Source: Blakeslea trispora (taxonomy: Eukaryota > Mucoromycota > Mucoromycetes > Mucorales > Choanephoraceae). From it: a stretch of 64,000 nt of DNA. Where the stretch lies: contig JAIWNE010000018.1 in NCBI GenBank assembly GCA_025331445.1, positions 1 to 64,000 on the forward strand, read 5' to 3'. The position numbers were made by a program, and so were the translations under genes. The notes below the pieces were generated by a model that worked only from the letters and a program-made list of their open reading frames with translations, made no database searches and was not told the DNA's origin. This document shows, in pieces, positions 1 through 64,000 of the stretch; position 1 is the stretch's first letter; every line of letters begins with the position of its first letter.

Positions 1-871
1 TCTCAAAGCCAGCCATCACACGCACAAACTCCCGAGGTAGAGAGTCCAAGTATGCATTTGACATTGTGTCAGTATTCCATTGTCCCATGCTTCGAATTTG
101 TGATTCAGGAACACCAGCAAGGTCAGCCATCTTGGCAGAAGAGGCGCGAGGAACATGGGTAACCTTCTTTGACACAAAGATGCCAGCAGCTTCGAACCCA
201 GACCTCATGAATCTTGAATGGGAAGCCTTGGATATGGGGCATTCAAGCGCATTCTCTCCTACTGTCTCATTTTCATCTTCTTCACTTGACACTTCGTCTT
301 CATCACCCAAAATAGTGCTGTCAGCTAGAAGAGATTGTTTTTAGATACTACATATACATACATTGTTTTCTACCGTATGAATATTTACCTTCTCTAACTG
401 GTTCCTTTCTTTCTCTTTTACTCTCGAAGGCTTATTTGACGCAATACCATCTCCAAAAGAATTGAAAGCTCATGGCCATAAATGGGCAAATCCCTACAAT
501 ACGGTTGCGCATGCATGCACCTGTTTGAGTTCTGTTAAACCTGTTTGTCTTTCCTTGGTTGAAGATCATCATCACAGGATAAGAGCCTTCTGCTCTAACT
601 TTGGGAGCTCTTGGAATTGCAGATTTGCAAGCTCAATGTTTCTTATAGACTCACCATGAAGAAGCGAGTAATGCGACATCAAGAAAGCATTTGCATTGCG
701 AAAGCTGTATCTGTAGTTTTGTTCCAAGCTATTATACATCTGCTTTACAATAGCTGTTACTTCTTCTTTTATTACGTGGCCATTTGCTGTAGAAGAGGCT
801 GCTCGATCTACATTGTTTTTTTCTGTTGTCGCTGGCCTCTCTCTTGCGAACCAACTTGAGCATTTCTGCAT
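1..871 (-). pseudogene. Broken Crypton/Ndc10-like tyrosine recombinase
   Basis: Reverse-strand reading gives the typical domain order of the fungal Crypton/Ndc10 (CBF3 domain 2) tyrosine recombinases: an LLHGESIRNIELANL helix segment at about 650-690, a GKTN segment at about 535, then an HxxR box (THVPRASSAK, near 150), a GQWNTDT segment and the nucleophile context SNAYL at about 55-80, followed by LPREFVRVMAGF at the window edge. The frame is broken twice. There is a shift near 572, where the upstream frame ends KALIL before tandem TGA triplets and the GKTN part lies in another frame. There is also an in-frame TAA at 432-434. An intron (donor GTAAAT near 391, acceptor CTAG near 328) still joins the halves in correct phase. 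The gene continues beyond position 1. I read it as a decayed DNA-transposon gene; the family assignment is from motif recognition. Confidence 0.7.
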
Positions 872-949
872 AAAAGTTTGCTAAATGATTAAAATACGCT
901 CTTTTTAAAATCCTCTTGTTTTTTTTCTTTTTTTTTTTTCTTTATTACT

Positions 950-1916
950 ATGTCTGATAAACCACACAAAACAAATAAGCTTGTCTTTAAAGGAGACAAG
1001 ACACAAAAGTAACATCTCTATTCTCTTCCCTTAAAAGAAAAAGCAATTAACTATCCTATTGATAGAAAAAAGAAAAGAAAGCATCGCGAAGACAAAGAAG
1101 ATGGTGATCCAACTCAATCGACAGACCAAGGTAAAGCAAACTAGTTCATTACAAAGAAACAGCAACTCATGTGCTCAAGCATAGTTTGGGTACGCGCAGA
1201 CAGTCTTGAGGATCTTGTAGGTCCTTTATTTATTACGCATCCAAGTGAACCTCCCATCTGTTTCACGGTCGATGAGTTTGATCGTTTCTTGGCCTATCCT
1301 TTACCCGATCTCTACAACCATCCCGAGCCAACGATTATGCAACAAGTGTTTGTAGGTGCTCGTATTGTAGGTTCATCCGATGCATTCACACTCAAATCAG
1401 CTCATGGTAAATACTTGAGTAGTGACAAGTTTGGAGTGGTTGCTTGTCAAAGTGAAGCCATTGGTGGTCAAGAGGAATGGAAGCCTATCTTGAGTGAGGC
1501 TGGCATTGCCTTTCAGAGTGTTCATAACACTTATTTGATGGTGGATGAAGTGGCAGGTGGAAATATACGTGTTCGAGCGGATGCTGAAGATGTTGGTTTT
1601 TGTGAATCCTTTCGTGTTTATTGTCAATCTCGGTTTAAACATAAGCCCAAACACAAGAAGAAGCATGAATCCGTCACTTCCGAATATGATGCAGCGTAAA
1701 GTATTATGTTCTTGTTGTTACTTTTATATATTTTTGGCTCTAATATCCCCCCTCTCTTCACTTTGTAGTAAACGATTTCAATCTTGGGGTGGAGGAAAAG
1801 TGGTAGAGACCACAAGAGATAAACGTGAATTAAAAAAGGCAAGAACAGAAGGTCGATTGGCAGAAGCTTTATTAGATAGAAGAGAGAAAGTGAAAGCAGA
1901 TCGTTATTGTAAATAA
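950..1916 (+). CDS. FRG1: FRG1 homologue
   Basis: Four exons fit in phase: 950-1008, 1066-1130, 1185-1695 and 1769-1916, giving 260 aa, close to the 258 aa of human FRG1. The N-terminus (TNKLVFKGDKTQKKKKRK) and the C-terminus (KARTEGRLAEALLDRREKVK then ADRYCK) match the family, whose proteins end in DRRxKxKADRYCK. The middle is the beta-trefoil, fascin-like domain (FTLKSAHGKYLSSDKFG, EEWKPI). Family knowledge: FRG1 is a nuclear/nucleolar, RNA- and actin-associated protein linked to pre-mRNA splicing. The start ATG at 950 follows a long pyrimidine tract. Exon 3 must begin after CATAG at 1184 to keep phase; a longer open frame starting at 1169 is intronic. The gene is divergent from the broken recombinase and convergent with ADA2. 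Confidence 0.92.
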
Positions 1917-1922
1917 TAAATA

Positions 1923-3572
1923 TTAGTGTTCGTCTTTGGCTTCTAAGAGATGCGACGAGGGTGATAATTCTTCTTCTGGTTCTTCTTCTTCTTGTGGCGG
2001 ATGAGACGGTGATGGATTGGATGGTGAAGGCGCAGATGTCACAATGAGGGGTGGGGGTAAAGGTGTGGCTATAGAAGAAGGATCCTTAAAGGCCTTGATC
2101 CAACCACTTTCTACAAAGAAATCGTAAATACGACTGGTCTTGTTGACATCGATCTTGATTAGCGATCGAGCCTGTCTTCGTTTCATAAAGCCAAGCTTGG
2201 CATATTCTTTCAGTATGGTATCCTTGATGACCAAGTAAGGTCGAGGCATGATACGCAAAGTAGAGCACAACACCTGTTCTTCTTCTGTCAGTAAATGAAC
2301 ACCATCCGCATCTCGGATGTTGAGCGGATTGGCTGGTTTTCTACCACCTGAAGCAGAAGGAGCAGGTGTACTTGTCGTGGTGGGTGTGGTGATATGAGTC
2401 GAACGATCCCGATAATAATTGGCTCCATTGGAAGTTGTCAAGGCAGCCATCTGAGAACGATAGAGGTTACGCTGTGCTGTACTGACTGAACCAAGTCGAT
2501 CGTTCGACAGCTGAGCCAATGTCTTGAGTTGAGCCAATCGATTCTGCTTTTCTCGTTCGTATTGCTCGCCCTGCTTGATGGTCGTCAGACCTGCCTGTCT
2601 CCATTCTTGCAAGGTAGCGATCCGATCACGTAACTGTTGTTCCTTCACCAAGCCCTTGACAAAGACATCATAATCCGCCTCTGTCTGAAGCCGACAAAAG
2701 ACGCGTGTCTTGTTGTAGATCTCACGCTCTTCCTTTTGTCTTTTCCGTTCAGCAGCCTGCATACGTTTGAAATCCAACCATTTTCGTTCAAAGATCAGAT
2801 TTTTCCGTTCCATACGTCGATCCAGTCGAGCATTATAGATGTCCAGGACCATGACTTTCAGATCGACTTCTTCGGGGGTATCATCCTCATTAAAGACCAT
2901 GTCCTTGACAGACTGTTCTGCCTCATTCTCGTGTTCTGTCTCAAATTCGAATCGACGAGGCATATAGCCTTGAATCTCGTGGAAGGAAGGTCCACTGGTG
3001 ATGGGTTTGGCATTGTTGGGTTGTGAAGAGGCTGGTTTACGAGGCACAAGGCCACGAGACTGTTGAAGTCGTTGTCGTTTGCGTTCACGGAATTCCTCTT
3101 CGCTCGTCTCAAACTGAAGATGCATGCGAGGTAAAGGCCAGTCTGGACTGGACACATAGACATCCAGGTAGTGTTGTTCACATTCAGATTTGCTTTTGGT
3201 ACCGACATAATCGGCGATCGCTTGCCAGTTGCCAATCCCCATCTTTTCTGCTGCTTCAATCAACAAGAGTTCTTCGTCTGCATCCCAATCTTCACTAAAG
3301 ATGGGGAAGGCATGAGGCTTGACGATGCGATAGTCATGCCATGTCTTGTGTTTCACTGGTTCAGCTCCACCACAAAAACAAGTGACGCAGAGATCAAAGT
3401 CTGGACAGTCTTTATCTGCACAACGTATACGGACTGTGTTGGTGACATCATTGGAACATGCATCACAATGATATTTAGGAGGTTCTTTATCATCTACACC
3501 AGAACCTCCATCTGTTGTTGCTGTTGCGCTCAGTGTACTGCCTGAAGGCTTTTGTCGATGCGTAATGGTCAT
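1923..3572 (-). CDS. ADA2: SAGA/ADA transcriptional adaptor Ada2
   Basis: This single uninterrupted frame encodes 549 aa. In order it shows a ZZ zinc finger (about residues 34-80, YHCDACSNDV, CADKDCPDFDLCVTCF), a SANT/Myb domain (about 92-145, DWDADEELLLIEAAEKMGIG, NWQAIADYVGTKSKSECEQH), a charged coiled region (about 215-350, YNARLDRRMERKNLIFERKW) and a C-terminal SWIRM domain (about 415-495, ending FFVESGWI). This is the complete architecture of Ada2, which stimulates the Gcn5 acetyltransferase within SAGA and ADA complexes in the nucleus. The last ~45 residues are a Pro/Ser/Glu-rich tail. Having no intron is notable beside its intron-rich neighbours. The stop lies 6 bp from the FRG1 stop, so the mature transcripts must overlap at their 3' ends. 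Confidence 0.95.
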   Translation of the reverse strand: MTITHRQKPSGSTLSATATTDGGSGVDDKEPPKYHCDACSNDVTNTVRIRCADKDCPDFDLCVTCFCGGAEPVKHKTWHDYRIVKPHAFPIFSEDWDADEELLLIEAAEKMGIGNWQAIADYVGTKSKSECEQHYLDVYVSSPDWPLPRMHLQFETSEEEFRERKRQRLQQSRGLVPRKPASSQPNNAKPITSGPSFHEIQGYMPRRFEFETEHENEAEQSVKDMVFNEDDTPEEVDLKVMVLDIYNARLDRRMERKNLIFERKWLDFKRMQAAERKRQKEEREIYNKTRVFCRLQTEADYDVFVKGLVKEQQLRDRIATLQEWRQAGLTTIKQGEQYEREKQNRLAQLKTLAQLSNDRLGSVSTAQRNLYRSQMAALTTSNGANYYRDRSTHITTPTTTSTPAPSASGGRKPANPLNIRDADGVHLLTEEEQVLCSTLRIMPRPYLVIKDTILKEYAKLGFMKRRQARSLIKIDVNKTSRIYDFFVESGWIKAFKDPSSIATPLPPPLIVTSAPSPSNPSPSHPPQEEEEPEEELSPSSHLLEAKDEH

Positions 3573-3958
3573 GCTATTGTTTTAAAATAAATAAAAATAA
3601 AAATAAAAAAAAATTAAAATAATAATAACAAGTTGACTTGTTTTTTTTTATATAAACAAAATGGCATAAAGTTACAGAGTTGTCTAATTTTTTTTTTTAA
3701 ACAGAGACAATAAAGAGAAGGGGGAGGAAGGATATGAAATGGCTTGAGAACACTGTCATTCTATCATGATTTTATACATAATTTAATGATATTCATTTCA
3801 TCTTTGTCTGTTACATGATTTGCCTCAAAAAAAAAAAAAGAGGCAGAGAATACATAAAGTATATATTTAACAAAATGTTGAAATCAATTGCTCACATTTA
3901 GTAACACAAACATAAAATTGCACATAAATCATGAACAATAAAGGTATCTTTTTTTTTT
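3573..3958. other. Intergenic, AT-rich
   Basis: About 390 bp of poly-A/T-rich DNA between ADA2 and the next reverse-strand gene. It should hold the ADA2 promoter and the downstream gene's 3' UTR. I see no further gene or repeat. Confidence 0.5.
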
Positions 3959-4813
3959 TTAATAACTCTGTTGCTGCCAGCCTTGCCTTGAAAGCGTGCT
4001 CTTGGGGGGATACCCTCTTATATAAATACAACCTCGATCACAACAACCACCAGGCATACAACATGGAAGCCAAGACCACCAAAATCGATATCCCCACCAA
4101 CAATGCCAAATGCCTGGGTCCAGCTCAATGCTTTTGAATGACTGTGTGGTGGTAGTAGACCATCGTGCGCTCATGCTTGCATCACCTACAAGACTGTGAT
4201 GGCCCGGATAATGATAAACAGACGATAGACTGGTGATATCATCTTCCTTTTCATCATGACATGATACTATATAGACCAGCCAACCTGAGAGAATCACCAG
4301 TGATACTAACAGAGATGCTTGTCGAAAGGGATTATGACTGTTATGATAGACAGACAGACTGTGTTGATCGAGATGGGCCACTAGTAGCTTTGTCTCGGTA
4401 TGATAACATGCTACTCCGTTTTCTATCGATTGCCAATGATAAGTTTGATTTTCCATGGTAAATCGAAAGAGAGGTGGAGTCAATTGGATGACTGGACCGT
4501 CTTGTTTTTGTTGGTTAGTGAAGGTGAGACTCTGATGATCTGCTTGCCATAGGGGTTGCCTCGAGGCATCGTACAGTAAGGTTTCTTTAGGTGTCGTGCA
4601 AAGATAATAGACTGTCTCTTGTTGTGCATTCATCAGAGGTTGGTCATTGTTTTCATTGGCTGCTCCAATGGTGAGTTGTAAGGCGGGAGATTGAGTGGGT
4701 TGGTCGGCTAGAATGATAGGTGCTGTTGGGTAAGGATTGTCCTGTGCACTGATAGTTTGAGTCAAATGCACCATCATTCTTTCCTTCCTCTTTATTGTTG
4801 GAAAATGATACAA
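3959..4813 (-). CDS. Predicted single-pass membrane protein, function unknown
   Basis: The uninterrupted frame reads 284 aa; translation may really begin at the ATG pair around residues 13-14 (MMVHLTQT). Residues ~65-155 alternate short hydrophobic and turn segments (ETLLYDASRQPLW, SLTFTNQQKQ, FRFTMENQTYHW), like a compact beta domain reminiscent of LURP-one/tubby-type folds; that resemblance is my impression only. One clear membrane helix follows (about 166-185, ASLLVSLVILSGWLVYIV). After the helix the frame becomes Trp/Cys-rich (GIWHCWWGYRFWWSW), which looks unnatural. The other two frames over the same bases encode a hydrophobic helix (LALLVGISILVVLASMLYAW) and a Gly/Val-rich hydrophobic tail, so a short intron with donor GTGATG near 4188 probably shifts the frame. 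The C-terminus is therefore uncertain. Confidence 0.5.
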   Translation of the reverse strand: MYHFPTIKRKERMMVHLTQTISAQDNPYPTAPIILADQPTQSPALQLTIGAANENNDQPLMNAQQETVYYLCTTPKETLLYDASRQPLWQADHQSLTFTNQQKQDGPVIQLTPPLFRFTMENQTYHWQSIENGVACYHTETKLLVAHLDQHSLSVYHNSHNPFRQASLLVSLVILSGWLVYIVSCHDEKEDDITSLSSVYHYPGHHSLVGDASMSARWSTTTTQSFKSIELDPGIWHCWWGYRFWWSWLPCCMPGGCCDRGCIYIRGYPPKSTLSRQGWQQQSY

Positions 4814-5289
4814 GAGAGAAAGAGATTAAATGATTGGATTATTCTTATAACAGTATGATGAGAATGATAAGAGAAAAAAAAAAAGAGGGAAATAACTAGA
4901 AGAAAAAAAAAAATAGGAAATGAAAAAATAAGAAAAAAATAGACCTATAAATAAAGTCAAGGTTGTACACACAACACATACACACACAAACAATTAAACT
5001 TCTCCGCAATCATCATAAACTCGGACTCAAATCTGCAATGAATGCAACAAAAAAAAAAGAGAAAAGCAAGTGAAAGATGTTACTTTTTTTCATTCTTTTC
5101 CTTTTTTTTTTCATCTTTTTTTTATATAAAAAAAAAGAGACTTTAGAGAATAGATATAAAAGAAAAGGAAAAAGAGATAGTGTAGAGAGAAAATATAAAA
5201 AAAATCACAAGAAAATCATACGCTTATTTAAACAGAATCTATTAAAAAAGAAGTGTGAGATAACATATTGCAAAGATTTTCAAAATAAT
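4814..5289. other. Intergenic
   Basis: AT-rich spacer with several A tracts and a short (AC)n run near 4968-4990. It lies upstream of the unknown membrane protein and downstream of the OSCP gene. No gene is seen; forward frames here overlap the OSCP gene antisense. Confidence 0.45.
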
Positions 5290-6153
5290 TCATTTACCAG
5301 TGATCAACTTGTTCAACTTGGCAAGCTTGGAAGAAACAGTCAAGTCAATGGACTTGTCACCAATTTCGACCAAAAGACCACCGAGAATATCGGGCTTAAC
5401 CTTGTTGGAAACAAGGAGCTTCTTGCCTTCAGCAAGGTTGGACTTTTGAAGAGATTCAACAACCTTGTTCAAAGCAGCCTTATCCAAAGCCTAAACAAAA
5501 CAATACATGTCAATCTCCCCTTTCCTTCCTTTCCTCTCATTTCCCCCTCCTCTCTTTCTTTCTTTTACCTTGGCAGATGTAACGACAAGAGGCAATTCAT
5601 TACGGTGAGCACTCATCAATTCAGAGAAAGCATCGACAACCTTGGAAGTTTGGTTCAAACGACCATTTTCAGCCAAAGTTTCAAAGAAGTTTTGAGTGAT
5701 TTGGCTAGGCTTACCGGCCTTCTTCAAGATATCGTTAATACCTTGCATCTTTTCGGCACGGTGGATAGTGGGGTTTTCCAAAAAGGCCTTGAGGCTTTCG
5801 TCCTTTTCGACAGCTTGGTTAAGGGTCTTGAGATCCTTTTCAACAGCTTCAAGAACGTTTTGACGAGCAGCAGCAGTGTAAAGAGCAGTGGCATAACGAC
5901 CATCAAGACCGAAAAGAGTGATGGGAGCCTATTGTTTTTCACAAGTTTTTGAGCATCATGGCGCGTAATCTTTATTTTTTTTTCTTTCTCTCTCTCTCTT
6001 ACCTTGACAGAGGTAGGAGCAGCAGCATAACCACGAGCCAACTGTAATGAGATTGTTAATAAAGTTTTTTTTTAAATGTGAAAGGAGTGAGACAAGGTTG
6101 ATTGAGATTACCTTGGGGACAGCGGTAGTCAAACGGGTGAATCTAGAAGCCAT
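5290..6153 (-). CDS. ATP5: Mitochondrial ATP synthase OSCP subunit
   Basis: Four exons in consistent phase (6112-6153, 6003-6041, 5569-5928, 5290-5490) give 213 aa, against 212 in yeast Atp5. The first two exons (14 and 13 codons: MASRFTRLTTAVPK, LARGYAAAPTSVK) form a basic, acid-free mitochondrial presequence. Exon 3 starts the mature domain (APITLFGLDGRYATALYTAA) and carries the OSCP alpha-helical segment (NFFETLAENGRL). Exon 4 has the C-terminal signature (KVKPDILGGLLVEIGDKSID, LTVSSKLAKL). OSCP links the F1 head to the peripheral stalk of ATP synthase at the mitochondrial inner membrane. Each of the first two introns separates a small presequence exon; intron 2 contains a CT run on the forward strand. 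Confidence 0.96.
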
Positions 6154-6480
6154 TTTTTTTTAAACCGAAGAAATTTAAAAAGTGTATAGGAAAAGAGAGG
6201 GCAGAGCTTTTTTTTTCTTTTGCCTTCTCCCCTTACTTCTCACTTGAATTTTTTTTTTTTTACAGCTTTCTATTTTAGCAGCAGTATCAACCCCCCTACG
6301 CTGAAAGAGGACGTCATCAAAAAAAAATTCGACCGGATGTTGAAATAGTTGCTTTTTTGAATTAAGAAAATAGTTGTGCCTTATTGTATTCTATTATAGG
6401 AGCCTTTTTTTTTTCTTTAGAAATAGCCCATACACAGTAGTTATTTTGACTTGATAATTCTCACAAGTCAAGTTCTCTTG

Positions 6481-6544
<64 letters not shown>

Positions 6545-6802
6545 TGCTTGAAATCATGGTTCATACGCAAAAACATAAATCATTAGTTAGGATTGCATAA
6601 TATTCAAAAAAGAAACTCCGGGCCGCACAAATGATAAGATGATTTATGTCAAGACATGAATTTTTTCAGGTCTGAAAGAGGGGGTGTGTGCAAATACGAA
6701 AAAAAAAAAGTTGCTTTTCCGGCTCAGCCCAAATTTTATCATTCAATGTGTTATTGGCAAGAGTAATGATTCTCCCTCTTTTAGCTTCGATATAGTCCAA
6801 CA
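6154..6802. other. Divergent promoter region, OSCP / RPL11
   Basis: About 650 bp between the OSCP start and the proposed RPL11 ATG, so it should hold both promoters. It contains long T tracts and the large CT microsatellite listed separately. I saw no other gene in it. Confidence 0.5.
6484..6536. repeat. (CT)n microsatellite, about 53 bp
   Basis: An essentially perfect CT dinucleotide run followed by a T tract, lying between the divergent OSCP and RPL11 genes. Uninterrupted pyrimidine/purine runs of this kind in promoters can exclude nucleosomes; that role here is inference. Confidence 0.9.
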
Positions 6803-7831
6803 ATGGTATGATCATAGTCCTTAGAGTTCTCCAGCCTATCTCTCTCTCTCTCTCTCTCTCTATTCTCTCCTACTATTAAAAGACAAGCATCTTATATCGA
6901 GAAAACAGAACAGATGAAATGGATTGATGATGATATTATACGAGAATCTTGGAATATTGGATTGGAATTGGATTATTCGGAATCTTTTTTTTTGAAATGG
7001 AACAGTTGAATTCATCATGTCACCATTTTCCAGAAAAAAAAATAGCGTTTTGTCAACTGTAGAAATAAACAACAACAACAAAAAAAGCTACCTTTGCTCA
7101 GTTGAATAGATCGTCATGAACAGATAAAGTGCGATGTCATGAAGAAAGACAACACGACCTTTTGCTCCCCTTCAAAGAAACTTGGAACCATTCTATAGGA
7201 AACATAGATCAGAGAGAGAGAGAGAGAGAGAGAAAAAGGAGCTTATGTCTCTCTATTTTCTTCTACTGAAAAGACTAAACATGATGTCTATTAGAGCGCC
7301 GAAGAACAGAAGGTGACCAAGAACCCCATGCGTAACCTCCAAATCGAAAAGTTGGTTCTCAACATCTGTGTTGGTGAATCTGGTGATAGATTGACCCGTG
7401 CCGCTAAGGTTCTTGAACAATTGACCGGTCAAACTCCCGTCTACTCCAAGGCTCGTTACACTGTCCGTACCTTCTCTATCCGTCGTAACGAAAAGATCTC
7501 TGTTCACGTTACTGTCCGTGGTCCCAAGGCCGAAGAAATCCTCGAACGTGGTTTGAAGGTCAAGGAATACGAACTCAAGGCCCGTAACTTCTCTGCTACT
7601 GGTAACTTTGGTTTCGGTATTGATGAACACATTGATTTGGGTATCAAGTATGATCCTTCCATTGGTATCTACGGTATGGATTACTACGTTGTCATGGGTC
7701 GCCCTGGTAACCGTGTCTCTCGCAGAAAGCACTGTAAGGCCAAGGTTGGTGTCAACCACCGTATCCAAAAGGAAGAAACCCAAGAATGGTTCAAGAACCG
7801 TTTCGATGGTGTTGTCTCCTACAAGAACTAA
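6803..7831 (+). CDS. RPL11: Ribosomal protein uL5 (RPL11)
   Basis: The main exon (7295-7831) encodes almost the whole protein ([60 protein letters not shown]). It lacks an in-frame ATG at its 5' end: its frame runs upstream through [12 protein letters not shown] to a TAG that coincides with an intron acceptor (CTATTAG, with a branch-like ACTAAAC just upstream). The best matching first exon I found is a lone ATG at 6803-6805 followed directly by a consensus donor GTATGA. Joining them gives [13 protein letters not shown] in phase and 179 aa, near yeast Rpl11 (174 aa, also beginning MSA). The intron would be 489 nt, far longer than others here. uL5 sits at the 60S central protuberance with 5S rRNA. 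The main exon is certain; the first exon is proposed. Confidence 0.9.
6839..6861. repeat. (CT)n tract in RPL11 intron, 5' part
   Basis: A CT dinucleotide run starting about 33 nt after the proposed RPL11 donor. It is complementary to the GA run at 7211-7233. Confidence 0.75.
7211..7233. repeat. (GA)n tract in RPL11 intron, 3' part
   Basis: A GA dinucleotide run ending about 60 nt before the RPL11 acceptor. In the transcript it could pair with the CU run near the donor. Confidence 0.75.
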
Positions 7832-8623
7832 GCAAAAAAAAAGGAAAAAAATTCGGTTTTTTTTATTAAAAAAAAAAAGAAATGGTTTATTTTGTTTCAT
7901 ACACAATTCAATTTTTTTCTTTACATGAGCGGGGAGAAGCTTGTCAAATATGAACAATAAGAAATAGAGTCGGGGGAAAATGAGTAAGGGAAGATCAACC
8001 TGATTTTCTTTTTCGGTAATTACCGAAACTTTTAAAACCCTTCCCATTTTTGGGGGTGCCCAAAAGAAGTATCCTTTATTTCTTTTCTTTTTTTACTGAA
8101 TTCGATGCTTTAGTCAAGCTGGCTTTTTATGCGATAGTTTTTTTCTCTGCTTTTTGTTTCATCAAGTTAAATGAATGGCATTGATTGGTGCTATTTTTAT
8201 CAAATGAAGACTACAAAAAAACCTATCAAATTTCTACCAGACGCTACCAATCATAAAAGATGCATGATAAAAAAGGTAAAAGGAGTAAACAATCGGATAT
8301 CACCGAGATATTTTGGAAAAAGCTTGTAACTACTTTTTTTTTTTTTGAGTAAGAAAATTTTCTCTTACGATTTTCAACTTGTTTCAATATAATTCGAGAT
8401 AATCTTAAATGACGTTATTTTAATGCAAAGAGAATAGACACAAAATAGCCTGTTTCTTGAAAATTATTATATCGAATATAGTGTTATTTTTTTAAGAAAA
8501 TAAGAGAAAAAGCAGTTGATTTATTTACATGGTGAAAATAATATATTTGTATATACAATCATGTAAGAATAGAGAAATGGTATTGGATTTTTTTTTTTTA
8601 GTAACAAGATTAAAAAGGGGGGG
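7832..8623. other. Intergenic, AT-rich
   Basis: About 790 bp between RPL11 and the F-box gene, which converge on it, so it should hold both 3' UTRs. Poly-A/T runs dominate. A long antisense frame over RPL11 enters it but has no protein-like character. Confidence 0.45.
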
Positions 8624-9469
8624 TTAAGAAGTCCATGATTTACTATAGACAATAAAGTTGTTATTGGAAATCAAAGAAATCGGACTTTCATCATTCACAG
8701 GTGTGGGTGTGGTAGAATCAGCATTGATGATTTGTTTAAGCTTGTTAGGAATCCAATAATCCGCCTTATCTGTATCTGCTCTAAATCCAAGTGTGGCATC
8801 GGGTAAGAGACATATGTTCTGAATGCTTGGATAGATCTTGATCAGTCGAAGAACGTGTTCATTTAGCCAAGTACGTTTGGTAGCAAATGTCAAGGACTGG
8901 AGACCATTAGAGGATCGAAGTAGATGAGCATGTAATTTGTTTTCAAGCTCAGCCACCAATGTCTCTGCATTTACTTGAAGTTCACAACCCAGAACTAGAT
9001 TGCTCATTTCAGGGCATTGAGCTAGTAGATTACTAAGGGTAGAGGCATCAATAGAGGCAAATTTGGTTTGTTCAGAAGAGCCAATCAGAACCAAGGTCTT
9101 GAGTTTCAATGATCGGGGAGGTAAGAGCCGAAGTGAATGATCTGATAAAGTTGTCCAACCACAGATCGTCAAGTGTCTCAAGTTGTGGCAGGAAGACAAT
9201 ATGTAGTTGACAATGTTATCACGTACTCCCCAGATACGTATCGATTGAATATGGTCTAGATGAGGTGTGATAATACTCTTGAGTTCGCCCAACTTCCACA
9301 ATTCTTGTCCTGCCCTGTTTTCATGATGAAGTTGAATGGCTCGCCAATGCACTGGACGGTCACAGAAAGTACGAAGCATACTAGAGACAAGACGTAACTT
9401 GGCCAATTCTTGACAAGACAAGTAAGAGGTCACTTGAAACAATAATTCGGGTGGTAATTTGTTCAACAT
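8624..9469 (-). CDS. F-box protein
   Basis: A single exon encodes 281 aa. Residues 1-45 are a typical F-box (LNKLPPELLFQVTSYLSCQE, LAKLRLVSSMLRTFC), which binds Skp1 in SCF ubiquitin ligases. The rest shows spaced leucine-rich segments (IQSIRIWGVRDNIV, NLRHLTICGWTTLSDHSLRL, LKTLVLIGSS, LQSLTFATKR) that look like degenerate LRRs for substrate recognition. Fungal F-box/LRR proteins are numerous and diverge fast, so no orthologue can be named. The substrate is unknown. The start codon is the only ATG ahead of the F-box. Confidence 0.82.
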   Translation of the reverse strand: MLNKLPPELLFQVTSYLSCQELAKLRLVSSMLRTFCDRPVHWRAIQLHHENRAGQELWKLGELKSIITPHLDHIQSIRIWGVRDNIVNYILSSCHNLRHLTICGWTTLSDHSLRLLPPRSLKLKTLVLIGSSEQTKFASIDASTLSNLLAQCPEMSNLVLGCELQVNAETLVAELENKLHAHLLRSSNGLQSLTFATKRTWLNEHVLRLIKIYPSIQNICLLPDATLGFRADTDKADYWIPNKLKQIINADSTTPTPVNDESPISLISNNNFIVYSKSWTS

Positions 9470-9738
9470 ATCAAATAGAGAATATAATAAATTCAGTAAG
9501 AAAAAAAATAAAATAGTTTAAATAAGTGTCCTATTTTATAGACCAGTTTTTACTTGTTGTTACAAGGGTTATCATGCGCCTTTAAGAAAAAAGGGAAATC
9601 AGAAAATAGAAAGGAGTAGTCAAGTTTCATAAAAAAAAAAAGACTAATTTGTTGATTTTGTATGGTACAAGATCAAGTTTTATTGGGTAAGATGCCCTAA
9701 TTAATAATAACCAAAAAGAAAATTGTCCGAGACAAGCT

Positions 9739-11194
9739 TTAGGCCGCGCCATTGACCACTTTCTTGCCTACACTCCAACAACCAGGACAGTTATGTAATA
9801 CTTCATGCACAAATATATCGCATTCCGAACAAAATTCCTGCTGACATTTTGGACAACTAAATTTGCCTCCCGATGTTTCTTGTTTGTCAAACTGTACCAA
9901 GCAAGAGAAACAGTGAGATGCCTGTCCACTATACATAGAAGTAATGAGCACACTCAAACACACTAGATCACCCTTCTTTTATACTTGCCTATGCTTCATT
10001 TCATCAAAGTTATGTACAGGAAATAGATGATGATAAGACCTTGCCAAATGAGGTGAAGATACAAGCGTTAAACCACAAATATCACAATCACTTGGCAATT
10101 CACAGATTTTCGATTTACATTTGGGACAGATATAACCTCCTAATGTCAATTTTGAATGACTTTTCTTAGACTTGGGTTAACAAGGTAGATTGGAAGCAAA
10201 CAATTCAATATTTACCAAACACAAAAAGTAGGTTGTTCTTCCATCAATCGTTTGGGAAACCCCATCATAACCAAGTTGGATGTATTCTTATTGGGCAATA
10301 CAGCAGGTGGAGGAATGACTTCAAACAAGAGATCTTTGTAATGAGCTTCATTCAAGACAACACCATAAGTACCTTGAACAAACAAGAGTTAGTTGGTGTT
10401 GTTTCTTTCATATAAAAATCAAAAACCTTTTGTTGTTTCAGCTAACAGTCGACAGATTTGAACTTCAGCAGCTAATCCAACAATATTAACACGGACCATC
10501 TCCTTTTTCAAGAGTTGAATCGTATCATGTATATCTGCAGGATCGCACGTAGTTAATGATCCAAACAACAGCAAGACCTCCTTGGATCCATGGCTTGGTA
10601 CACCCAACATGCTTGCTCGTGCTAGCTGTAATGCATTCTGTAAAGAGGGTTCTCCACTGGTTTCGGTATTCTTTTTTGATTTGATGGCCTTGATGTGATC
10701 GGTTGGATTACCACTTAACTCAGTCAGTTTTTCGGCAATACCGTCTCGAGTGATAATGATACCCAGTTGAGAGATTGGATTCTGATCAAAGAACTCGACG
10801 ACAAATTGTTGTGCATAGGTCAGCGTTAATTCAACACGACTTGGTCGTAAATCCTTTTCGTTCATGGTTTCTGAAAGATCGATCACAAGAAATAAATGTC
10901 GAATAATACCACGTTGAATAATGGCTGTATCTTTTAAAAGTCTGGATTTATCTTAGTATCTGTTGCAAGTGAATTGATTCTCTCTTTTTTTTACCTTCGA
11001 CGCTTTCTTTGTTGTTGTAACTGAGAGACAACGCTACTTAGTCGACCTTCGGCATCTTCTTGTAAAATATCCCAACTACGCTTATATTCTTCTTCCCAAG
11101 CATAACCCCCGTTGCCATGGTCATCGTCTTGGTTACCATCATAAGTGTCATCGACATCAATATAGTCGTCATCAACCTGTTTTGTAGGACCCAT
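9739..11194 (-). CDS. SSL1: TFIIH core subunit p44/Ssl1
   Basis: Five exons in phase (10995-11194, 10427-10941, 10216-10372, 9985-10159, 9739-9921) give 409 aa. After an acidic N-terminus comes a von Willebrand A domain ([64 protein letters not shown]), then a C4 zinc-binding segment ([42 protein letters not shown]). The C-terminus is the RING-like C4C4 module ([34 protein letters not shown]). These are the diagnostic parts of Ssl1/GTF2H2. In the nucleus this subunit supports the Rad3/XPD helicase in nucleotide excision repair and RNA polymerase II initiation. Intron 3 must end at AAAAG/TCATTC to keep phase. Confidence 0.95.
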
Positions 11195-12404
11195 TGTGAT
11201 GTATAGAAAGTTTAAAAAAAAAAGTTGCTTCTTTTTTAATAGAGAACGTCAATGATATGCTCGTAGTTTTTCCAAAAAACATGTAACAATTAAAAGTCAC
11301 AGGCTGGCATTTTTGTCGAGATTTTTTATTTCATGCAAAAAAAAAAAAAAAACTCTTTTTTGAGATATTGACAATTATCATCTGTCTGTTGTCATTTAAA
11401 CTTGCTTCTTTTCAGTTGATACCTGTTTTGTTTGTTTATATTAAAAATTACTCTAAATGTTATGTATGGCTGCGTTTCATAAGATACATGAATTTGACAG
11501 GAATATTGAAGAAAAAGAATGGATTTAAGCTTTTTTTTTCTTTTGGTTGTCCATCTTTTTTTTTGACAGATGGATCTTGTAACCTCAAGAAGGGCTAGCA
11601 GATGCTGGAATGTTTAAGTGCAAGAGGAATCCATGCTCGATCAATGCCTTATATGATATAGTAATCACTCAATTCAAGAGTTTGTTCGATACAAGAATCT
11701 ATACTATAAGAGTAATAATCCCTTTAAACTTGTCATCACTTTGAGCGTTAAAATACCACTCGATTTAAGAATATAGAGCATAAGAATAATATGTCTCGAA
11801 AATATGAACAACTCTTGAATAAAGCGTACTATTGCTTATCTTTTTAAAAAAAAACTCATACTGTTGAATGTATATAGTGACATTTCATCCTTGTACCAAA
11901 TCCAAGCTCTTTTTTTTTCCAGGCCAGTCAGATTATGTTGTTTCAATATACAGGTACCTTATTGTCTTAATTTACTAAAAAAAAAAAGGCGATCAGCAAA
12001 TAAATCATCTGAAATACAGAAATTCAATACAGCCTCTATAAATGTACTAATTTGGAAGCGAATAGTTCTATATTACCAAATAAGGAAATAGCGGATTCAT
12101 TTCTTCTCTTGACTGAATGAATGAATAGTACACTGCCATTCCATTTGTTGCTCACTCTTTTTTTAAATTAAAGCATACGCTTGTATGAATAGATGGTTGC
12201 AGTAAATAAGCAGAGATGGCATCATTTGTGATAGAAGGAGTCACTCTTCCCTCTTGAATGACCTTATGATAGGAAAGCACAGGTCATTCAAAATACCATT
12301 TTAAAAGGAGGAAAATAAAATAAAAAATGACAAGCTAGTTTTTTTCTCTCTCTCTCTCTCTTTCTCTCAATAGACCTATCTTTCCCCCCCCCCTTTCTTG
12401 TAAT
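11195..12404. other. Intergenic, about 1.2 kb
   Basis: AT-rich spacer between the divergent SSL1 and membrane-exporter genes. It contains poly-A/T tracts and, near 12340-12365, a CT run just upstream of the exporter start. Small open frames (for example 11368-11598) are lysine/phenylalanine-rich from the A/T runs and look non-coding. Confidence 0.5.
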
Positions 12405-15400
12405 ATGTCAGATCCAAGTCCTGAAACAAAAACAACACCTTCAGGCTTATCCATACTGTTTCAATCCAGGCCACCTAATGTCTATAGAGAAACAGAACTA
12501 TCGTCTCCTACTATTGGCCTAGATGATTCTTTATTTTACACTCCAATGTCAACAACAGTTTCTCTGTCAAGTTATTTTGATAATTCAAGTACATATGATG
12601 TTATTTTGGATGATGGCTCAAGACAAAAACGTACAATTTCTTTAACTACTGTTCCCTCAGGCTATTTACCTGATCTTCATACCGAGTAAATATACCTACA
12701 AACCATCCTTCTTTTTTCTAATCCATAAAAGATCTATAGACACAAGTCCTCTTTTGATAGAAAAAAAGGCAAAGAGCTGGCAAGAGCCTTATTTTCATCC
12801 ATGGACTGCTCAGCAAAAGATGGTATTCAAGTGTAGTCTAGCCTATACCATTGGCTCCTTATTTACTTTTGTCCCCTTTTTAAATGCATTATGTGGAACT
12901 CATGTGAACAGCCATTTAGCAGCTACTGTCATCATCTTTTTTAATCCAGCAAAGACAGTAGGTGGCATGATTGAATCGGCTGGTATAGCCTGGATCTATA
13001 CTCTGGCTGCACTTGCTTTGAGTTTGGGCAGTATGTATACCACAGATTACTTTCTAGAACATCAAATGCCTTGGACTGCCTATACTATTTCCTTGGGATT
13101 CTGGCTTGCTATCGGTATCTTTACCATCTCTTATCTTAAAGTCAAGTATAACAAGCCTAGTGTCTTGGCAGGTAAACAATAACACACATACAGGAGCAAA
13201 AAAAAATTGACTAAACCACTTTATGTAGCATCTGGACTGGCATGCATTATCTTGATCATTGTCATTGTACGACAGGGATCAGGTAATGAAGCTAAATTCA
13301 ATATGGACATTATTTTAGAGACATGTGTGATTGTTGCCATAGGTTCTTTTATTTCTTTCGCTGTTTGCGTGTTGGTCTGGCCAATGACTGCCACAAGAAA
13401 ACTAAAGTAAGAAGCCCCTTTCTCTCTTTTTTTTTTGTTTAATTGAAAACGATCATGACAGAACAAACATGGATTCAAACTTATCATCCATGCGCACCAT
13501 GCTTAAGCTTCTGACAAAAACATTTCTACTTGATCAAGATACGTCTGATACCAATCTAGAAAGCACATACAAACACAATACAAGTTTCACTACACTAAGA
13601 CCTGTCCTGAAAGAGGCACAATTGGAATTCTATTGCCTTGAAATGATGCGTCATAGTCAAGGCTATGCTTGTGTGATTGAAAGTCTTGAGCGTTTGGCTC
13701 AGCATATGAATGGATTGAAAAGCAGTTGTGGTCTACAGGGAGATCTCAAAGGAGCCCAAAAGGCCACACACTATGGCACGATGCAGTCATCTCTCTCTAC
13801 ACCATCAAAAAGTACAGAATCGCATGAGGGTCAAGAAAACACGACCTCTTTCAGGAAAGAACAAGAAGAAAGTGCTCAATTGATCCGATCCATTCGATCG
13901 CCTATCAAGTCATTGGCTTATACCTGTAAACAGACAATGTTACACCTTCAAGCTTATATCACACAAGATCCAACCGAAAAGCCTTCTCTCTATCTCCTAA
14001 GACAAAACTTGACAAGTGCTATTGATCTATTTGAAGTATCGCAAAATCAAGCTTTGCTCCGATTCTACCAAAAGAGATTCAGTTCCCAAGCTGATAACCA
14101 TCATTTGCATTCGTTGTTTATGACACAGACAGATGTCCCCATGAATGAAGTTTATCGAGTCTATTTCTTTGTCTTTTGTCTATTGGAATTAGCAAAAGAA
14201 CTTTTGGTACTTTTAGAATGTGTACAATATATCTCTGAAGATATGAAAGAATGTCATTCAAATGGATCTTTATCCTCCTGGATTCAAACCCTTTTTAACA
14301 AAAAGAAACATGGTGAGAAGCATAAAGAATTTTCTAAAGATAGAGAGAACTCACTACATTTTTTTTACAAGATACCTACCCTTTCCATAAGAAAAAAACA
14401 CTCTATACACCCTCATTTATACCCAACAATCGAAACACACTAGATACATTACATACGCCTTTACCCAAAACTAGAATCAGACGTCTCTTTGTCCACTTGT
14501 GGGATTTCTTTTGCCAACTAGGTACCTATCGAGTTAAGTTTGCTATCAAGTCTATGGTGACAGTTCAACTTGTTTCCATCTTGGCCTTCATTCCAGCCAC
14601 TCGGCCATACTTTACGAGCTTTAAGCTAGAATGGACAGTGATCACTGTGATGGCTGTGATGTCACCTACAGTAGGTGCTACTAATCAAAGTGCTGCCCTT
14701 CGTATCCTGGCTACCATGGTAGGTTGCTCATTAGCCGCTCTTGTCTATACGATCTTTGGAGATCATACATGGATGCTCTGGTGTATCACATGGATTGTCT
14801 CCTTCTTTAGTTTCTGGATGATCCTCTATCATAAGCATGGGCGATTTGGATTCTTTGGACTCTTGGCCTATAACCTCATTGTGCTCTATCAGCACAATCA
14901 TCGAAACAACGCTATTCAAGTGATTGAGCTCAGTTGGATGCGATGTGTAGCTGTTTCTTTGGGTGTGTTGATTGGCTTGATTGTCAACACCTATGTATGG
15001 CCTTATGAAGCACGCACACAACTCAGAAGGGGGCTTTCCGATGTCTTGTTGCGCTTCTTGTGGCTCTATAAACAAGTCATGTTGATGTTTTCTGAAGAGT
15101 GTGTTGAGGATTCGTATACATTGATGATAGACAATGGATATCATCTACAAGCCATGGAGCTAGCCTTGCAGATGGCGTTGTTTGAACTGCAGACACTTTT
15201 ATCTCATGCTCCGAACGAACCTCGTCTCAAGGGACCTTTCCCTGTCAAGGCCTATACGGACATGATTGCCTGTTGCCAGCGCATCCTAGATACATTTCTG
15301 ACCATTCGCGTCGTGATGTTAAAGGACGTATGGGATAGCTATGTGCGTCAAAGCTTTTTAATGCCTGCTGTAAAGGAACTGATGGAGATGTCTGGTAGTG

Positions 15401-15769
15401 TCTTGTTGTATTTCTATCTCTTGGCTTCTGCCTTACAACTAAAAACACCTTTGCCACCTTATTTCCCTCCAGCAGAGAATGCAAGATACCAATTGATGCA
15501 AAAATTGCATACCATGGCTCATCTAGGGAATCAAGAGATGACCTGGCCAGATGATAAAAGAGATGAATGTTACATGATTTATTATGCTTATGTTATTTTG
15601 ATGGGGAATATCATTCGTGAGTTGGATATGGTAAGATGATAAAGAGAATGGAGGTTACAGTCTATATAACTCAATTTCTCTCTCTTTCTCTAAGTTGGGA
15701 ATACATATGAAGGAATTGTTTGGTTCGCTTGTGCCAGATGAACAATGGGCTAAATGCTTTAGTCCATAA
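12405..15769 (+). CDS. FUSC/ArAE-type membrane transporter (BRE4-like)
   Basis: Six exons join in phase (12405-12685, 12747-13171, 13229-13406, 13462-14312, 14372-15630, 15695-15769) to give 1022 aa. The protein has two blocks of transmembrane helices. The first (exons 2-3) includes SLAYTIGSLFTFVPFLNALC and a helix CIILIIVIV. A long cytosolic helical region follows (exon 4). The second block (exon 5: FTSFKLEWTVITVMAVMSPT, GATNQSAALRILATMVGCSL) is the FUSC/aromatic-acid-exporter fold. This is the layout of fungal ArAE_2/FUSC proteins such as BRE4, implicated in export of aromatic acids or brefeldin sensitivity; the substrate here is unknown. The apparent frame change near 14360 is a 59-nt intron (GTGAGA to TTTACAAG). 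The frame closes at TGA in ATGGTAAGATGA, but ATG/GTAAGA is a perfect donor, so a last exon to 15769 is preferred. Confidence 0.85.
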
Positions 15770-15786
15770 AGGATATATCTTTGTTT

Positions 15787-15956
15787 TCATACATCTCTAA
15801 AGAGTTCATACACCTCCATGTCGCTTACATCTCCACTGCTGTTGGAACCCACTTCATCCATGTCAATGTCTTGTTTTGGCTCACTCAATGTCCTCTTTTT
15901 TCGAATACTAGAGAGGGGCTTTGGTTTATGATGGTTTAATTTAGGAGGAATCTAGC

Positions 15957-15995
<39 letters not shown>

Positions 15996-16899
15996 GGTCA
16001 ATACGTATAGAAAACACTCTTTTCTTTTTTTTTTTTTACTTACCTTGAAGTAATATTGAGTGTCTTTCATTGTACATTTTCTTGCACTCCTTCCAATATC
16101 TGAATATCGCTTTCGTCGTTCTTGATTTTGATCCGAGTCTGCTTTATAGTAAAATAAATCTTCCTTAGGTGATCCATCTGCTGTCTTGCCTTCACGCTTA
16201 ATGCAACCAATTAGGGGTGAACTAGACAATAAATTGGCTATTTCTGTTGAACCATCTTCTCCTATCCTTTTACAAACATCATTACAGGTCATGGTGGATT
16301 TCCTTGTATGCACTAAATAATAACAAAAAGAAAAACTTGAGTGTAAGCCATAAAGAAGATAGAAATATCTTAATGGCTATCCCACACAACTTACTTAACA
16401 CTTGTATGATCTGATCTTCCAAAGTGACAGGCTTCTTTTGATTTGCTGTTGGCTTTTTTGAAGACGATGAAGACACTTTGGCTTTCTTCTCTTGCTGTTG
16501 AATACATTGTTCTTGTTCCATTGGTATCTTAAAGATGAGTCGAGTCCCCACAATCTCAATCATTGTTCCTTCTGTCACAGGCACATGCTCTCCTTCCACA
16601 AAGACAATATGATCCACCAGAGCACCATTCGGCGAAAGTATCGTTAATTCGTATCCATCCAACTGAGGCCTGTGCTCAATCACCACATGTTCTCTCGACA
16701 CTCGTTTGTTGCACTTGCCAATCTGTATTGTCGCGTCATGACCTCTTCCTATGGTTGTCTTTTGATTTTTCGAGCCTGTACAGATCACAGGCAACGTGTC
16801 TGGATCACTCTCATGACATTTTTTAGCTAGAGAAGGGTCGAGTAAGAAATGGCTAGTTTGTGCTTGAAATCGTCTATCTGTATTGATATGAAAAGTCAT
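15787..16899 (-). CDS. FHA-domain protein, possibly cell-cycle or chromatin related
   Basis: Three exons in phase (16395-16899, 16044-16312, 15787-15951) encode 312 aa. Residues ~45-115 are an FHA phosphothreonine-binding domain (TTIGRGHDATIQIGKCNKRV, SREHVVIEHR, LSPNGALVDHIVF); GRG, SREH and NGA are the conserved FHA residues. A Ser/Lys-rich linker leads to a possible winged-helix-like region spanning the first splice junction (LEDQIIQVL, CNDVCKRIGEDGSTEIANLL). The C-terminus has basic patches (KLNHHKPKP, RKKRT) followed by an acidic tail. This suggests a nuclear phosphopeptide reader, but I cannot assign an orthologue. Intron 2 contains an (AAT)n microsatellite. The stop is 18 bp from the convergent exporter gene's stop. 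Confidence 0.75.
15957..15993. repeat. (AAT)n microsatellite in FHA-gene intron 2
   Basis: About a dozen AAT triplets inside an intron of the FHA gene, directly after the acceptor on the transcribed strand. Confidence 0.85.
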
Positions 16900-17011
16900 G
16901 ATGAATAAAATATAAATATATTAAAGAGAAAGATGAAAATAAGTATTTTGTTGTTTCATTGGATTATGGAAACAGGCGCTTTTTCAAACTCAGAAATGCA
17001 ATTGGAATGGT

Positions 17012-17617
17012 GGGGCTACTGTGTCTGAGGGACTAATCCGCCCAAATCAAGCAATACGATTGGACGCTGTTAGCCAATAAAAGTTGTCATTACCGTCGCT
17101 TCCCTATTTAGAAGGTTTACTTTGTTTTTTTTTATTATGATGGCTGCTAATCCTTATTCAAGCTTTTGCATACAATGATTTTTTGTGAGTGGGCTCATAA
17201 AGAACATTACAAAACATCTAAATTCTCTTTCTCTTACCAAAGAGATTCATCAAGAAAACTCCAGAGATTACAAACTTGTTCGACTACAAATAAGAAGCGA
17301 AAGCGAATCAGACAATCAAGCTAATGAAGTAAGCCTTGTCTCAGAAACGAAGCCAGTAATGCCTTGCAATCCTTACAAGGACCTGTATTTCGATTAAGGA
17401 ACACTATTAGAGGAGGAAATGAAAGACATGCTCTCGATTAACATCGTTCTGGCTGAGCATCTTGAGGGCCTTCTGGCTTACTTGACAGAATGAAGATAGT
17501 TCTGAAAACGAAAAAGTGCCCCCTTTATGGAATTAAGTTTGTGATTACAGAGTAATATGATTTTTGGGTAAAAATCATCAGCAATATACATTTTGAGGCA
17601 TATGAAATAAGTGTCGA
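17012..17617 (+). repeat. Dispersed ~0.6 kb repeat, copy 1
   Basis: This stretch is closely similar to 51646-52214 in the same orientation. Shared landmarks in order: GGGGCTACTGTGTCTGAGGG, CAATACGATTGGACGCTGTT, a TATA-like GCCAATAAAAGTTG, CCGTCGCTTCCCTATTTAGA, GGGCTCATAAAGAACATTAC, AGTGCCCCC, and a right end GAAATAAGTGTC. It carries a reading frame (KLVRLQIRSESESDNQANEV, SLVSETKP) that is intact in copy 2; here the N-terminal part (EWAHKEHYKTS) lies in another frame. The right boundary coincides with the start of a MITE-like element. No transposase, LTR pair or poly-A tail is visible, so its class is unknown. Confidence 0.85.
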
Positions 17618-17812
17618 AAGTATCATCCTGAAATTTAACCACGGCTGATAGCCATGCTGCAAGAAACAGACTTGAATGAACCAGGATGTCATAGTATACT
17701 TGAGAAGAAAAAGAGCTTTCTAATCGCGAGATCCTGATTCATTCAAATCTATTTCTTGCAGAATGGCGATTAAATTTCAGGGTGAAACTTTTAAAAATAT
17801 GTCTCTCTATCA
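17616..17812. mobile_element. MITE-like element with long terminal inverted repeats
   Basis: The left arm (17626-17690: CCTGAAATTTAA, GCTGCAAGAAACAGACTTGA, ATGAACCAGGAT) and right arm (17730-17795) are imperfect inverted repeats of about 65 nt, enclosing only about 40 nt. The right end reads CAGGGTGAAACTTT followed by ATGTCTCTCTA. The same terminal motif occurs at 20781-20815 and 23802-23838, so this is a family. There is no coding capacity. A TA-type target duplication is possible but not provable from one insertion. Confidence 0.65.
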
Positions 17813-17921
17813 TGCAAAATTTAAACCCCGGTGATGTTGGGAGATGGATCTTATAAGGCGCCCTCCTTTTTTCGATTTTATTGTTCTCTTTGTCTCCTCT
17901 TTCTTTACTATTATTTAAAAT

Positions 17922-18287
17922 GTGAAAGCAATCTATAAAAAAATCAAAAATTATATTCTCAAGAACAATACAGAGGATGTAGTCCCTCTATTTGAAGAAT
18001 TCATTCAAACGGATTTCCCTTTTCTGAAGAAGCAAACTAGGCCAAAGAATGATAGCACATTCTATCTTCTTTGGCGCAATTTCAAAGAGACAGCAAGAGA
18101 GCAAGGAGTAAAGGCAGTAAGAGGCAGAGCAAGGTCTGCTTGGAGACAATTGGTATGTATTTGAAAGAAAAAAGAAAGCAGAGAGAATACGTTTTGCTTT
18201 TGTATGGCTTTAGCTTTACTTATTGATCAGTGTATCCTGTATAGGTCTGCAGTAAAACTGTTGCTGCTGCAGGCATTAAAAGATAAA
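17922..18287 (+). other. Possible small two-exon gene fragment
   Basis: A frame with protein-like composition (EDVVPLFEEFIQTDFPFLKK, TFYLLWRNFKETAREQGVKA)  is followed by a donor GTATGT at about 18151. A phase-matching second exon after CTGTATAG near 18245 ends in a stop (GLU-free tail SKTVAAAGIKR). A TATA-like CTTATAAGG precedes it. However, no in-frame ATG exists: the frame opens at GTG, behind a stop. It may have lost its first exon or be a repeat fragment. Function unknown. Confidence 0.25.
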
Positions 18288-18407
18288 AAATTCTTAATAA
18301 AAATTAGATAAAATTGTATTAGTTGTACTTATCGTAGAGGCTTGAAAGTTTACGAGATAATAGGAAATGATGTTAATTATTGAAAAGTGACATAAAAAAA
18401 TACCCTC

Positions 18408-18505
18408 TCAGTATTTGGCGTGCCCATCTTTTGCCTTGATTACTGCTTTGCATCTGGAGGGTATGCTTTCTACTTGAGTTTCAGCGAAAGCAAGCCCTAT
18501 CAGTT
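18408..18505 (-). pseudogene. Tc1/mariner transposase C-terminal remnant
   Basis: On the reverse strand about 30 codons read GLAFAETQVESIPSRCKAVI then KAKDGHAKY and a stop. Tc1-type transposases end in LIESMPRRCxAVIxAKGGHTKY, so this is a clear scrap of that C-terminus. Stops lie immediately upstream and nothing else of a transposase is recognisable. It is a relic only. Confidence 0.6.
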
Positions 18506-19035
18506 CTCATTCTTACAATAGTCAATGACTAATGCTTCGCTCATTCTATTCTAAAATGTCTCTAGAGATGCACTTTGCGAAAGTACAAGCACTTTTGTAT
18601 CCAAGGATTGTGTGCAAAGCCCTCTTAAAGACTTGTTTTGTGTTGATAACTAGAGACGCTGTAATATTCACATATGCCTTGTACAAATGCTTCGAGACTA
18701 TATCAATCTTATAAAGCTCCTTCCCACCAATGCTGTTATGTCTTTCTTTTTTTTTCTTTAGAACCTCTTAGATCTTTTTGTCCATCTGGTTTTAGGATTA
18801 TGCAGCGCTAGCCACAACTGTGCTGATGTAGACGCAATCACAGATAAACGTAAGAGATCATAACAAATAAGTATTTATTTTTCAGCTTGGAAAGCAATAC
18901 ATGTTTAGCTAAACTTTTTATAAGAGCCACGAGAACACCAAAGTGAGCAATGACCTATATAAAAAAAAAAGAAAGCCAAATTAGAACATGGAGCTCTAAG
19001 GAAATACACATAAACATGAAAGTCAGTGTAAGTGG

Positions 19036-19228
19036 CCAAGACAACCGCAACTGACAGCAAAGCAGACGGCAACGACACGAGTAGTGTCACCACACGAATG
19101 GATACTATGTTGTCGAAGCAAGGATAGCCTCCTAGTCTCGAAACGGTTGCTGAACATGCAAGCGCGCTGCCTTCCAAAGTCCTTCAGCAGGCGGAGCAAG
19201 TGGTTCTCCTTTTTATCAGCCCTGTTCA
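19036..19228. repeat. Tandem duplication, unit 1
   Basis: A 193-bp unit (CCAAGACAACCGCAACTGAC ... CTTTTTATCAGCCCTGTTCA) repeated after a 222-bp period at 19258-19450 with roughly ten substitutions. Each unit holds a small palindrome GACACGAGTAGTGTC. The base composition is richer in GC than the surroundings. Reverse-strand frames across both units give similar short peptides (ENHLLRLLKDFGRQRACMFS), but I cannot tell whether they are translated. Confidence 0.85.
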
Positions 19229-19257
19229 ACCACCTACGACATCTTAAGTGTTATGAG

Positions 19258-19450
19258 CCAAGTCAACCGCAACTGACAGCAAAGCAAACGGCAACGACAC
19301 GAGTAGTGTCACCACACGAATGGATACTATGTTGTCGAGGCAAGGATAGCCCCCTAGTCCCGAAGCAGTTGCTGAACATGCAAGCGCGCTGCCTTCCAAA
19401 GTCCTTCAGCAGGCGGAGCAAGTGGTTCTCCTTTTTATCGGCCCTGTTCA
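19258..19450. repeat. Tandem duplication, unit 2
   Basis: Second copy of the unit at 19036. The two are in direct orientation, separated by about 29 bp not shared between them. Confidence 0.85.
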
Positions 19451-19875
19451 TCTCATAACGATGCCAAGAAATAAAGCCAAAAAATAAAGCGGTATACTTC
19501 CCTTGGTAATACGTAGAGCAGCAAAGAAAGAAAAAAGAAACGAATAAAAACGAAAAAAAAAAGCCAGTCGGGGAATTTAGTAGACTAAGTCTTAAAATGG
19601 GTAGGGGAACTGAGCTTAAATGGGGTAGAGTCATAGGACAACAAAGGAGAAGCTCTTGCTATTATTCTGTGTAAGAGATGATGTTTGTTATTTCTTTGCA
19701 AGTTGATGTTTATATCTTTTCTAACTATTGTGAGGAGATTGCTAGATGCTGCAGCTCTGCGCTATTAGTTGCCATTAGGAATTACTAGAGAGCTCAGAGA
19801 AAGTACTGATTTAAGGGTTACTCGCAACAGTTGCTATAGCTGTGTTGCAATGTCCCAATCTCATAGTAATGCAGT

Positions 19876-19901
19876 GTCACGTCACGTCACGTCACGTCAC
19901 G
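19876..19901. repeat. (GTCAC)n tandem repeat
   Basis: About five copies of the pentamer GTCAC, creating overlapping CACGTC/GTGACG motifs. It sits in the gene-poor island; no adjacent gene is evident. Confidence 0.8.
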
Positions 19902-20036
19902 TAATGTAGCATTACATTAGAGATTATTTTTGAACAAGAGCTATACGGCTTCTCCTACCAAGAAAACGCCCTAAAAAAGGAGAAGGAACTATGTTACAGT
20001 ACCTCCATTTCTAAATAGCGGAAATTCTTACCAGTT

Positions 20037-20177
20037 TTCGAAACCTATCTGCTCAAAACTTTTTGTGTCAAAAACAAAAAGTGAGCCTAAATATACACTC
20101 TTTAAGCCTTCCTTAACAATTGCTTAGACTCACTTTTCGTTTTTGTCACCAAAAGTTTTGAGCAGATAGGTTTTGAA
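20037..20177. mobile_element. Long hairpin (foldback) element
   Basis: Two ~54-nt arms (20037-20090 and 20124-20177) are inverted complements with only a few mismatches. The left arm includes ACCTATCTGCTCAAAACTTT and AAAAACAAAAAGTGAG; the right arm includes CTCACTTTTCGTTTTTGTCA and AGTTTTGAGCAGATAGG. The loop is 33 nt. This is a foldback or MITE-like element that would form a strong RNA hairpin if transcribed. It is unrelated in sequence to the element at 17616. Confidence 0.8.
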
Positions 20178-20405
20178 GTTAGTCGGTTTCTAAAATCTTT
20201 GGCTGGGAGTTATATGGTGGAGGGTTAGATTTGAAAAATAAGAATTTTCTATGATATTACAGTGTGTAACCACACCAGACAATAAATCAAGAAAACATCA
20301 ACCTAATATCCCTTCTCCATTTTCATTAAACATTATAAAACTCTGCCTCTACTCAACTCTAAACAAAAAGCTTTCAAGAACAAAAGCAGAAATGAGAACA
20401 ATCAG

Positions 20406-20747
20406 TTGGTTACAGTTAGCGAAGTAGAAGATCGTGATGATTGGATCATTGATGGAATTAATATGGATGAAGTCAATGCCACAATTGAAAGTGAGGAATC
20501 TGTTGAGGTTACAGAGAGAAACATCAACAACAGCAACTTGACCAAGAGAAAGGGTATGTACCAAGGGGTGTCAACTACCACCAAGTGGAGAAGAAGAAGT
20601 ATTAAAGTTTCAGGTGTAAAATTTCTAGTGCTTAGAATCCCTTGTTTGGAATACATTTTAGTTCTTTTTTGTTTGGGCAGGGATAATAGAGAAAGAAGAG
20701 GGCTTTTCGACTATGTATGTATCAACTCTGCAGGTCCATTCCTTTAA
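20406..20747 (+). other. Possible truncated protein-coding fragment
   Basis: A TATA-like ATTATAAAACTC (about 20333) precedes a frame with acidic then basic composition (VSEVEDRDDWIIDGINMDEV, then KWRRRSIKVSGVKF). The frame reaches a stop at 20747, some 35 bp before the terminal motif of another element at 20781. It could be the 5' end of a transposon gene cut by a later insertion. No family is recognised. Confidence 0.25.
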
Positions 20748-20780
20748 TAGTCGTTGCGGCTACAAAAATAAAGAGTGATT

Positions 20781-20815
20781 TTCGGGGTGAAACTTTTGGG
20801 ATATATCTCTATTGT
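20781..20815. mobile_element. Terminal motif of the MITE-like family
   Basis: Contains GGGGTGAAACTTTTGGGATA followed by TATCTCTA, matching the right end of the 17616-17812 element. I did not find an oppositely oriented partner nearby. Reverse-strand sequence just beyond it (to about 20960) reads as a Gly/Arg/Asn-rich frame (NNRGGFRRRGFSNGRGDFNQ), which may be part of a larger element. Confidence 0.45.
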
Positions 20816-21890
20816 AGTTGTTGAAAGAGCCACCATCTCGGCTCCTGTTCCAAAAGTTTCCATCTGAACTTTGATTGAAATCTCCTCTGCCATTGGAGAA
20901 TCCTCTTCTCCGAAAGCCTCCTCTGTTATTGGATGATGAGACTGCTGCTTGGTGAATGTAATGCGTCAACGACAATATCCTGAGCTTTATCATCTTATGC
21001 TGAGACTTCTGTTCAAGGAGAGACAGACAAATTGTGGGAAATCTCAATGACTTGATCAATTAGTTTGTTACAGGTTCGCCGATTCATTTATGCATAATGC
21101 CATATTCTCGGCAACTGTCGTGTTAGAAATAACTATTCAAACCTCAATAGTAGGCGAATCTAGTCAGTAGCATTATAAGCTAAAATAGTGTAGACTAGCC
21201 AGCTCTACATTGATGTTAGAACATCTGAGAGGCAAAGTAGCTCTGGAGGACTGATATTGCTTATAGTGAGCGTCATATACAATTTTCTTTTAGCAAAGTC
21301 TTTATTTTCTGCTTGCTTCTTGATCTCTTGGCGTCTTGTCTGTAACAAAATACATCTGTATCAACAAAGGCATTGCAGTGCAGTCTACATGACCTGAAGT
21401 AAATAGCTTCAGTGTAGACCAAGAAAATAATAAGAAATCCAACCAGTGTGATGATGGCTTTGCAACAACAACCCCTCTCCTTCTCCTTCTTAGATGAATT
21501 GATAAACTATCTTGACTTTAATAGAGACTGTATTAACTGTATTGTAGATGGACAAGCCCTATCTTAAAAAAAAAAGAAGTATCTAAAGATCTCAAGGAAG
21601 ACATACAAGGCAATTTTAAAGACAATAGGCTAACAAAATAAAAAGAAAGTGGATGCCATTTGGAATCATTTGAGAAACAAGCACTTTATAGAAACACAGG
21701 CAATGCACAATCAGAATGAGACAACTTATTCATAAACTACAGCTGTTTGAACAAGATAGAAAGGCAAAAAAAGGGTATACGAATTTATTCAACATAGTTG
21801 ACAACGATGTCGTCGTCATCTTTTTCTTCGGGCAACAATATGCCATAACCAGCGCCTCTTACTGGTCTTTGTATTTCAACATCTACATAA

Positions 21891-23649
21891 TCAACGAGGC
21901 TTGAGGCGCATTTGCCTCCCATCATCATCATCTTCAGCGTATTGCTGTCGTGGCTTTGCTTCATATCTTCTAACACACGAGCAGTCTTCATCAACATCAT
22001 CTACATGAATCTAAGCATCAGCCAACTATAGCGCTTTCATTGCAAGATATCTGAAATTACCTTCATCTTCCAAATCAAATTTCCCAAGGCAACTACTTGG
22101 GTGCTATTGTTGCTGCTTGTCACTGGCTTGGCAACATACACTTTCTTCAAAGCATATACCTTCTTGGCACAGAGCTCCAACGACCACAGATGAATACAAT
22201 CATCTAAAAAAAAGTAAACTTAGTGAGCAAAGACATAGTAAGCCGTGATGCGCTACTTACCACGAGCATGAACAAACAGGATGCTCAGTTGCTGTGCAAT
22301 ATCATAATCAGCCTTATGGTACTTTTTAAATGCAGCATTGAACATCGATAAAGCACCAAAGGCGCCCTTCACATGATCATACCCATATTTGGGCATATCT
22401 CCACAAAGAAAACCATTGGACGTTCCCAAGAGGCAAATCTCGTTCTTGTGTTTGTCAACAATACAAGCGTCTGCCTTGTACTCTTCCTTCGACGACAGCA
22501 GAACGTATTCACCAGCACAAAACTTCAAGTCACCAGCAGCAAGATCCATGAGAGGCCAGAGCACAAACAAGTTATAATTTGCTTCGCTTTGGCTCAAAGC
22601 AGCAGCAACATCCTTCTTCTTCAGCAAGTTGATGCTAAACACATATGGTCAATCACACTATAGACAGTACTCTAAAATATTGAATTTACTCACATGTAAG
22701 AAAAGAAGTCTTGCAAGAATCTTTTTACAACTGCATCATCATCATCAACATCATCATCATCGCTATCGTCATCATCATCGCCAAAAGAAGCAACAGCCTT
22801 TCTTGCTCTCTTGCAGCTTTTCTAAATGTTGAGATAGGTCAGAATAACACAGTAAAAGACATTTAGGCTTACTTACAGGGAGCGTCTTGAGTGCTTCAAG
22901 AACTAAGAGGCTTTGCTCTTCATAATGCTTGAAGGGATTGGTAATGGTAGCATATCCAGTATCCAAGTGCTGGTACAATTGCTCTGGTAACGATGGCTTA
23001 CACTTGATGGAGTAACCACATTCGATTACATGGTACTTCTCTAAACTATTGATGACAATCATTTAGAACAAGCTGAATAGCCGTTTGGCATTGCTTCTTA
23101 CCAGAACTCATGACAACAGCGCCTCTCCATAAACTGACGCCAGGCGTCCCACACATCTTCTTCATTCTCAACTTTCCAACTAGATGCATCTTCTACATGA
23201 TTAATCTAACAACACTGTAAGCTATCGAACAAAAGCTGAGGCACAATTGAATCTTACCTTCTGCTTCTTTGCTCTTTCTATAAAGTTAGGGTTAGAGATC
23301 AAAAGTAACACAACTTGTATAGATCTAAACTACCTTCTTCTTTGCCCGTGTGTACGTTAACATACATGTTGCCACCAGTATTGTTGAATGACTGTCCATA
23401 ATTGTTGACCACAATGCTGGACTTTGAGGTACTGTTGGTCAGCTTGTCTTTCTTTTTGAGTCAATACAAAAGTATAATGTGTTAGTTCTTGGCTTTTTTT
23501 CTCTAGTAGCAACAATATCGTACCTTTAAAGAAGCAATAAGTTGGCCGGCTCGTCTGCGTTCATCTTGAGTCGAATCCGGCGAGTTGTAGATAATATCAA
23601 GATCATGGTTATGTTTGAATGTAACTTGTGACAATGTCACAGAGGGGTC
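21891..23649 (-). CDS. Nuclease-like protein of an expanded fungal family, 5' end missing
   Basis: Nine exons join in phase (23524-23649, 23334-23451, 23258-23277, 23102-23205, 22877-23045, 22694-22821, 22261-22634, 22061-22203, 21891-22010), about 434 codons ending in TGA. The first exon has no ATG and follows an acceptor (TTATTCAAG), so upstream exons are missing, perhaps lost to the element at 23802. The middle carries a poly-Asp stretch and a domain I associate from memory with a repetitive mucoralean family resembling PD-(D/E)XK nucleases: GEYVLLSSKEEYKADACIVD, NEICLLGTSNG, DHVKGAFGALSMFNAAFKKY, LFVHARD, IHLWSLEL. Relatives, as I recall them, have an acidic residue where this copy has Gly in LLGTS, so it may be catalytically altered. 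The function is not established. Exon 3 is only 20 nt. Confidence 0.6.
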
Positions 23650-23801
23650 CTTGAATAATGAACAAATTAAGAGAATGTCCAATCAGCAATTTTTAAGATA
23701 TCAATGGGCGCAAACAGAATTTCCAAATAGCGTATTGTCAAGAACCAAATGGCAGCATAATAGAAACCTTTAGCATACATATTGCTCATTTGAAAATATT
23801 T

Positions 23802-23838
23802 CAGGGTGAAACTTTCCACATACATCTCTAATAATAAA
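23802..23838. mobile_element. Terminal motif of the MITE-like family
   Basis: TTTCAGGGTGAAACTTTCC followed by ACATACATCTCTA matches the ends at 17778 and 20781. It lies about 150 bp upstream of the first retained exon of the nuclease-like gene and may mark the insertion that removed its 5' exons. Confidence 0.5.
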
Positions 23839-24180
23839 AAACAAAATAATAAAAACGGAACATCAAACAAAATATAATAAAGGAAAGTAAGTGAAATAAA
23901 GGATAGCCTATTTATACAGAAACCAATTTCAGACTGAGGACAGATAAAATAGAGCAATGGCATATGGGAGAAGTCATGCTGAAGGTACTCTATCAGTAAC
24001 CTTATTCAAGTTGGTTTCTTTGATAGCTATAGCGTCATAATTACTTGGATAGTTTGATTCATTAACAATCCATAGTAGACTACTTGCAACTCTCGCGTCA
24101 GAGTATATTATTATAAAGCTCATTTTTTTCTCATAATCTCGTACATCGTTTAGTTGTTTTACTTTATCTTCTTGCCTCAT

Positions 24181-26820
24181 AAAGTACCTATTGTAGATCG
24201 CTTATTGAACAAAAAAAAATATTGTTGACTAAACAAGTTACTTGGATTAATCAATGTCTGTACAAAAGCAACCGTTTGCTGTGCCAACCTTATTCCTCTC
24301 AATTCATGCATTGTGTTTTTATTTCTTCTTTCACATTTATCAGAATACAAGAACAGAATAAAACCATCTTATCACTCGTTTCTGTTTTTATTAGTAGTCA
24401 TTTCCCTTATTACACTTTTTTTAGAGCCATAAACATCTATCACGCCGAGTTCAGAGTCATCTCTGCGACTAACTAATGGCAAAGAACGAGAGAACGGGAA
24501 GAAGATACTCTAACAAACCAAACTGAAAGCTGGAAGAAAAAGAGAATATATCTTTTCAATTGATGATAAAGTTAGTCTTTTCTTGGAAGCCGAGAGAAAA
24601 CCAAGTTGGAAATGAATCAAAACCATCTCGGATGATAACCAAATTACTTTGGGTTGACATAGACTAGAACATCATTATATTTCTTCATACCTCTTTATAT
24701 TCTTAATGTATTGGTTCCACTCTAACTGGGAAGGATTAAGAAATTTCAGAAGCTTATTCTTGACCGCTCTGTATCTTCTTGCTCCTAATATTTGTTGTTC
24801 CCCCTTGTTTATCTTTTATGGGTTCCTTGGCAAACCAACTTTTCATGAATCACTATGTCATTATCTCGAACAATGACACTGCATGATTGATTTCTTTAGT
24901 AGGAATACTGATGCATTCGCCGTATGAAATTGTTATTGACTAATCAAATGGATGCAAGAGTATGTGGAAAAGAAAAAAACCGGACTTTGGATAATCATCT
25001 TGAGGATTGACTATGCTCTTGCCCTTCAACAAGCTCTTTTCTCTATGGCTCATGCCGTCTTGATGACAAAAAATTGCCAAAATCTCGCGTTGATACATCT
25101 CTGCTTTCTTTTTCTTGCATGTGTGATTCTATCTCAACTATTTATTGATGAATTTGCTTACGGACAATGTGTTGGTGAGTAAAGAACAGCTTAAAGGTAA
25201 CAGTATTTACTGCAAACAATCAATGCCAATCTCTTTCTCTTCTCGTGCTAAGAATGGAGATTTGGTCTTTTGGTATCATTAAACAAAGAAACAAGATGTA
25301 CATTGATACGAAACAAGAATGAATCAAGTTCGTCTATACAAGAAATAAACAAACAATCAATATACTTGCCAATGTGGTCAATCTGATTTATATAAAAAAA
25401 AAAAAGAGATATCGTCTTCCCTATTTTCTCTAATTGTCATAAAAGTAAACACTCTACATACAAAGGTAACAAAGCTGTTCAGTAGACTATGAGATATTCA
25501 AATTTATCTATTTGGAAACCAAATCCACTATGATTCTCTGCGATCCACTAGCAAGTCATGCGAAAAGAATCACGCCTTTGAGCTCCATCGATTTGCCTGA
25601 GAAAAATGATGATGTATCCAGTTAGCTCCTTACGATACTAAAGGTCGTCTATCAAGTTATACTGGTTATAGAGAGAAGCAATAAGCTTGTGTGAAAAAGA
25701 GATTGCTGATGTCAAGAAAGTAGAATTGCTAAAAGGCCTGTTAAAATTGCCTTGCTTCAGTGTCAAAGCAAGTAAAAGGGAAGAGAAGAAGTACTGAGGA
25801 AAAAGAAACTGATATTTTGGCTGAAAGAATAAGTCAATAAACTCTCACTCAAGTAGACTACACAATTAAATCGAGCGACTACTGTGCCATTGAAGGAACG
25901 AACGGCTTCATCTCAGTCACCAGTTGTGATGATCTGACCTTAATAAACTATACATCTTTATCTTTACATATAAAATACATAAACATCTATACCAGCTCAA
26001 TCACTAATAAGGAAACATGATCCAAGAACAGAAATCATAATCTGAAATTGAATTAGTAAATTTTCATAATTACAAACTCAATACAATTACTACTGTCAAC
26101 ATGAATTACAATAACATAATATACATACCACGTACACTTTATAATACACGACAACATACAACACAACATATAAAAATCCATCACAGCAATATACAGTAAC
26201 GATATACAAATTATTTTTAAATATCCAAGATATAAATCATACACTTCAACTCCGTGATTTACAGTATGACAGAAATTGACCAATTGAAGAATTTGACATA
26301 ACAACAATAGCTGTCATTTTACTTATACAGCAAGTGAATCTTAAAGAAGCAATTACAAGATCTTTCTCAGATTGAAATCAAGGATAGACCATTATTCAAT
26401 CCACTCATATAAATACTCTTGTAAAAATCAGAATAGATAGAACTCTCTCTCACTTTTTATTCCTAAATAAATCGTATAACCCGTTTCAAAGTATTTACCC
26501 TTGATATTTTCTTTCTATCTATCAATATCTCACACCGTTGCTAGAAAGCTATGCTTGATAGCTTCTGTGGAATTACATATAGCCTTTTCAACCCAGATGA
26601 GTATAAATGAAACTGCTTGCTATTATTTTGTTTAGATGACAGTAATACTTCTTCTTTTTACCTTAAAGGCAAGTAACAAAATACTCTTCTTTAATGATGC
26701 TGTTATCTAACTTGTTTTGTCGTGCATAGCCTAAAAATCTGCTATCTACGCAAGTCTATTATTGCACCAAGAGCAAAAAAAAAACGTTATCTACAAAAAA
26801 GAAGAAAATACGCGTGCCTT
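24181..26820. other. Gene-poor stretch, 2.6 kb
   Basis: No recognisable gene. A frame at 24952-25182 has a hydrophobic segment (LALIHLCFLFLACVILSQLF) but no TATA, intron or family support. The sequence is AT-rich and irregular, consistent with decayed repeats. Confidence 0.4.
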
Positions 26821-26824
26821 TCCA

Positions 26825-26944
26825 TCTACAAAACTACAAAACTACAAAACTACAAAACTACAAAACTACAAAACTGCAAAACTGCAAAACTGCAAAACTA
26901 CAAAACTGCAAAACTGCAAAACTGCAAAACTACAAAACTGCAAA
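26825..26944. repeat. Minisatellite of 8-bp unit CTRCAAAA
   Basis: About fifteen units of CTACAAAA or CTGCAAAA. The A/G variant follows a pattern: a block of A-type units, then three G, one A, three G, one A, one G. Because 3 x 8 = 24, all forward frames stay open and spell a repeated KLQNYKTT-like octapeptide; this is a by-product of the repeat, not evidence of a gene. Confidence 0.9.
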
Positions 26945-27560
26945 TGCTTTCAAGCTCTACAAATCCTTTTTCCGCGTACTCTATGCCTCTCTCTGCCTCT
27001 CTCTCTGCTCTCTCTTCTTCTCTTGGTGCTTCTGTCTCTACTTCAAGCTTGATAGGGGGTAAGGAAAAGGACTGATGCTGCCTTTCCTGATCCTATATAA
27101 AGTGGCTTACGACCGGAATCTAGTCCATTTTCGCGAACGACCTCTCGTTTTCTAGTATTGGGACTGAAGTCGGAATGACTGAGGGCAATTACGCCGCCTG
27201 ATCTGTTAACACTATGAGCGTGTCCTGTAGGGATCTGGGCAGAGGAAGCGGGTACAGACATACTTGTACTATTCCTCGTTAGTTGACTGGTATGGGGTTT
27301 GCTAAGGATTTGGGATAGTGCGAACAGAACTGAGTCTTCTTTGGCTTATCTAAAAAAGTAAGTCAAGGAAGGCTTACCCTCTGCGTTCTTACTTTTTCTT
27401 GTCTTGCTTTGTTGTTGGAGGTGACTCTATTACTAAACAACTCAAGACCTGTCTTTACTGATGCCTTGCTGGGTCCCTGCTTCTGTCTCTTTTTTTTTGA
27501 TTCTATCTCTGCTTCCATCTCTGCTTCCATCTCTGCTTCCATCTCTGCTTCCAACTGTGC
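26945..27560 (-). other. Possible spliced gene fragment with acidic repeats
   Basis: The reverse strand has two protein-like segments. One (27363-27554) begins with MEAE tetrapeptides encoded by a 12-bp repeat, continues KKKRQKQGPSKASVKTGLEL, and reaches a donor AGG/GTAAGC. The other (27043-about 27290) reads HTSQLTRNSTSMSVPASSAQ, VNRSGGVIALSHSDFSPNTR, KREVVRENGLDSGRKPLYIG. A further open frame (27050-26945) is acidic and helical (KLEVETEAPREEERAEREAE). I could not find a fully phase-consistent splice between them. The composition suggests a gene or retroelement-associated protein, family unknown. Confidence 0.3.
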
Positions 27561-27600
27561 CTATCCAAATGTGCCTATCCAAATGTGCCTATCCAATTGT
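27491..27600. repeat. Two abutting minisatellites (12-bp and 14-bp units)
   Basis: About four copies of TCTCTGCTTCCA are directly followed by three copies of GTGCCTATCCAAAT. The first encodes MEAE repeats on the reverse strand. The second is not a multiple of three and so cannot maintain a frame. Confidence 0.85.
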
Positions 27601-28319
27601 ATCTTAACAGTATTTACCGCATCTGAAATACAATATACCTTCTCAGATTGCTTTAAGAAGAGTTTTTATCGTGTTTAACACTTTTTCTCTTCACCTAAAT
27701 AAAAAGTCTATTTTATATTTCATTCGATTACATCAAATACATATACCAGAAATCCTTAAAGCTGTCTTTGCTCTTTCTTGACTCTCTCTCTCTCTTTTCT
27801 CATAAATATTTATTCCAATGGTTTTGTTACCTATACCTCCTAATGTATCGACGCCTACAACAAGTAGGCATGCTTCTGTCTTGAGTCCATATACAAACAA
27901 TCCTTCTTTTTTTTTGTCGTTTCACCATTATTGTTGTGTTGTAACTGATTTCGATTATAGTGATATCTTGGTTTAAAGCTATTGTTCTAAAAAAAGTGAA
28001 CATACTTTCCTCAGTTTGGATCTTTCATTTGAAAAGAAACACACCAGATTAGCCCTCCAAGTTTTTTTTTTGAAAGAAATAAGTAACGCGTTCATTTCTC
28101 CAAGGCTGAAATCATCGCCTTTCATTGTTTTTATTGTTGTACAAACCTAGCCTTCATACTAAATAAAGTAATTGCAGAAAATCGACCCATTCTGAGTAGT
28201 TTAGACAATCAGAAAAAAAAAATCATGCCACAAAACAAAAGTGAATTGATAAAACTCATGATTGTGATCACTTTCTTTTTTTTTTCTTTATCCATCTTAT
28301 TAGTCTTTCCAAAAAAAAA
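27601..28319. other. Intergenic
   Basis: About 720 bp upstream of the monooxygenase gene, with T-rich tracts and a 10-A run immediately before the start codon. No gene is evident. Confidence 0.4.
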
Positions 28320-30260
28320 ATGATAACAGCCGATAGTGCACCTCCATCCGAAGTGGATTTTCTTATTGTAGGCGGTGGTCCAGTAGGACTTTTAGCTGCC
28401 AATTTGGTCATTCAAGCTGGCTTTACTGTACGAATTTTAGGTAAGAAAAGAAGGAAAGAAAATACGAGAAATCCAGCAGAATCCATGATAACCCAAAAAA
28501 AAAAGATATTGAAACAGAACCAAATCATTGGGGTCGTGGCGATTGGATTCATGGTCGTACCTTGGAACTTTTGGAAAGAGCAGGTTTAGTGTCTGAATTA
28601 CTCAAGACAGGTGTAAAAGTAGAAAAGATGACTTCCTACAAAAATGGCACGGTTCAAAAAGAGATACCTTTTGTACCTGAAGATGCTGAATCCAAATATC
28701 AGTAAAGTAACAAGAGATAAAGAAACTGTCACTTGGATATTAAATCTTTCTTTCAAGGTATTTGTTATGTGTAGGTCAACATATCACTGAATCCAGTCTA
28801 CAGAGTCAATTATCAGATCATGATGTTCAAGTGGAACGTCCTTCTACTGTGGTCCAGATGGAAAGAGAACCTGAAAGTACTTATCCTGTGATAGCCACTG
28901 TTATGCATCTTGGTAAACAATCAGAACAGGTACGATGTAAATATCTTTTGGGTTGTGATGGAGCTCATAGTGATATACGTCAACAATTGAATATATCCTA
29001 TGAAGGCACCACAACAGAGACACATGCAGGTGTTTTGGATGCTTTGATTCGAACAAATTTTGCTAGTCGAAAAGAAGTGTGGTAAGGCTCGCTCATCATG
29101 ATTATATTCTATCTATTCATTTGTTGTTGTTTTAGTCTAGTGCAAAGTGATCATGCTAAAACAATCAGTATGTTTCCTCGAGAAAACGGTCTGACTCGTA
29201 TCTTTGTTCACTTTAATGAGAATGAACATGAACTCCGGAAAGAACAACACAATCGAAACAAGATTCAAGTAGAAGATATTCAACGTGAAGCTAAGCGTGC
29301 TCTCTTACCTCATCGTATCGAGTTTCTGGGTATCTTGTATTGGACTGTGTATGTGGTTGGTCAACGGTCTGCTTCACAACTTGCCTCAGAGGACCATCGT
29401 GTCTTTCTTTGTGGAGATGCTGCTCATTCTCAAAGCCCTACCTTGGGTCAAGGTGTCAATACTGGATTTGGTGATGTCTTTAATCTGGCAAGTATCTATC
29501 TTGACCCCCTTCTCCTATCTCATGCTCATACTCTTTATAGATTTGGAAGATTTGTCTAGTAGAAAAAGGTCAAATGAATCGATCTTTATTATCCTCTTAT
29601 CATTCCGAACGCTGGCCTATTGCTCAAAAAGTGCTAGAGGTAGACAAGGTAGCCGCCAAGGCAGCAGCAGGTCATGAATCTACAGATTATTGTCAAGTCG
29701 TCGAAAAGCATCGTTCTTTTACTTCAGGCTTTGGTATTCAATACTCAGAGCATCCTCAACTGGTCAACAAGAAGAAGACAGGATCTCGCCTTCTTCAGTC
29801 AGGTATGCGTGCACCCAATTTCAAAGTCTTTCATGCTCAGACGGGTAAAAAAGTCCGACTGTTTGATGATCCACATCAGACGGTACCTAGCTGGCTTACA
29901 TTTACTTTGCTTATGTTGGTGCATGATATTCGGACTACGCATGAGACAATCAAGCAATTCCAAGCAGATCTTCAACCTCACCAAGCTTCTTTTCCGGCCA
30001 CTCAAGTTGTCATGGTAACCACCAGTACCATGGATCAAATCCAATCAGTCCATCTGGATACCAGTTGCTTAGTGATAGACAAGCTGAATCAAGCGCAGTG
30101 TCATCGTGCCTATAGAACAGAAGAAGAAGGACCTATTCAGCCTGTACAGATTGTGATTGTTAGGCCTGATGGTTATATTGGTGCTATCGTTTGTCATGAT
30201 CATGATGGTGTTTATTTGAGTCAACAAGTATCTCAATTTTTCAATCAATTCGTATTATAG
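28320..30260 (+). CDS. FAD-dependent aromatic monooxygenase (phenol 2-monooxygenase type)
   Basis: Five exons in phase (28320-28440, 28506-28701, 28758-29081, 29136-29487, 29541-30260) encode 570 aa. The N-terminus has the Rossmann dinucleotide fingerprint (VDFLIVGGGPVGLLAANLVI); the middle has LLGCDGAHSDIRQQL (DG motif) and HRVFLCGDAAHSQSPTLGQG (GD motif, second FAD contact). The last ~190 residues after GMRAPNF resemble the thioredoxin-fold C-terminal dimerisation domain of phenol hydroxylases. Such enzymes hydroxylate an aromatic ring using NAD(P)H and O2; the substrate here is unknown. The fourth intron has no usable GT donor in phase: only CTG/GCAAGT (29488) to TATAG (29540) restores NLIWKICLVEKG, so it is modelled as a GC-AG intron. 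Confidence 0.9.
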
Positions 30261-30614
30261 AGTTTCTTTATTTTAATAAAATAAACAACATAAAGAAAAG
30301 TAGAATCATCTGTATCTAAACTGTGTTTTCTCCTTCTTCTTTTTTTTATGGGGCATATTCTTGACCGATATCTTTAAATCAAAAAAGTAGTGATAAATCC
30401 ATCAATAGTAATACCTAAAAAAAATGGGTATACACACACACAAAATGATGTCAATATCAAATCAAAATGCGTGTCCATATTCAACTGAGGTCATACCACT
30501 CTATTTATTAATTTCCCTCCTCTTCTTTCATTCTCTTTATACACACACATACACACACAGAACATAAGCAGAAAGAAACAAAGCAATAATAAGAGAGGAA
30601 GGAAGTGAAAGAAA

Positions 30615-31590
30615 ATGACAGACACAGAATCAACGGGTGTATTAGCAATACCCACTGAAGAAACAGACATGACAGAAACCATACCTCATCACCGCCCCCA
30701 TTCACCTACTGAACAACAAGATCATTCTGTCCATGTCAGTTCAGAATCAGAAGAAGATGTGACTGAAGAAAGAGTGAGACAACCTGCCTTATTGCCTCGT
30801 TCACAGCGTGTATGGGAGATGGATAGACAGGCACCTGAATGTAGACGATGTTATCGACGTTTTAATTTCCTAGTCAGAAGGCATCATTGCCGGTAAAAAA
30901 AACACACACACACATACACACATACACAAAAACTGATGATTTCTATAAAGTCGATGTGGTCAAATTGTATGTGATCGATGTAGTTCAAATCGATTGAAAT
31001 TGCCTGTAGAAGAATTAGTAGAGGATCCCATCATATCGCTTTCACAATACCCTTATCTGGCTACTCAAACACAGCGTGTGTGTGATAGTTGCTTTAGAGA
31101 GCCTATGGTAGAGAATCGAAGAAGAAGGGCAACACCGACTGACATGCGACGTACCAATAGTGCACAGAGCTTGATGATCGATTGTCCAGTCTGTGGGAGA
31201 ACCTTTTTGGGCATGCAGAAATATCAACAAGAAGCTCATTTACAACAATGTTTAAATATAGGTAGTCCGCCTGTTCAATCACCCCGTTATATAGGTAAAG
31301 AAAAGAGAGTTATGATGATCCTTGAAACTAAATGATACAACACAGTCTATGAACTCTCTTCTGATTCAGCACAAATTGGAGATGAATGCCCCATCTGTTT
31401 TGATGAATTTAACCAAGGTAAAATGAGATGATGTCTATTGAACATATTACTCTATTGATACGCTTATAAACAAAAAGGTGACCAAGTCTCTCGTATGATT
31501 TGCCTATGTTCTTATCATCAAGCCTGTTTAGCTTCTTGGCTACAGAGAGGCAAAGGATGTCCTGTTCATTATGATTCTATTCAAATTTGA
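30615..31590 (+). CDS. FYVE zinc finger + RING protein (Pib1-like E3 candidate)
   Basis: Four exons in phase (30615-30892, 30951-31294, 31370-31417, 31478-31590) encode 260 aa. The FYVE domain spans about residues 75-150: WEMDRQAPECRRCYRRFNF, RRHHCR joined across the intron to RCGQIVCDRCSSNRL, then VCDSCF. RRHHCR is the PtdIns3P-binding motif. A C2HC-like element follows (CPVCGRTFLGMQKYQQEAHL). The C-terminal RING-type finger (CPICFDEF, MICLCSYHQACLASWLQRGK, GCPVH) suggests ubiquitin-ligase activity. The order FYVE then RING resembles yeast Pib1, an endosomal/vacuolar E3. A role on endosomes is inferred from the FYVE motif. Confidence 0.85.
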
Positions 31591-31602
31591 TATTGTAACT
31601 TA

Positions 31603-33295
31603 TTAAATATGAATCTGTTGTTTACAACAACCACATAAAGTATCACTAAGATGACCTATGGAATTATGTAAACCATGGATATAAATGGGTTGATTGAAAT
31701 ACAACAGGCTTAATTCAGTGAGGAAGTCAATATCCAACTGTGGATCTAAGCCTAGTTGGACCATGTCTCTTGGATACAGATGTATGGTTTCTGTTTCGAT
31801 CATCACTCTTAACTTGGACAAGAGACACTCAGTCAACCCATGAAAGACTCTATTGAATGATAATAAATGAACTGTCTATAGTAACAATAGTGTGTACTTG
31901 CCTTAATAAATGTTGATCCTTGAACGCTTGTTGATGCTGGACTTGAGTCAACAGCTGGCTACTTGTGATTTCAGTTGCATCTTCTATTTCATCCTCTTGA
32001 AAGGATAGCAATCCTTCCTGTTCTTGATAGGATGGTCTAGTTGTTTGCCAGCTACTAGGGCGATCATAAAGAGCATAACACAATCCAGTCCAACAAGAGG
32101 CCAACTGACTGATCCATCCTTCCTTGACAACAGTTGGCTTTTGAGACATGATATGATACTTGAGGCGATCTGCTTGATTAGGCTGAACAGATAGGATGGG
32201 TGGATGATCATTCAAGATACGATCACGATGACCATTAGATGAAGGAAGCGTAATAAGGAGATCATGAAGATCTGGTTTCGTTTCAAAGATAACATCTGGT
32301 GTACCTAATATCTACAGTTAACAAGTGAGTGACTAATAATAACAATAAGACTTACAGGCAATATAACCTTGGTGGTTCAAGTGAGGAATATCATTGACAC
32401 CAATTGTAAATCGAGGCTGAATAGACTTGGGTTGGAATGAAGAAGGGACTTGACCGAGAAGTGAAATAAGATTCACTTTTTAAATAGTGATGAATGCCCA
32501 ATAAACTCAATCTATCTTAGCATAACTTACCGTATTTGCATGCAATTTCCATAGGTGGCGTATGAATCAACAAGATACGTTTTCTCAAAAGAGCTGCCTT
32601 CCAGAGTACCAATAGATTGGGTCCAAATTGACATACAAAATCACTCCATACATCCATACCATAGCCATCCAATGGTTCGCTTGTCATCGTCATCATTTGG
32701 CGTAGATTCTGATGCACACTTTGATCCATCGAAATAGATAAACTTGTCTGTAAGCTGGGTGCTGATACAGAGAGAGGTTTGGTATAGTACTGAACAAGAT
32801 CATTGTAATCCAAGGAGTGATGCATACATTGACTTTATATCTTCAGTACTAGTTTCGTTTCTATAGTAATAAACTTACTTGAGTGCATGCTTTAAAAAGG
32901 GAATATGTTGAACGATAGCATGACTATCGAAAGGTTCAACCAAGAGACCAATAGCCTTCATCTCTGCTCCTCTCTCATGTTCACTCGGTCTGTTCTCAAA
33001 CACACTTAGACCAATAGCATTCTGACGAGAGAATAGACTGATAGACTATAATAAGAATAAGCAAGATACAGCAGAGTGAGGATGACTTACATGACATCGG
33101 ATGCTATCCGATGAAGACCACTACACACTGCTTGAAACTCAATACCTTCCAAGTCTAAATCTATAGTAGATGGTTCAGACCCAAGTCATCATTCTTTTTC
33201 TTTTTCTTTTTACCTTGAGGATGTTGCCATGCTACCACATTGCCTTTTGTGACATCAAAGTGAACAACAAAGATAGCTACAATATGAGGTTGCAT
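31603..33295 (-). CDS. DENN-domain protein, DENND11/LCHN-like
   Basis: Seven exons in phase (33214-33295, 33091-33160, 32879-33037, 32531-32832, 32356-32475, 31902-32304, 31603-31849) encode 460 aa. The N-terminal longin-like uDENN part reads VAIFVVHFDVTKGNVVAWQH, DLDLEGIEFQAVCSGLHRIA. The central DENN signature is FGPNLLVLWKAALLRKRILL. The C-terminus (GLTECLLSKLRVMIETETIH, VQLGLDPQLDIDFLTEL) matches the end of DENND11-type proteins, which act as Rab regulators in membrane traffic. The last intron has no GT donor in phase: AAG/GCAAGT at 31902/31901 is required to give HLLRVFHGL. The stop lies 12 bp from the convergent FYVE-RING stop, and its start lies only 66 bp downstream of the CFT2 stop. 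Confidence 0.82.
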
Positions 33296-33361
33296 ATGTT
33301 TGAAATAGAAGAGAAACAAAATTGTTTTTTATGCAAAAAAAAAAAAATGAGTTTTATTTAT

Positions 33362-36060
33362 TTACAAAATAGCATGTTGAGCATAGAGTAAAGAACGAAT
33401 CTTGTAATAATCCACAGATAAGGCACCTTCCACAAGTAATTGACCTGTGCCAGTCTAAGAGAAATACATAAGCCATCCATTCTCTCGTTTATTGTTTTGC
33501 TTACCTTTCGAACAGCCACTTGATCATTACAGACCAAGATACCTTCTCCTTTAAATTCAGCTTGAATCCCTTCTGCCTGTAATATCTTTCTAAACTCAGA
33601 TAGACGTACATCACCTACAAACACAGAAGGTTCCCAAGCAACCGGTTCTTCTGCTGAGGCTATATCGAGTGAAGGTGTAGTAGAATCATCTGGAAAATGA
33701 ATACGACCGACCACACGCGCTAATTCATAATCATCCAACTTTGCAATGTTTAGATAGAATCCTCATCTGATTCGTTCTTTAAGCTTACCTTGGAGAATCG
33801 AAGTGAACTGACGAGACTGTCTGTTAGTTTGACACGATAGATATTGGTGGCAGCAGACACATTTAGTACTTCACCCACAGAAGGTGTAAAGATTTCTTTG
33901 GTAAAATGATCAATACTTGCAAACGTATTCACTAAATCCTCTGTTGAACTATCTGAACCATGGACTACAATCTAATAAAAGAAGGTAAATTCAATAGGAC
34001 TAATAAAACAGAGTAAACCAATATTGAACTTTACTAGTTTTCTCGGAGCAATTTGTGGTAAAATCGTCTTCATGGATCGACCATCCGATAGACCTTCAAG
34101 ATCGACATAGCGTAAAAGACAGGCAATCTGTAACTGTTGGTTACTCGAGGTATATTTGGTAGGTGTTTCATCTCTTCCAGGTAAAAGAGGTTCATCTGTA
34201 TCCATCATCATATCCTTTATTTTTGGGATAGTGTAAGTTTCTTCTTTTTGTTTAATAGCTATTCACACTTACATCTTCTTTACTGAAATTAGCTCCTTCT
34301 CCTAAACTCTTCTTTTCTTGTTCAATACGCTCAAAATCAGACGCCTTCATATAATGCTCCACTTGAATTGCTTCACCATAATCATCAATCTTCTTTCGCT
34401 TCTCGAGATAAGGGAACATGCGATAACTCTGAGCCTGTTTGAAGAAACCACCGGATTTGCCTGCATCCTTCACATAGAGATCAAACTGCTTTGTCAACAG
34501 ATCCTCCATATTCTCATCTTCATCTAGATCTGATGAATCCGATTCATCTTCTTCTACAATCGTCTTACTACGCGCAATCATGGCTGCCTGGGCCGCATCC
34601 CGTTCTGCCTTGGCTCGTTGTGCTGCCTCAAACTCAGCTAGTTCAGCCCCTTCCAAAGGCACACGCTGATAGACCGTCAAATCCAGTTGTGTCTCATACT
34701 CGATGGCAGGCTGAACAGGTAATTTGCGCTTCATCAGCTTCAGATCAGGTATCGGTGCCTGTTGAGACCAATCATCATAGAGGCGACGGGCCAGAGAACC
34801 AGGACTGGATCGATCAGTCAAGATGAGGGTGTTTCGAGTTGGGTTGCGTGTCATCCATTGAACAAACAGTTCTCGGGCAAATCCTGTCTCGAGTGAATGA
34901 TGACTGGCAATCACTACTTTAGGACCTGGATGAGACTCGAGATCTTCCATCTTGTGGCATAGTCTGAGGTATTTGAATTCGTAAGGGTTTTCTCTTGTCT
35001 GAGAGAAATGTTTCGTGAATTCTTCACCCATCCATTCCAACATACTTTTGGCGAAATGAGCTGTGTGGTAACTGGTGTTGGATAGCATGATAAGAGGATA
35101 GCTGAGTTGATGTTGTGTCCAGTATTGATCTAGCAGATAAGAGAGTTCAAGGACACGAGCAGATGAATCTGTAGGCATCAAGACAGAACCACCTTGTTTC
35201 AATGAAGCCAACATGGTATCTATTCCAATAGAACGAGTTAAAGAAAAAGAGATGAATGAGGGCACAACTTATTTACCAAACATGGCTTGATATCGATCTT
35301 TTCTAGCCGGATGAACAACTTGGGAATTATAGGCATCGGTAATCAAGAGGGAAGGACGAACGAGGGCATCCAACACAACTCCACCTGAATGTAAGACAGT
35401 GCCATCCAAATGATGTTCCTTTCGATGATTGAAATCCACTGCATATACAATTTCTTCTGTATCCTGACGAATCTTCCAGATCGTACCACCAATGGTATGC
35501 GCTGCTGCATAAGCTGTGATGGTAATGCCTTGACATTTACCTATGAGACTATCAGAAAGAAGTCTTAATTTTGTTTCTTGTCAGATTCTACCTGTTAGTG
35601 AAAAAGGTTGTGAATATCGGAGAGGTGTGATTTTATCAAATGCATTGTCTACGTCTTCAAGGCTGAATGTGTCGAATGCCATCTCGTTTGTCTTGGACTG
35701 ATACATGTCGTACATGCACATCTTGCCCATGTTGGCTACCGGAATGGTTGAATAGACTGGACAGGTCATGCCTAGATGACTTCGAGCATAAGGATAGGCA
35801 CCTAAATGAGCCAGATCAGCATGAGAAATAACAACAGCATCAATCTGTTTGGCTACTCTAATTAATCATGAGAAAACGCGTTTGAAGATATAGACACTAT
35901 CTGAATATTACTTTTTTAGATTAACTAGATCGTCCAGTTGAAACGAATCAGACCAACCACAATCAAGCAAAATCTTAACTTCATCAATTTCTAATAGATA
36001 ACAGAGAGGATCTTCATTTTTTGCACCTGAAATAGGTGTAAATTTGATATAACTTGTCAT
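33362..36060 (-). CDS. CFT2: Cleavage and polyadenylation factor CFT2/CPSF100
   Basis: Eight exons in phase (35912-36060, 35592-35857, 35277-35540, 34273-35219, 34035-34214, 33789-33971, 33505-33738, 33362-33454) give 771 aa, near human CPSF100 (782). The start is the classic [13 protein letters not shown], followed by [18 protein letters not shown]. The metallo-beta-lactamase motif 2 is degenerate ([17 protein letters not shown] instead of HxHxDH), as expected for this catalytically inactive partner of CPSF73/Ysh1. The beta-CASP part includes [30 protein letters not shown] and [16 protein letters not shown]. An acidic stretch ([18 protein letters not shown]) precedes the C-terminal domain, which ends [19 protein letters not shown]. 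It acts in nuclear pre-mRNA 3'-end processing. Confidence 0.96.
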
Positions 36061-36144
36061 AAAGAGTAAGAAAAAAAAATCAACTACAAAATAAAGAAAA
36101 TACAAAAAAAGGCGGAGAATGAAATCGAGTTTTTTATGTTTATT

Positions 36145-37623
36145 TTAATCTCGAAGATTTCGTGTAGCATGATTTGAGGAATGCATAGGAATCATTTGGT
36201 ATTGCATTGTATCTGATTTTTTCTTGGATAATTTATAGTAGTTGTAGGCAATAATACCTATAATAGACACACATAGACTATAGAGAGAGAATAAGAACAG
36301 AGTCTATGTATGTATGTATGTATGTATGTATGTATGTGCTATCATTTACCCTAATACGTTTTTGGAGGTCAAAACATCACCATAAATCATGACAGATAAC
36401 ATAATCACCACAATTTCTTTACTAATACCAGCTACACTTAGAGTGACTGTATTTGTGTTTTTGATCAAATAAAGTTCAGCTAAAGTCATGGCAAAGGCTA
36501 AACAAGAGGTCAATACATTGATCTACTGAAGCACAGGTCTATCTTATACCTAAAAAGCCACCGATCGACATCAATCCCAAGGACTCCAAGATATGAGAAA
36601 GTGTATCGAAATGCTTTGAGTGTTGAAACTGCTCTAATGGATGTTCAAATATCAAACTCAGTGTCAACATGGTAATAAACATGACTGGACTAAGGTAATA
36701 CAACGTGGCAATCGGATTATTGATGCCCATGTTCTCATACTGAAGCAACAGTTGAGTCATGCTCCATCTGAGGCCAGAGACAATAGAGGCTGTCAAGACA
36801 AGCGAAAAACCAAGGGCATCATATTTCGTTTCTCCTTCGACTGTCAAGATCACACCGGTTACCATGACAACAATGATAGCCACCAATAGGAACCGAGGCT
36901 TTTCAAATCCAAATAAAAAAGAAAACAGCAAAACCCAGATAGGTGTACTGGATTTCACCATGGTATAGAATGAAAGTGTAATATAGACAAGAGATGCATT
37001 AGAGCAACAGATTTCAACGGCTGCAGCTATCCCACAAGGTACCTATTGAATAGAGTAAGTATACATATGCGGAACATAACATCATCACTTGCCACACTAA
37101 AGAGATAATCATGTAAAGATATCTTGACTGTATTACTTTTCCATCGTGTGCCTCCTAACCACATCATACAGGTGGTGATGACAGCATGAAGACCTGCATG
37201 AATAGCACTGACCAACAAGGGGAAATTGAAGTTGAAACGATCTCGACCCATCAGATTCTTATTGTAAAGTGAAAGGGATGTTGAAAAGGCATACCAGATC
37301 AAGATGTAGGATAGATTCTTGATGGTGTTTTCATGTTTGGTAATATATTGAGAGGCAACATCCGATTTGGGATTGGCGATCTGGATGGAGATGCTACCTT
37401 TCTCAGGTAATGGTGGTATAGGTAATAGGCTGCGATGATGTGAATTAGGGTCTGAGGCGGGTATAGTGACAGGTAAGGAACCTCTGCGACTATGATGTTG
37501 TTTTTTAGGAACTGAGAAGGATGCAATCGACTGTGTTCTTTGGTGATTTTTCTTCTTTTGTGAGGTTTGTTTATTGACTCTTGTCACTGGTATTTCAGTT
37601 ATCGAGTCAGTCTCCATCGTCAT
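36145..37623 (-). CDS. TPT/SLC35C2-like transporter
   Basis: Four exons in phase (37093-37623, 36550-37042, 36350-36497, 36145-36277) give 434 aa. A basic, Ser-rich cytosolic N-terminus (~100 aa) precedes about ten helices (LSYILIWYAFSTSLSLYNKN, ASLVYITLSFYTMVKSSTPI, LLVAIIVVMVTGVILTVEGE, GLRWSMTQLLLQ). SLYNK and FYTMVKSS are hallmarks of the triose-phosphate/nucleotide-sugar transporter family; SLC35C2 is the nearest type, usually in Golgi membranes. The substrate is undetermined. The first intron is best read with a GC donor (GTG/GCAAGT at 37092); the only GT alternative in phase (AGT/GTGGCA) has a poor consensus. The third intron holds a (GTAT)n run at 36306-36338. Confidence 0.88.
36306..36338. 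repeat. (GTAT)n microsatellite in transporter intron 3
   Basis: About eight TGTA units inside the last intron of the TPT-family gene. Confidence 0.85.
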
Positions 37624-38142
37624 CAGTTTGAAAATTTAAAAAAAAAAAATAAAGGGGACACAGTTTCTCTTTCTCTTGCCCTTTTTGGATAGAATGCTGT
37701 GCCCACTTTATTTGGATGTTTTTTTAAAACCATTTATTTCTTGGAAAAAGTCCAACACCATGAAAAACAAGAGTACATATTCTGTTATAAGTGTGGATGG
37801 TTTCAGTAACCATACTCCATCAAAAGATTGAATGTCACTTTTGAAAACCACCTCGAATTCTTCACTCTGCCCCCCACCTTCTACTCTTCCGTTTATTTAA
37901 CAGAAGACACTCACGACCATCTCTTCTTCTTCCTAGCTACTAAAATGGCTTTCCAATATCCCCTTTTTTTTTTTCTTGCTCCAGTCATTTCTAGAGATAG
38001 TATGTGTTGAGCGATTAAGCCCCTCTCTTTTTTTTTTATATAGTAAAGAAGTATGAATAGCATAATGTCAAAGTGTGACAGTCATGCAAAATTGAGAATT
38101 TCAAAAAAAAAAAAAAAATCGTGTTTTTTTTTGCTAAATACA
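37624..38142. other. Divergent promoter region
   Basis: About 520 bp between the TPT-transporter and WDR89-like start codons, with long A and T tracts immediately upstream of each. No gene is evident. Confidence 0.45.
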
Positions 38143-39319
38143 ATGTCAAGCAATATTCAAGTCGAAACTTGCACAGATCTCTTGCCTCCCTTTCAACTCA
38201 TCAAAGGCATCGAACTTGGTTATGATGATGCTTATGTGTTTGATGTCACAGCCAACTCGAGTTATGCCATCACTTCAGCTTCAGACAATTTTGTTCGACT
38301 CTATGACTTGAATACACTTCAACTGTCATTGACTATCCCGGCTCATAGCAACCGAATCTCGAAAATGAAACTCAAGTCAGATCAGTATCTATTTACTTCA
38401 AGTGAGGACGGTACTTTGAAACGTTGGGATTTGCGATCACCTCAGAATCCAGTTCAACAATTTCAGTGTAAGTTTAAAAGAAAAAAGAAAATTTTTTCGC
38501 TATCACTTATAGCACCATATTAGACAATAAGCCGATCACTGCATTTGATTTGAATTGCAATGATTCAATGGCTATTTTGGGTACTGAGTTCTCCTTTGAG
38601 ACACAATCTGCTGATTTAGCTTTCTTTGATACCCGTAACGCCAACCTGTTACATGCCTTTACCGACTCACACGGAGATGATGTGACCGAGGTAAGAACCA
38701 GTCTCTAGCTATCTTGAAAGCCTTTTTTTATTGACTAAATCTAGATCCAATGCCATCCTTCTTTACCTGCACAATTCTTGTCCTGCTCAACAGATGGCAT
38801 GATCAATAGCTATGATGTGACTGAATTTGACGAAGAAGAAGCCATGACTTCGGCCATCAATTCAGGTTCTTCCGTCAACAAGATAGGCTATTTTGGCCCC
38901 AATGCTGAATATCTCTTTTGTCTGACCCACATTGAGACCTTTTCGTTACACACTTTAGAGGGTGATTTGATTTGTGATTATGGCGATATTCGTTCGATCC
39001 AACTTGCCGAGATAGACTATGCTATTGACTGTAGCTATGATCCTTCAACACAGCGATTCTATCTTGTCACTGGTAATAACAGGTAACAGATCAGAAAAAA
39101 AAAGAAATGAGTGATGCCTTGTGTTGACAATCCTCTGTTACTAGTGGCACGATTGATTTCTTCCATGTCAATATTGGCCAATTACAACATTGCCAACAGT
39201 TAAAAGCACCTAATGGGCATTCCGATATTGTTCGGTCCTTGTATTGGAATCATCCAACACAGAGTATATTGACAGGTGGAGAAGATGGTAGATTATGTGC
39301 ATGGCAAGGACAATCATAA
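38143..39319 (+). CDS. WD40 protein, WDR89-like
   Basis: Four exons in phase (38143-38467, 38524-38690, 38745-39082, 39145-39319) encode 334 aa. WD repeats are visible as YVFDVTANSSYAITSASDNF, VRLYDLNTLQ, SEDGTLKRWDLRSP, FLSCSTDGMINSYDV and the final YWNHPTQSILTGGEDGRLCA, WQGQS, consistent with a seven-bladed propeller. The length and order of segments (AFFDTRNANLLHAFTDSHGD, DVTEIQCHP) resemble WDR89. The family's molecular role is poorly defined. The ATG used is the one after the A and T tracts; an upstream in-frame ATG at 38053 would add a poly-Lys stretch and is unlikely. Confidence 0.85.
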
Positions 39320-39518
39320 TTAAAAGTCCGTTCGCCACAAAGAAAAAAAAAGGGGGCACTTGCCTTTTTAAGCGCTAATGCGGATTATCAATCTTTATAA
39401 AAAGTAACTGCCTTGTGATTCGAGAACATCTTTTTTTTATTTATAGCTTTTTTCTTTTTTGGTTACTTTTTTTTTTTTCTCTCTTTTTTCTTCTTTTGTT
39501 TCCTTTGTTTCATCTTTC

Positions 39519-42500
39519 ATGTCTGATTTCTTTGGATCATTCAGAAAAAAGAAGAATACGCCAATATCACCGAGTCCGACTTCGCCTCGGGCCTCGTTCG
39601 ACTCTTCCTCCAGAAGAAGTCATGGTCCAAACGACGTCTTGACTGATGAACCTATGCCCAATAGTGATCAGCAAATTGAAGATCTCTTTGATCAGATGCT
39701 GAGTCGAAGAGGTCTAGACGAAGAAAAGAAAAAACCACTCAAGGCTTCTTTAGACTACAAGACGAAATGGGCCATGGTCGTGCAGGACCGTAAGGCGGAA
39801 CAAGTGGTTTCAGGCCGAAAGACAACCAGTGACCAAGTAGAGGACGAGTCAGCTCAGCCCTTGATTTCTGTCTTGTCTGACCTGGCAGGCGAAATGTGGA
39901 GTGCGACACGCGAATCCACAGCTCGCCATATGGACCGTCATTCCTATCGTCACAGTCAATTGGCTCCCATGCGACAGCCCGTACCTTCTTCAACGACGGT
40001 CAGTAATTCAGTTGCCTATGATGGTGTTTTACCGACCGATAAAAATTCACCTGAATTCTATATTCGAAAATTTATGGAAGCAGATTTAAGAGCAGTAACT
40101 CCCGCTTTAGCCGATAATTTGGCTGTCAGTTTAAGAACTCGACCATTAGAGTAAAGCAATGAAGAAGAAAAAAAGAGAGAAAGTGCAGAAAAATTCATCT
40201 TTTTTATTGTTATTTAGTTGGGTGATTCGGTTTACTGACTTGAAAGGTTTACGAGTTGTATCTCAAGGTCTTGGTGTATTAAACAAAAAGCCAGATTCTG
40301 AAAGGTAAAGAAATGCACACACACACACACCATTTGGATAATAGAGAATAACCAATCAAACTATAGAAAGGGACAAGCACTTGAATTAGAATATGGCTTG
40401 ATCAAATGTATCAAAGTCTTGATTAATGCAAGAGTAAGTTACACTCACTTTAGAATAGTTGTCAGTGGATTGAAATATCATTTCTTTTTTTTTTATTCTT
40501 AGTGGGGTGCCCGTGAAGCTATTTTGAATCCAGACTATATTCATTCAGTCGTCTTTTCGATTGGATGTCCCCAATGGCAAGCCAGAAAGACAATTTGTGA
40601 TATTCTGTTGTTTTTGTGTCACTGTGATGTACCATTGGGTCATAGCATTGTGATGCAAGGCTTTGAACTGTATAGACAACACCGTCAAGAATATGGTATA
40701 TTTGATGCTTGGATCAAGGATTTCGATCATGCCTTGGATGGCACCCATCGTGTGGGTCGATCCAACTCAATTGATGATTACCAAAAGCTCAATGTATTTG
40801 TTCCTCCTGACAGCCATCTAGTTGAATTCTGTGTAAGTAGATGATATATGTCTTTCAATTTATGACTAACTTCATTTTTATAGTTATCCAACTTGGGCTT
40901 AATCAATGCACTTGTCTATATTCCTACAGAAGTGAATGACCGAGTCTATCTACGTAGTCAACTCAAGATGTCAGGATTAGAGCGTATCTTTAGTAAGCTA
41001 GAAAAGCTGGATGATGCCTCTCTGTACGATCAAATGGCAAAGTACCGTCGAAGAGCAGAAAGTGATCTGGATGAAGCCTTTGGTGATGAGATATCCATGT
41101 ATACTGAAGTCTCACAGCCCAATGAACTGTTTGAATTGGTCCTGGATAGTCTCAACGATGCACCTCATGCCCATGACTTTTTATTACAGACCTTGAGAAG
41201 TATGTTGTTGATCAAAGGAAGTCCTGATAGAAAGTAAGTTTGAAGAGAAAAAGGGGGAGAGGAGAAAGTATCACTTACACAAGACATTGCTTAGAGCACA
41301 TTATCATCAAGCTATCAGTGAAATTGTATCGAATATTGTGATGGATCGAAGAGAAGGTCTGAGTGCAGAGGAACTTGGTACGTCTGCCTTTGGTATCTCG
41401 GTCAATAGCATGGTAGGAAGGTTCAATGAACTGGATCGTCTTCAAGAATTGGCTAGAACAGCCGAAGAAGACCGAGAGATGGCTCTTCGTTTAGGCGCTG
41501 AAAACAAGGCATTAAAGGACGAGATCCAGTCATTGAAGATAGCCTCTTATCAGGGAGAACAACGCAACTACAAGCTAGAAAACATTGCCTTACGTGCTTT
41601 ACAGAGTCAATCAAGCAAGACGATTGCTATGCTTCAAGAGCGCCTGAAAGAAAAGACAGATGATTTGGACGAGGTCTCGAGTATAGCCAGTAGCCCACCT
41701 TCTATTGTTGTGGGTGAACAGTGGAAACTATCAGGTAGAAGACCTGATAATACTCTGCCTCTTCCTTCCCTCTCAAAGAGCGCTGAACTAGCAAAAGCAA
41801 ACAAATCTCCTATACCCATTTCTCAAGAAGAACAAGATAAGTCTAACAATGACGGTATACCTCCACCACCACCTCCTCCTCCACCTCCTCCTCCACCACG
41901 TAAGTGATTGATCGAACGGAACAAATGTATTGATTCAATCAAGTTAATCAGAAGAGCTCATTTTTCTTTAAATATATAGCAATGACAGGCTCAGGCAGTG
42001 GTGCTCCTCCTCCTCCCCCACCACCTCCTCCACCACGTAAGTAAAATGGTACGACAAAAAAGTAATGACAGATCTTTGTTTTGACATTTTGATAAAAATA
42101 GCACCTGGAGGTCCCGGTGTTCCTCCCCCACCTCCCCCACCACCTCCACCTCCACCACGTAAGTGATTGAACAAATGTTTCTTTCTTTCTTTTTTACAAA
42201 TCCATGTTAATTCTCTATCACAGCACCTGGAGGCCCTGGCGCTCCACCGCCACCACCACCACCACCACCACGTAAGTCATAAATGAGCAAACAGTATATG
42301 TGATTATAATACTTATGTCAAGCCATAGCACCCGGAGGCCCTGGTGCTCCTCCACCTCCACCTCCACCTCCTCCACGTAAGTCATGCTTTTTATCGTTTT
42401 CAAACTTTGGATGACTGATGACCCTTATAGCTCCTGGTGGCCCTGGTGGTCCTCCTCCACCCCCTCCTCCACGTAAGTCCTACCTATTGTTTGAAATCTA

Positions 42501-44591
42501 GACATTGAATCACTGATGATCTTTATAGCTCCTGGCGGTCCCGGTGCTCCACCTCCACCTCCTCGTAAGACGGACACACTAAATGATTTTGTCGAGCAAG
42601 TTTAACTGAATTTTTTTTCTATAGCTCCTGGTGGTCCTATGCTTCCTCCTGTCCCTACTGGACCTGCACGCAAACAACTTCGTCATTATCCTCAAGTGAA
42701 GCTCAAGAACTTACAATGGCAAAAGTTGGATGCACGTGGTGTAGAAAAGACTGTATGGAAATTGGAAGATGTAGATGAAAACGAGATCGAAGATGAACTA
42801 GATAAGAATGGTGTATTTAATCAGATTGAAGAACTTTTCCCTGCCAAGGTCAACAATTTCTTTGAAAAGCGATTGAAAGCAAAGGTAGAAGAAAAGAAGG
42901 ATGCAGTCAAATTCCTTTCAAAGGAAAAGACGAGAAATATCAGTAAGTACTTTACTTTATGCCTGTCCTTTTTTTCTCTGACATGTCTCTGTCATTTTCA
43001 AGATTTGGCTGTATTGCCCAAGGTCAAGCAATACAATAGTTATGTTGAAGTGCGATTAGAAATCATGAAGGTCAATGATGAAGTCTGTACGGAAACTTTC
43101 TTGGGCAATTTGTTGGCATATATTCCTAGTAAGGATGATGATTTGAAGTTGATGGAGAAATATTTGAATGGCGATCCAGAAGCATGTGAAGAATTGGATT
43201 TCCCTGAACAGTTTACAATTGAGGTAACAAACATCACCCAGATCGTTTTTTGACTCTTTCTCTAAAACACATGCATAGATGTACAGAATGTACCGATATG
43301 AACCTCGAATTCAATTCATGCTTTTTAGAGTTCAATTCTGGGAAAAGTTTGAGCAGCTACAGAAAGTAAAGTGAATCATAACAAAATATACGGAAATGCT
43401 TATAAATTATTAGAATATGACGATTGTCCTCCAAGTGTCTGATGTGTTGAAAAACTCGAAACATTTGAAGAGTCTTTTATGTGTAAGTGAGCCATTCCAG
43501 ATCAATAGAATGGATAAGTAACATCACTCCCTGTAGCTCATTTTAGTACTTGGTAATTTCATGAATGCATCTAGTCTTCAAGGTGGTGCTTTCGGTATGC
43601 GTATTTCAAGTATCAATAAGGTATTGAAAGAAAGTAGACAAAGAGAAGCAGTTGGTAACATTTTATTGTAGTTGGTGGATACAAAAGCATCCAACATCTC
43701 ATCACTGACTCTGCTCCATGTCGTTACCGGTGTTGTACGTCGTCAATTTCCTCAACTGATGGGCTTCTTGGAAGATTTGAAAGAAATTGAACAAGCAGCT
43801 CGTGTGACAGCTAGTATGAACGACATGATTCAGCAGTACACTGAGATGAGAAAGGGCCTCAAGGATTTAGATAACGAACTAGAGACTCAATGGAAAGAGG
43901 CAGAGATTAATGAGGATGAGGACAAGTTCCGTAGTGTGATGACAACCTACAAAGAAGAAGCTTCAGTACGCTTCCAAGATCTTCAAGCGCTTTATATCAA
44001 CATGGATGCAGCCTGGAAAGATGTGATGGTGTATTATGGTGAGAATCCAAAGGTGATGCGTCCTGATGATTTCTTTGGCACTTTCTCTCGATTTGTTGTC
44101 ACTTGGAAGGTAAATAAACAATATTAACAAAGAGGAAAAAACTCATCACATTTGTTTTTGTAGGCTGCAAGTCTTGCTGAAGAAAAGATGGCCATGAAAC
44201 AAGAGCGCGAAGAGAAGAGAAAGCGTGAAGAAGAAGAAAGAAAGGAGCGTGCAAGATTAAAGAAAGAAAAGGCAGAGGCTGCCCTCAAAGCCAAAAGAGG
44301 TTCAGTTCAAGGCATCAATACAGGTAAGAAAAAAAAAAAGAGAAAAAATGGGGATTAAAAACAAAAGCTCACGTTTTGTTTTTATCAGATGCTGATGGCA
44401 AGGGCGAAAATGATCGTTGTATGATGGATAACTTGTTGGAGCAACTAAGAACAGGAGAAGTTGAAGTGCGCACAACCAGTAGACGTAGTCGAAGAAATAA
44501 GGAACGCAAAGAAGAGGATAAAGCAGAAGGTGTCTTATCTGCTGCAGACTTATTAAAGAGTCTTGCAGCTGAAGAAGAGACAAGCAACTAG
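39519..44591 (+). CDS. Diaphanous-type formin (Bni1/SepA class)
   Basis: Twenty exons join in phase to give 1312 aa. Exons 1-6 (39519-40150, 40218-40304, 40367-40433, 40503-40832, 40884-41233, 41295-41899) hold the GTPase-binding/FH3 region (SPEFYIRKFMEADLRAVTPA, GLVALL-like repeats, LINALVYIPTEVNDRVYLRS) and a coiled coil (LRLGAENKALKDEIQSLKIA). FH1 begins at the end of exon 6 and runs through six proline mini-exons. FH2 follows (from 42625: LKNLQWQKLDARGV, LVLGNFMNASSLQGGAFGMR, TLLHVVTGVVRRQFP; remaining exons 43003-43223, 43279-43365, 43414-43482, 43537-43620, 43672-44109, 44164-44323, 44389-44591). The C-terminus has a basic coiled stretch and a DAD-like segment (MDNLLEQLRTGE, RRSRRNKERK). 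Formins nucleate actin cables at hyphal tips and septa under Rho control. Phases check throughout; only exact FH1 inclusion in mRNA is uncertain. Confidence 0.93.
41980..42564 (+). repeat. Array of six proline mini-exons in the formin FH1 domain
   Basis: The mini-exons are 41980-42036 (57 nt), 42102-42158 (57), 42224-42271 (48), 42329-42376 (48), 42431-42472 (42) and 42529-42564 (36). Introns of 54-80 nt separate them. Every exon is phase 1-1 and a multiple of three. Five of the six open with the motif (C)CA/CT-CCT-GGN-GGN-CCN-GGN (PGGPG[AVG]) followed by 4-10 prolines and end CCxC/GTAAG; the first instead opens MTGSGSGA. Exon 42625 starts with the same PGGP motif and leads into FH2. This is a tandem exon duplication series. 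Confidence 0.9.
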
Positions 44592-45476
44592 AAAGGAAAT
44601 GTCTGTAAAATATACTCAAAATAACTTACTATCAATTAATAAACTAATAACATAAAGGAACATGAGAGTAGAAGCACTCCCATTTTACCCTGATTTCTGA
44701 AACTTATTCTCACTTTTTTTTTTGTCTTATTTAGCCAGTTTTCTTTGCAACATTACCTTTCGCAATTCTTCTCTTAAGCCTATTCAATAAAGATAGAGAG
44801 CACAACTTGAAAGAAAAAAAACTGCAGATGTGCTTAATTAGGCCAACACATACTAGTGATAACAAATAGCATAAGCGCATACTCTTCCAAGTAACCTTTC
44901 CCATTTATGAAGAAGTATTAAATTGCTCTTAAGAGAATACACATATGCATGCAATCTATCCTGGCGGAGTGGTTGTACCATTGCTTGGCAAATTTCTATC
45001 CACAACATCCAAATTACAGTCATACGTCAAACTTCTAAAAAAGCGTGCTTTTCTTTTTTCAAATATATATATCAAATACTATCAACAAGATGTAGCTGTA
45101 ACAGTATGCCTCCACTTTCAACATTGGACTAAGAGTTTTGTGACAATCATCAAAATGAGAGCAGAAACATTGTATCAGGGAAGATTTACAAATAGACAGA
45201 AAATATCAACATAGTGTCACCAAATTTAATGTAACTTACTCATTTGAGACTTGTAAGTTCAAACACAGATGGCAGTGTTCAGACTTATGTCGTACGCATC
45301 AATTAAAAGAAGCAATTTGTATTGTTTGCAATAGTGTCGTGAGCGCATAAAAAATACCTTGTATCACACTAAATAAGATAGCTAATTTACTTTGCGTAAA
45401 ACAATCAAGAGCTTCCGTTTAGTTCTTTCTCTACTTATTTTCTTCCTTCCTCTCTCTTTTTTTTTTTCCTAAATAT
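44592..45476. other. Intergenic
   Basis: About 880 bp between the formin and KCH genes. Open frames here (for example 44945-45214) lack codon character and family signals. A CT-rich and T-rich tract lies just before the KCH start. Confidence 0.45.
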
Positions 45477-47022
45477 ATGCATAACAACAAAAAGTCGAGA
45501 AAGATAGAGACAGGTCCAAAATGGAAACGAGAGCTGGCAAAGGAGCACAAGTTTGACAATATCGATCTTGAAGCTCTTCAAAACAATAACTGTATAACCA
45601 TGCTACGTTATCTGTTCTTATTATGCTCTATCATCATCTCCTTTTTAGCTTATATAGCTGATCTATGGACAGCCGTCACTTTATTGGTCTACGATGTAAG
45701 TAGCTTACAAAAAAAGAAAATAGAAAGGACATCTAATTAAGTTTTTTTCCAGAAATGGTCACTTTCAAAGCAGCCCATTATCCCTTTTTACATCAGTAAA
45801 TGGATTTATGTAGGCTGTATCATCTTATCTTTCATGTTGTTGGCATGGGAAATTCGCAACGCAGTCAGGGTGATGGATACAAGAGATGTCTCACTTGCTG
45901 TCACCAATCCGCTTGCCTATCGAACTTATTCAGTTAAAGGATACCACTATTTCTGTTTATTAAGAAAAATCAAGTCGTCTACTAAATGGAGCGATGTAAT
46001 TATTTTTTATGTGTTTTACACTCTAAAAGGTAAAGAGAGATTAATGGATATACTTGATGTATTAAAACGAATTGATTTAGGCTGGAAGAAAGTGATTGTT
46101 GCTCAGTCTCCTCGTCAAATCATTGCAGGCATGACAGCCTATGCTATTTTATACTCGGCATGGAGTGATCAAAATGGTAAGAACTTGACTCAATCATTGA
46201 CTTGGAAAAAAGAGGGGAGTGTCTTTTAATGCTGTTTTTTTTACGAATAGGTCATTTTCACTTTGTAACAGATTGGGATGTCTATGGCTCAGACTGGCAA
46301 CAACGTGTTACTCTGATTCTCATGTGCTTTACCTGCCTTCTTTGGCTTTTCTCTGCCCTGTCCATAGCACTTGCAGTCTTTCTCTACTTTTTTGTTCTAT
46401 GTCAAATCCAGGGTAATCTAAAAGAATATTGCTGTCATAAGATCGATAAAAGGTATAAAAGGGAGTTTTCTTTCGCTATAACAATACTTACAATGACCAA
46501 TTTAGAATCAATGAAATCCTTGCAAAATATGAAAAATCGAGTCGTCTGAAATTGGAAAGAAATCAGACCTATGTTCAACACATTGCTCTGAAAAGACAAG
46601 ATACAGACATGAAGCCTGACAAAATGGAAAAATCAACAACGCCAATCATCAAACACAATGAATCTTATCGACATGAGGATGATGAGACACAGATATGGGA
46701 ATATTACAATTACCATTCTATGTCAAATGTTCCTCAACCACCCAATGAGATGGATTATAGTCAGTCTTATTTTAATCATCACAATCATCATACTCCCATA
46801 CAGCCTGAAGCTAGTTATGATTGGCGGGCCCAATCAAATCAAATCAGCAACCATAAGCCAGACGATTACGCATATCATTATTCAGATAATTACAACTATT
46901 CAGCTTATGAGCCTGCTCCAAATTCGACTCCTGCTGCCTATGACTATCATAACAACCTTACACCTAGTCATAGTCAAGCTAACTATTTAAATCATCAGCC
47001 TTATTCATATTATAAAAACTAG
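45477..47022 (+). CDS. KCH-type potassium transporter (Kch1/Prm6-like)
   Basis: Four exons in phase (45477-45695, 45753-46176, 46251-46452, 46506-47022) encode 453 aa. The N-terminus (GPKWKRELAKEHKFDNIDLE) and helices (YLFLLCSIIISFLAYIADLW, WIYVGCIILSFMLLAWEIRN, LMCFTCLLWLFSALSIALAV) match the fungal KCH family, which mediates low-affinity K+ influx coupled to calcium signalling and mating or stress in yeast. The central soluble part (VMDTRDVSLAVTNPLAYRTY, RQIIAGMTAYAILYSAWSD) is also characteristic. The C-terminal ~150 residues are disordered and rich in Tyr, His, Asn and Pro (YSQSYFNHHNHHTPIQPE, NYNYSAYEPAPN). The plasma-membrane location is family knowledge. Confidence 0.85.
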
Positions 47023-47414
47023 ACTAAAACGAGTGATGTTCATCCTAACTGAACAATGTAAATTTCTTAATAAACTTAATTTTGTATGCCTCGCAAAAAA
47101 AAAAAAAGAATAGTTTCAATCGCACTTTCCAAAGAAAACAATGGCGCTCAGCTTATTTCAGATAATGTGCTATAGTCTAATTGTCATCTCGTCTAAACAA
47201 ACATTGTAGTTCTTCAGTATACAAACATCACTCAACAACAAAAGCTTCTATTACATATCTAGAAGAAGCAATCTTGACATTTCGTTTTCTTCTACTTAAT
47301 CTTTTACTGCTCCACCACTTGATTTATCACTGGAAATGAAATCAATTACCTAAAAAGCTAAATTTAAGTGCCTTGTCAGTTTGACATTTTTTTTTCCACT
47401 TGAAATCCTGTACT
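47023..47414. other. Intergenic
   Basis: About 390 bp of AT-rich DNA with a 14-A run near 47095. It carries the KCH 3' UTR and the GatA promoter. No other gene is seen. Confidence 0.4.
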
Positions 47415-49294
47415 ATGCAAATTCGAGCACTGCAAAAGACGCTTCACTTTTCGAAACAAGTAAACAATATAAGCAATAAACATCAAACATCAAACTTATG
47501 ATCGGTTAGGTCCGTCATTCCTCTACAGTGGCTTTGAAAGAAGCATTCAGCAACATTGATCAACATAACTCACACATCAACGCGTTCATTTCACTTAATG
47601 ATCGACATGATCTCGAACAAAAAGCTCAAGCAGCTGATCGAAGACAAGCTGAAGGTGAATAATGTGCTTTTTTTAATTATAAAAATCCCTCGATCTCACC
47701 TATCCGTCACTTTATAGGCACAAGACAAAGTGCAATTGATGGTATGACAGTGGCCATAAAAGACAATATCTGCACAAGCTTTTTACCTACTACCTGTGCT
47801 TCTCGTATGCTAAAAGGTATTTAGACAATGAAGAACTATGTTTCTCTTGTGTTTGCTTTTTTATACTTAAACCACATTAGATTTTACTTCACCTTATAAC
47901 GCTACGGTGGTCGAGCTATTAAATGATGCTGGTGCATTAATTATGGGCAAAACCAACATGGACGAATTCGGTATGGGGTAAATCTTGAGTTTATTGCAGC
48001 ATCAAATAGGCAACCATATTCACTATGATTTCTTTAGTTCGACCAATGAACACAGTGCTTTCGGTTCCGTTGTGAATCCGTTGTATGCAAATGAACAGAG
48101 ATCAGCAGGTGGTAGTTCAGGTGGAAGTGCAGCTAGTGTAGCCATGAATATGTGCAAGGCGTAAGTATTTGTATCATCCAATAAAGATGGGGCGCAACTC
48201 TTATTTCTTTTTTAAAAGTGCATTAGGATCAGATACAGGTGGATCTGTCAGAATGCCTGCTTCTTATTGTGGTTTGGTTGGATTTAAGCCGAGTTATGGA
48301 CGATGTTCTCGACATGGTTTGGTTGCCTATGCTAATTCGTTAGACACCATTGGCATTTTGACGCGTGATGTCAAAGATTGTGCTGATGTCTATCAGATCA
48401 TCTCTCGTTACGATGAACGCGACCCAACATCCATACCTGAGTCGTTAAGAACAAAATTAGATGAACAAGATGAGCAGCTCTTTAGTCGCCTAGATCATGA
48501 TCTTCGCGGCCTAGTGGTGGGCATTCCTCAAGAGTTTTATGTGGACTCACTTTCACCCAAAGTGATTGAAGTATGGCGTAAAGGTGTTGAACACTTGCAG
48601 AAATTAGGTGCTGAAGTCATTCCTGTTTCCTTACCTCATTTGAACCTTGCCCTGCCAGCTTATTATATCATTGCATTGGCCGAAGCTAGTTCTAATTTAG
48701 CTCGCTATGATGGTGTTCGCTTTGGTAAAATAGGTTGATTTCTTATTTTTGTCTTCATCTCATGCTTTATTGATTAGGTCATCGAGAACCTGATGAAGCA
48801 AATCAACTATTATATCAACAGACACGTACAACTGCTTTTGGTGAAGAAGTGAAAAAGCGTATTCTATTAGGTACACATGTACTTACTGCTGGGTAAAGTG
48901 TTCGTTTATATTTTTCCCAAACAGTTTCTTATTCCTGCATAGTACCTATGAAACTCTGTTTTTACCTGCTCAGAGTGCACGTAGTTTAATTCAAAAAGAA
49001 TTCAATCAGGTCTTTAAACACCGCAATCAATTGAACCATATCGAAGCAAAAGGACAAGCAGATGTTTTGTTAGTACCAAGTGCTACATCCATGGCACCTG
49101 AATTGCATAAAAAGGGAGGTGTGCAAGAATACATTGACGATGTCATGACCTTACCGGCCAATCTAGCTGGTATTCCTGCTGTCACTGTGCCATTTGAGAA
49201 AACCATCGGTCTTCAGTTGCTTGGTCAATATGGATTCGATCAGTCAGTTTTGCGTGTTGCTGAAATCATGATGAGAGATCCACAACAGCAATAA
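47415..49294 (+). CDS. HER2: Glutamyl-tRNA(Gln) amidotransferase subunit A, mitochondrial
   Basis: Nine exons in phase (47415-47459, 47510-47654, 47718-47816, 47881-47977, 48038-48160, 48219-48733, 48778-48892, 48943-49294 plus the short first exon) encode 496 aa. The 15-codon first exon ([15 protein letters not shown]) is a basic presequence. The amidase signature is complete: catalytic Lys in [10 protein letters not shown], the cis-Ser/Ser pair in [12 protein letters not shown] and [26 protein letters not shown]. The C-terminus has [14 protein letters not shown] and [11 protein letters not shown]. In mitochondria it amidates Glu-tRNA(Gln) with GatB (and GatF). The first exon is chosen because the first recognisable residues ([12 protein letters not shown]) follow an acceptor TTAG and no nearer ATG is in phase. 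The exon list names eight spans; the first is the presequence exon. Confidence 0.93.
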
Positions 49295-49572
49295 AGAATG
49301 AAGGCTTGGAAATGAATGACTATTTAGAGGGAAGGAGAAATAGGAATAAACCTTTCTTCCCTTTCTAATTTTTATTGACAGACAGATGGACTTGTAGAAT
49401 TAAATCAAAGTTTCTCTTATCATATGCTACCAGAGCTGAGTGTTTGAAAATAATTCATGCAGCCTTTTTTTTTTGAAATGGTGCCTTAAAAGGAATGTTT
49501 TGTTGTGTATTTAAAGGTCCGATCAGACTTTTGCCTTCAGGCACAAGCGTTGTATATGGACGATGAAGTTTG

Positions 49573-49659
49573 TTATTCATTAGCATCATTTGCTTTGATG
49601 ACAAGCCAATCGTCTTTTTCAGACTTGAGTTTGATCTCCTTGCGTATTAGGGGGAGGTA
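49573..49659 (-). other. Candidate terminal exon of an unidentified gene
   Basis: The reverse strand has a stop-terminated segment YLPLIRKEIKLKSEKDDWLV then IKANDANE after an acceptor CTAG. Just upstream, VFEDEKQITAYMQ (about 49693-49731) ends at a GT and is itself preceded by TTTTTCAG. Joining them is in phase, but the implied introns are only 31-33 nt, shorter than any other here, and no start codon is found before the HAL2 3' end. It may be a decayed or read-through gene end. No family is recognised. Confidence 0.3.
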
Positions 49660-49812
49660 CTAGATTCGTTTAACAATAAACCATCACTAGACTTGCATGT
49701 AAGCAGTAATCTGCTTTTCATCTTCAAACACTGAAAAAGGAAATAGATAAGATAGACTTACTTGAAGCTTTGCTAGAAAGAGTCAATGAAAAAAAAAAGT
49801 TTATTATGTATT

Positions 49813-51185
49813 TCAAATACCAAGTACTTTCTGTACAGCTTCCAAAACACGGTTATGGATAGAAGCCTTTGAAGCAATCACACCCTTGTTCTTTTCCAAT
49901 GTACGACCAATTGAGAAATCAAGAGGTTGACCATGAATGTCAGTCACTTTTCCACCAGCTTCTGTCACCAGCACATTGCCCGATGCATGATCCTAATATA
50001 TAAGAACAATTAGTTCATGACACCATGTTTCCTTTCAATAAGCTGACGTACCCAAATCTTTTCAATATATGTTTTGCTGGTAGGAAGACGCAAATAAATA
50101 TCAGCATCACCTCTTGAAATAGAACAATACTTGGCCTGACTATCCATACGAACAGGTTCACGCGTGATACCTAATGACTTGGCAATCTCTTCTGCATCCC
50201 CATGAGATGAATGGCCAGCTTCAACAGATTCACAGAAAGTGGCTTCTTCAGTGCTTGTAATATCAGCAAATTGGATAGGGATTTCATTGGTATTGGTGAA
50301 TGAGCGCTATACACATATATTTAGAACCTTTTGTATGTATTGTGGGCTATCGAATAGTTTACTTGGAAAGCACCTTGCCCACGAATGGCAATAAACAAAG
50401 AACCGCGTTCACCTTCAGGCTTTTGGTGATCTACAGGCAGATTGGGACAGCCAACCACACCCAATTCAACAATGCCATCTACAATCAACGCCAAACAAAC
50501 AGCGTATTGGCCTCCACGCAAAAAGCCCTTTGTGCCATCAATAGGATCCAGAGCCCAATGACGACCTTTAGGTCCACCAGCATAATTACCACGATCAATG
50601 GCATTCAAAATCTATCATTGATGCTTGAGTATGTTGTTTAAATCCGTTTTTTTTTTGGTTATCTTACTTGTTGTTCTGTCAATTTCTCACTTTGGTCCAA
50701 GACACCATTGGTCAAAGAAAATACTTTCTCTCTTAAAACCTTTCCAGCATCGCCCTGCAAATCCTTTGAGTCTTCTTCACCAACAATAGGATCATTGGGA
50801 AAATACTTTTCTAAATGTGTATTGACAATAGCTTGAGCAGAAAAGTCAGCCACTAATAAAGCAGGTTAGGAAATTAAAGGCATTTTCTCTCAAACTTTGC
50901 TTGCCTGTTACAGGTGATTTGTCGTTCTTTGTTAATGTTTCGTTAGCCACCAAGTGTTGGAATACAGACTGACACACTTTGCTAGCAGTTAAGACAGCTT
51001 GAATAGCAACTTTTCTTTCTTGAGCGTAGTCTAAAGTAAAAAACGCATAAGAAAAAAAAAGAACATATATGACAACGTGCGTTCTAGGACATGTCAATTT
51101 TACCAGTCATAGGTCTTTTTGTAGAATATAAAGAGTGGAAAGAAGGTGAAAATAATTTAAAGCTTCGAGATAATAGCTTTATCAT
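49813..51185 (-). CDS. MET22: 3'(2'),5'-bisphosphate nucleotidase (HAL2/MET22)
   Basis: Six exons in phase (51104-51185, 50905-51030, 50668-50852, 50363-50611, 50052-50306, 49813-49992) encode 358 aa, against 357 in yeast. Metal-binding motifs are intact: PIVGEEDS, WALDPIDGTKGFLRGGQYAV (DPIDGT), and DHASGNVLVTEAGGKVTDIH near the end. The enzyme converts PAP to AMP, relieving inhibition of sulfate assimilation and RNA processing, and is the target of Li+ and Na+. The first exon encodes a basic, hydroxyl-rich leader (MIKLLSRSFKLF, STKRPMT) typical of mitochondrial import, with a second in-frame ATG just before the conserved region. Intron 2 has no GT donor in phase: ACAG/GCAAGC joins SPVT to VADFSAQAIV. 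Confidence 0.94.
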
Positions 51186-51314
51186 CTAAAAAAAAGTAGA
51201 GCAGAAAAAAAAGAGATGATTAAAACTCAGCGACCTTTTTCTAACCTCTTGCTTGTAAAGTGTAGGCAGAGTTTTTTTTTGTCGCTCATTTCCTCTTACC
51301 CGCTTCAATGAGTT

Positions 51315-51608
51315 TCAAATGCTTTTAGTTGCAAACGATATTACGATTGAATTATGGCTATTGATTGCTTGAACGAATTGGCCATTTCTCAAATAAACGT
51401 CATTTGATGGAGTCAGATTGCGGAATATGTAAATGATTTCATTGGTCAAAGATTTGCATACAGGAACAATGGGCCTGATCATTGTACTAAACACTTTGAA
51501 TTGGCTAGACATCATTTGTATATGATCTTGCAGAGTAGAATACAACAGAAAGCAAAGCCCAAAAGCGAAAGCGAGGGAATAAGGACAGTAGGAACTGGTT
51601 TTGGTCAT
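51315..51608 (-). CDS. Possible small secreted or membrane protein, unknown
   Basis: A single frame of 97 codons starts with a hydrophobic stretch (SLAFAFGLCFLLYSTL) that could be a signal peptide or anchor, then a Ser/Asn-rich part with two cysteines. It lies between the divergent HAL2 start and the dispersed repeat. There is no family match or splice support, so it may be a chance frame. Confidence 0.25.
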   Translation of the reverse strand: MTKTSSYCPYSLAFAFGLCFLLYSTLQDHIQMMSSQFKVFSTMIRPIVPVCKSLTNEIIYIFRNLTPSNDVYLRNGQFVQAINSHNSIVISFATKSI

Positions 51609-51645
51609 TGCTTCAATTTGACTTCCAATATTTTACTTGATCGGC

Positions 51646-52214
51646 GGGGCTGCTGTGTCTGAGGGACTACTCCGCCCATAGTAAGCAATACGATTGGACA
51701 CTGTTAGCCAATAAAAGTTGTCATTACCGTCGCTTCCCTATTTAGAAGGTTTACTTTGCTTTTTTTTTTATGCAACGGCTGCTAATCCTCATTTAAGCTT
51801 TTGCATGCAATGATTTTTGATGAATGGGCTCATAAAGAACATTACAAAACATCTAGATTTTCTCTCTCTTTTTTACCAAAGAGATTCACCAGAGATTGCA
51901 AACTTGTTCGACTACAAATAAGAAACGAAAGTGAGTCAGACAATCAAGCTAATGAAGTAAGCCTCGTCTCAGAAACAAAGCCAGTAACGTCCTGCAATCC
52001 TTACAAGAGCTGGATTTCGTTTAAGGAACACTATTAGAGGAAGAAATGAAAGACACACTTCCGAGTCACATCGTTTCGGATGAGCGTTTTGGATGAATGT
52101 TTTGAGGATCTTCTGAAAACGAAAAAGTGCCCCCCTTTATGAAATCAAGTTTGTGATTACAGGGCAGCGTGATTTTTTTGGGTAAAAATTATCATCAGCA
52201 ATATACATTTTGAG
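51646..52214 (+). repeat. Dispersed ~0.6 kb repeat, copy 2
   Basis: Second copy of the element at 17012. Its frame is intact from ATG at 51801 to TAA at 52037 (78 codons; MHAMIFDEWAHKEHYKTS ... LVRLQIRNESESDNQANEVS). In the 35-codon block shared with copy 1, most codon differences I can see are synonymous (for example AGT/AGC, GAG/GAA, CTC/CTT, ACA/ACG), which hints at past selection on the peptide. A TATA-like GCCAATAAAAGTTG precedes the frame by about 90 bp. The right end is GAAATAGGTGTC. Confidence 0.85.
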
Positions 52215-52765
52215 GCAGATGAAATAGGTGTCAGGATAAAAGTAGAAAATTACTCACTAGCATTTAAAAAACTCGCTTTGAATTTATAATAACAATGGAG
52301 CGTTTTTGTTTAAAGACAGCAAGGATTTGAAGGCTTCTTGAGCAAAAAGCCTATCCAATATTTTCGTTCACTTTGCTCACTATTAATGAACTTTTATTCT
52401 GAGCATTGTTTTTATTTTCTTATGAGCGATGATTTAAATTGTTTTAGTGAGCAATGCTTTTTTTTTTCTTTTTGTGAGCGAATAATTTCCGGAAATAGTG
52501 TATATGTGCCTTGTGCCAGATTCAATGAAGTCATCATTGACCGAGGATGTGGATTTGTGTAATTATCTGAAATTTTTTATACTTGAGATCATTCTTGTTT
52601 TCTCGGTTTGTTCTTCCAAAACCAATGTAAAAAATCGTCTCAATTTCCATTTACCAAAGATTAAACAAAACGAAAATTTCAAGATGCGACACAAAAATTA
52701 GCGCATTGGATGTGTGTGTGTGTATGATACAAAGAGCGTGAGAGAGAATAGGTGCGTGTATTGTT

Positions 52766-54725
52766 ATGCGCTCTTTAGTGAATAATGAAAAATCGTCTGG
52801 CCATATTCTGTCGTCCCGACGCCAGACACATCAGTCAAGTCCATCGTCCGACCTAAGAGGCATCCACATCAATATCAGCTCAGACCCCTTTCAACACCGT
52901 ATACCACCTTATATTCAACGCCTCTGGCAAGAAAGTAAACTACGCCGCCATCTTTCGCTATGGAAACGACGCCTGGCTAAGCGCTACGAGAAGCTAGGAT
53001 GGGTAGAGATTGCTCTGGCGGCTGTCATAATCGTTGGTAGTTGTGTCATTCTCTTGATCCATGTTGGCTTCTTTAGTGGCAAGAAATACCAAGATTGGCA
53101 ACTAGAGCATTATTATAACGATGGGTTGGATGAGGTCGATCTGTTGGATAAAGTCTACCCGGATCAAGGCCGACAGCAGACAACAGCTATTGTGCTAATA
53201 AAGCATGAGCCTGATGAAGCCAAGGTCATTGTAGAGCAATTATGTCAATATGATATGTTTTCAATGATTACTGTCTGGAACGATGATCCAACCAAGACAT
53301 ATACACTGAATGATGTAAAAAAAAAAGAAAAGAAAGAAATCGCATGCGTACAATTGTCATAACCCCTCCTTTGGTTTGGTAGATACTAAGCAATACGAAT
53401 TCTTGTACACCCAATCAAGTCAACATGATGAACGCGCCTCAGTCTATGGGATCCGCTGCTCGCTATCATGCCTGTCAACTATCCAAAACACCTTATTGTT
53501 ATTTCCAAGATACACCCCAAACAACACTTCATATCCGAAGTCTGTATGCTAATTTCCTTCGCTCACCTCAATTGATCCATGGGCAATCCACGGATCATGT
53601 TGCCTTTGTTGATTCCCAATGGCGTTATTGCTTTTCTAACAAAGGTAAAAGATATATGGATGTGTTTATTGAAAGGATAGCTAATTTTCCTCTTTTATAG
53701 ATATCCAATTACATACATGTTATACTGATATTCAAGCGGGCACATTTGTTGCCAAAGCCATGGTGACAAGGTTTCTATCCAACAATGATACAACGACAGG
53801 CTCATTTGCAGACATGTATTTTATTGCACTGATGAATCAAATACCCTATCAATTAGAAGGAGACCATGGTGTTGGTAAGACACAATTAGGAGGCCAGGCA
53901 CTAAAGCATCTTGAAATTGGCCTGAATAGGCTTTATGAGGGCTTGAAAGAAGGAAAAGAGCAAGCTTCTTTAAAGCCTTATTTGGAAAGTACTTTTGAAC
54001 GAAATGCTAGAGCGTCCTGTCAAGATGATCGATGTCTGTTCCTAACGAATAAGCCTATATTACCTGACATTCAACTATTTTCGTATAATCCAGCCTTAAG
54101 CATTCGAACGTCTCGAGATTTACACAGCGATTATATTGATTCCGACGAAGAGCACCGGTATATGCATGCTGTGGATGGCAATGATCAAACTTCTTGGAAG
54201 TCTCTTTCAAGTAAGACTAATTGTGTATTTATGGGTATTTTTTTTGACTTATCATAATATTAGATATTCAAGCAGGGGATTATATTGGATTAGATCTTTT
54301 ATTACCGATGCGTACGCCATTACGTTACCGCTTTCTTGTTCGACACCCTTATCGATATCGTACAGCAATGACAATTCAGATATCTTATGATGGCATTTTA
54401 TGGGTAAGACACACCCATGTTTATAAGAGAAAAAGGCGACTGATCGATACTTTGATAGATCAAATTACATCCATCTCCCAATGTGTCATGTCAAAATTTG
54501 GATTTAGAAGAAGGAAGTCTACAGTTGCTGGAATGCAAATTTATGGTGACGGATACTGGCTATCGGTATATTCGGCTGGAAAGTCAAATGAATCATGATT
54601 TCTTGTTTGATGTGTATGATTTCTCATTCAGTGCTAAAGTCAAGAAGGATGCTGCTGGTCATCTACTTGATATTGATTATGATGAAGACGGTATTGCCTT
54701 TGTGGAGGACGATTGGGCAGATTAG
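52766..54725 (+). CDS. Type II membrane protein with discoidin-like C-terminal domain
   Basis: Five exons in phase (52766-53314, 53383-53644, 53701-54210, 54264-54403, 54459-54725) encode 575 aa. A basic cytosolic tail (~90 aa) leads to one helix (VEIALAAVIIVGSCVILLIH) and a large lumenal or extracellular part. The middle (TAIVLIKHEPDEAKVIVEQL, CQYDMFSMITVWNDDP, ARYHACQLSKTPYCYFQD) resembles a glycosyltransferase-A-like Rossmann fold. The last ~150 residues (HAVDGNDQTSWKSLS, IGLDLLLPMRTPLRYRFLVR, TMTIQISYDGILWIKLHPSP, YRYIRLES) look like an F5/8-type C (discoidin) domain. This suggests a Golgi or cell-surface glycan enzyme or lectin. No orthologue is assigned. Confidence 0.7.
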
Positions 54726-55509
54726 ATAGATGCTCTTATTCAAGAGAGAGAGAGATGAATTTGCTTCAGAGATAAAATGTAGTTTGTTTTGGGTCTGGAT
54801 CATTCAAGAAGAAAATGTAGATTTTGAATGCATGTAGAGATAACGGCTAAAGTACGCTTAATGCAATGCATGTAGGAAAGCTTTTCAGTTTGATCTTTTT
54901 TTTTTTTTGCTTAATTTCAGACCAATTGTTCCTGCACACAAAGCAGCATTTTATGCAATCAGAACAAACAGAGATCTTATAGGAAAGAAAGCTATCTAAC
55001 CAAAGCTTGGGATTTTCCTCAGGTGCTATCTATACAGAACAGTTTCTTTTTTTCTTTTGTCTAGTACAGTTTTCGTTCTTGTGTAAGAATCGGTGTTTGC
55101 AAAAGTCCAAGTTATATGCTACATTTACAGAGGGAACTATATGCATCAAATAATGAAATGGAACAAGGGGTTGCCTCTATAGCTTTTATCGTTCTAACTG
55201 AGTAAAGTTTGTATCTGCTTGGTCTTGAATGCAAAAAAAAAGTCATTTCTATCTCAAAACGTCTGTTATACGTGCTGTATTACATAAGCTATAATGGCCT
55301 TTCTTTAGTGTGCTGAACTTTTCTGAGACGTGCTGCTTTACAACGATATATATGCAGAAAACGATTTTTTGTTTTGATGCAACATGCGATATTGAGCGGC
55401 AAGTTTTGTTTTTGCCCTTGAAATAAAGAGAGAAGGTTATTAAAGCATCATCCATTTTCTTTTAGAACTTGCTTTTTTCCTATCGTCCCTTGTTGTATTT
55501 ATTTTTCAT
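54726..55509. other. Intergenic
   Basis: About 780 bp of AT-rich spacer before the RMD1-family gene, with a GA run just after the upstream stop. No gene is evident. Confidence 0.4.
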
Positions 55510-56894
55510 ATGAAGAAGGCTAGTGAAGAACTATTAAGCCATTCATTTCAAGAATATCATGTCACTCCTCAGCCAATCAGAATAACCAAGTTGAAGCAAC
55601 CAAATCGAACGACCAAAGTATCTCAAAAACTCAAACTATTTCCTGATAATCAAAGCACAAAAGATTCGTCGCTCCATGTTCATACCTACGACCAACATGG
55701 CCATATAAATCGTACATCCAGCAGATTGGAGACAGAGCCACTGCTTCGTTGTACAGCCTATTGTACTGCTTCGTAATGTACTCCCAAACAGCCTATATGA
55801 GCTATCTATTGACATTTTTTCTGTAAACAGTGCTTATCAAATAAATGACTTGAATACTTATCTTCAATCTAAATCCAAAACACACGGCATAGTAACAAAG
55901 CGTCTGGATGAATGGTATATGTAAACCAAAATGCTCACTAAACAAAAAGCTAATCTATCATGGTTCATAGTCTGTACACACCCTATTCATTCAATCAGCT
56001 ACCTCCTCCTTCAGGCAAAAGAGAAAATATACTAACAGATTTGGTTTTGCCTGAGATGTTTGTTTTCGATTATGGTGTTATTGTACTCTGGGGCATGACA
56101 CTAGAGCAAGAGCTGAGTATGCTGAAGGAGTTGGAGCCCTTTGAAGATGAGAAATTGGAGAAAGATGATACAGAAATAGAAGAGTTCCAATATCGCTATG
56201 ACAAGAACTGCCAACCGTGTATTTGTAATGATATCATTACTCTTCGTCATCCTTCCAACTATTTAGTCAAACTGACTGTCAGTCATAGCTTTGCTCAGAG
56301 TGTTAAGATGACACTGTTTGAACGGTCAATTGAAGATACGATTAGTGAGATGAAATACATCCCACGTGCCATAGCTGAACATGGTCATATCCAATTGTCA
56401 AGGTAGATTCACTCGATTCCTTGTTACTTGTTGAAGAGATTTAACTTTCCTTTTTTTTTCGTACATCAGAACAAGCGTTACCAAGAAAATCGGTCAACTA
56501 TTCATTATGCGTATCAATGTCAATCTTGTTTCCAATATTCTAGATACACCCGAAATCTTTTGGTCTGAGCCTACACTTGAACCATTATACAGTGCTATTC
56601 GTAGTTATCTAGAGATTTCACAGCGTGCAAAACTGCTAAATCAACGAGTGGAGGTGATCAATGATTTATTGGAAATGTTAAAAGATCATTTAAACTGTTC
56701 TTATGGTAAAAATCTGTCTTGCTCAATATCCGAAAATCAAACAGTTTCTTTTTTTTCTTCTGAATACTTTTTTTCTCTTTTGTTTAGGTGAACGCTTAGA
56801 ATGGATTATTATTATTTTGATTGCATTTGAAATTGTTGTGGCTGTTGTAACAACAACATTAGATACATATAGCTTCTTTTCTCTTGGTCAATAA
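55510..56894 (+). CDS. RMD1/DUF155 family protein
   Basis: Five exons in phase (55510-55772, 55831-55920, 55971-56402, 56470-56705, 56788-56894) encode 375 aa. The signature begins with RCTAYCTAS joined across the intron to AYQINDLNTYL, followed by VFDYGVIVLWGMTLEQELSM, the ITLRHPSNYLVKLTVSHSFA, QSVKMTLFE helix block, and YLEISQRAKLLNQRVEVIND, LLEML. It ends with a transmembrane helix (ERLEWIIIILIAFEIVVAVV). This is the Rmd1/Sif2/Sif3 (YagE, DUF155) layout. Members are membrane proteins, in part mitochondrial or vacuolar, involved in sporulation and membrane organisation in yeasts. The precise role is not fixed by sequence. Confidence 0.9.
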
Positions 56895-57051
56895 GTGCTT
56901 TTTTAAACTTTCAAAGAGAGAGCAAGGCAAATGGGGAACTGACAAAATTTTATATAGAAAGATAGGAGTGAGTTGTATTATAAAATAGATAAAAAATAAG
57001 TGAGGTTAGAATAATAGAGTTATATTAAATGCGGGTAACAATAGTCTTGAA

Positions 57052-57519
57052 CTATTTCTTCTTTTGGGTATGATGGAAATTGGGTGTAGACGCGGCTTTC
57101 TTGACCGTCTTATCACGGTGAGATCGATTGAGTGACATTCTGTGCTTTAGTGTGGTTGTCAATTTTCGATTTAAGGAAGACAACGTAGGTTGAGGTTCTG
57201 GCGCTGGGTTTGTTTCAGATAATGGTGGCGTTGAAGTTGAAGGAGAAATAGCCAGTAAATGATCAAACTTTGGAAACGATGCAATTTGATGATAATCCTC
57301 TTTATTAAAAAAATCAAGTTGCAGCAGACTCTTTGATTGTTCGAATTCTACTGTTTGCTGAGTACTTTTGGAGGGCGAGTCTGAAACGGATGACGTAGAA
57401 GGGTCGTTTTCTATGCATGGACTTGGGGCTATAGGTGTCGATTGTGGTGGTACCTCTTTTTCAGCTACTTTAGTTTTTTTATGAGGTTGAAAGAAATTGA
57501 TAAGGTGATGGAGTAACAT
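57052..57519 (-). CDS. Small basic protein, unknown
   Basis: The frame runs to 57594, but the first 25 codons are a poly-Phe artefact of a T tract. The likely start is the ATG at 57519 (MLLHHLINFFQPHKKT), giving about 155 aa. The middle is Ser/Thr/Pro-rich and disordered, and the C-terminus is basic (LKHRMSLNRSHRDKTVKKAA, STPNFHHTQKKK). There is no recognised domain. It could be a fungus-specific regulatory protein; the frame is long relative to AT-rich chance expectation, and its composition is protein-like. Confidence 0.45.
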   Translation of the reverse strand: MLLHHLINFFQPHKKTKVAEKEVPPQSTPIAPSPCIENDPSTSSVSDSPSKSTQQTVEFEQSKSLLQLDFFNKEDYHQIASFPKFDHLLAISPSTSTPPLSETNPAPEPQPTLSSLNRKLTTTLKHRMSLNRSHRDKTVKKAASTPNFHHTQKKK

Positions 57520-57594
57520 AATGAATAGGAAGAGGGAAAACAAAGAAAAAGAGAAGAAAAAAAAAGGGGGGAAAGAAAAAAAGATAAATTTCAA

Positions 57595-58432
57595 GTGCGC
57601 TTTGTTTGTCTTACTTTCAAAGGGATTCGATCTTGCTATTGAACTGTCATTATTTTATGCTATCCACACCAGTTGGTTTGATGCAACAGGTCTTTACAGA
57701 ACTGCTTGCATCTTAAGCACACAGCACACATGGTTTTGCTTTCGCCAAAGCAAAGACTTGCACTCATTTCATAGCACATAGGGTTATCGAATACAAATGT
57801 GCACAGGTCATATAGAAAGTGTTTTCATTTCCTTTTATAGTAATCGCTTTCTCCAACAACAAGCACTTTTTTCTTCGATGTTTAGAATCATTCTTGATGA
57901 TTTAAATAGAGGATCAGGCTGGCATAAAATTGAATGCATAAATTTAATCTGATACTGACCTGAAAGTTTTTCCTGTGCCAATCCGACTTTCTTCTCTCTA
58001 CAAGATGAGCATGATAGTAACAGAGACGGCTCAAAAGCCACAGTTGCCGTTCTGTGTCACGTCTTTCTGTCTAATGATGCTGTTCCTTTAAATAGCTTTT
58101 TAATGAAACAAAACACACTTCTTGGGTCGTAAGCAGGTTTGCTCCTATAAAGCGACTTTTTTTTTATGGGTTCTCTTTTAGCTTAATTGATATAGTGTAC
58201 AAGTGAGGAACACTGAGCTTCATTAGAGCGAGATGATTAAGCGTTGTTCATAGAGAGTTTATTCAAGCACAATTATGAGATATATAGCCTTTATGCTCTT
58301 CTTCTTCTGAGTTTGTTGCTGTCAGCCCAATCGACAAAAAGAGAGATGAATCAATGCAATGCAAATAGATGAGAATATTGACAGTTTTTTTTTTTAATTG
58401 AGGAATGAATTACAACTTGTATATCTGAATTA
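57595..58432. other. Intergenic
   Basis: About 840 bp between two reverse-strand genes. A reverse frame at 57835-58041 is too short and composition-poor to call. The spacer ends in a poly-T run near 58386. Confidence 0.4.
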
Positions 58433-60326
58433 CTAATTTCCAGGGACTAATGGTATACTTTCATAACTGCCATCTCTGTGCATAGGTCTACTTGAATAAT
58501 CAGATGATGGCGCTGATGGCAAAACAACGGTATGTGCTGCTGTCGATTTAAACACAGGCTTCAAAGCAAGTCGTGTGGGTGAAGGCAGTGTAGACGCAAC
58601 TGGGACGATTCTCTGATCAATGATTTTGATTGTGTCTGGCTTATTGATAATGGATGGCTGCACAGGATGTAATATTTCAGGGCGATCAAGAGACGTGTGA
58701 GACAAGTTGGAATAACCAAAACTGTTGGTCTTATAGATACGCTGGACAGTAGATTCATTCTTTTCTAGCATGGAGAGTGTACGATAGTCTGTATCACTAC
58801 TAGAGCGATAAGAATCATCACTATCTTCATCGTCAATAGGCATGTCATCTCGGATCTTTGCCTCAAGGCTTGTTCCAAATGAAGATTGAGGTCGATCATA
58901 AATAGAGTTTTTCGCATTTTTAAATGGCATCCAATAGACTATCGAAAGAAACTGATAAGTCTTTTTTTTTATTTGCAAAAAAAAAAGGCAATGTACCGTA
59001 TGGCTTGAGGCCTTTTTTGAAATTGAACAAACAGCGTATAGATAAGAACAACGTGGTCTAAAGTACAATGTGTTGATGATGAATGTTATCAGCCTTTTGA
59101 GAAGCACTTACTATAATGCAGATACATGAAGAAACCACTATAAACACAATAAAAACCATTTAACCATTTAACCATTTACCAACCAAATTAAAAGCAATCT
59201 GATTTACCATAACCAATTCCTGCAAACCATTGCATCTCTATTGAATTATCGAGAAGATCTGCCAAAAGAAGAATGTTGAGAGCAAGCAAGCATATTTGTA
59301 TTCCCAAAAACAAGCACATCATCCATCGACTTTCTTTTGTGATTGCAATTCTTGCCAAAACCAAGGCAAAGGTCAGTAACAATATCATGCTGCAGCCTAA
59401 AACTCTATAATAAATTGTTTTGGCAGCTACAGTAGCGCATCCCATTAGGACAATCTCAAAGAATGTGTCAATTTTTAACATGAGGGCAAACCATTGAACT
59501 ACATTGTACATGCCTAGCAATAAAACAATGGGTAAACTACAAAGATAGAAACATGGAAAGAGACTTACCTTGTAGTTCAATACTACTACCAATTTTCTTG
59601 TAAACTTGCCAACCAATCACTTTTGAAACCTTGTAAGCTGATATAATAATTGGCACCATGAAGGCAGCAGAAACAACTGTTAAAGCAATTTGCAAATACA
59701 TGTTTTCTAATTTCAATGGATCATACACAGCGAACCATTTGCGATATTCCAGAATGAACTATAGAAACAAAAAAGTGTGAACATGAAAGAAAATGAATTA
59801 CATTCTGCTTTTCTTTACAAAAATATTGAATACAACAGAGAACAAAGATAACCAAGCAGAGGCCAGGATTGTCAAGGAATTCAGATGAACAATCTAATCT
59901 GGGTGAATAAGTTCATGAACCCCTTTCATTTACTTTTGAGTGTTACTTACACCATCTGTTAGGCACCATAAGCGCCAAAGTTCGAATGCAATAAATAGAC
60001 TGTTTTCATAAGTAATTTTATCTCCCTTAAGAATTACTCTCTCGCCGAGAGCCATTTGAGTTGCTTCATCTGGCATCGGTCCATGGCGTTGGCTAATTGT
60101 TCTTGTATTTAGGAGTACCTTTATCATGATGGAGATAGTCGATATTGCTGAAAGCACAGCAAATGCAAAGCAGAGCTGGATCCATTTTGATTTTGAAATC
60201 TGTTTGAACTACCGAAACATCATTCGCATAAAATCAGTCTGTGACAGATATGTCATCTATCGTTCTATAGCTTACGAGCTGACCCAAATAAGGGATTTTT
60301 ACTGAACAGTTTTTTCGAGTGGACAT
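58433..60326 (-). CDS. Seven-helix-type fungal membrane protein, unknown
   Basis: Eight exons in phase (60276-60326, 59951-60208, 59819-59893, 59569-59758, 59208-59513, 59112-59137, 58997-59057, 58433-58938) encode 490 aa. Hydrophobic segments include LCFAFAVLSAISTISIMIKV, a whole 25-codon exon forming one helix (LTILASAWLSLFSVVFNIF), IALTVVSAAFMVPIIISAYK, LGCSMILLLTFALVLARIAI and CLFLGIQICLLALNILLLAD. The 26-nt and 61-nt exons together build the last helix (VVSSCICIITTLFLSIRCLF). A ~165-residue cytosolic Ser/Asp-rich tail follows (DDEDSDDSYRSSSDTDYRTL). The topology fits a GPCR-like or transporter-like protein. The family is unrecognised. It is divergent from DUS4 with 217 bp between starts. 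Confidence 0.7.
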
Positions 60327-60543
60327 GATTGAAAAAGAAAAAAAAGAGAGAGGAAAGAAAGACACCAACCTGCCCGCCTCCTCCCTTCATACAAACATAG
60401 CAATATGACAGAATGGGCTTTCATAGATTTACATGGACACAAACAAGCCTAATTTTAAGCCACTTTCTATCTCGATTTCATTTTGGAAATTTTGATAAAA
60501 AAAAGAGAGCCCTCTTTTTCGAAATAGAGATAATAACAACACC

Positions 60544-61599
60544 ATGTCAGAATATGGAAAGAAGACGACTCCCTTAGAAGTACTTGAGAATAAGAAGCGC
60601 ATCAATGTCTGTGCTCCCATGGTGCGTTATTCAAAACTCGCCTTTAGAGAACTTGTCCGAAAGTACAACACAGATATTGTTTACACTCCCATGATTTTAG
60701 CTGATGTGTTCAAGTGTTCAGAATTCGCTCGCTCATCAGACTTTACGACCAATCCAACTGATGATCCTGTTGTTGTCCAATTCGCAGCCAATAACCCGGT
60801 CGACCTAGCCGATGCAGCAGAATTGGTTTCCCCTTTTGCAGGTGGTATTGACCTCAACTGTGGGTGTCCTCAAAAATGGGCTTATCAAGAGAAAATTGGA
60901 TCTTATTTGATGCAAGACCCAGAAAACGTACGAGATATGATTCGAACAGTGAAAGGAAGAGTCAATATACCCATGAGTATCAAGATTCGAGTGCATGATG
61001 ATTTGAGGTAAAGGAAGCAATATACAAAAAAAAGGGGGAAGCATATCTTATTCAATGTCTCGTTAGAACCACATATGAGTTTGTAAAGAGGGCAGAATCT
61101 GTAGGTGTTGACTTTTTGACAGTGCATGGACGTACTCGACTTCAGAAATCTACAGAGCCTGTCAATTTTGAAGGAATTAAACTGGTCAAAGAATCTGTTG
61201 GTATGCCTGTGATAGCAAACGGTAGCATATTTTCGCTAAAGGATGCGGATGAGATGTATGAAAAGACAGGTGTAGATGGTGTCATGTCAGCTAGAGGATT
61301 ATTACAAAACCCTGCATTATTTGCAGGCTACGAGACTACGCCATGGGAATGTATTGAGGTAAGTTCAAGAAAGAAAAATTTGGAATGATATATTCATCTT
61401 GAGGCTATACAAGGACTATGTACGCCTTGCACTTGGCTATGGTACCAATTCCTTTATATTTCACCACCATTTGATGTTTATGTTTGAAGACATCATGAGC
61501 AATGCTGAGCGCAAGACATTCAACACACTTTCCAGTATACCTGCCATTCTAGATCACTTGGAGGAGTATTGGGGCTTAGATGCAACCAAATTAATTTAA
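60544..61599 (+). CDS. DUS4: tRNA-dihydrouridine synthase, Dus4 type
   Basis: Three exons in phase (60544-61007, 61067-61358, 61414-61599) encode 313 aa. The FMN-binding TIM-barrel signature is clear: INVCAPMVRYSKLAFRELVR, VQFAANNP, the catalytic-cysteine loop GGIDLNCGCPQKWAYQEKIG, DFLTVHGRTRLQKSTEP, MPVIANGSI and VDGVMSARGLLQNPALF. The short length without an extra RNA-binding C-terminus and the motif CPQKWA point to Dus4, which modifies U20a/U20b of tRNAs, probably in the cytoplasm. Exon 3 is placed at TACAAG/GACTATG to keep phase; an earlier AG would break the frame. Confidence 0.93.
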
Positions 61600-64000
61600 T
61601 TTGCTTAGAGCCATGATTGTATATTTTTGTAGATAGAATACGAGTTGGTCTGTTATTAATCATTCTTTCTTTTTTTTTTATATAAACATAACCATTATAT
61701 TTTCTTTTTTGTAATAACTGCATGTCCTCTTTTTTTTTCTTCTTCTTGAGATGATGAGTATACCCTAGGGAAAGAAAGAAAGTGCAGTTGTAAAAGAGGA
61801 GAGGGAAGGCAGTTTTTGCAATACATAAAACGATCTACAAACTAACGGCTTTTGAAACGCATTTCTATTTCTATCATTTTAGTCTCACAGTAGTCAAAAT
61901 GACTCTTTCTTAAGTAGTGTTGCCCTGAATACACTTGCGCCGCATTTTATTCTGACATGTCAAAAAGAGAGTGGTAACTAGTAAATCATGGTTTGTGTAG
62001 TGAGATATACTGAATACGTACACATTCTCTTACGTTACTTTTTTTTATATTTGCAAGCCATCCATAACAGCCTCATGAAGCCATGTTTCTCATTGATTTC
62101 CTTGTTCTTTTTTTTTTCCTTTCTAGTATCAGGGTAATAACCATTTTAATTTTCGTGTAGCAAATCATAGGGAAGATCGTTTATTATACCAACTTCAAAT
62201 AACTTGACGTTACTCAATGACACATTGTCAGATATTATATAATCTCGCATACAGTGCGGCTGATAAACTTTGTTTGTTGCAAATTAGCGTCAGGGTGCAC
62301 AGATGCTCTTTCCTGATTCAGCTTACACAAATACGACTGTCATTGCTTTCAACATCATGCTGATTTTATCTGATCCAGAAAAAAGGCATTTTATATTGCT
62401 TGCAAATTGAATCCTTTAGTTTCGAGACTGCAGCCAACAAGAAAGTTAAGTGTATCATTTTAATTTTCTTCTTCATAAAATATGATAATGTAAATACTAG
62501 AAGAGGTATTTGACCGAAACAAATCTTTTGCTTTGGGTTGGGTTGAAGATCTTCCTTTTTTTTTTTAAGAGAAATTCTTAACTCCTTGCAAAAGTGCCCA
62601 AGTTTTCAGTAAGCTCGGGTAAATTCTTTTTTTTTTTGTATTTTTGTTGACTCTTTAATGGACAGTTTGGTAGTTTGTCCAAAGTGCTTTTACAGAACTT
62701 ACACTATTCTCTGAGAAAGCCTACTCAGCCAGATTGCGAAGACCATTAATGCAAGTAATACTGTAAATTGATGCTCTATCCATAACGACAAGCGACTAAG
62801 TTGAATTCTTTCTAGTGTTTTTGTTGAGATCTCAAGAGGGGTGGAGAGCGCGTTATAGATTTGCTCAAAACAGATATACTATTTCTAAATGAACATTTGA
62901 TTGTTTAATTGAAGAATTCTGCTTATGATTTTACTTGAATAAGTCGCAGGACTGCTAAAATCTTTGCAACTCACAGACAGCTTTTGGCTGAGTTTATATT
63001 TTCTGTAACTGGTTTTCTGTTCTTCTTTCAGTAGCACATTGTATTATTTTTTCGGAAAAACCATTCGTGTAGTAGTCTTGGCATAGACTTTGACTTGCAT
63101 CACGTACTTCGTGTATTGAGAATCAACAAAAGACACTATTTTTCCGCCGATGAAGAGAAGAAGGGTAGGTCTTCATTGTTATTTGCTCGCTTTAATCATG
63201 TTTTCTACATATCAGTCATTTTCTATAACTTTAATTTCATGCAACACAAGTTGGCTAAAAAAACAGCCAGGCTTGATCCAACTTGATTGTAAGAAACATT
63301 TAGATCTCCATAGCAATCATATGACGCAAGTTACATGTATTGCCGATATATTAAATCACACATATTAGATAAAGTAAACGAGCAGTAAAAGAAGTTGATA
63401 GGCAGCCTGGTTCTGACAGGATCACTTCATTTGAAATGCAATGCAAATGACCCGATATTGCTGGTGACGTTAAGGGAGAAAATAAATATAGTGGGCGCTC
63501 GAATAACATGTTACATCATTTGTCTCCTGGCGTCTAACCTATACCTTATACTTAAACTCTGCATTACCAATTTGCCGAGACTTCTTACAGAAATATACTT
63601 ACACATAGTCAGCATAGGAAACCTTTTGCCGGTTCTGCATCACTGACAGCATCTCAAACGTGAAACCGATCTGATTGAATACTAAACAGAACGGTCGATC
63701 TTACGACATTCAAGCTTTTTTGGACGGATAGTGATAAAGAAAGAAAAAGACCATGCAGTATTACTCTCGAACATCAAATCATCGTTTTTTCTTTTGGGAC
63801 TGCCTGTATAAAACAGTAATTCTTGTTAAAAGTCTGGAGAACAGGGAGTGCTATAAAGCTGTTAAAAGACATACGAAAGGCCAAGATGAATAGAACAATC
63901 GAGCCCTAGGTAAGCAAAAGAGATGAAACAAAAGATCCTCTAGTTTACTAAGATTAAGGATCTTGTTTTTATTTGGCTTACCAAAAAGAAAAAACAAATA
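61600..64000. other. Gene-poor end of window, 2.4 kb
   Basis: AT-rich sequence with T tracts. The longest frames (63095-63646) lack family signals, splice consistency or start context. No tRNA-like box pair, repeat or transposase motif was recognised here. Confidence 0.45.

What the first reader, a model, noticed from the sequence alone, without database searches (positions are those of the whole stretch)
41871..42660. Formin FH1 domain assembled from six symmetric, shrinking mini-exons
Six consecutive exons of 57, 57, 48, 48, 42 and 36 nt, all phase 1-1 and all multiples of three, each encode one proline block, in most cases preceded by PGGPG. Any subset can be skipped without a frameshift, so alternative splicing could tune FH1 length and profilin-binding capacity, and hence actin elongation rate. 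The lengths fall steadily towards FH2, as if the array grew by serial tandem duplication. Established: FH1 proline number and distance from FH2 affect formin-driven elongation. Inference: this gene uses splicing to adjust it.
Basis: partly seen in the sequence, partly recalled or inferred. Interest (0 to 1): 0.78.

Follow-up and report, generated by a model that had tools for sequence, protein, structure and literature searches.

The report
Formin proline domain built exon-by-exon
In a Rhizopus-like mould, the flexible proline-rich arm of an actin-building protein is encoded by six tiny look-alike exons, one proline block each; this is an unusual gene layout, but nothing here shows that the cell shuffles the blocks, and constitutive splicing is more likely.

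Summary
Inside a complete 20-exon, 1312-aa Bni1/diaphanous-type formin gene (39519-44591) lie six consecutive exons of 57, 57, 48, 48, 42 and 36 nt. All are phase 1-1, each carries one polyproline tract, and five of six open with PGGPG. All 64 skipping combinations stay in frame. Pattern searches of the 37-Mb genome found this junction nowhere else. Gene models of Pilobolus and Rhizopus delemar relatives carry apparent read-through of the same proline|GTAAG junction.

Symmetry is common in this gene (7 of 12 other internal exons). All 19 introns are 48-80 nt. An EST survey recorded no skipped exon in Rhizopus oryzae, on thin data. The decline towards FH2 also occurs in single-exon paralogs and in Bni1, but not in several relatives. 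Intron similarity gives no support for recent serial duplication.

Best reading: an old, constitutively spliced, collagen-like one-tract-per-exon array whose unit number changes between species. No RNA evidence was available.

The parts
39519..44591 (+). whole formin gene, 20 coding exons, 1312 aa: GBD (175-302), FH3 (328-509), FH1 (676-800), FH2 (808-1191), tail
   Evidence: exon joins give one open frame; Pfam FH2 E 2.2e-72, Drf_GBD 7.1e-36, Drf_FH3 2.6e-23
41295..41899 (+). exon 6 (605 nt): linker region ending in the first polyproline tract (14 Pro); ends C|GTAAGT
41980..42036 (+). mini-exon 7, 57 nt, phase 1-1, PMTGSGSGA + 12 Pro
42102..42158 (+). mini-exon 8, 57 nt, phase 1-1, PGGPGV + 14 Pro
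42224..42271 (+). mini-exon 9, 48 nt, phase 1-1, PGGPGA + 11 Pro
42329..42376 (+). mini-exon 10, 48 nt, phase 1-1, PGGPGA + 11 Pro
42431..42472 (+). mini-exon 11, 42 nt, phase 1-1, PGGPGG + 9 Pro
42529..42564 (+). mini-exon 12, 36 nt, phase 1-1, PGGPGA + 7 Pro
42625..42942 (+). exon 13 (318 nt, phase 1-1): PGGPMLPPVPTGP linker and start of FH2
41900..42624 (+). array with its seven introns (80, 65, 65, 57, 54, 56, 60 nt); each has an in-frame stop if retained

Best explanation
This is a Bni1/diaphanous-type formin whose FH1 domain is encoded by one polyproline tract per exon. The repeated unit is an intron plus [PGGPG-(Pro)n], with the intron always after the first base of the proline codon that closes a tract. 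Shown: the array, its frame neutrality, the failure of pattern searches to find it elsewhere in the genome, and apparent read-through of the same junction in two related gene models. Inferred: the seven introns are removed constitutively, giving one FH1 with seven profilin-actin docking tracts that feed the FH2 dimer at the filament barbed end, with long distal and short proximal tracts as in Bni1. Inferred: the array descends from one ancestral intron-bearing unit copied long ago, and exchange between units changes tract number over evolution. The symmetric exons make such gains and losses harmless to the reading frame. Array modularity would then be an evolutionary dial on FH1 length rather than a splicing dial.
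For: Gene model and domains. Profilin gene present. Identical phase and codon position at 7 of 7 introns. Pilobolus P0001 carries RKYPVELFTSYIYLHILCSIA where a P is expected, as a retained 60-nt intron would give, and R. delemar P0006 ends PPPPPPRKH; four or more P followed by R and K, V or M occurs in 2 of 179 proteins held. Tract number is 6-9 in the six proteins compared, ours included. Constitutive splicing: introns 48-80 nt, 6 of 7 donors GTAAGT, retention of any of the 7 gives a stop. Rhizopus oryzae has 61-nt constitutive introns and 0 recorded skipped exons (PMC3925392, passages). The gradient matches Bni1 tracts 11, 13, 7, 4 (PMC9705415, passages) and single-exon paralogs C217, C112, C168.
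Against: No RNA evidence at all for this gene. Array introns are not more similar to each other than other intron pairs in the gene (21 array pairs, mean z 0.22; 84 mixed, 0.11; 66 non-array, 0.42), so common descent of the units rests on position and phase. Relatives are gene models, not DNA, so the number of introns in their FH1 is unknown. Other related models show few tracts: Spinellus P0005 1, Dichotomocladium P0038 2, Absidia P0039 2, Cunninghamella P0041 3, Fennellomyces P0036 4. P0003, P0034 and P0035 show no decline. The R. oryzae survey covered only 9% of genes by two or more reads. All six other formins found in the genome have FH1 tracts without such splitting.
Confidence: 0.75

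Rival explanations
1. Regulated exon skipping: the cell omits subsets of mini-exons to make formins with 1-7 tracts and so tunes profilin-actin delivery and elongation rate.
For: 64 of 64 combinations are in frame. A Bni1 construct with two of four tracts replaced elongates more slowly (PMC11773026, passages), and single tracts differ by position (PMC9705415, passages). Metazoan and plant formins are alternatively spliced (PMC555941, passage).
Against: Symmetric exons are common in this gene (7 of 12 outside the array). Short introns and donors no weaker than the rest. Skipped exons 3% of fungal events on average and 0 in R. oryzae (PMC3925392). That paper proposes intron definition in fungi, where failure gives retention, and here every retention gives a stop.
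Confidence: 0.08
2. Independent intron gain: a one-exon repeat FH1, like paralog C217, was split by separate insertions at the same site in each repeat. (A rival on origin only.)
For: Array intron pairs are not above background in similarity. Paralog C217 has a like tract/linker design in one open frame, and the FH1 of C112, C168, C157 and C269 also lies in one open frame.
Against: Seven introns at the same codon position and phase; same junction in Pilobolus and R. delemar traces; old duplicated introns would also look unrelated by now, as linker third positions nearly do.
Confidence: 0.15
3. Introns as spacers: they are kept because they break a long (CCN)n tract into short pieces and so reduce slippage and deletion of FH1. 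(A rival on upkeep only.)
For: Each array exon holds one tract of 7-14 prolines, with 54-80 nt of other sequence between. Compatible with the best explanation.
Against: Paralogs carry unbroken tracts of about 20 (C218), 23 (C112) and over 30 (C269) prolines in one open frame, so long tracts are tolerated in this genome.
Confidence: 0.12
4. Artefact or decayed gene: the introns are not spliced or the gene is dead.
For: None beyond lack of RNA.
Against: The 20 exons join into one 1312-aa frame with GBD, FH3 and FH2 and GT-AG sites at all 19 introns. The R. stolonifer relative is 81% identical over 662 aa.
Confidence: 0.02

Closest known systems
Saccharomyces cerevisiae Bni1 and Aspergillus SepA formins
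   Same: GBD-FH3-FH1-FH2 order (Bni1/SepA layout partly recall; SepA-like hits carry the same Pfam domains); Bni1 tracts 11, 13, 7, 4 shorten towards FH2 (PMC9705415, passages)
   Different: Here each tract after the first has its own exon. Exon structure of Bni1 and SepA was not examined here (Bni1 FH1 as unsplit is recall).
Own-genome paralogs C217 and C112
   Same: Several FH1 tracts with the shortest next to FH2; C217 also has repeated short linkers
   Different: Their FH1 lies in one open frame
Own-genome paralog C218
   Same: Same Mucorales formin group by FH2 (19-row group, 99/99), but in a separate clade within it; their branching order is unresolved
   Different: One uninterrupted tract of about 20 prolines, with an intron a few codons after it
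Fibrillar collagen genes (54-bp exon units)
   Same: Repetitive rod sequence encoded by many small exons of set length, proposed to come from amplification of an exon unit (PMC5395295, passages and the title of its reference Yamada 1980)
   Different: Different protein and kingdom; here unit length varies with proline number; no duplicated intron sequence detectable above background
Dictyostelium formins
   Same: Conventional GBD/FH3-FH1-FH2 formins
   Different: Introns lie generally upstream of FH1 and no alternative splicing was seen in coding regions (PMC555941, passages)

Membership tests
Diaphanous-related / Bni1-type formin | FH2 domain | tested here: met
   PF02181, 244.7 bits, cut-off 34.8; PDB sequence matches include DAAM1, mDia1, Cdc12, Bni1
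Diaphanous-related / Bni1-type formin | FH1 with polyproline tracts just before FH2 | tested here: met
   seven tracts, 88 Pro in 125 residues
Diaphanous-related / Bni1-type formin | N-terminal GBD and FH3 | tested here: met
   PF06371 123.9 bits, PF06367 83.3 bits, both over cut-off
Diaphanous-related / Bni1-type formin | C-terminal DAD | tested here: inconclusive
   no Pfam DAD hit at E<=1; tail has MMDNLL followed by basic residues, DAD-like by recall only
Regulated cassette-exon array | exons frame-neutral | tested here: met
   64 of 64 combinations in frame
Regulated cassette-exon array | isoforms lacking exons exist and vary with condition | not testable with these tools
   no transcript data
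Tandem exon duplication (collagen-like) | units share position, phase and core coding sequence | tested here: met
   7 of 7 introns same codon position; PGGPG in 5 of 6 mini-exons
Tandem exon duplication (collagen-like) | duplicated intron sequence recognisable | tested here: not met
   introns 10/11 (11 of 10000 shuffles) and 6/12 (23 of 10000) are the best array pairs, but non-array or mixed pairs reach 18, 27 and 41 of 10000

The most novel reading that the evidence does not exclude
A Mucorales formin uses an ancient, conserved set of one-tract cassette exons as a combinatorial rheostat: growth-stage-specific skipping yields FH1 domains of 1-7 profilin docking tracts and thus different actin elongation rates from a single gene.
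Probability: 0.07. Interest if true: 0.82.

Novelty: new variant of a known kind. Interest (0 to 1): 0.4.

Why it matters
FH1 tract number and spacing help set formin speed. A gene in which each tract is a separate frame-neutral exon gives a natural system in which tract number can change by whole units between species, or, if the bolder reading holds, between transcripts. It also warns that several public Mucorales formin models look wrong or cut off at FH1.

Tried and rejected
Intron homology as proof of serial duplication: array pairs are not above background. An earlier global test had suggested introns 6/8, 6/12 and 10/11 (0 of 200 shuffles each); in the local test 6/8 fell away (1266 of 10000 shuffles).

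The shrinking lengths as a signature of duplication order: rejected, because single-exon paralogs show the same trend, P0003, P0034 and P0035 do not, and linker third positions agree in only 33 of 75 comparisons.

DNA of related species: genome contigs (436 pattern matches) and viral contigs (49) gave no relative; by their descriptions they hold bacteria, archaea and viruses. No metagenome scan was allowed. Relatives could only be read as predicted proteins. P0002 (Apophysomyces) has RCAINSSLSKLA where P is expected, which looks like part of a read-through junction, but the 33 extra nt are shorter than any intron in our gene, so it was not counted.

Other phases of proline-run|donor in the genome: 2 and 1 isolated hits, against 3 and 3 for the reversed controls. 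A one-mismatch search gave 24 hits, 7 of them the array at 0 mismatches and 17 elsewhere, against 9 control hits.

Papers: the ten searches listed no paper describing an exon-per-tract FH1 as far as titles and abstract starts show. Most lists were capped (for example 15 of 333, 15 of 435) and the library lacks most subscription journals. No paper was read whole; only the passages cited were seen.
Full report
What is there. The finding lies in a complete formin gene, 39519-44591 on the + strand. Twenty exons with GT-AG introns join into one 1312-aa frame. The protein has a GTPase-binding domain, FH3 and FH2 over the Pfam cut-offs, with the proline-rich FH1 between FH3 and FH2, and matches solved FH2 structures including DAAM1, mDia1, Cdc12 and Bni1. 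No DAD model was hit. The window belongs to a 37.2-Mb genome of 285 contigs. Among the relatives compared, the partial Rhizopus stolonifer protein P0074 is nearest, 81% identical over 662 aa, so the source is probably a Rhizopus-like member of the Mucorales.

The array. Exons 7-12 are 57, 57, 48, 48, 42 and 36 nt, each phase 1-1. Each donor follows the first base of a proline codon and each acceptor supplies the other two (C|GTAAG...YAG|C), so any two of them join into a proline codon. All 64 inclusion patterns give an uninterrupted protein with 1-7 tracts. With the tract at the end of exon 6, the tracts hold 14, 12, 14, 11, 11, 9 and 7 prolines. Five of the six mini-exons open with PGGPG; the first has MTGSGSG.

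Is it more than chance? In the whole genome, a run of four proline codons followed by C|GTAAG was found 7 times, all here, with 0 for the reversed controls. Adding an acceptor 30-60 nt downstream gives 6 hits, all here, controls 0 (the 80-nt intron 6 is outside that range). The acceptor-PGGPG pattern gives 5 hits, all here, controls 0. Donors after proline runs in the other two phases give 2 and 1 scattered hits, against 3 and 3 for the controls. The tool warns that it skips simple repeats, so absence elsewhere is not proven.

Relatives inside the genome. FH2 matches fall on seven loci (the first look scores only 20 candidates). In C217, C112, C168, C157 and C269 the FH1 lies in one open frame. 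C217 has a like design (tracts with GMPGA/GMPGG linkers). C218 has one tract of about 20 prolines and an intron a few codons later. A tree of FH2 segments (32 rows; C157 and the FH2-less P0006 not included) puts our gene with Pilobolus P0001, Sporodiniella P0004, R. delemar P0035 and R. microsporus P0037 (98/97). C218 falls in another clade with Pilobolus P0044, R. microsporus P0045 and R. arrhizus P0048 (100/98). Both sit in one Mucorales group of 19 rows (99/99) whose inner order, including P0002, P0003, P0005 and P0034, is open; I therefore call those relatives, not proven orthologs.

Relatives outside. No fungal DNA collection was searchable (searches found nothing), so relatives were read as predicted proteins. 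Two gene models seem to betray the same junction. Pilobolus P0001 carries RKYPVELFTSYIYLHILCSIA in place of one proline between two tracts, as a retained 60-nt intron starting C|GTAAG and ending AG|C would. R. delemar P0006 stops at PPPPPPRKH, as if reading through such a donor. Four or more P followed by R and K, V or M is in 2 of the 179 proteins held. Apophysomyces P0002 has a shorter insert of the same flavour that I did not count. Tract number in the six proteins I compared, ours included, is 6-9. Other models of the same group show fewer: Spinellus P0005 1, Dichotomocladium P0038 2, Absidia P0039 2, Cunninghamella P0041 3, Fennellomyces P0036 4; Gongronella P0043 shows 8. Whether these are real or mis-predicted is unknown. 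R. stolonifer P0074 is cut before FH1, so it says nothing.

Does symmetry mean skipping? No. Outside the array 7 of 12 internal exons are also symmetric, including four consecutive exons of the FH2 region (15-18, phase 0-0), where skipping would be expected to break the domain. All 19 introns are 48-80 nt; skipping one mini-exon would need pairing across 152-202 nt. Array donors are GTAAGT in 6 of 7 against 5 of 12 elsewhere, a small sample that shows only that they are not weaker. In an EST study, skipped exons averaged 3% of events over 23 informative fungi, and Rhizopus oryzae, with 61-nt constitutive introns, had 26 retained introns, 4 and 11 alternative ends and 0 skipped exons; it had 13,313 reads and 9% of genes with two or more reads, so this is thin (PMC3925392, passages). 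A wider survey also reports low skipping in fungi (PMC6142364, passages). Retention of any of the seven array introns meets an in-frame stop, as for 11 of the 12 other introns. Constitutive splicing is therefore the likelier state, but this is inference from base rates, not from RNA.

How did it arise? Identical phase and codon position at seven introns argue for one intron-bearing unit that was copied. Sequence does not help: introns 10/11 and 6/12 are the best array pairs (11 and 23 of 10000 shuffles), but other pairs reach 18, 27 and 41, and array pairs are not more alike on average. Linker third positions agree in 33 of 75 comparisons. Copying was old, or the introns came separately. Linkers are more alike within than between species (0.57 against 0.50, 1 of 1000 permutations; 39 of 42 linkers from seven proteins, three longer ones dropped; two presumed read-through inserts replaced by P first), which hints at lineage-specific turnover of units.

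The shrinking. Tract length against order gives rho -0.93 here, -0.94 in P0002, -0.62 in P0001 and -0.25 in P0004, but 0.44 in P0003 and 0.08 in P0034; paralogs C217, C112 and C168 give -0.88, -0.80 and -1.0 on 6, 4 and 3 tracts. Left out of that test: truncated P0006, R. delemar P0035 of our own clade (7, 4, 5, 5, 8, no decline), the few-tract models named above, P0043, and C157, C218 and C269, which I took as single-tract. Bni1 has 11, 13, 7 and 4, and single tracts near FH2 gave faster elongation in its constructs (PMC9705415, passages). So the gradient recurs with or without introns but is not general, and it is not a trace of duplication order.

Mechanism, committed. Profilin-actin docks on seven tracts of a flexible FH1 and is delivered to the FH2-capped barbed end; a profilin gene is present. 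Long distal and short proximal tracts fit the Bni1 picture. The exon-per-tract layout lets units be gained or lost without frameshift. I put 0.75 on constitutive splicing with evolutionary, not regulatory, modularity, and 0.07-0.08 on a splicing rheostat.

Standing. A formin with unusual gene architecture: a new variant of a known kind. My ten paper searches listed no description of an exon-per-tract FH1, judged by titles and abstract starts of capped lists in an open-licence library.

Noticed in passing
P0001, P0006, P0074, P0037 (related proteins): Several public Mucorales formin models look wrong or truncated at FH1: P0001 includes an apparent retained intron, P0006 stops inside the array, P0074 (longest contig 2519 bases) ends before FH1, and P0037 carries Pfam domains of another protein together with FH2.
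   Followed up: partly
L012 (C112), L014 (C269), L009 (C218): Other formins of the same genome carry unbroken tracts of 23, over 30 and about 20 prolines in one open frame.
   Followed up: partly
window 43279-44109: Exons 15-18 in the FH2 region are all phase 0-0 and multiples of three (87, 69, 84, 438 nt), as symmetric as the FH1 mini-exons.
   Followed up: yes
window 45741-46229: Part of a fungal potassium channel gene (Pfam KCH, E 4.8e-41) just downstream of the formin.
   Followed up: no
window 38047-38520: Open frame with a WD40 repeat over the Pfam cut-off, just upstream of the formin; the next open frame (38745-39083) had no significant hit.
   Followed up: no
window 40316-40330: Short CA dinucleotide run inside intron 2 of the formin gene.
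   Followed up: no
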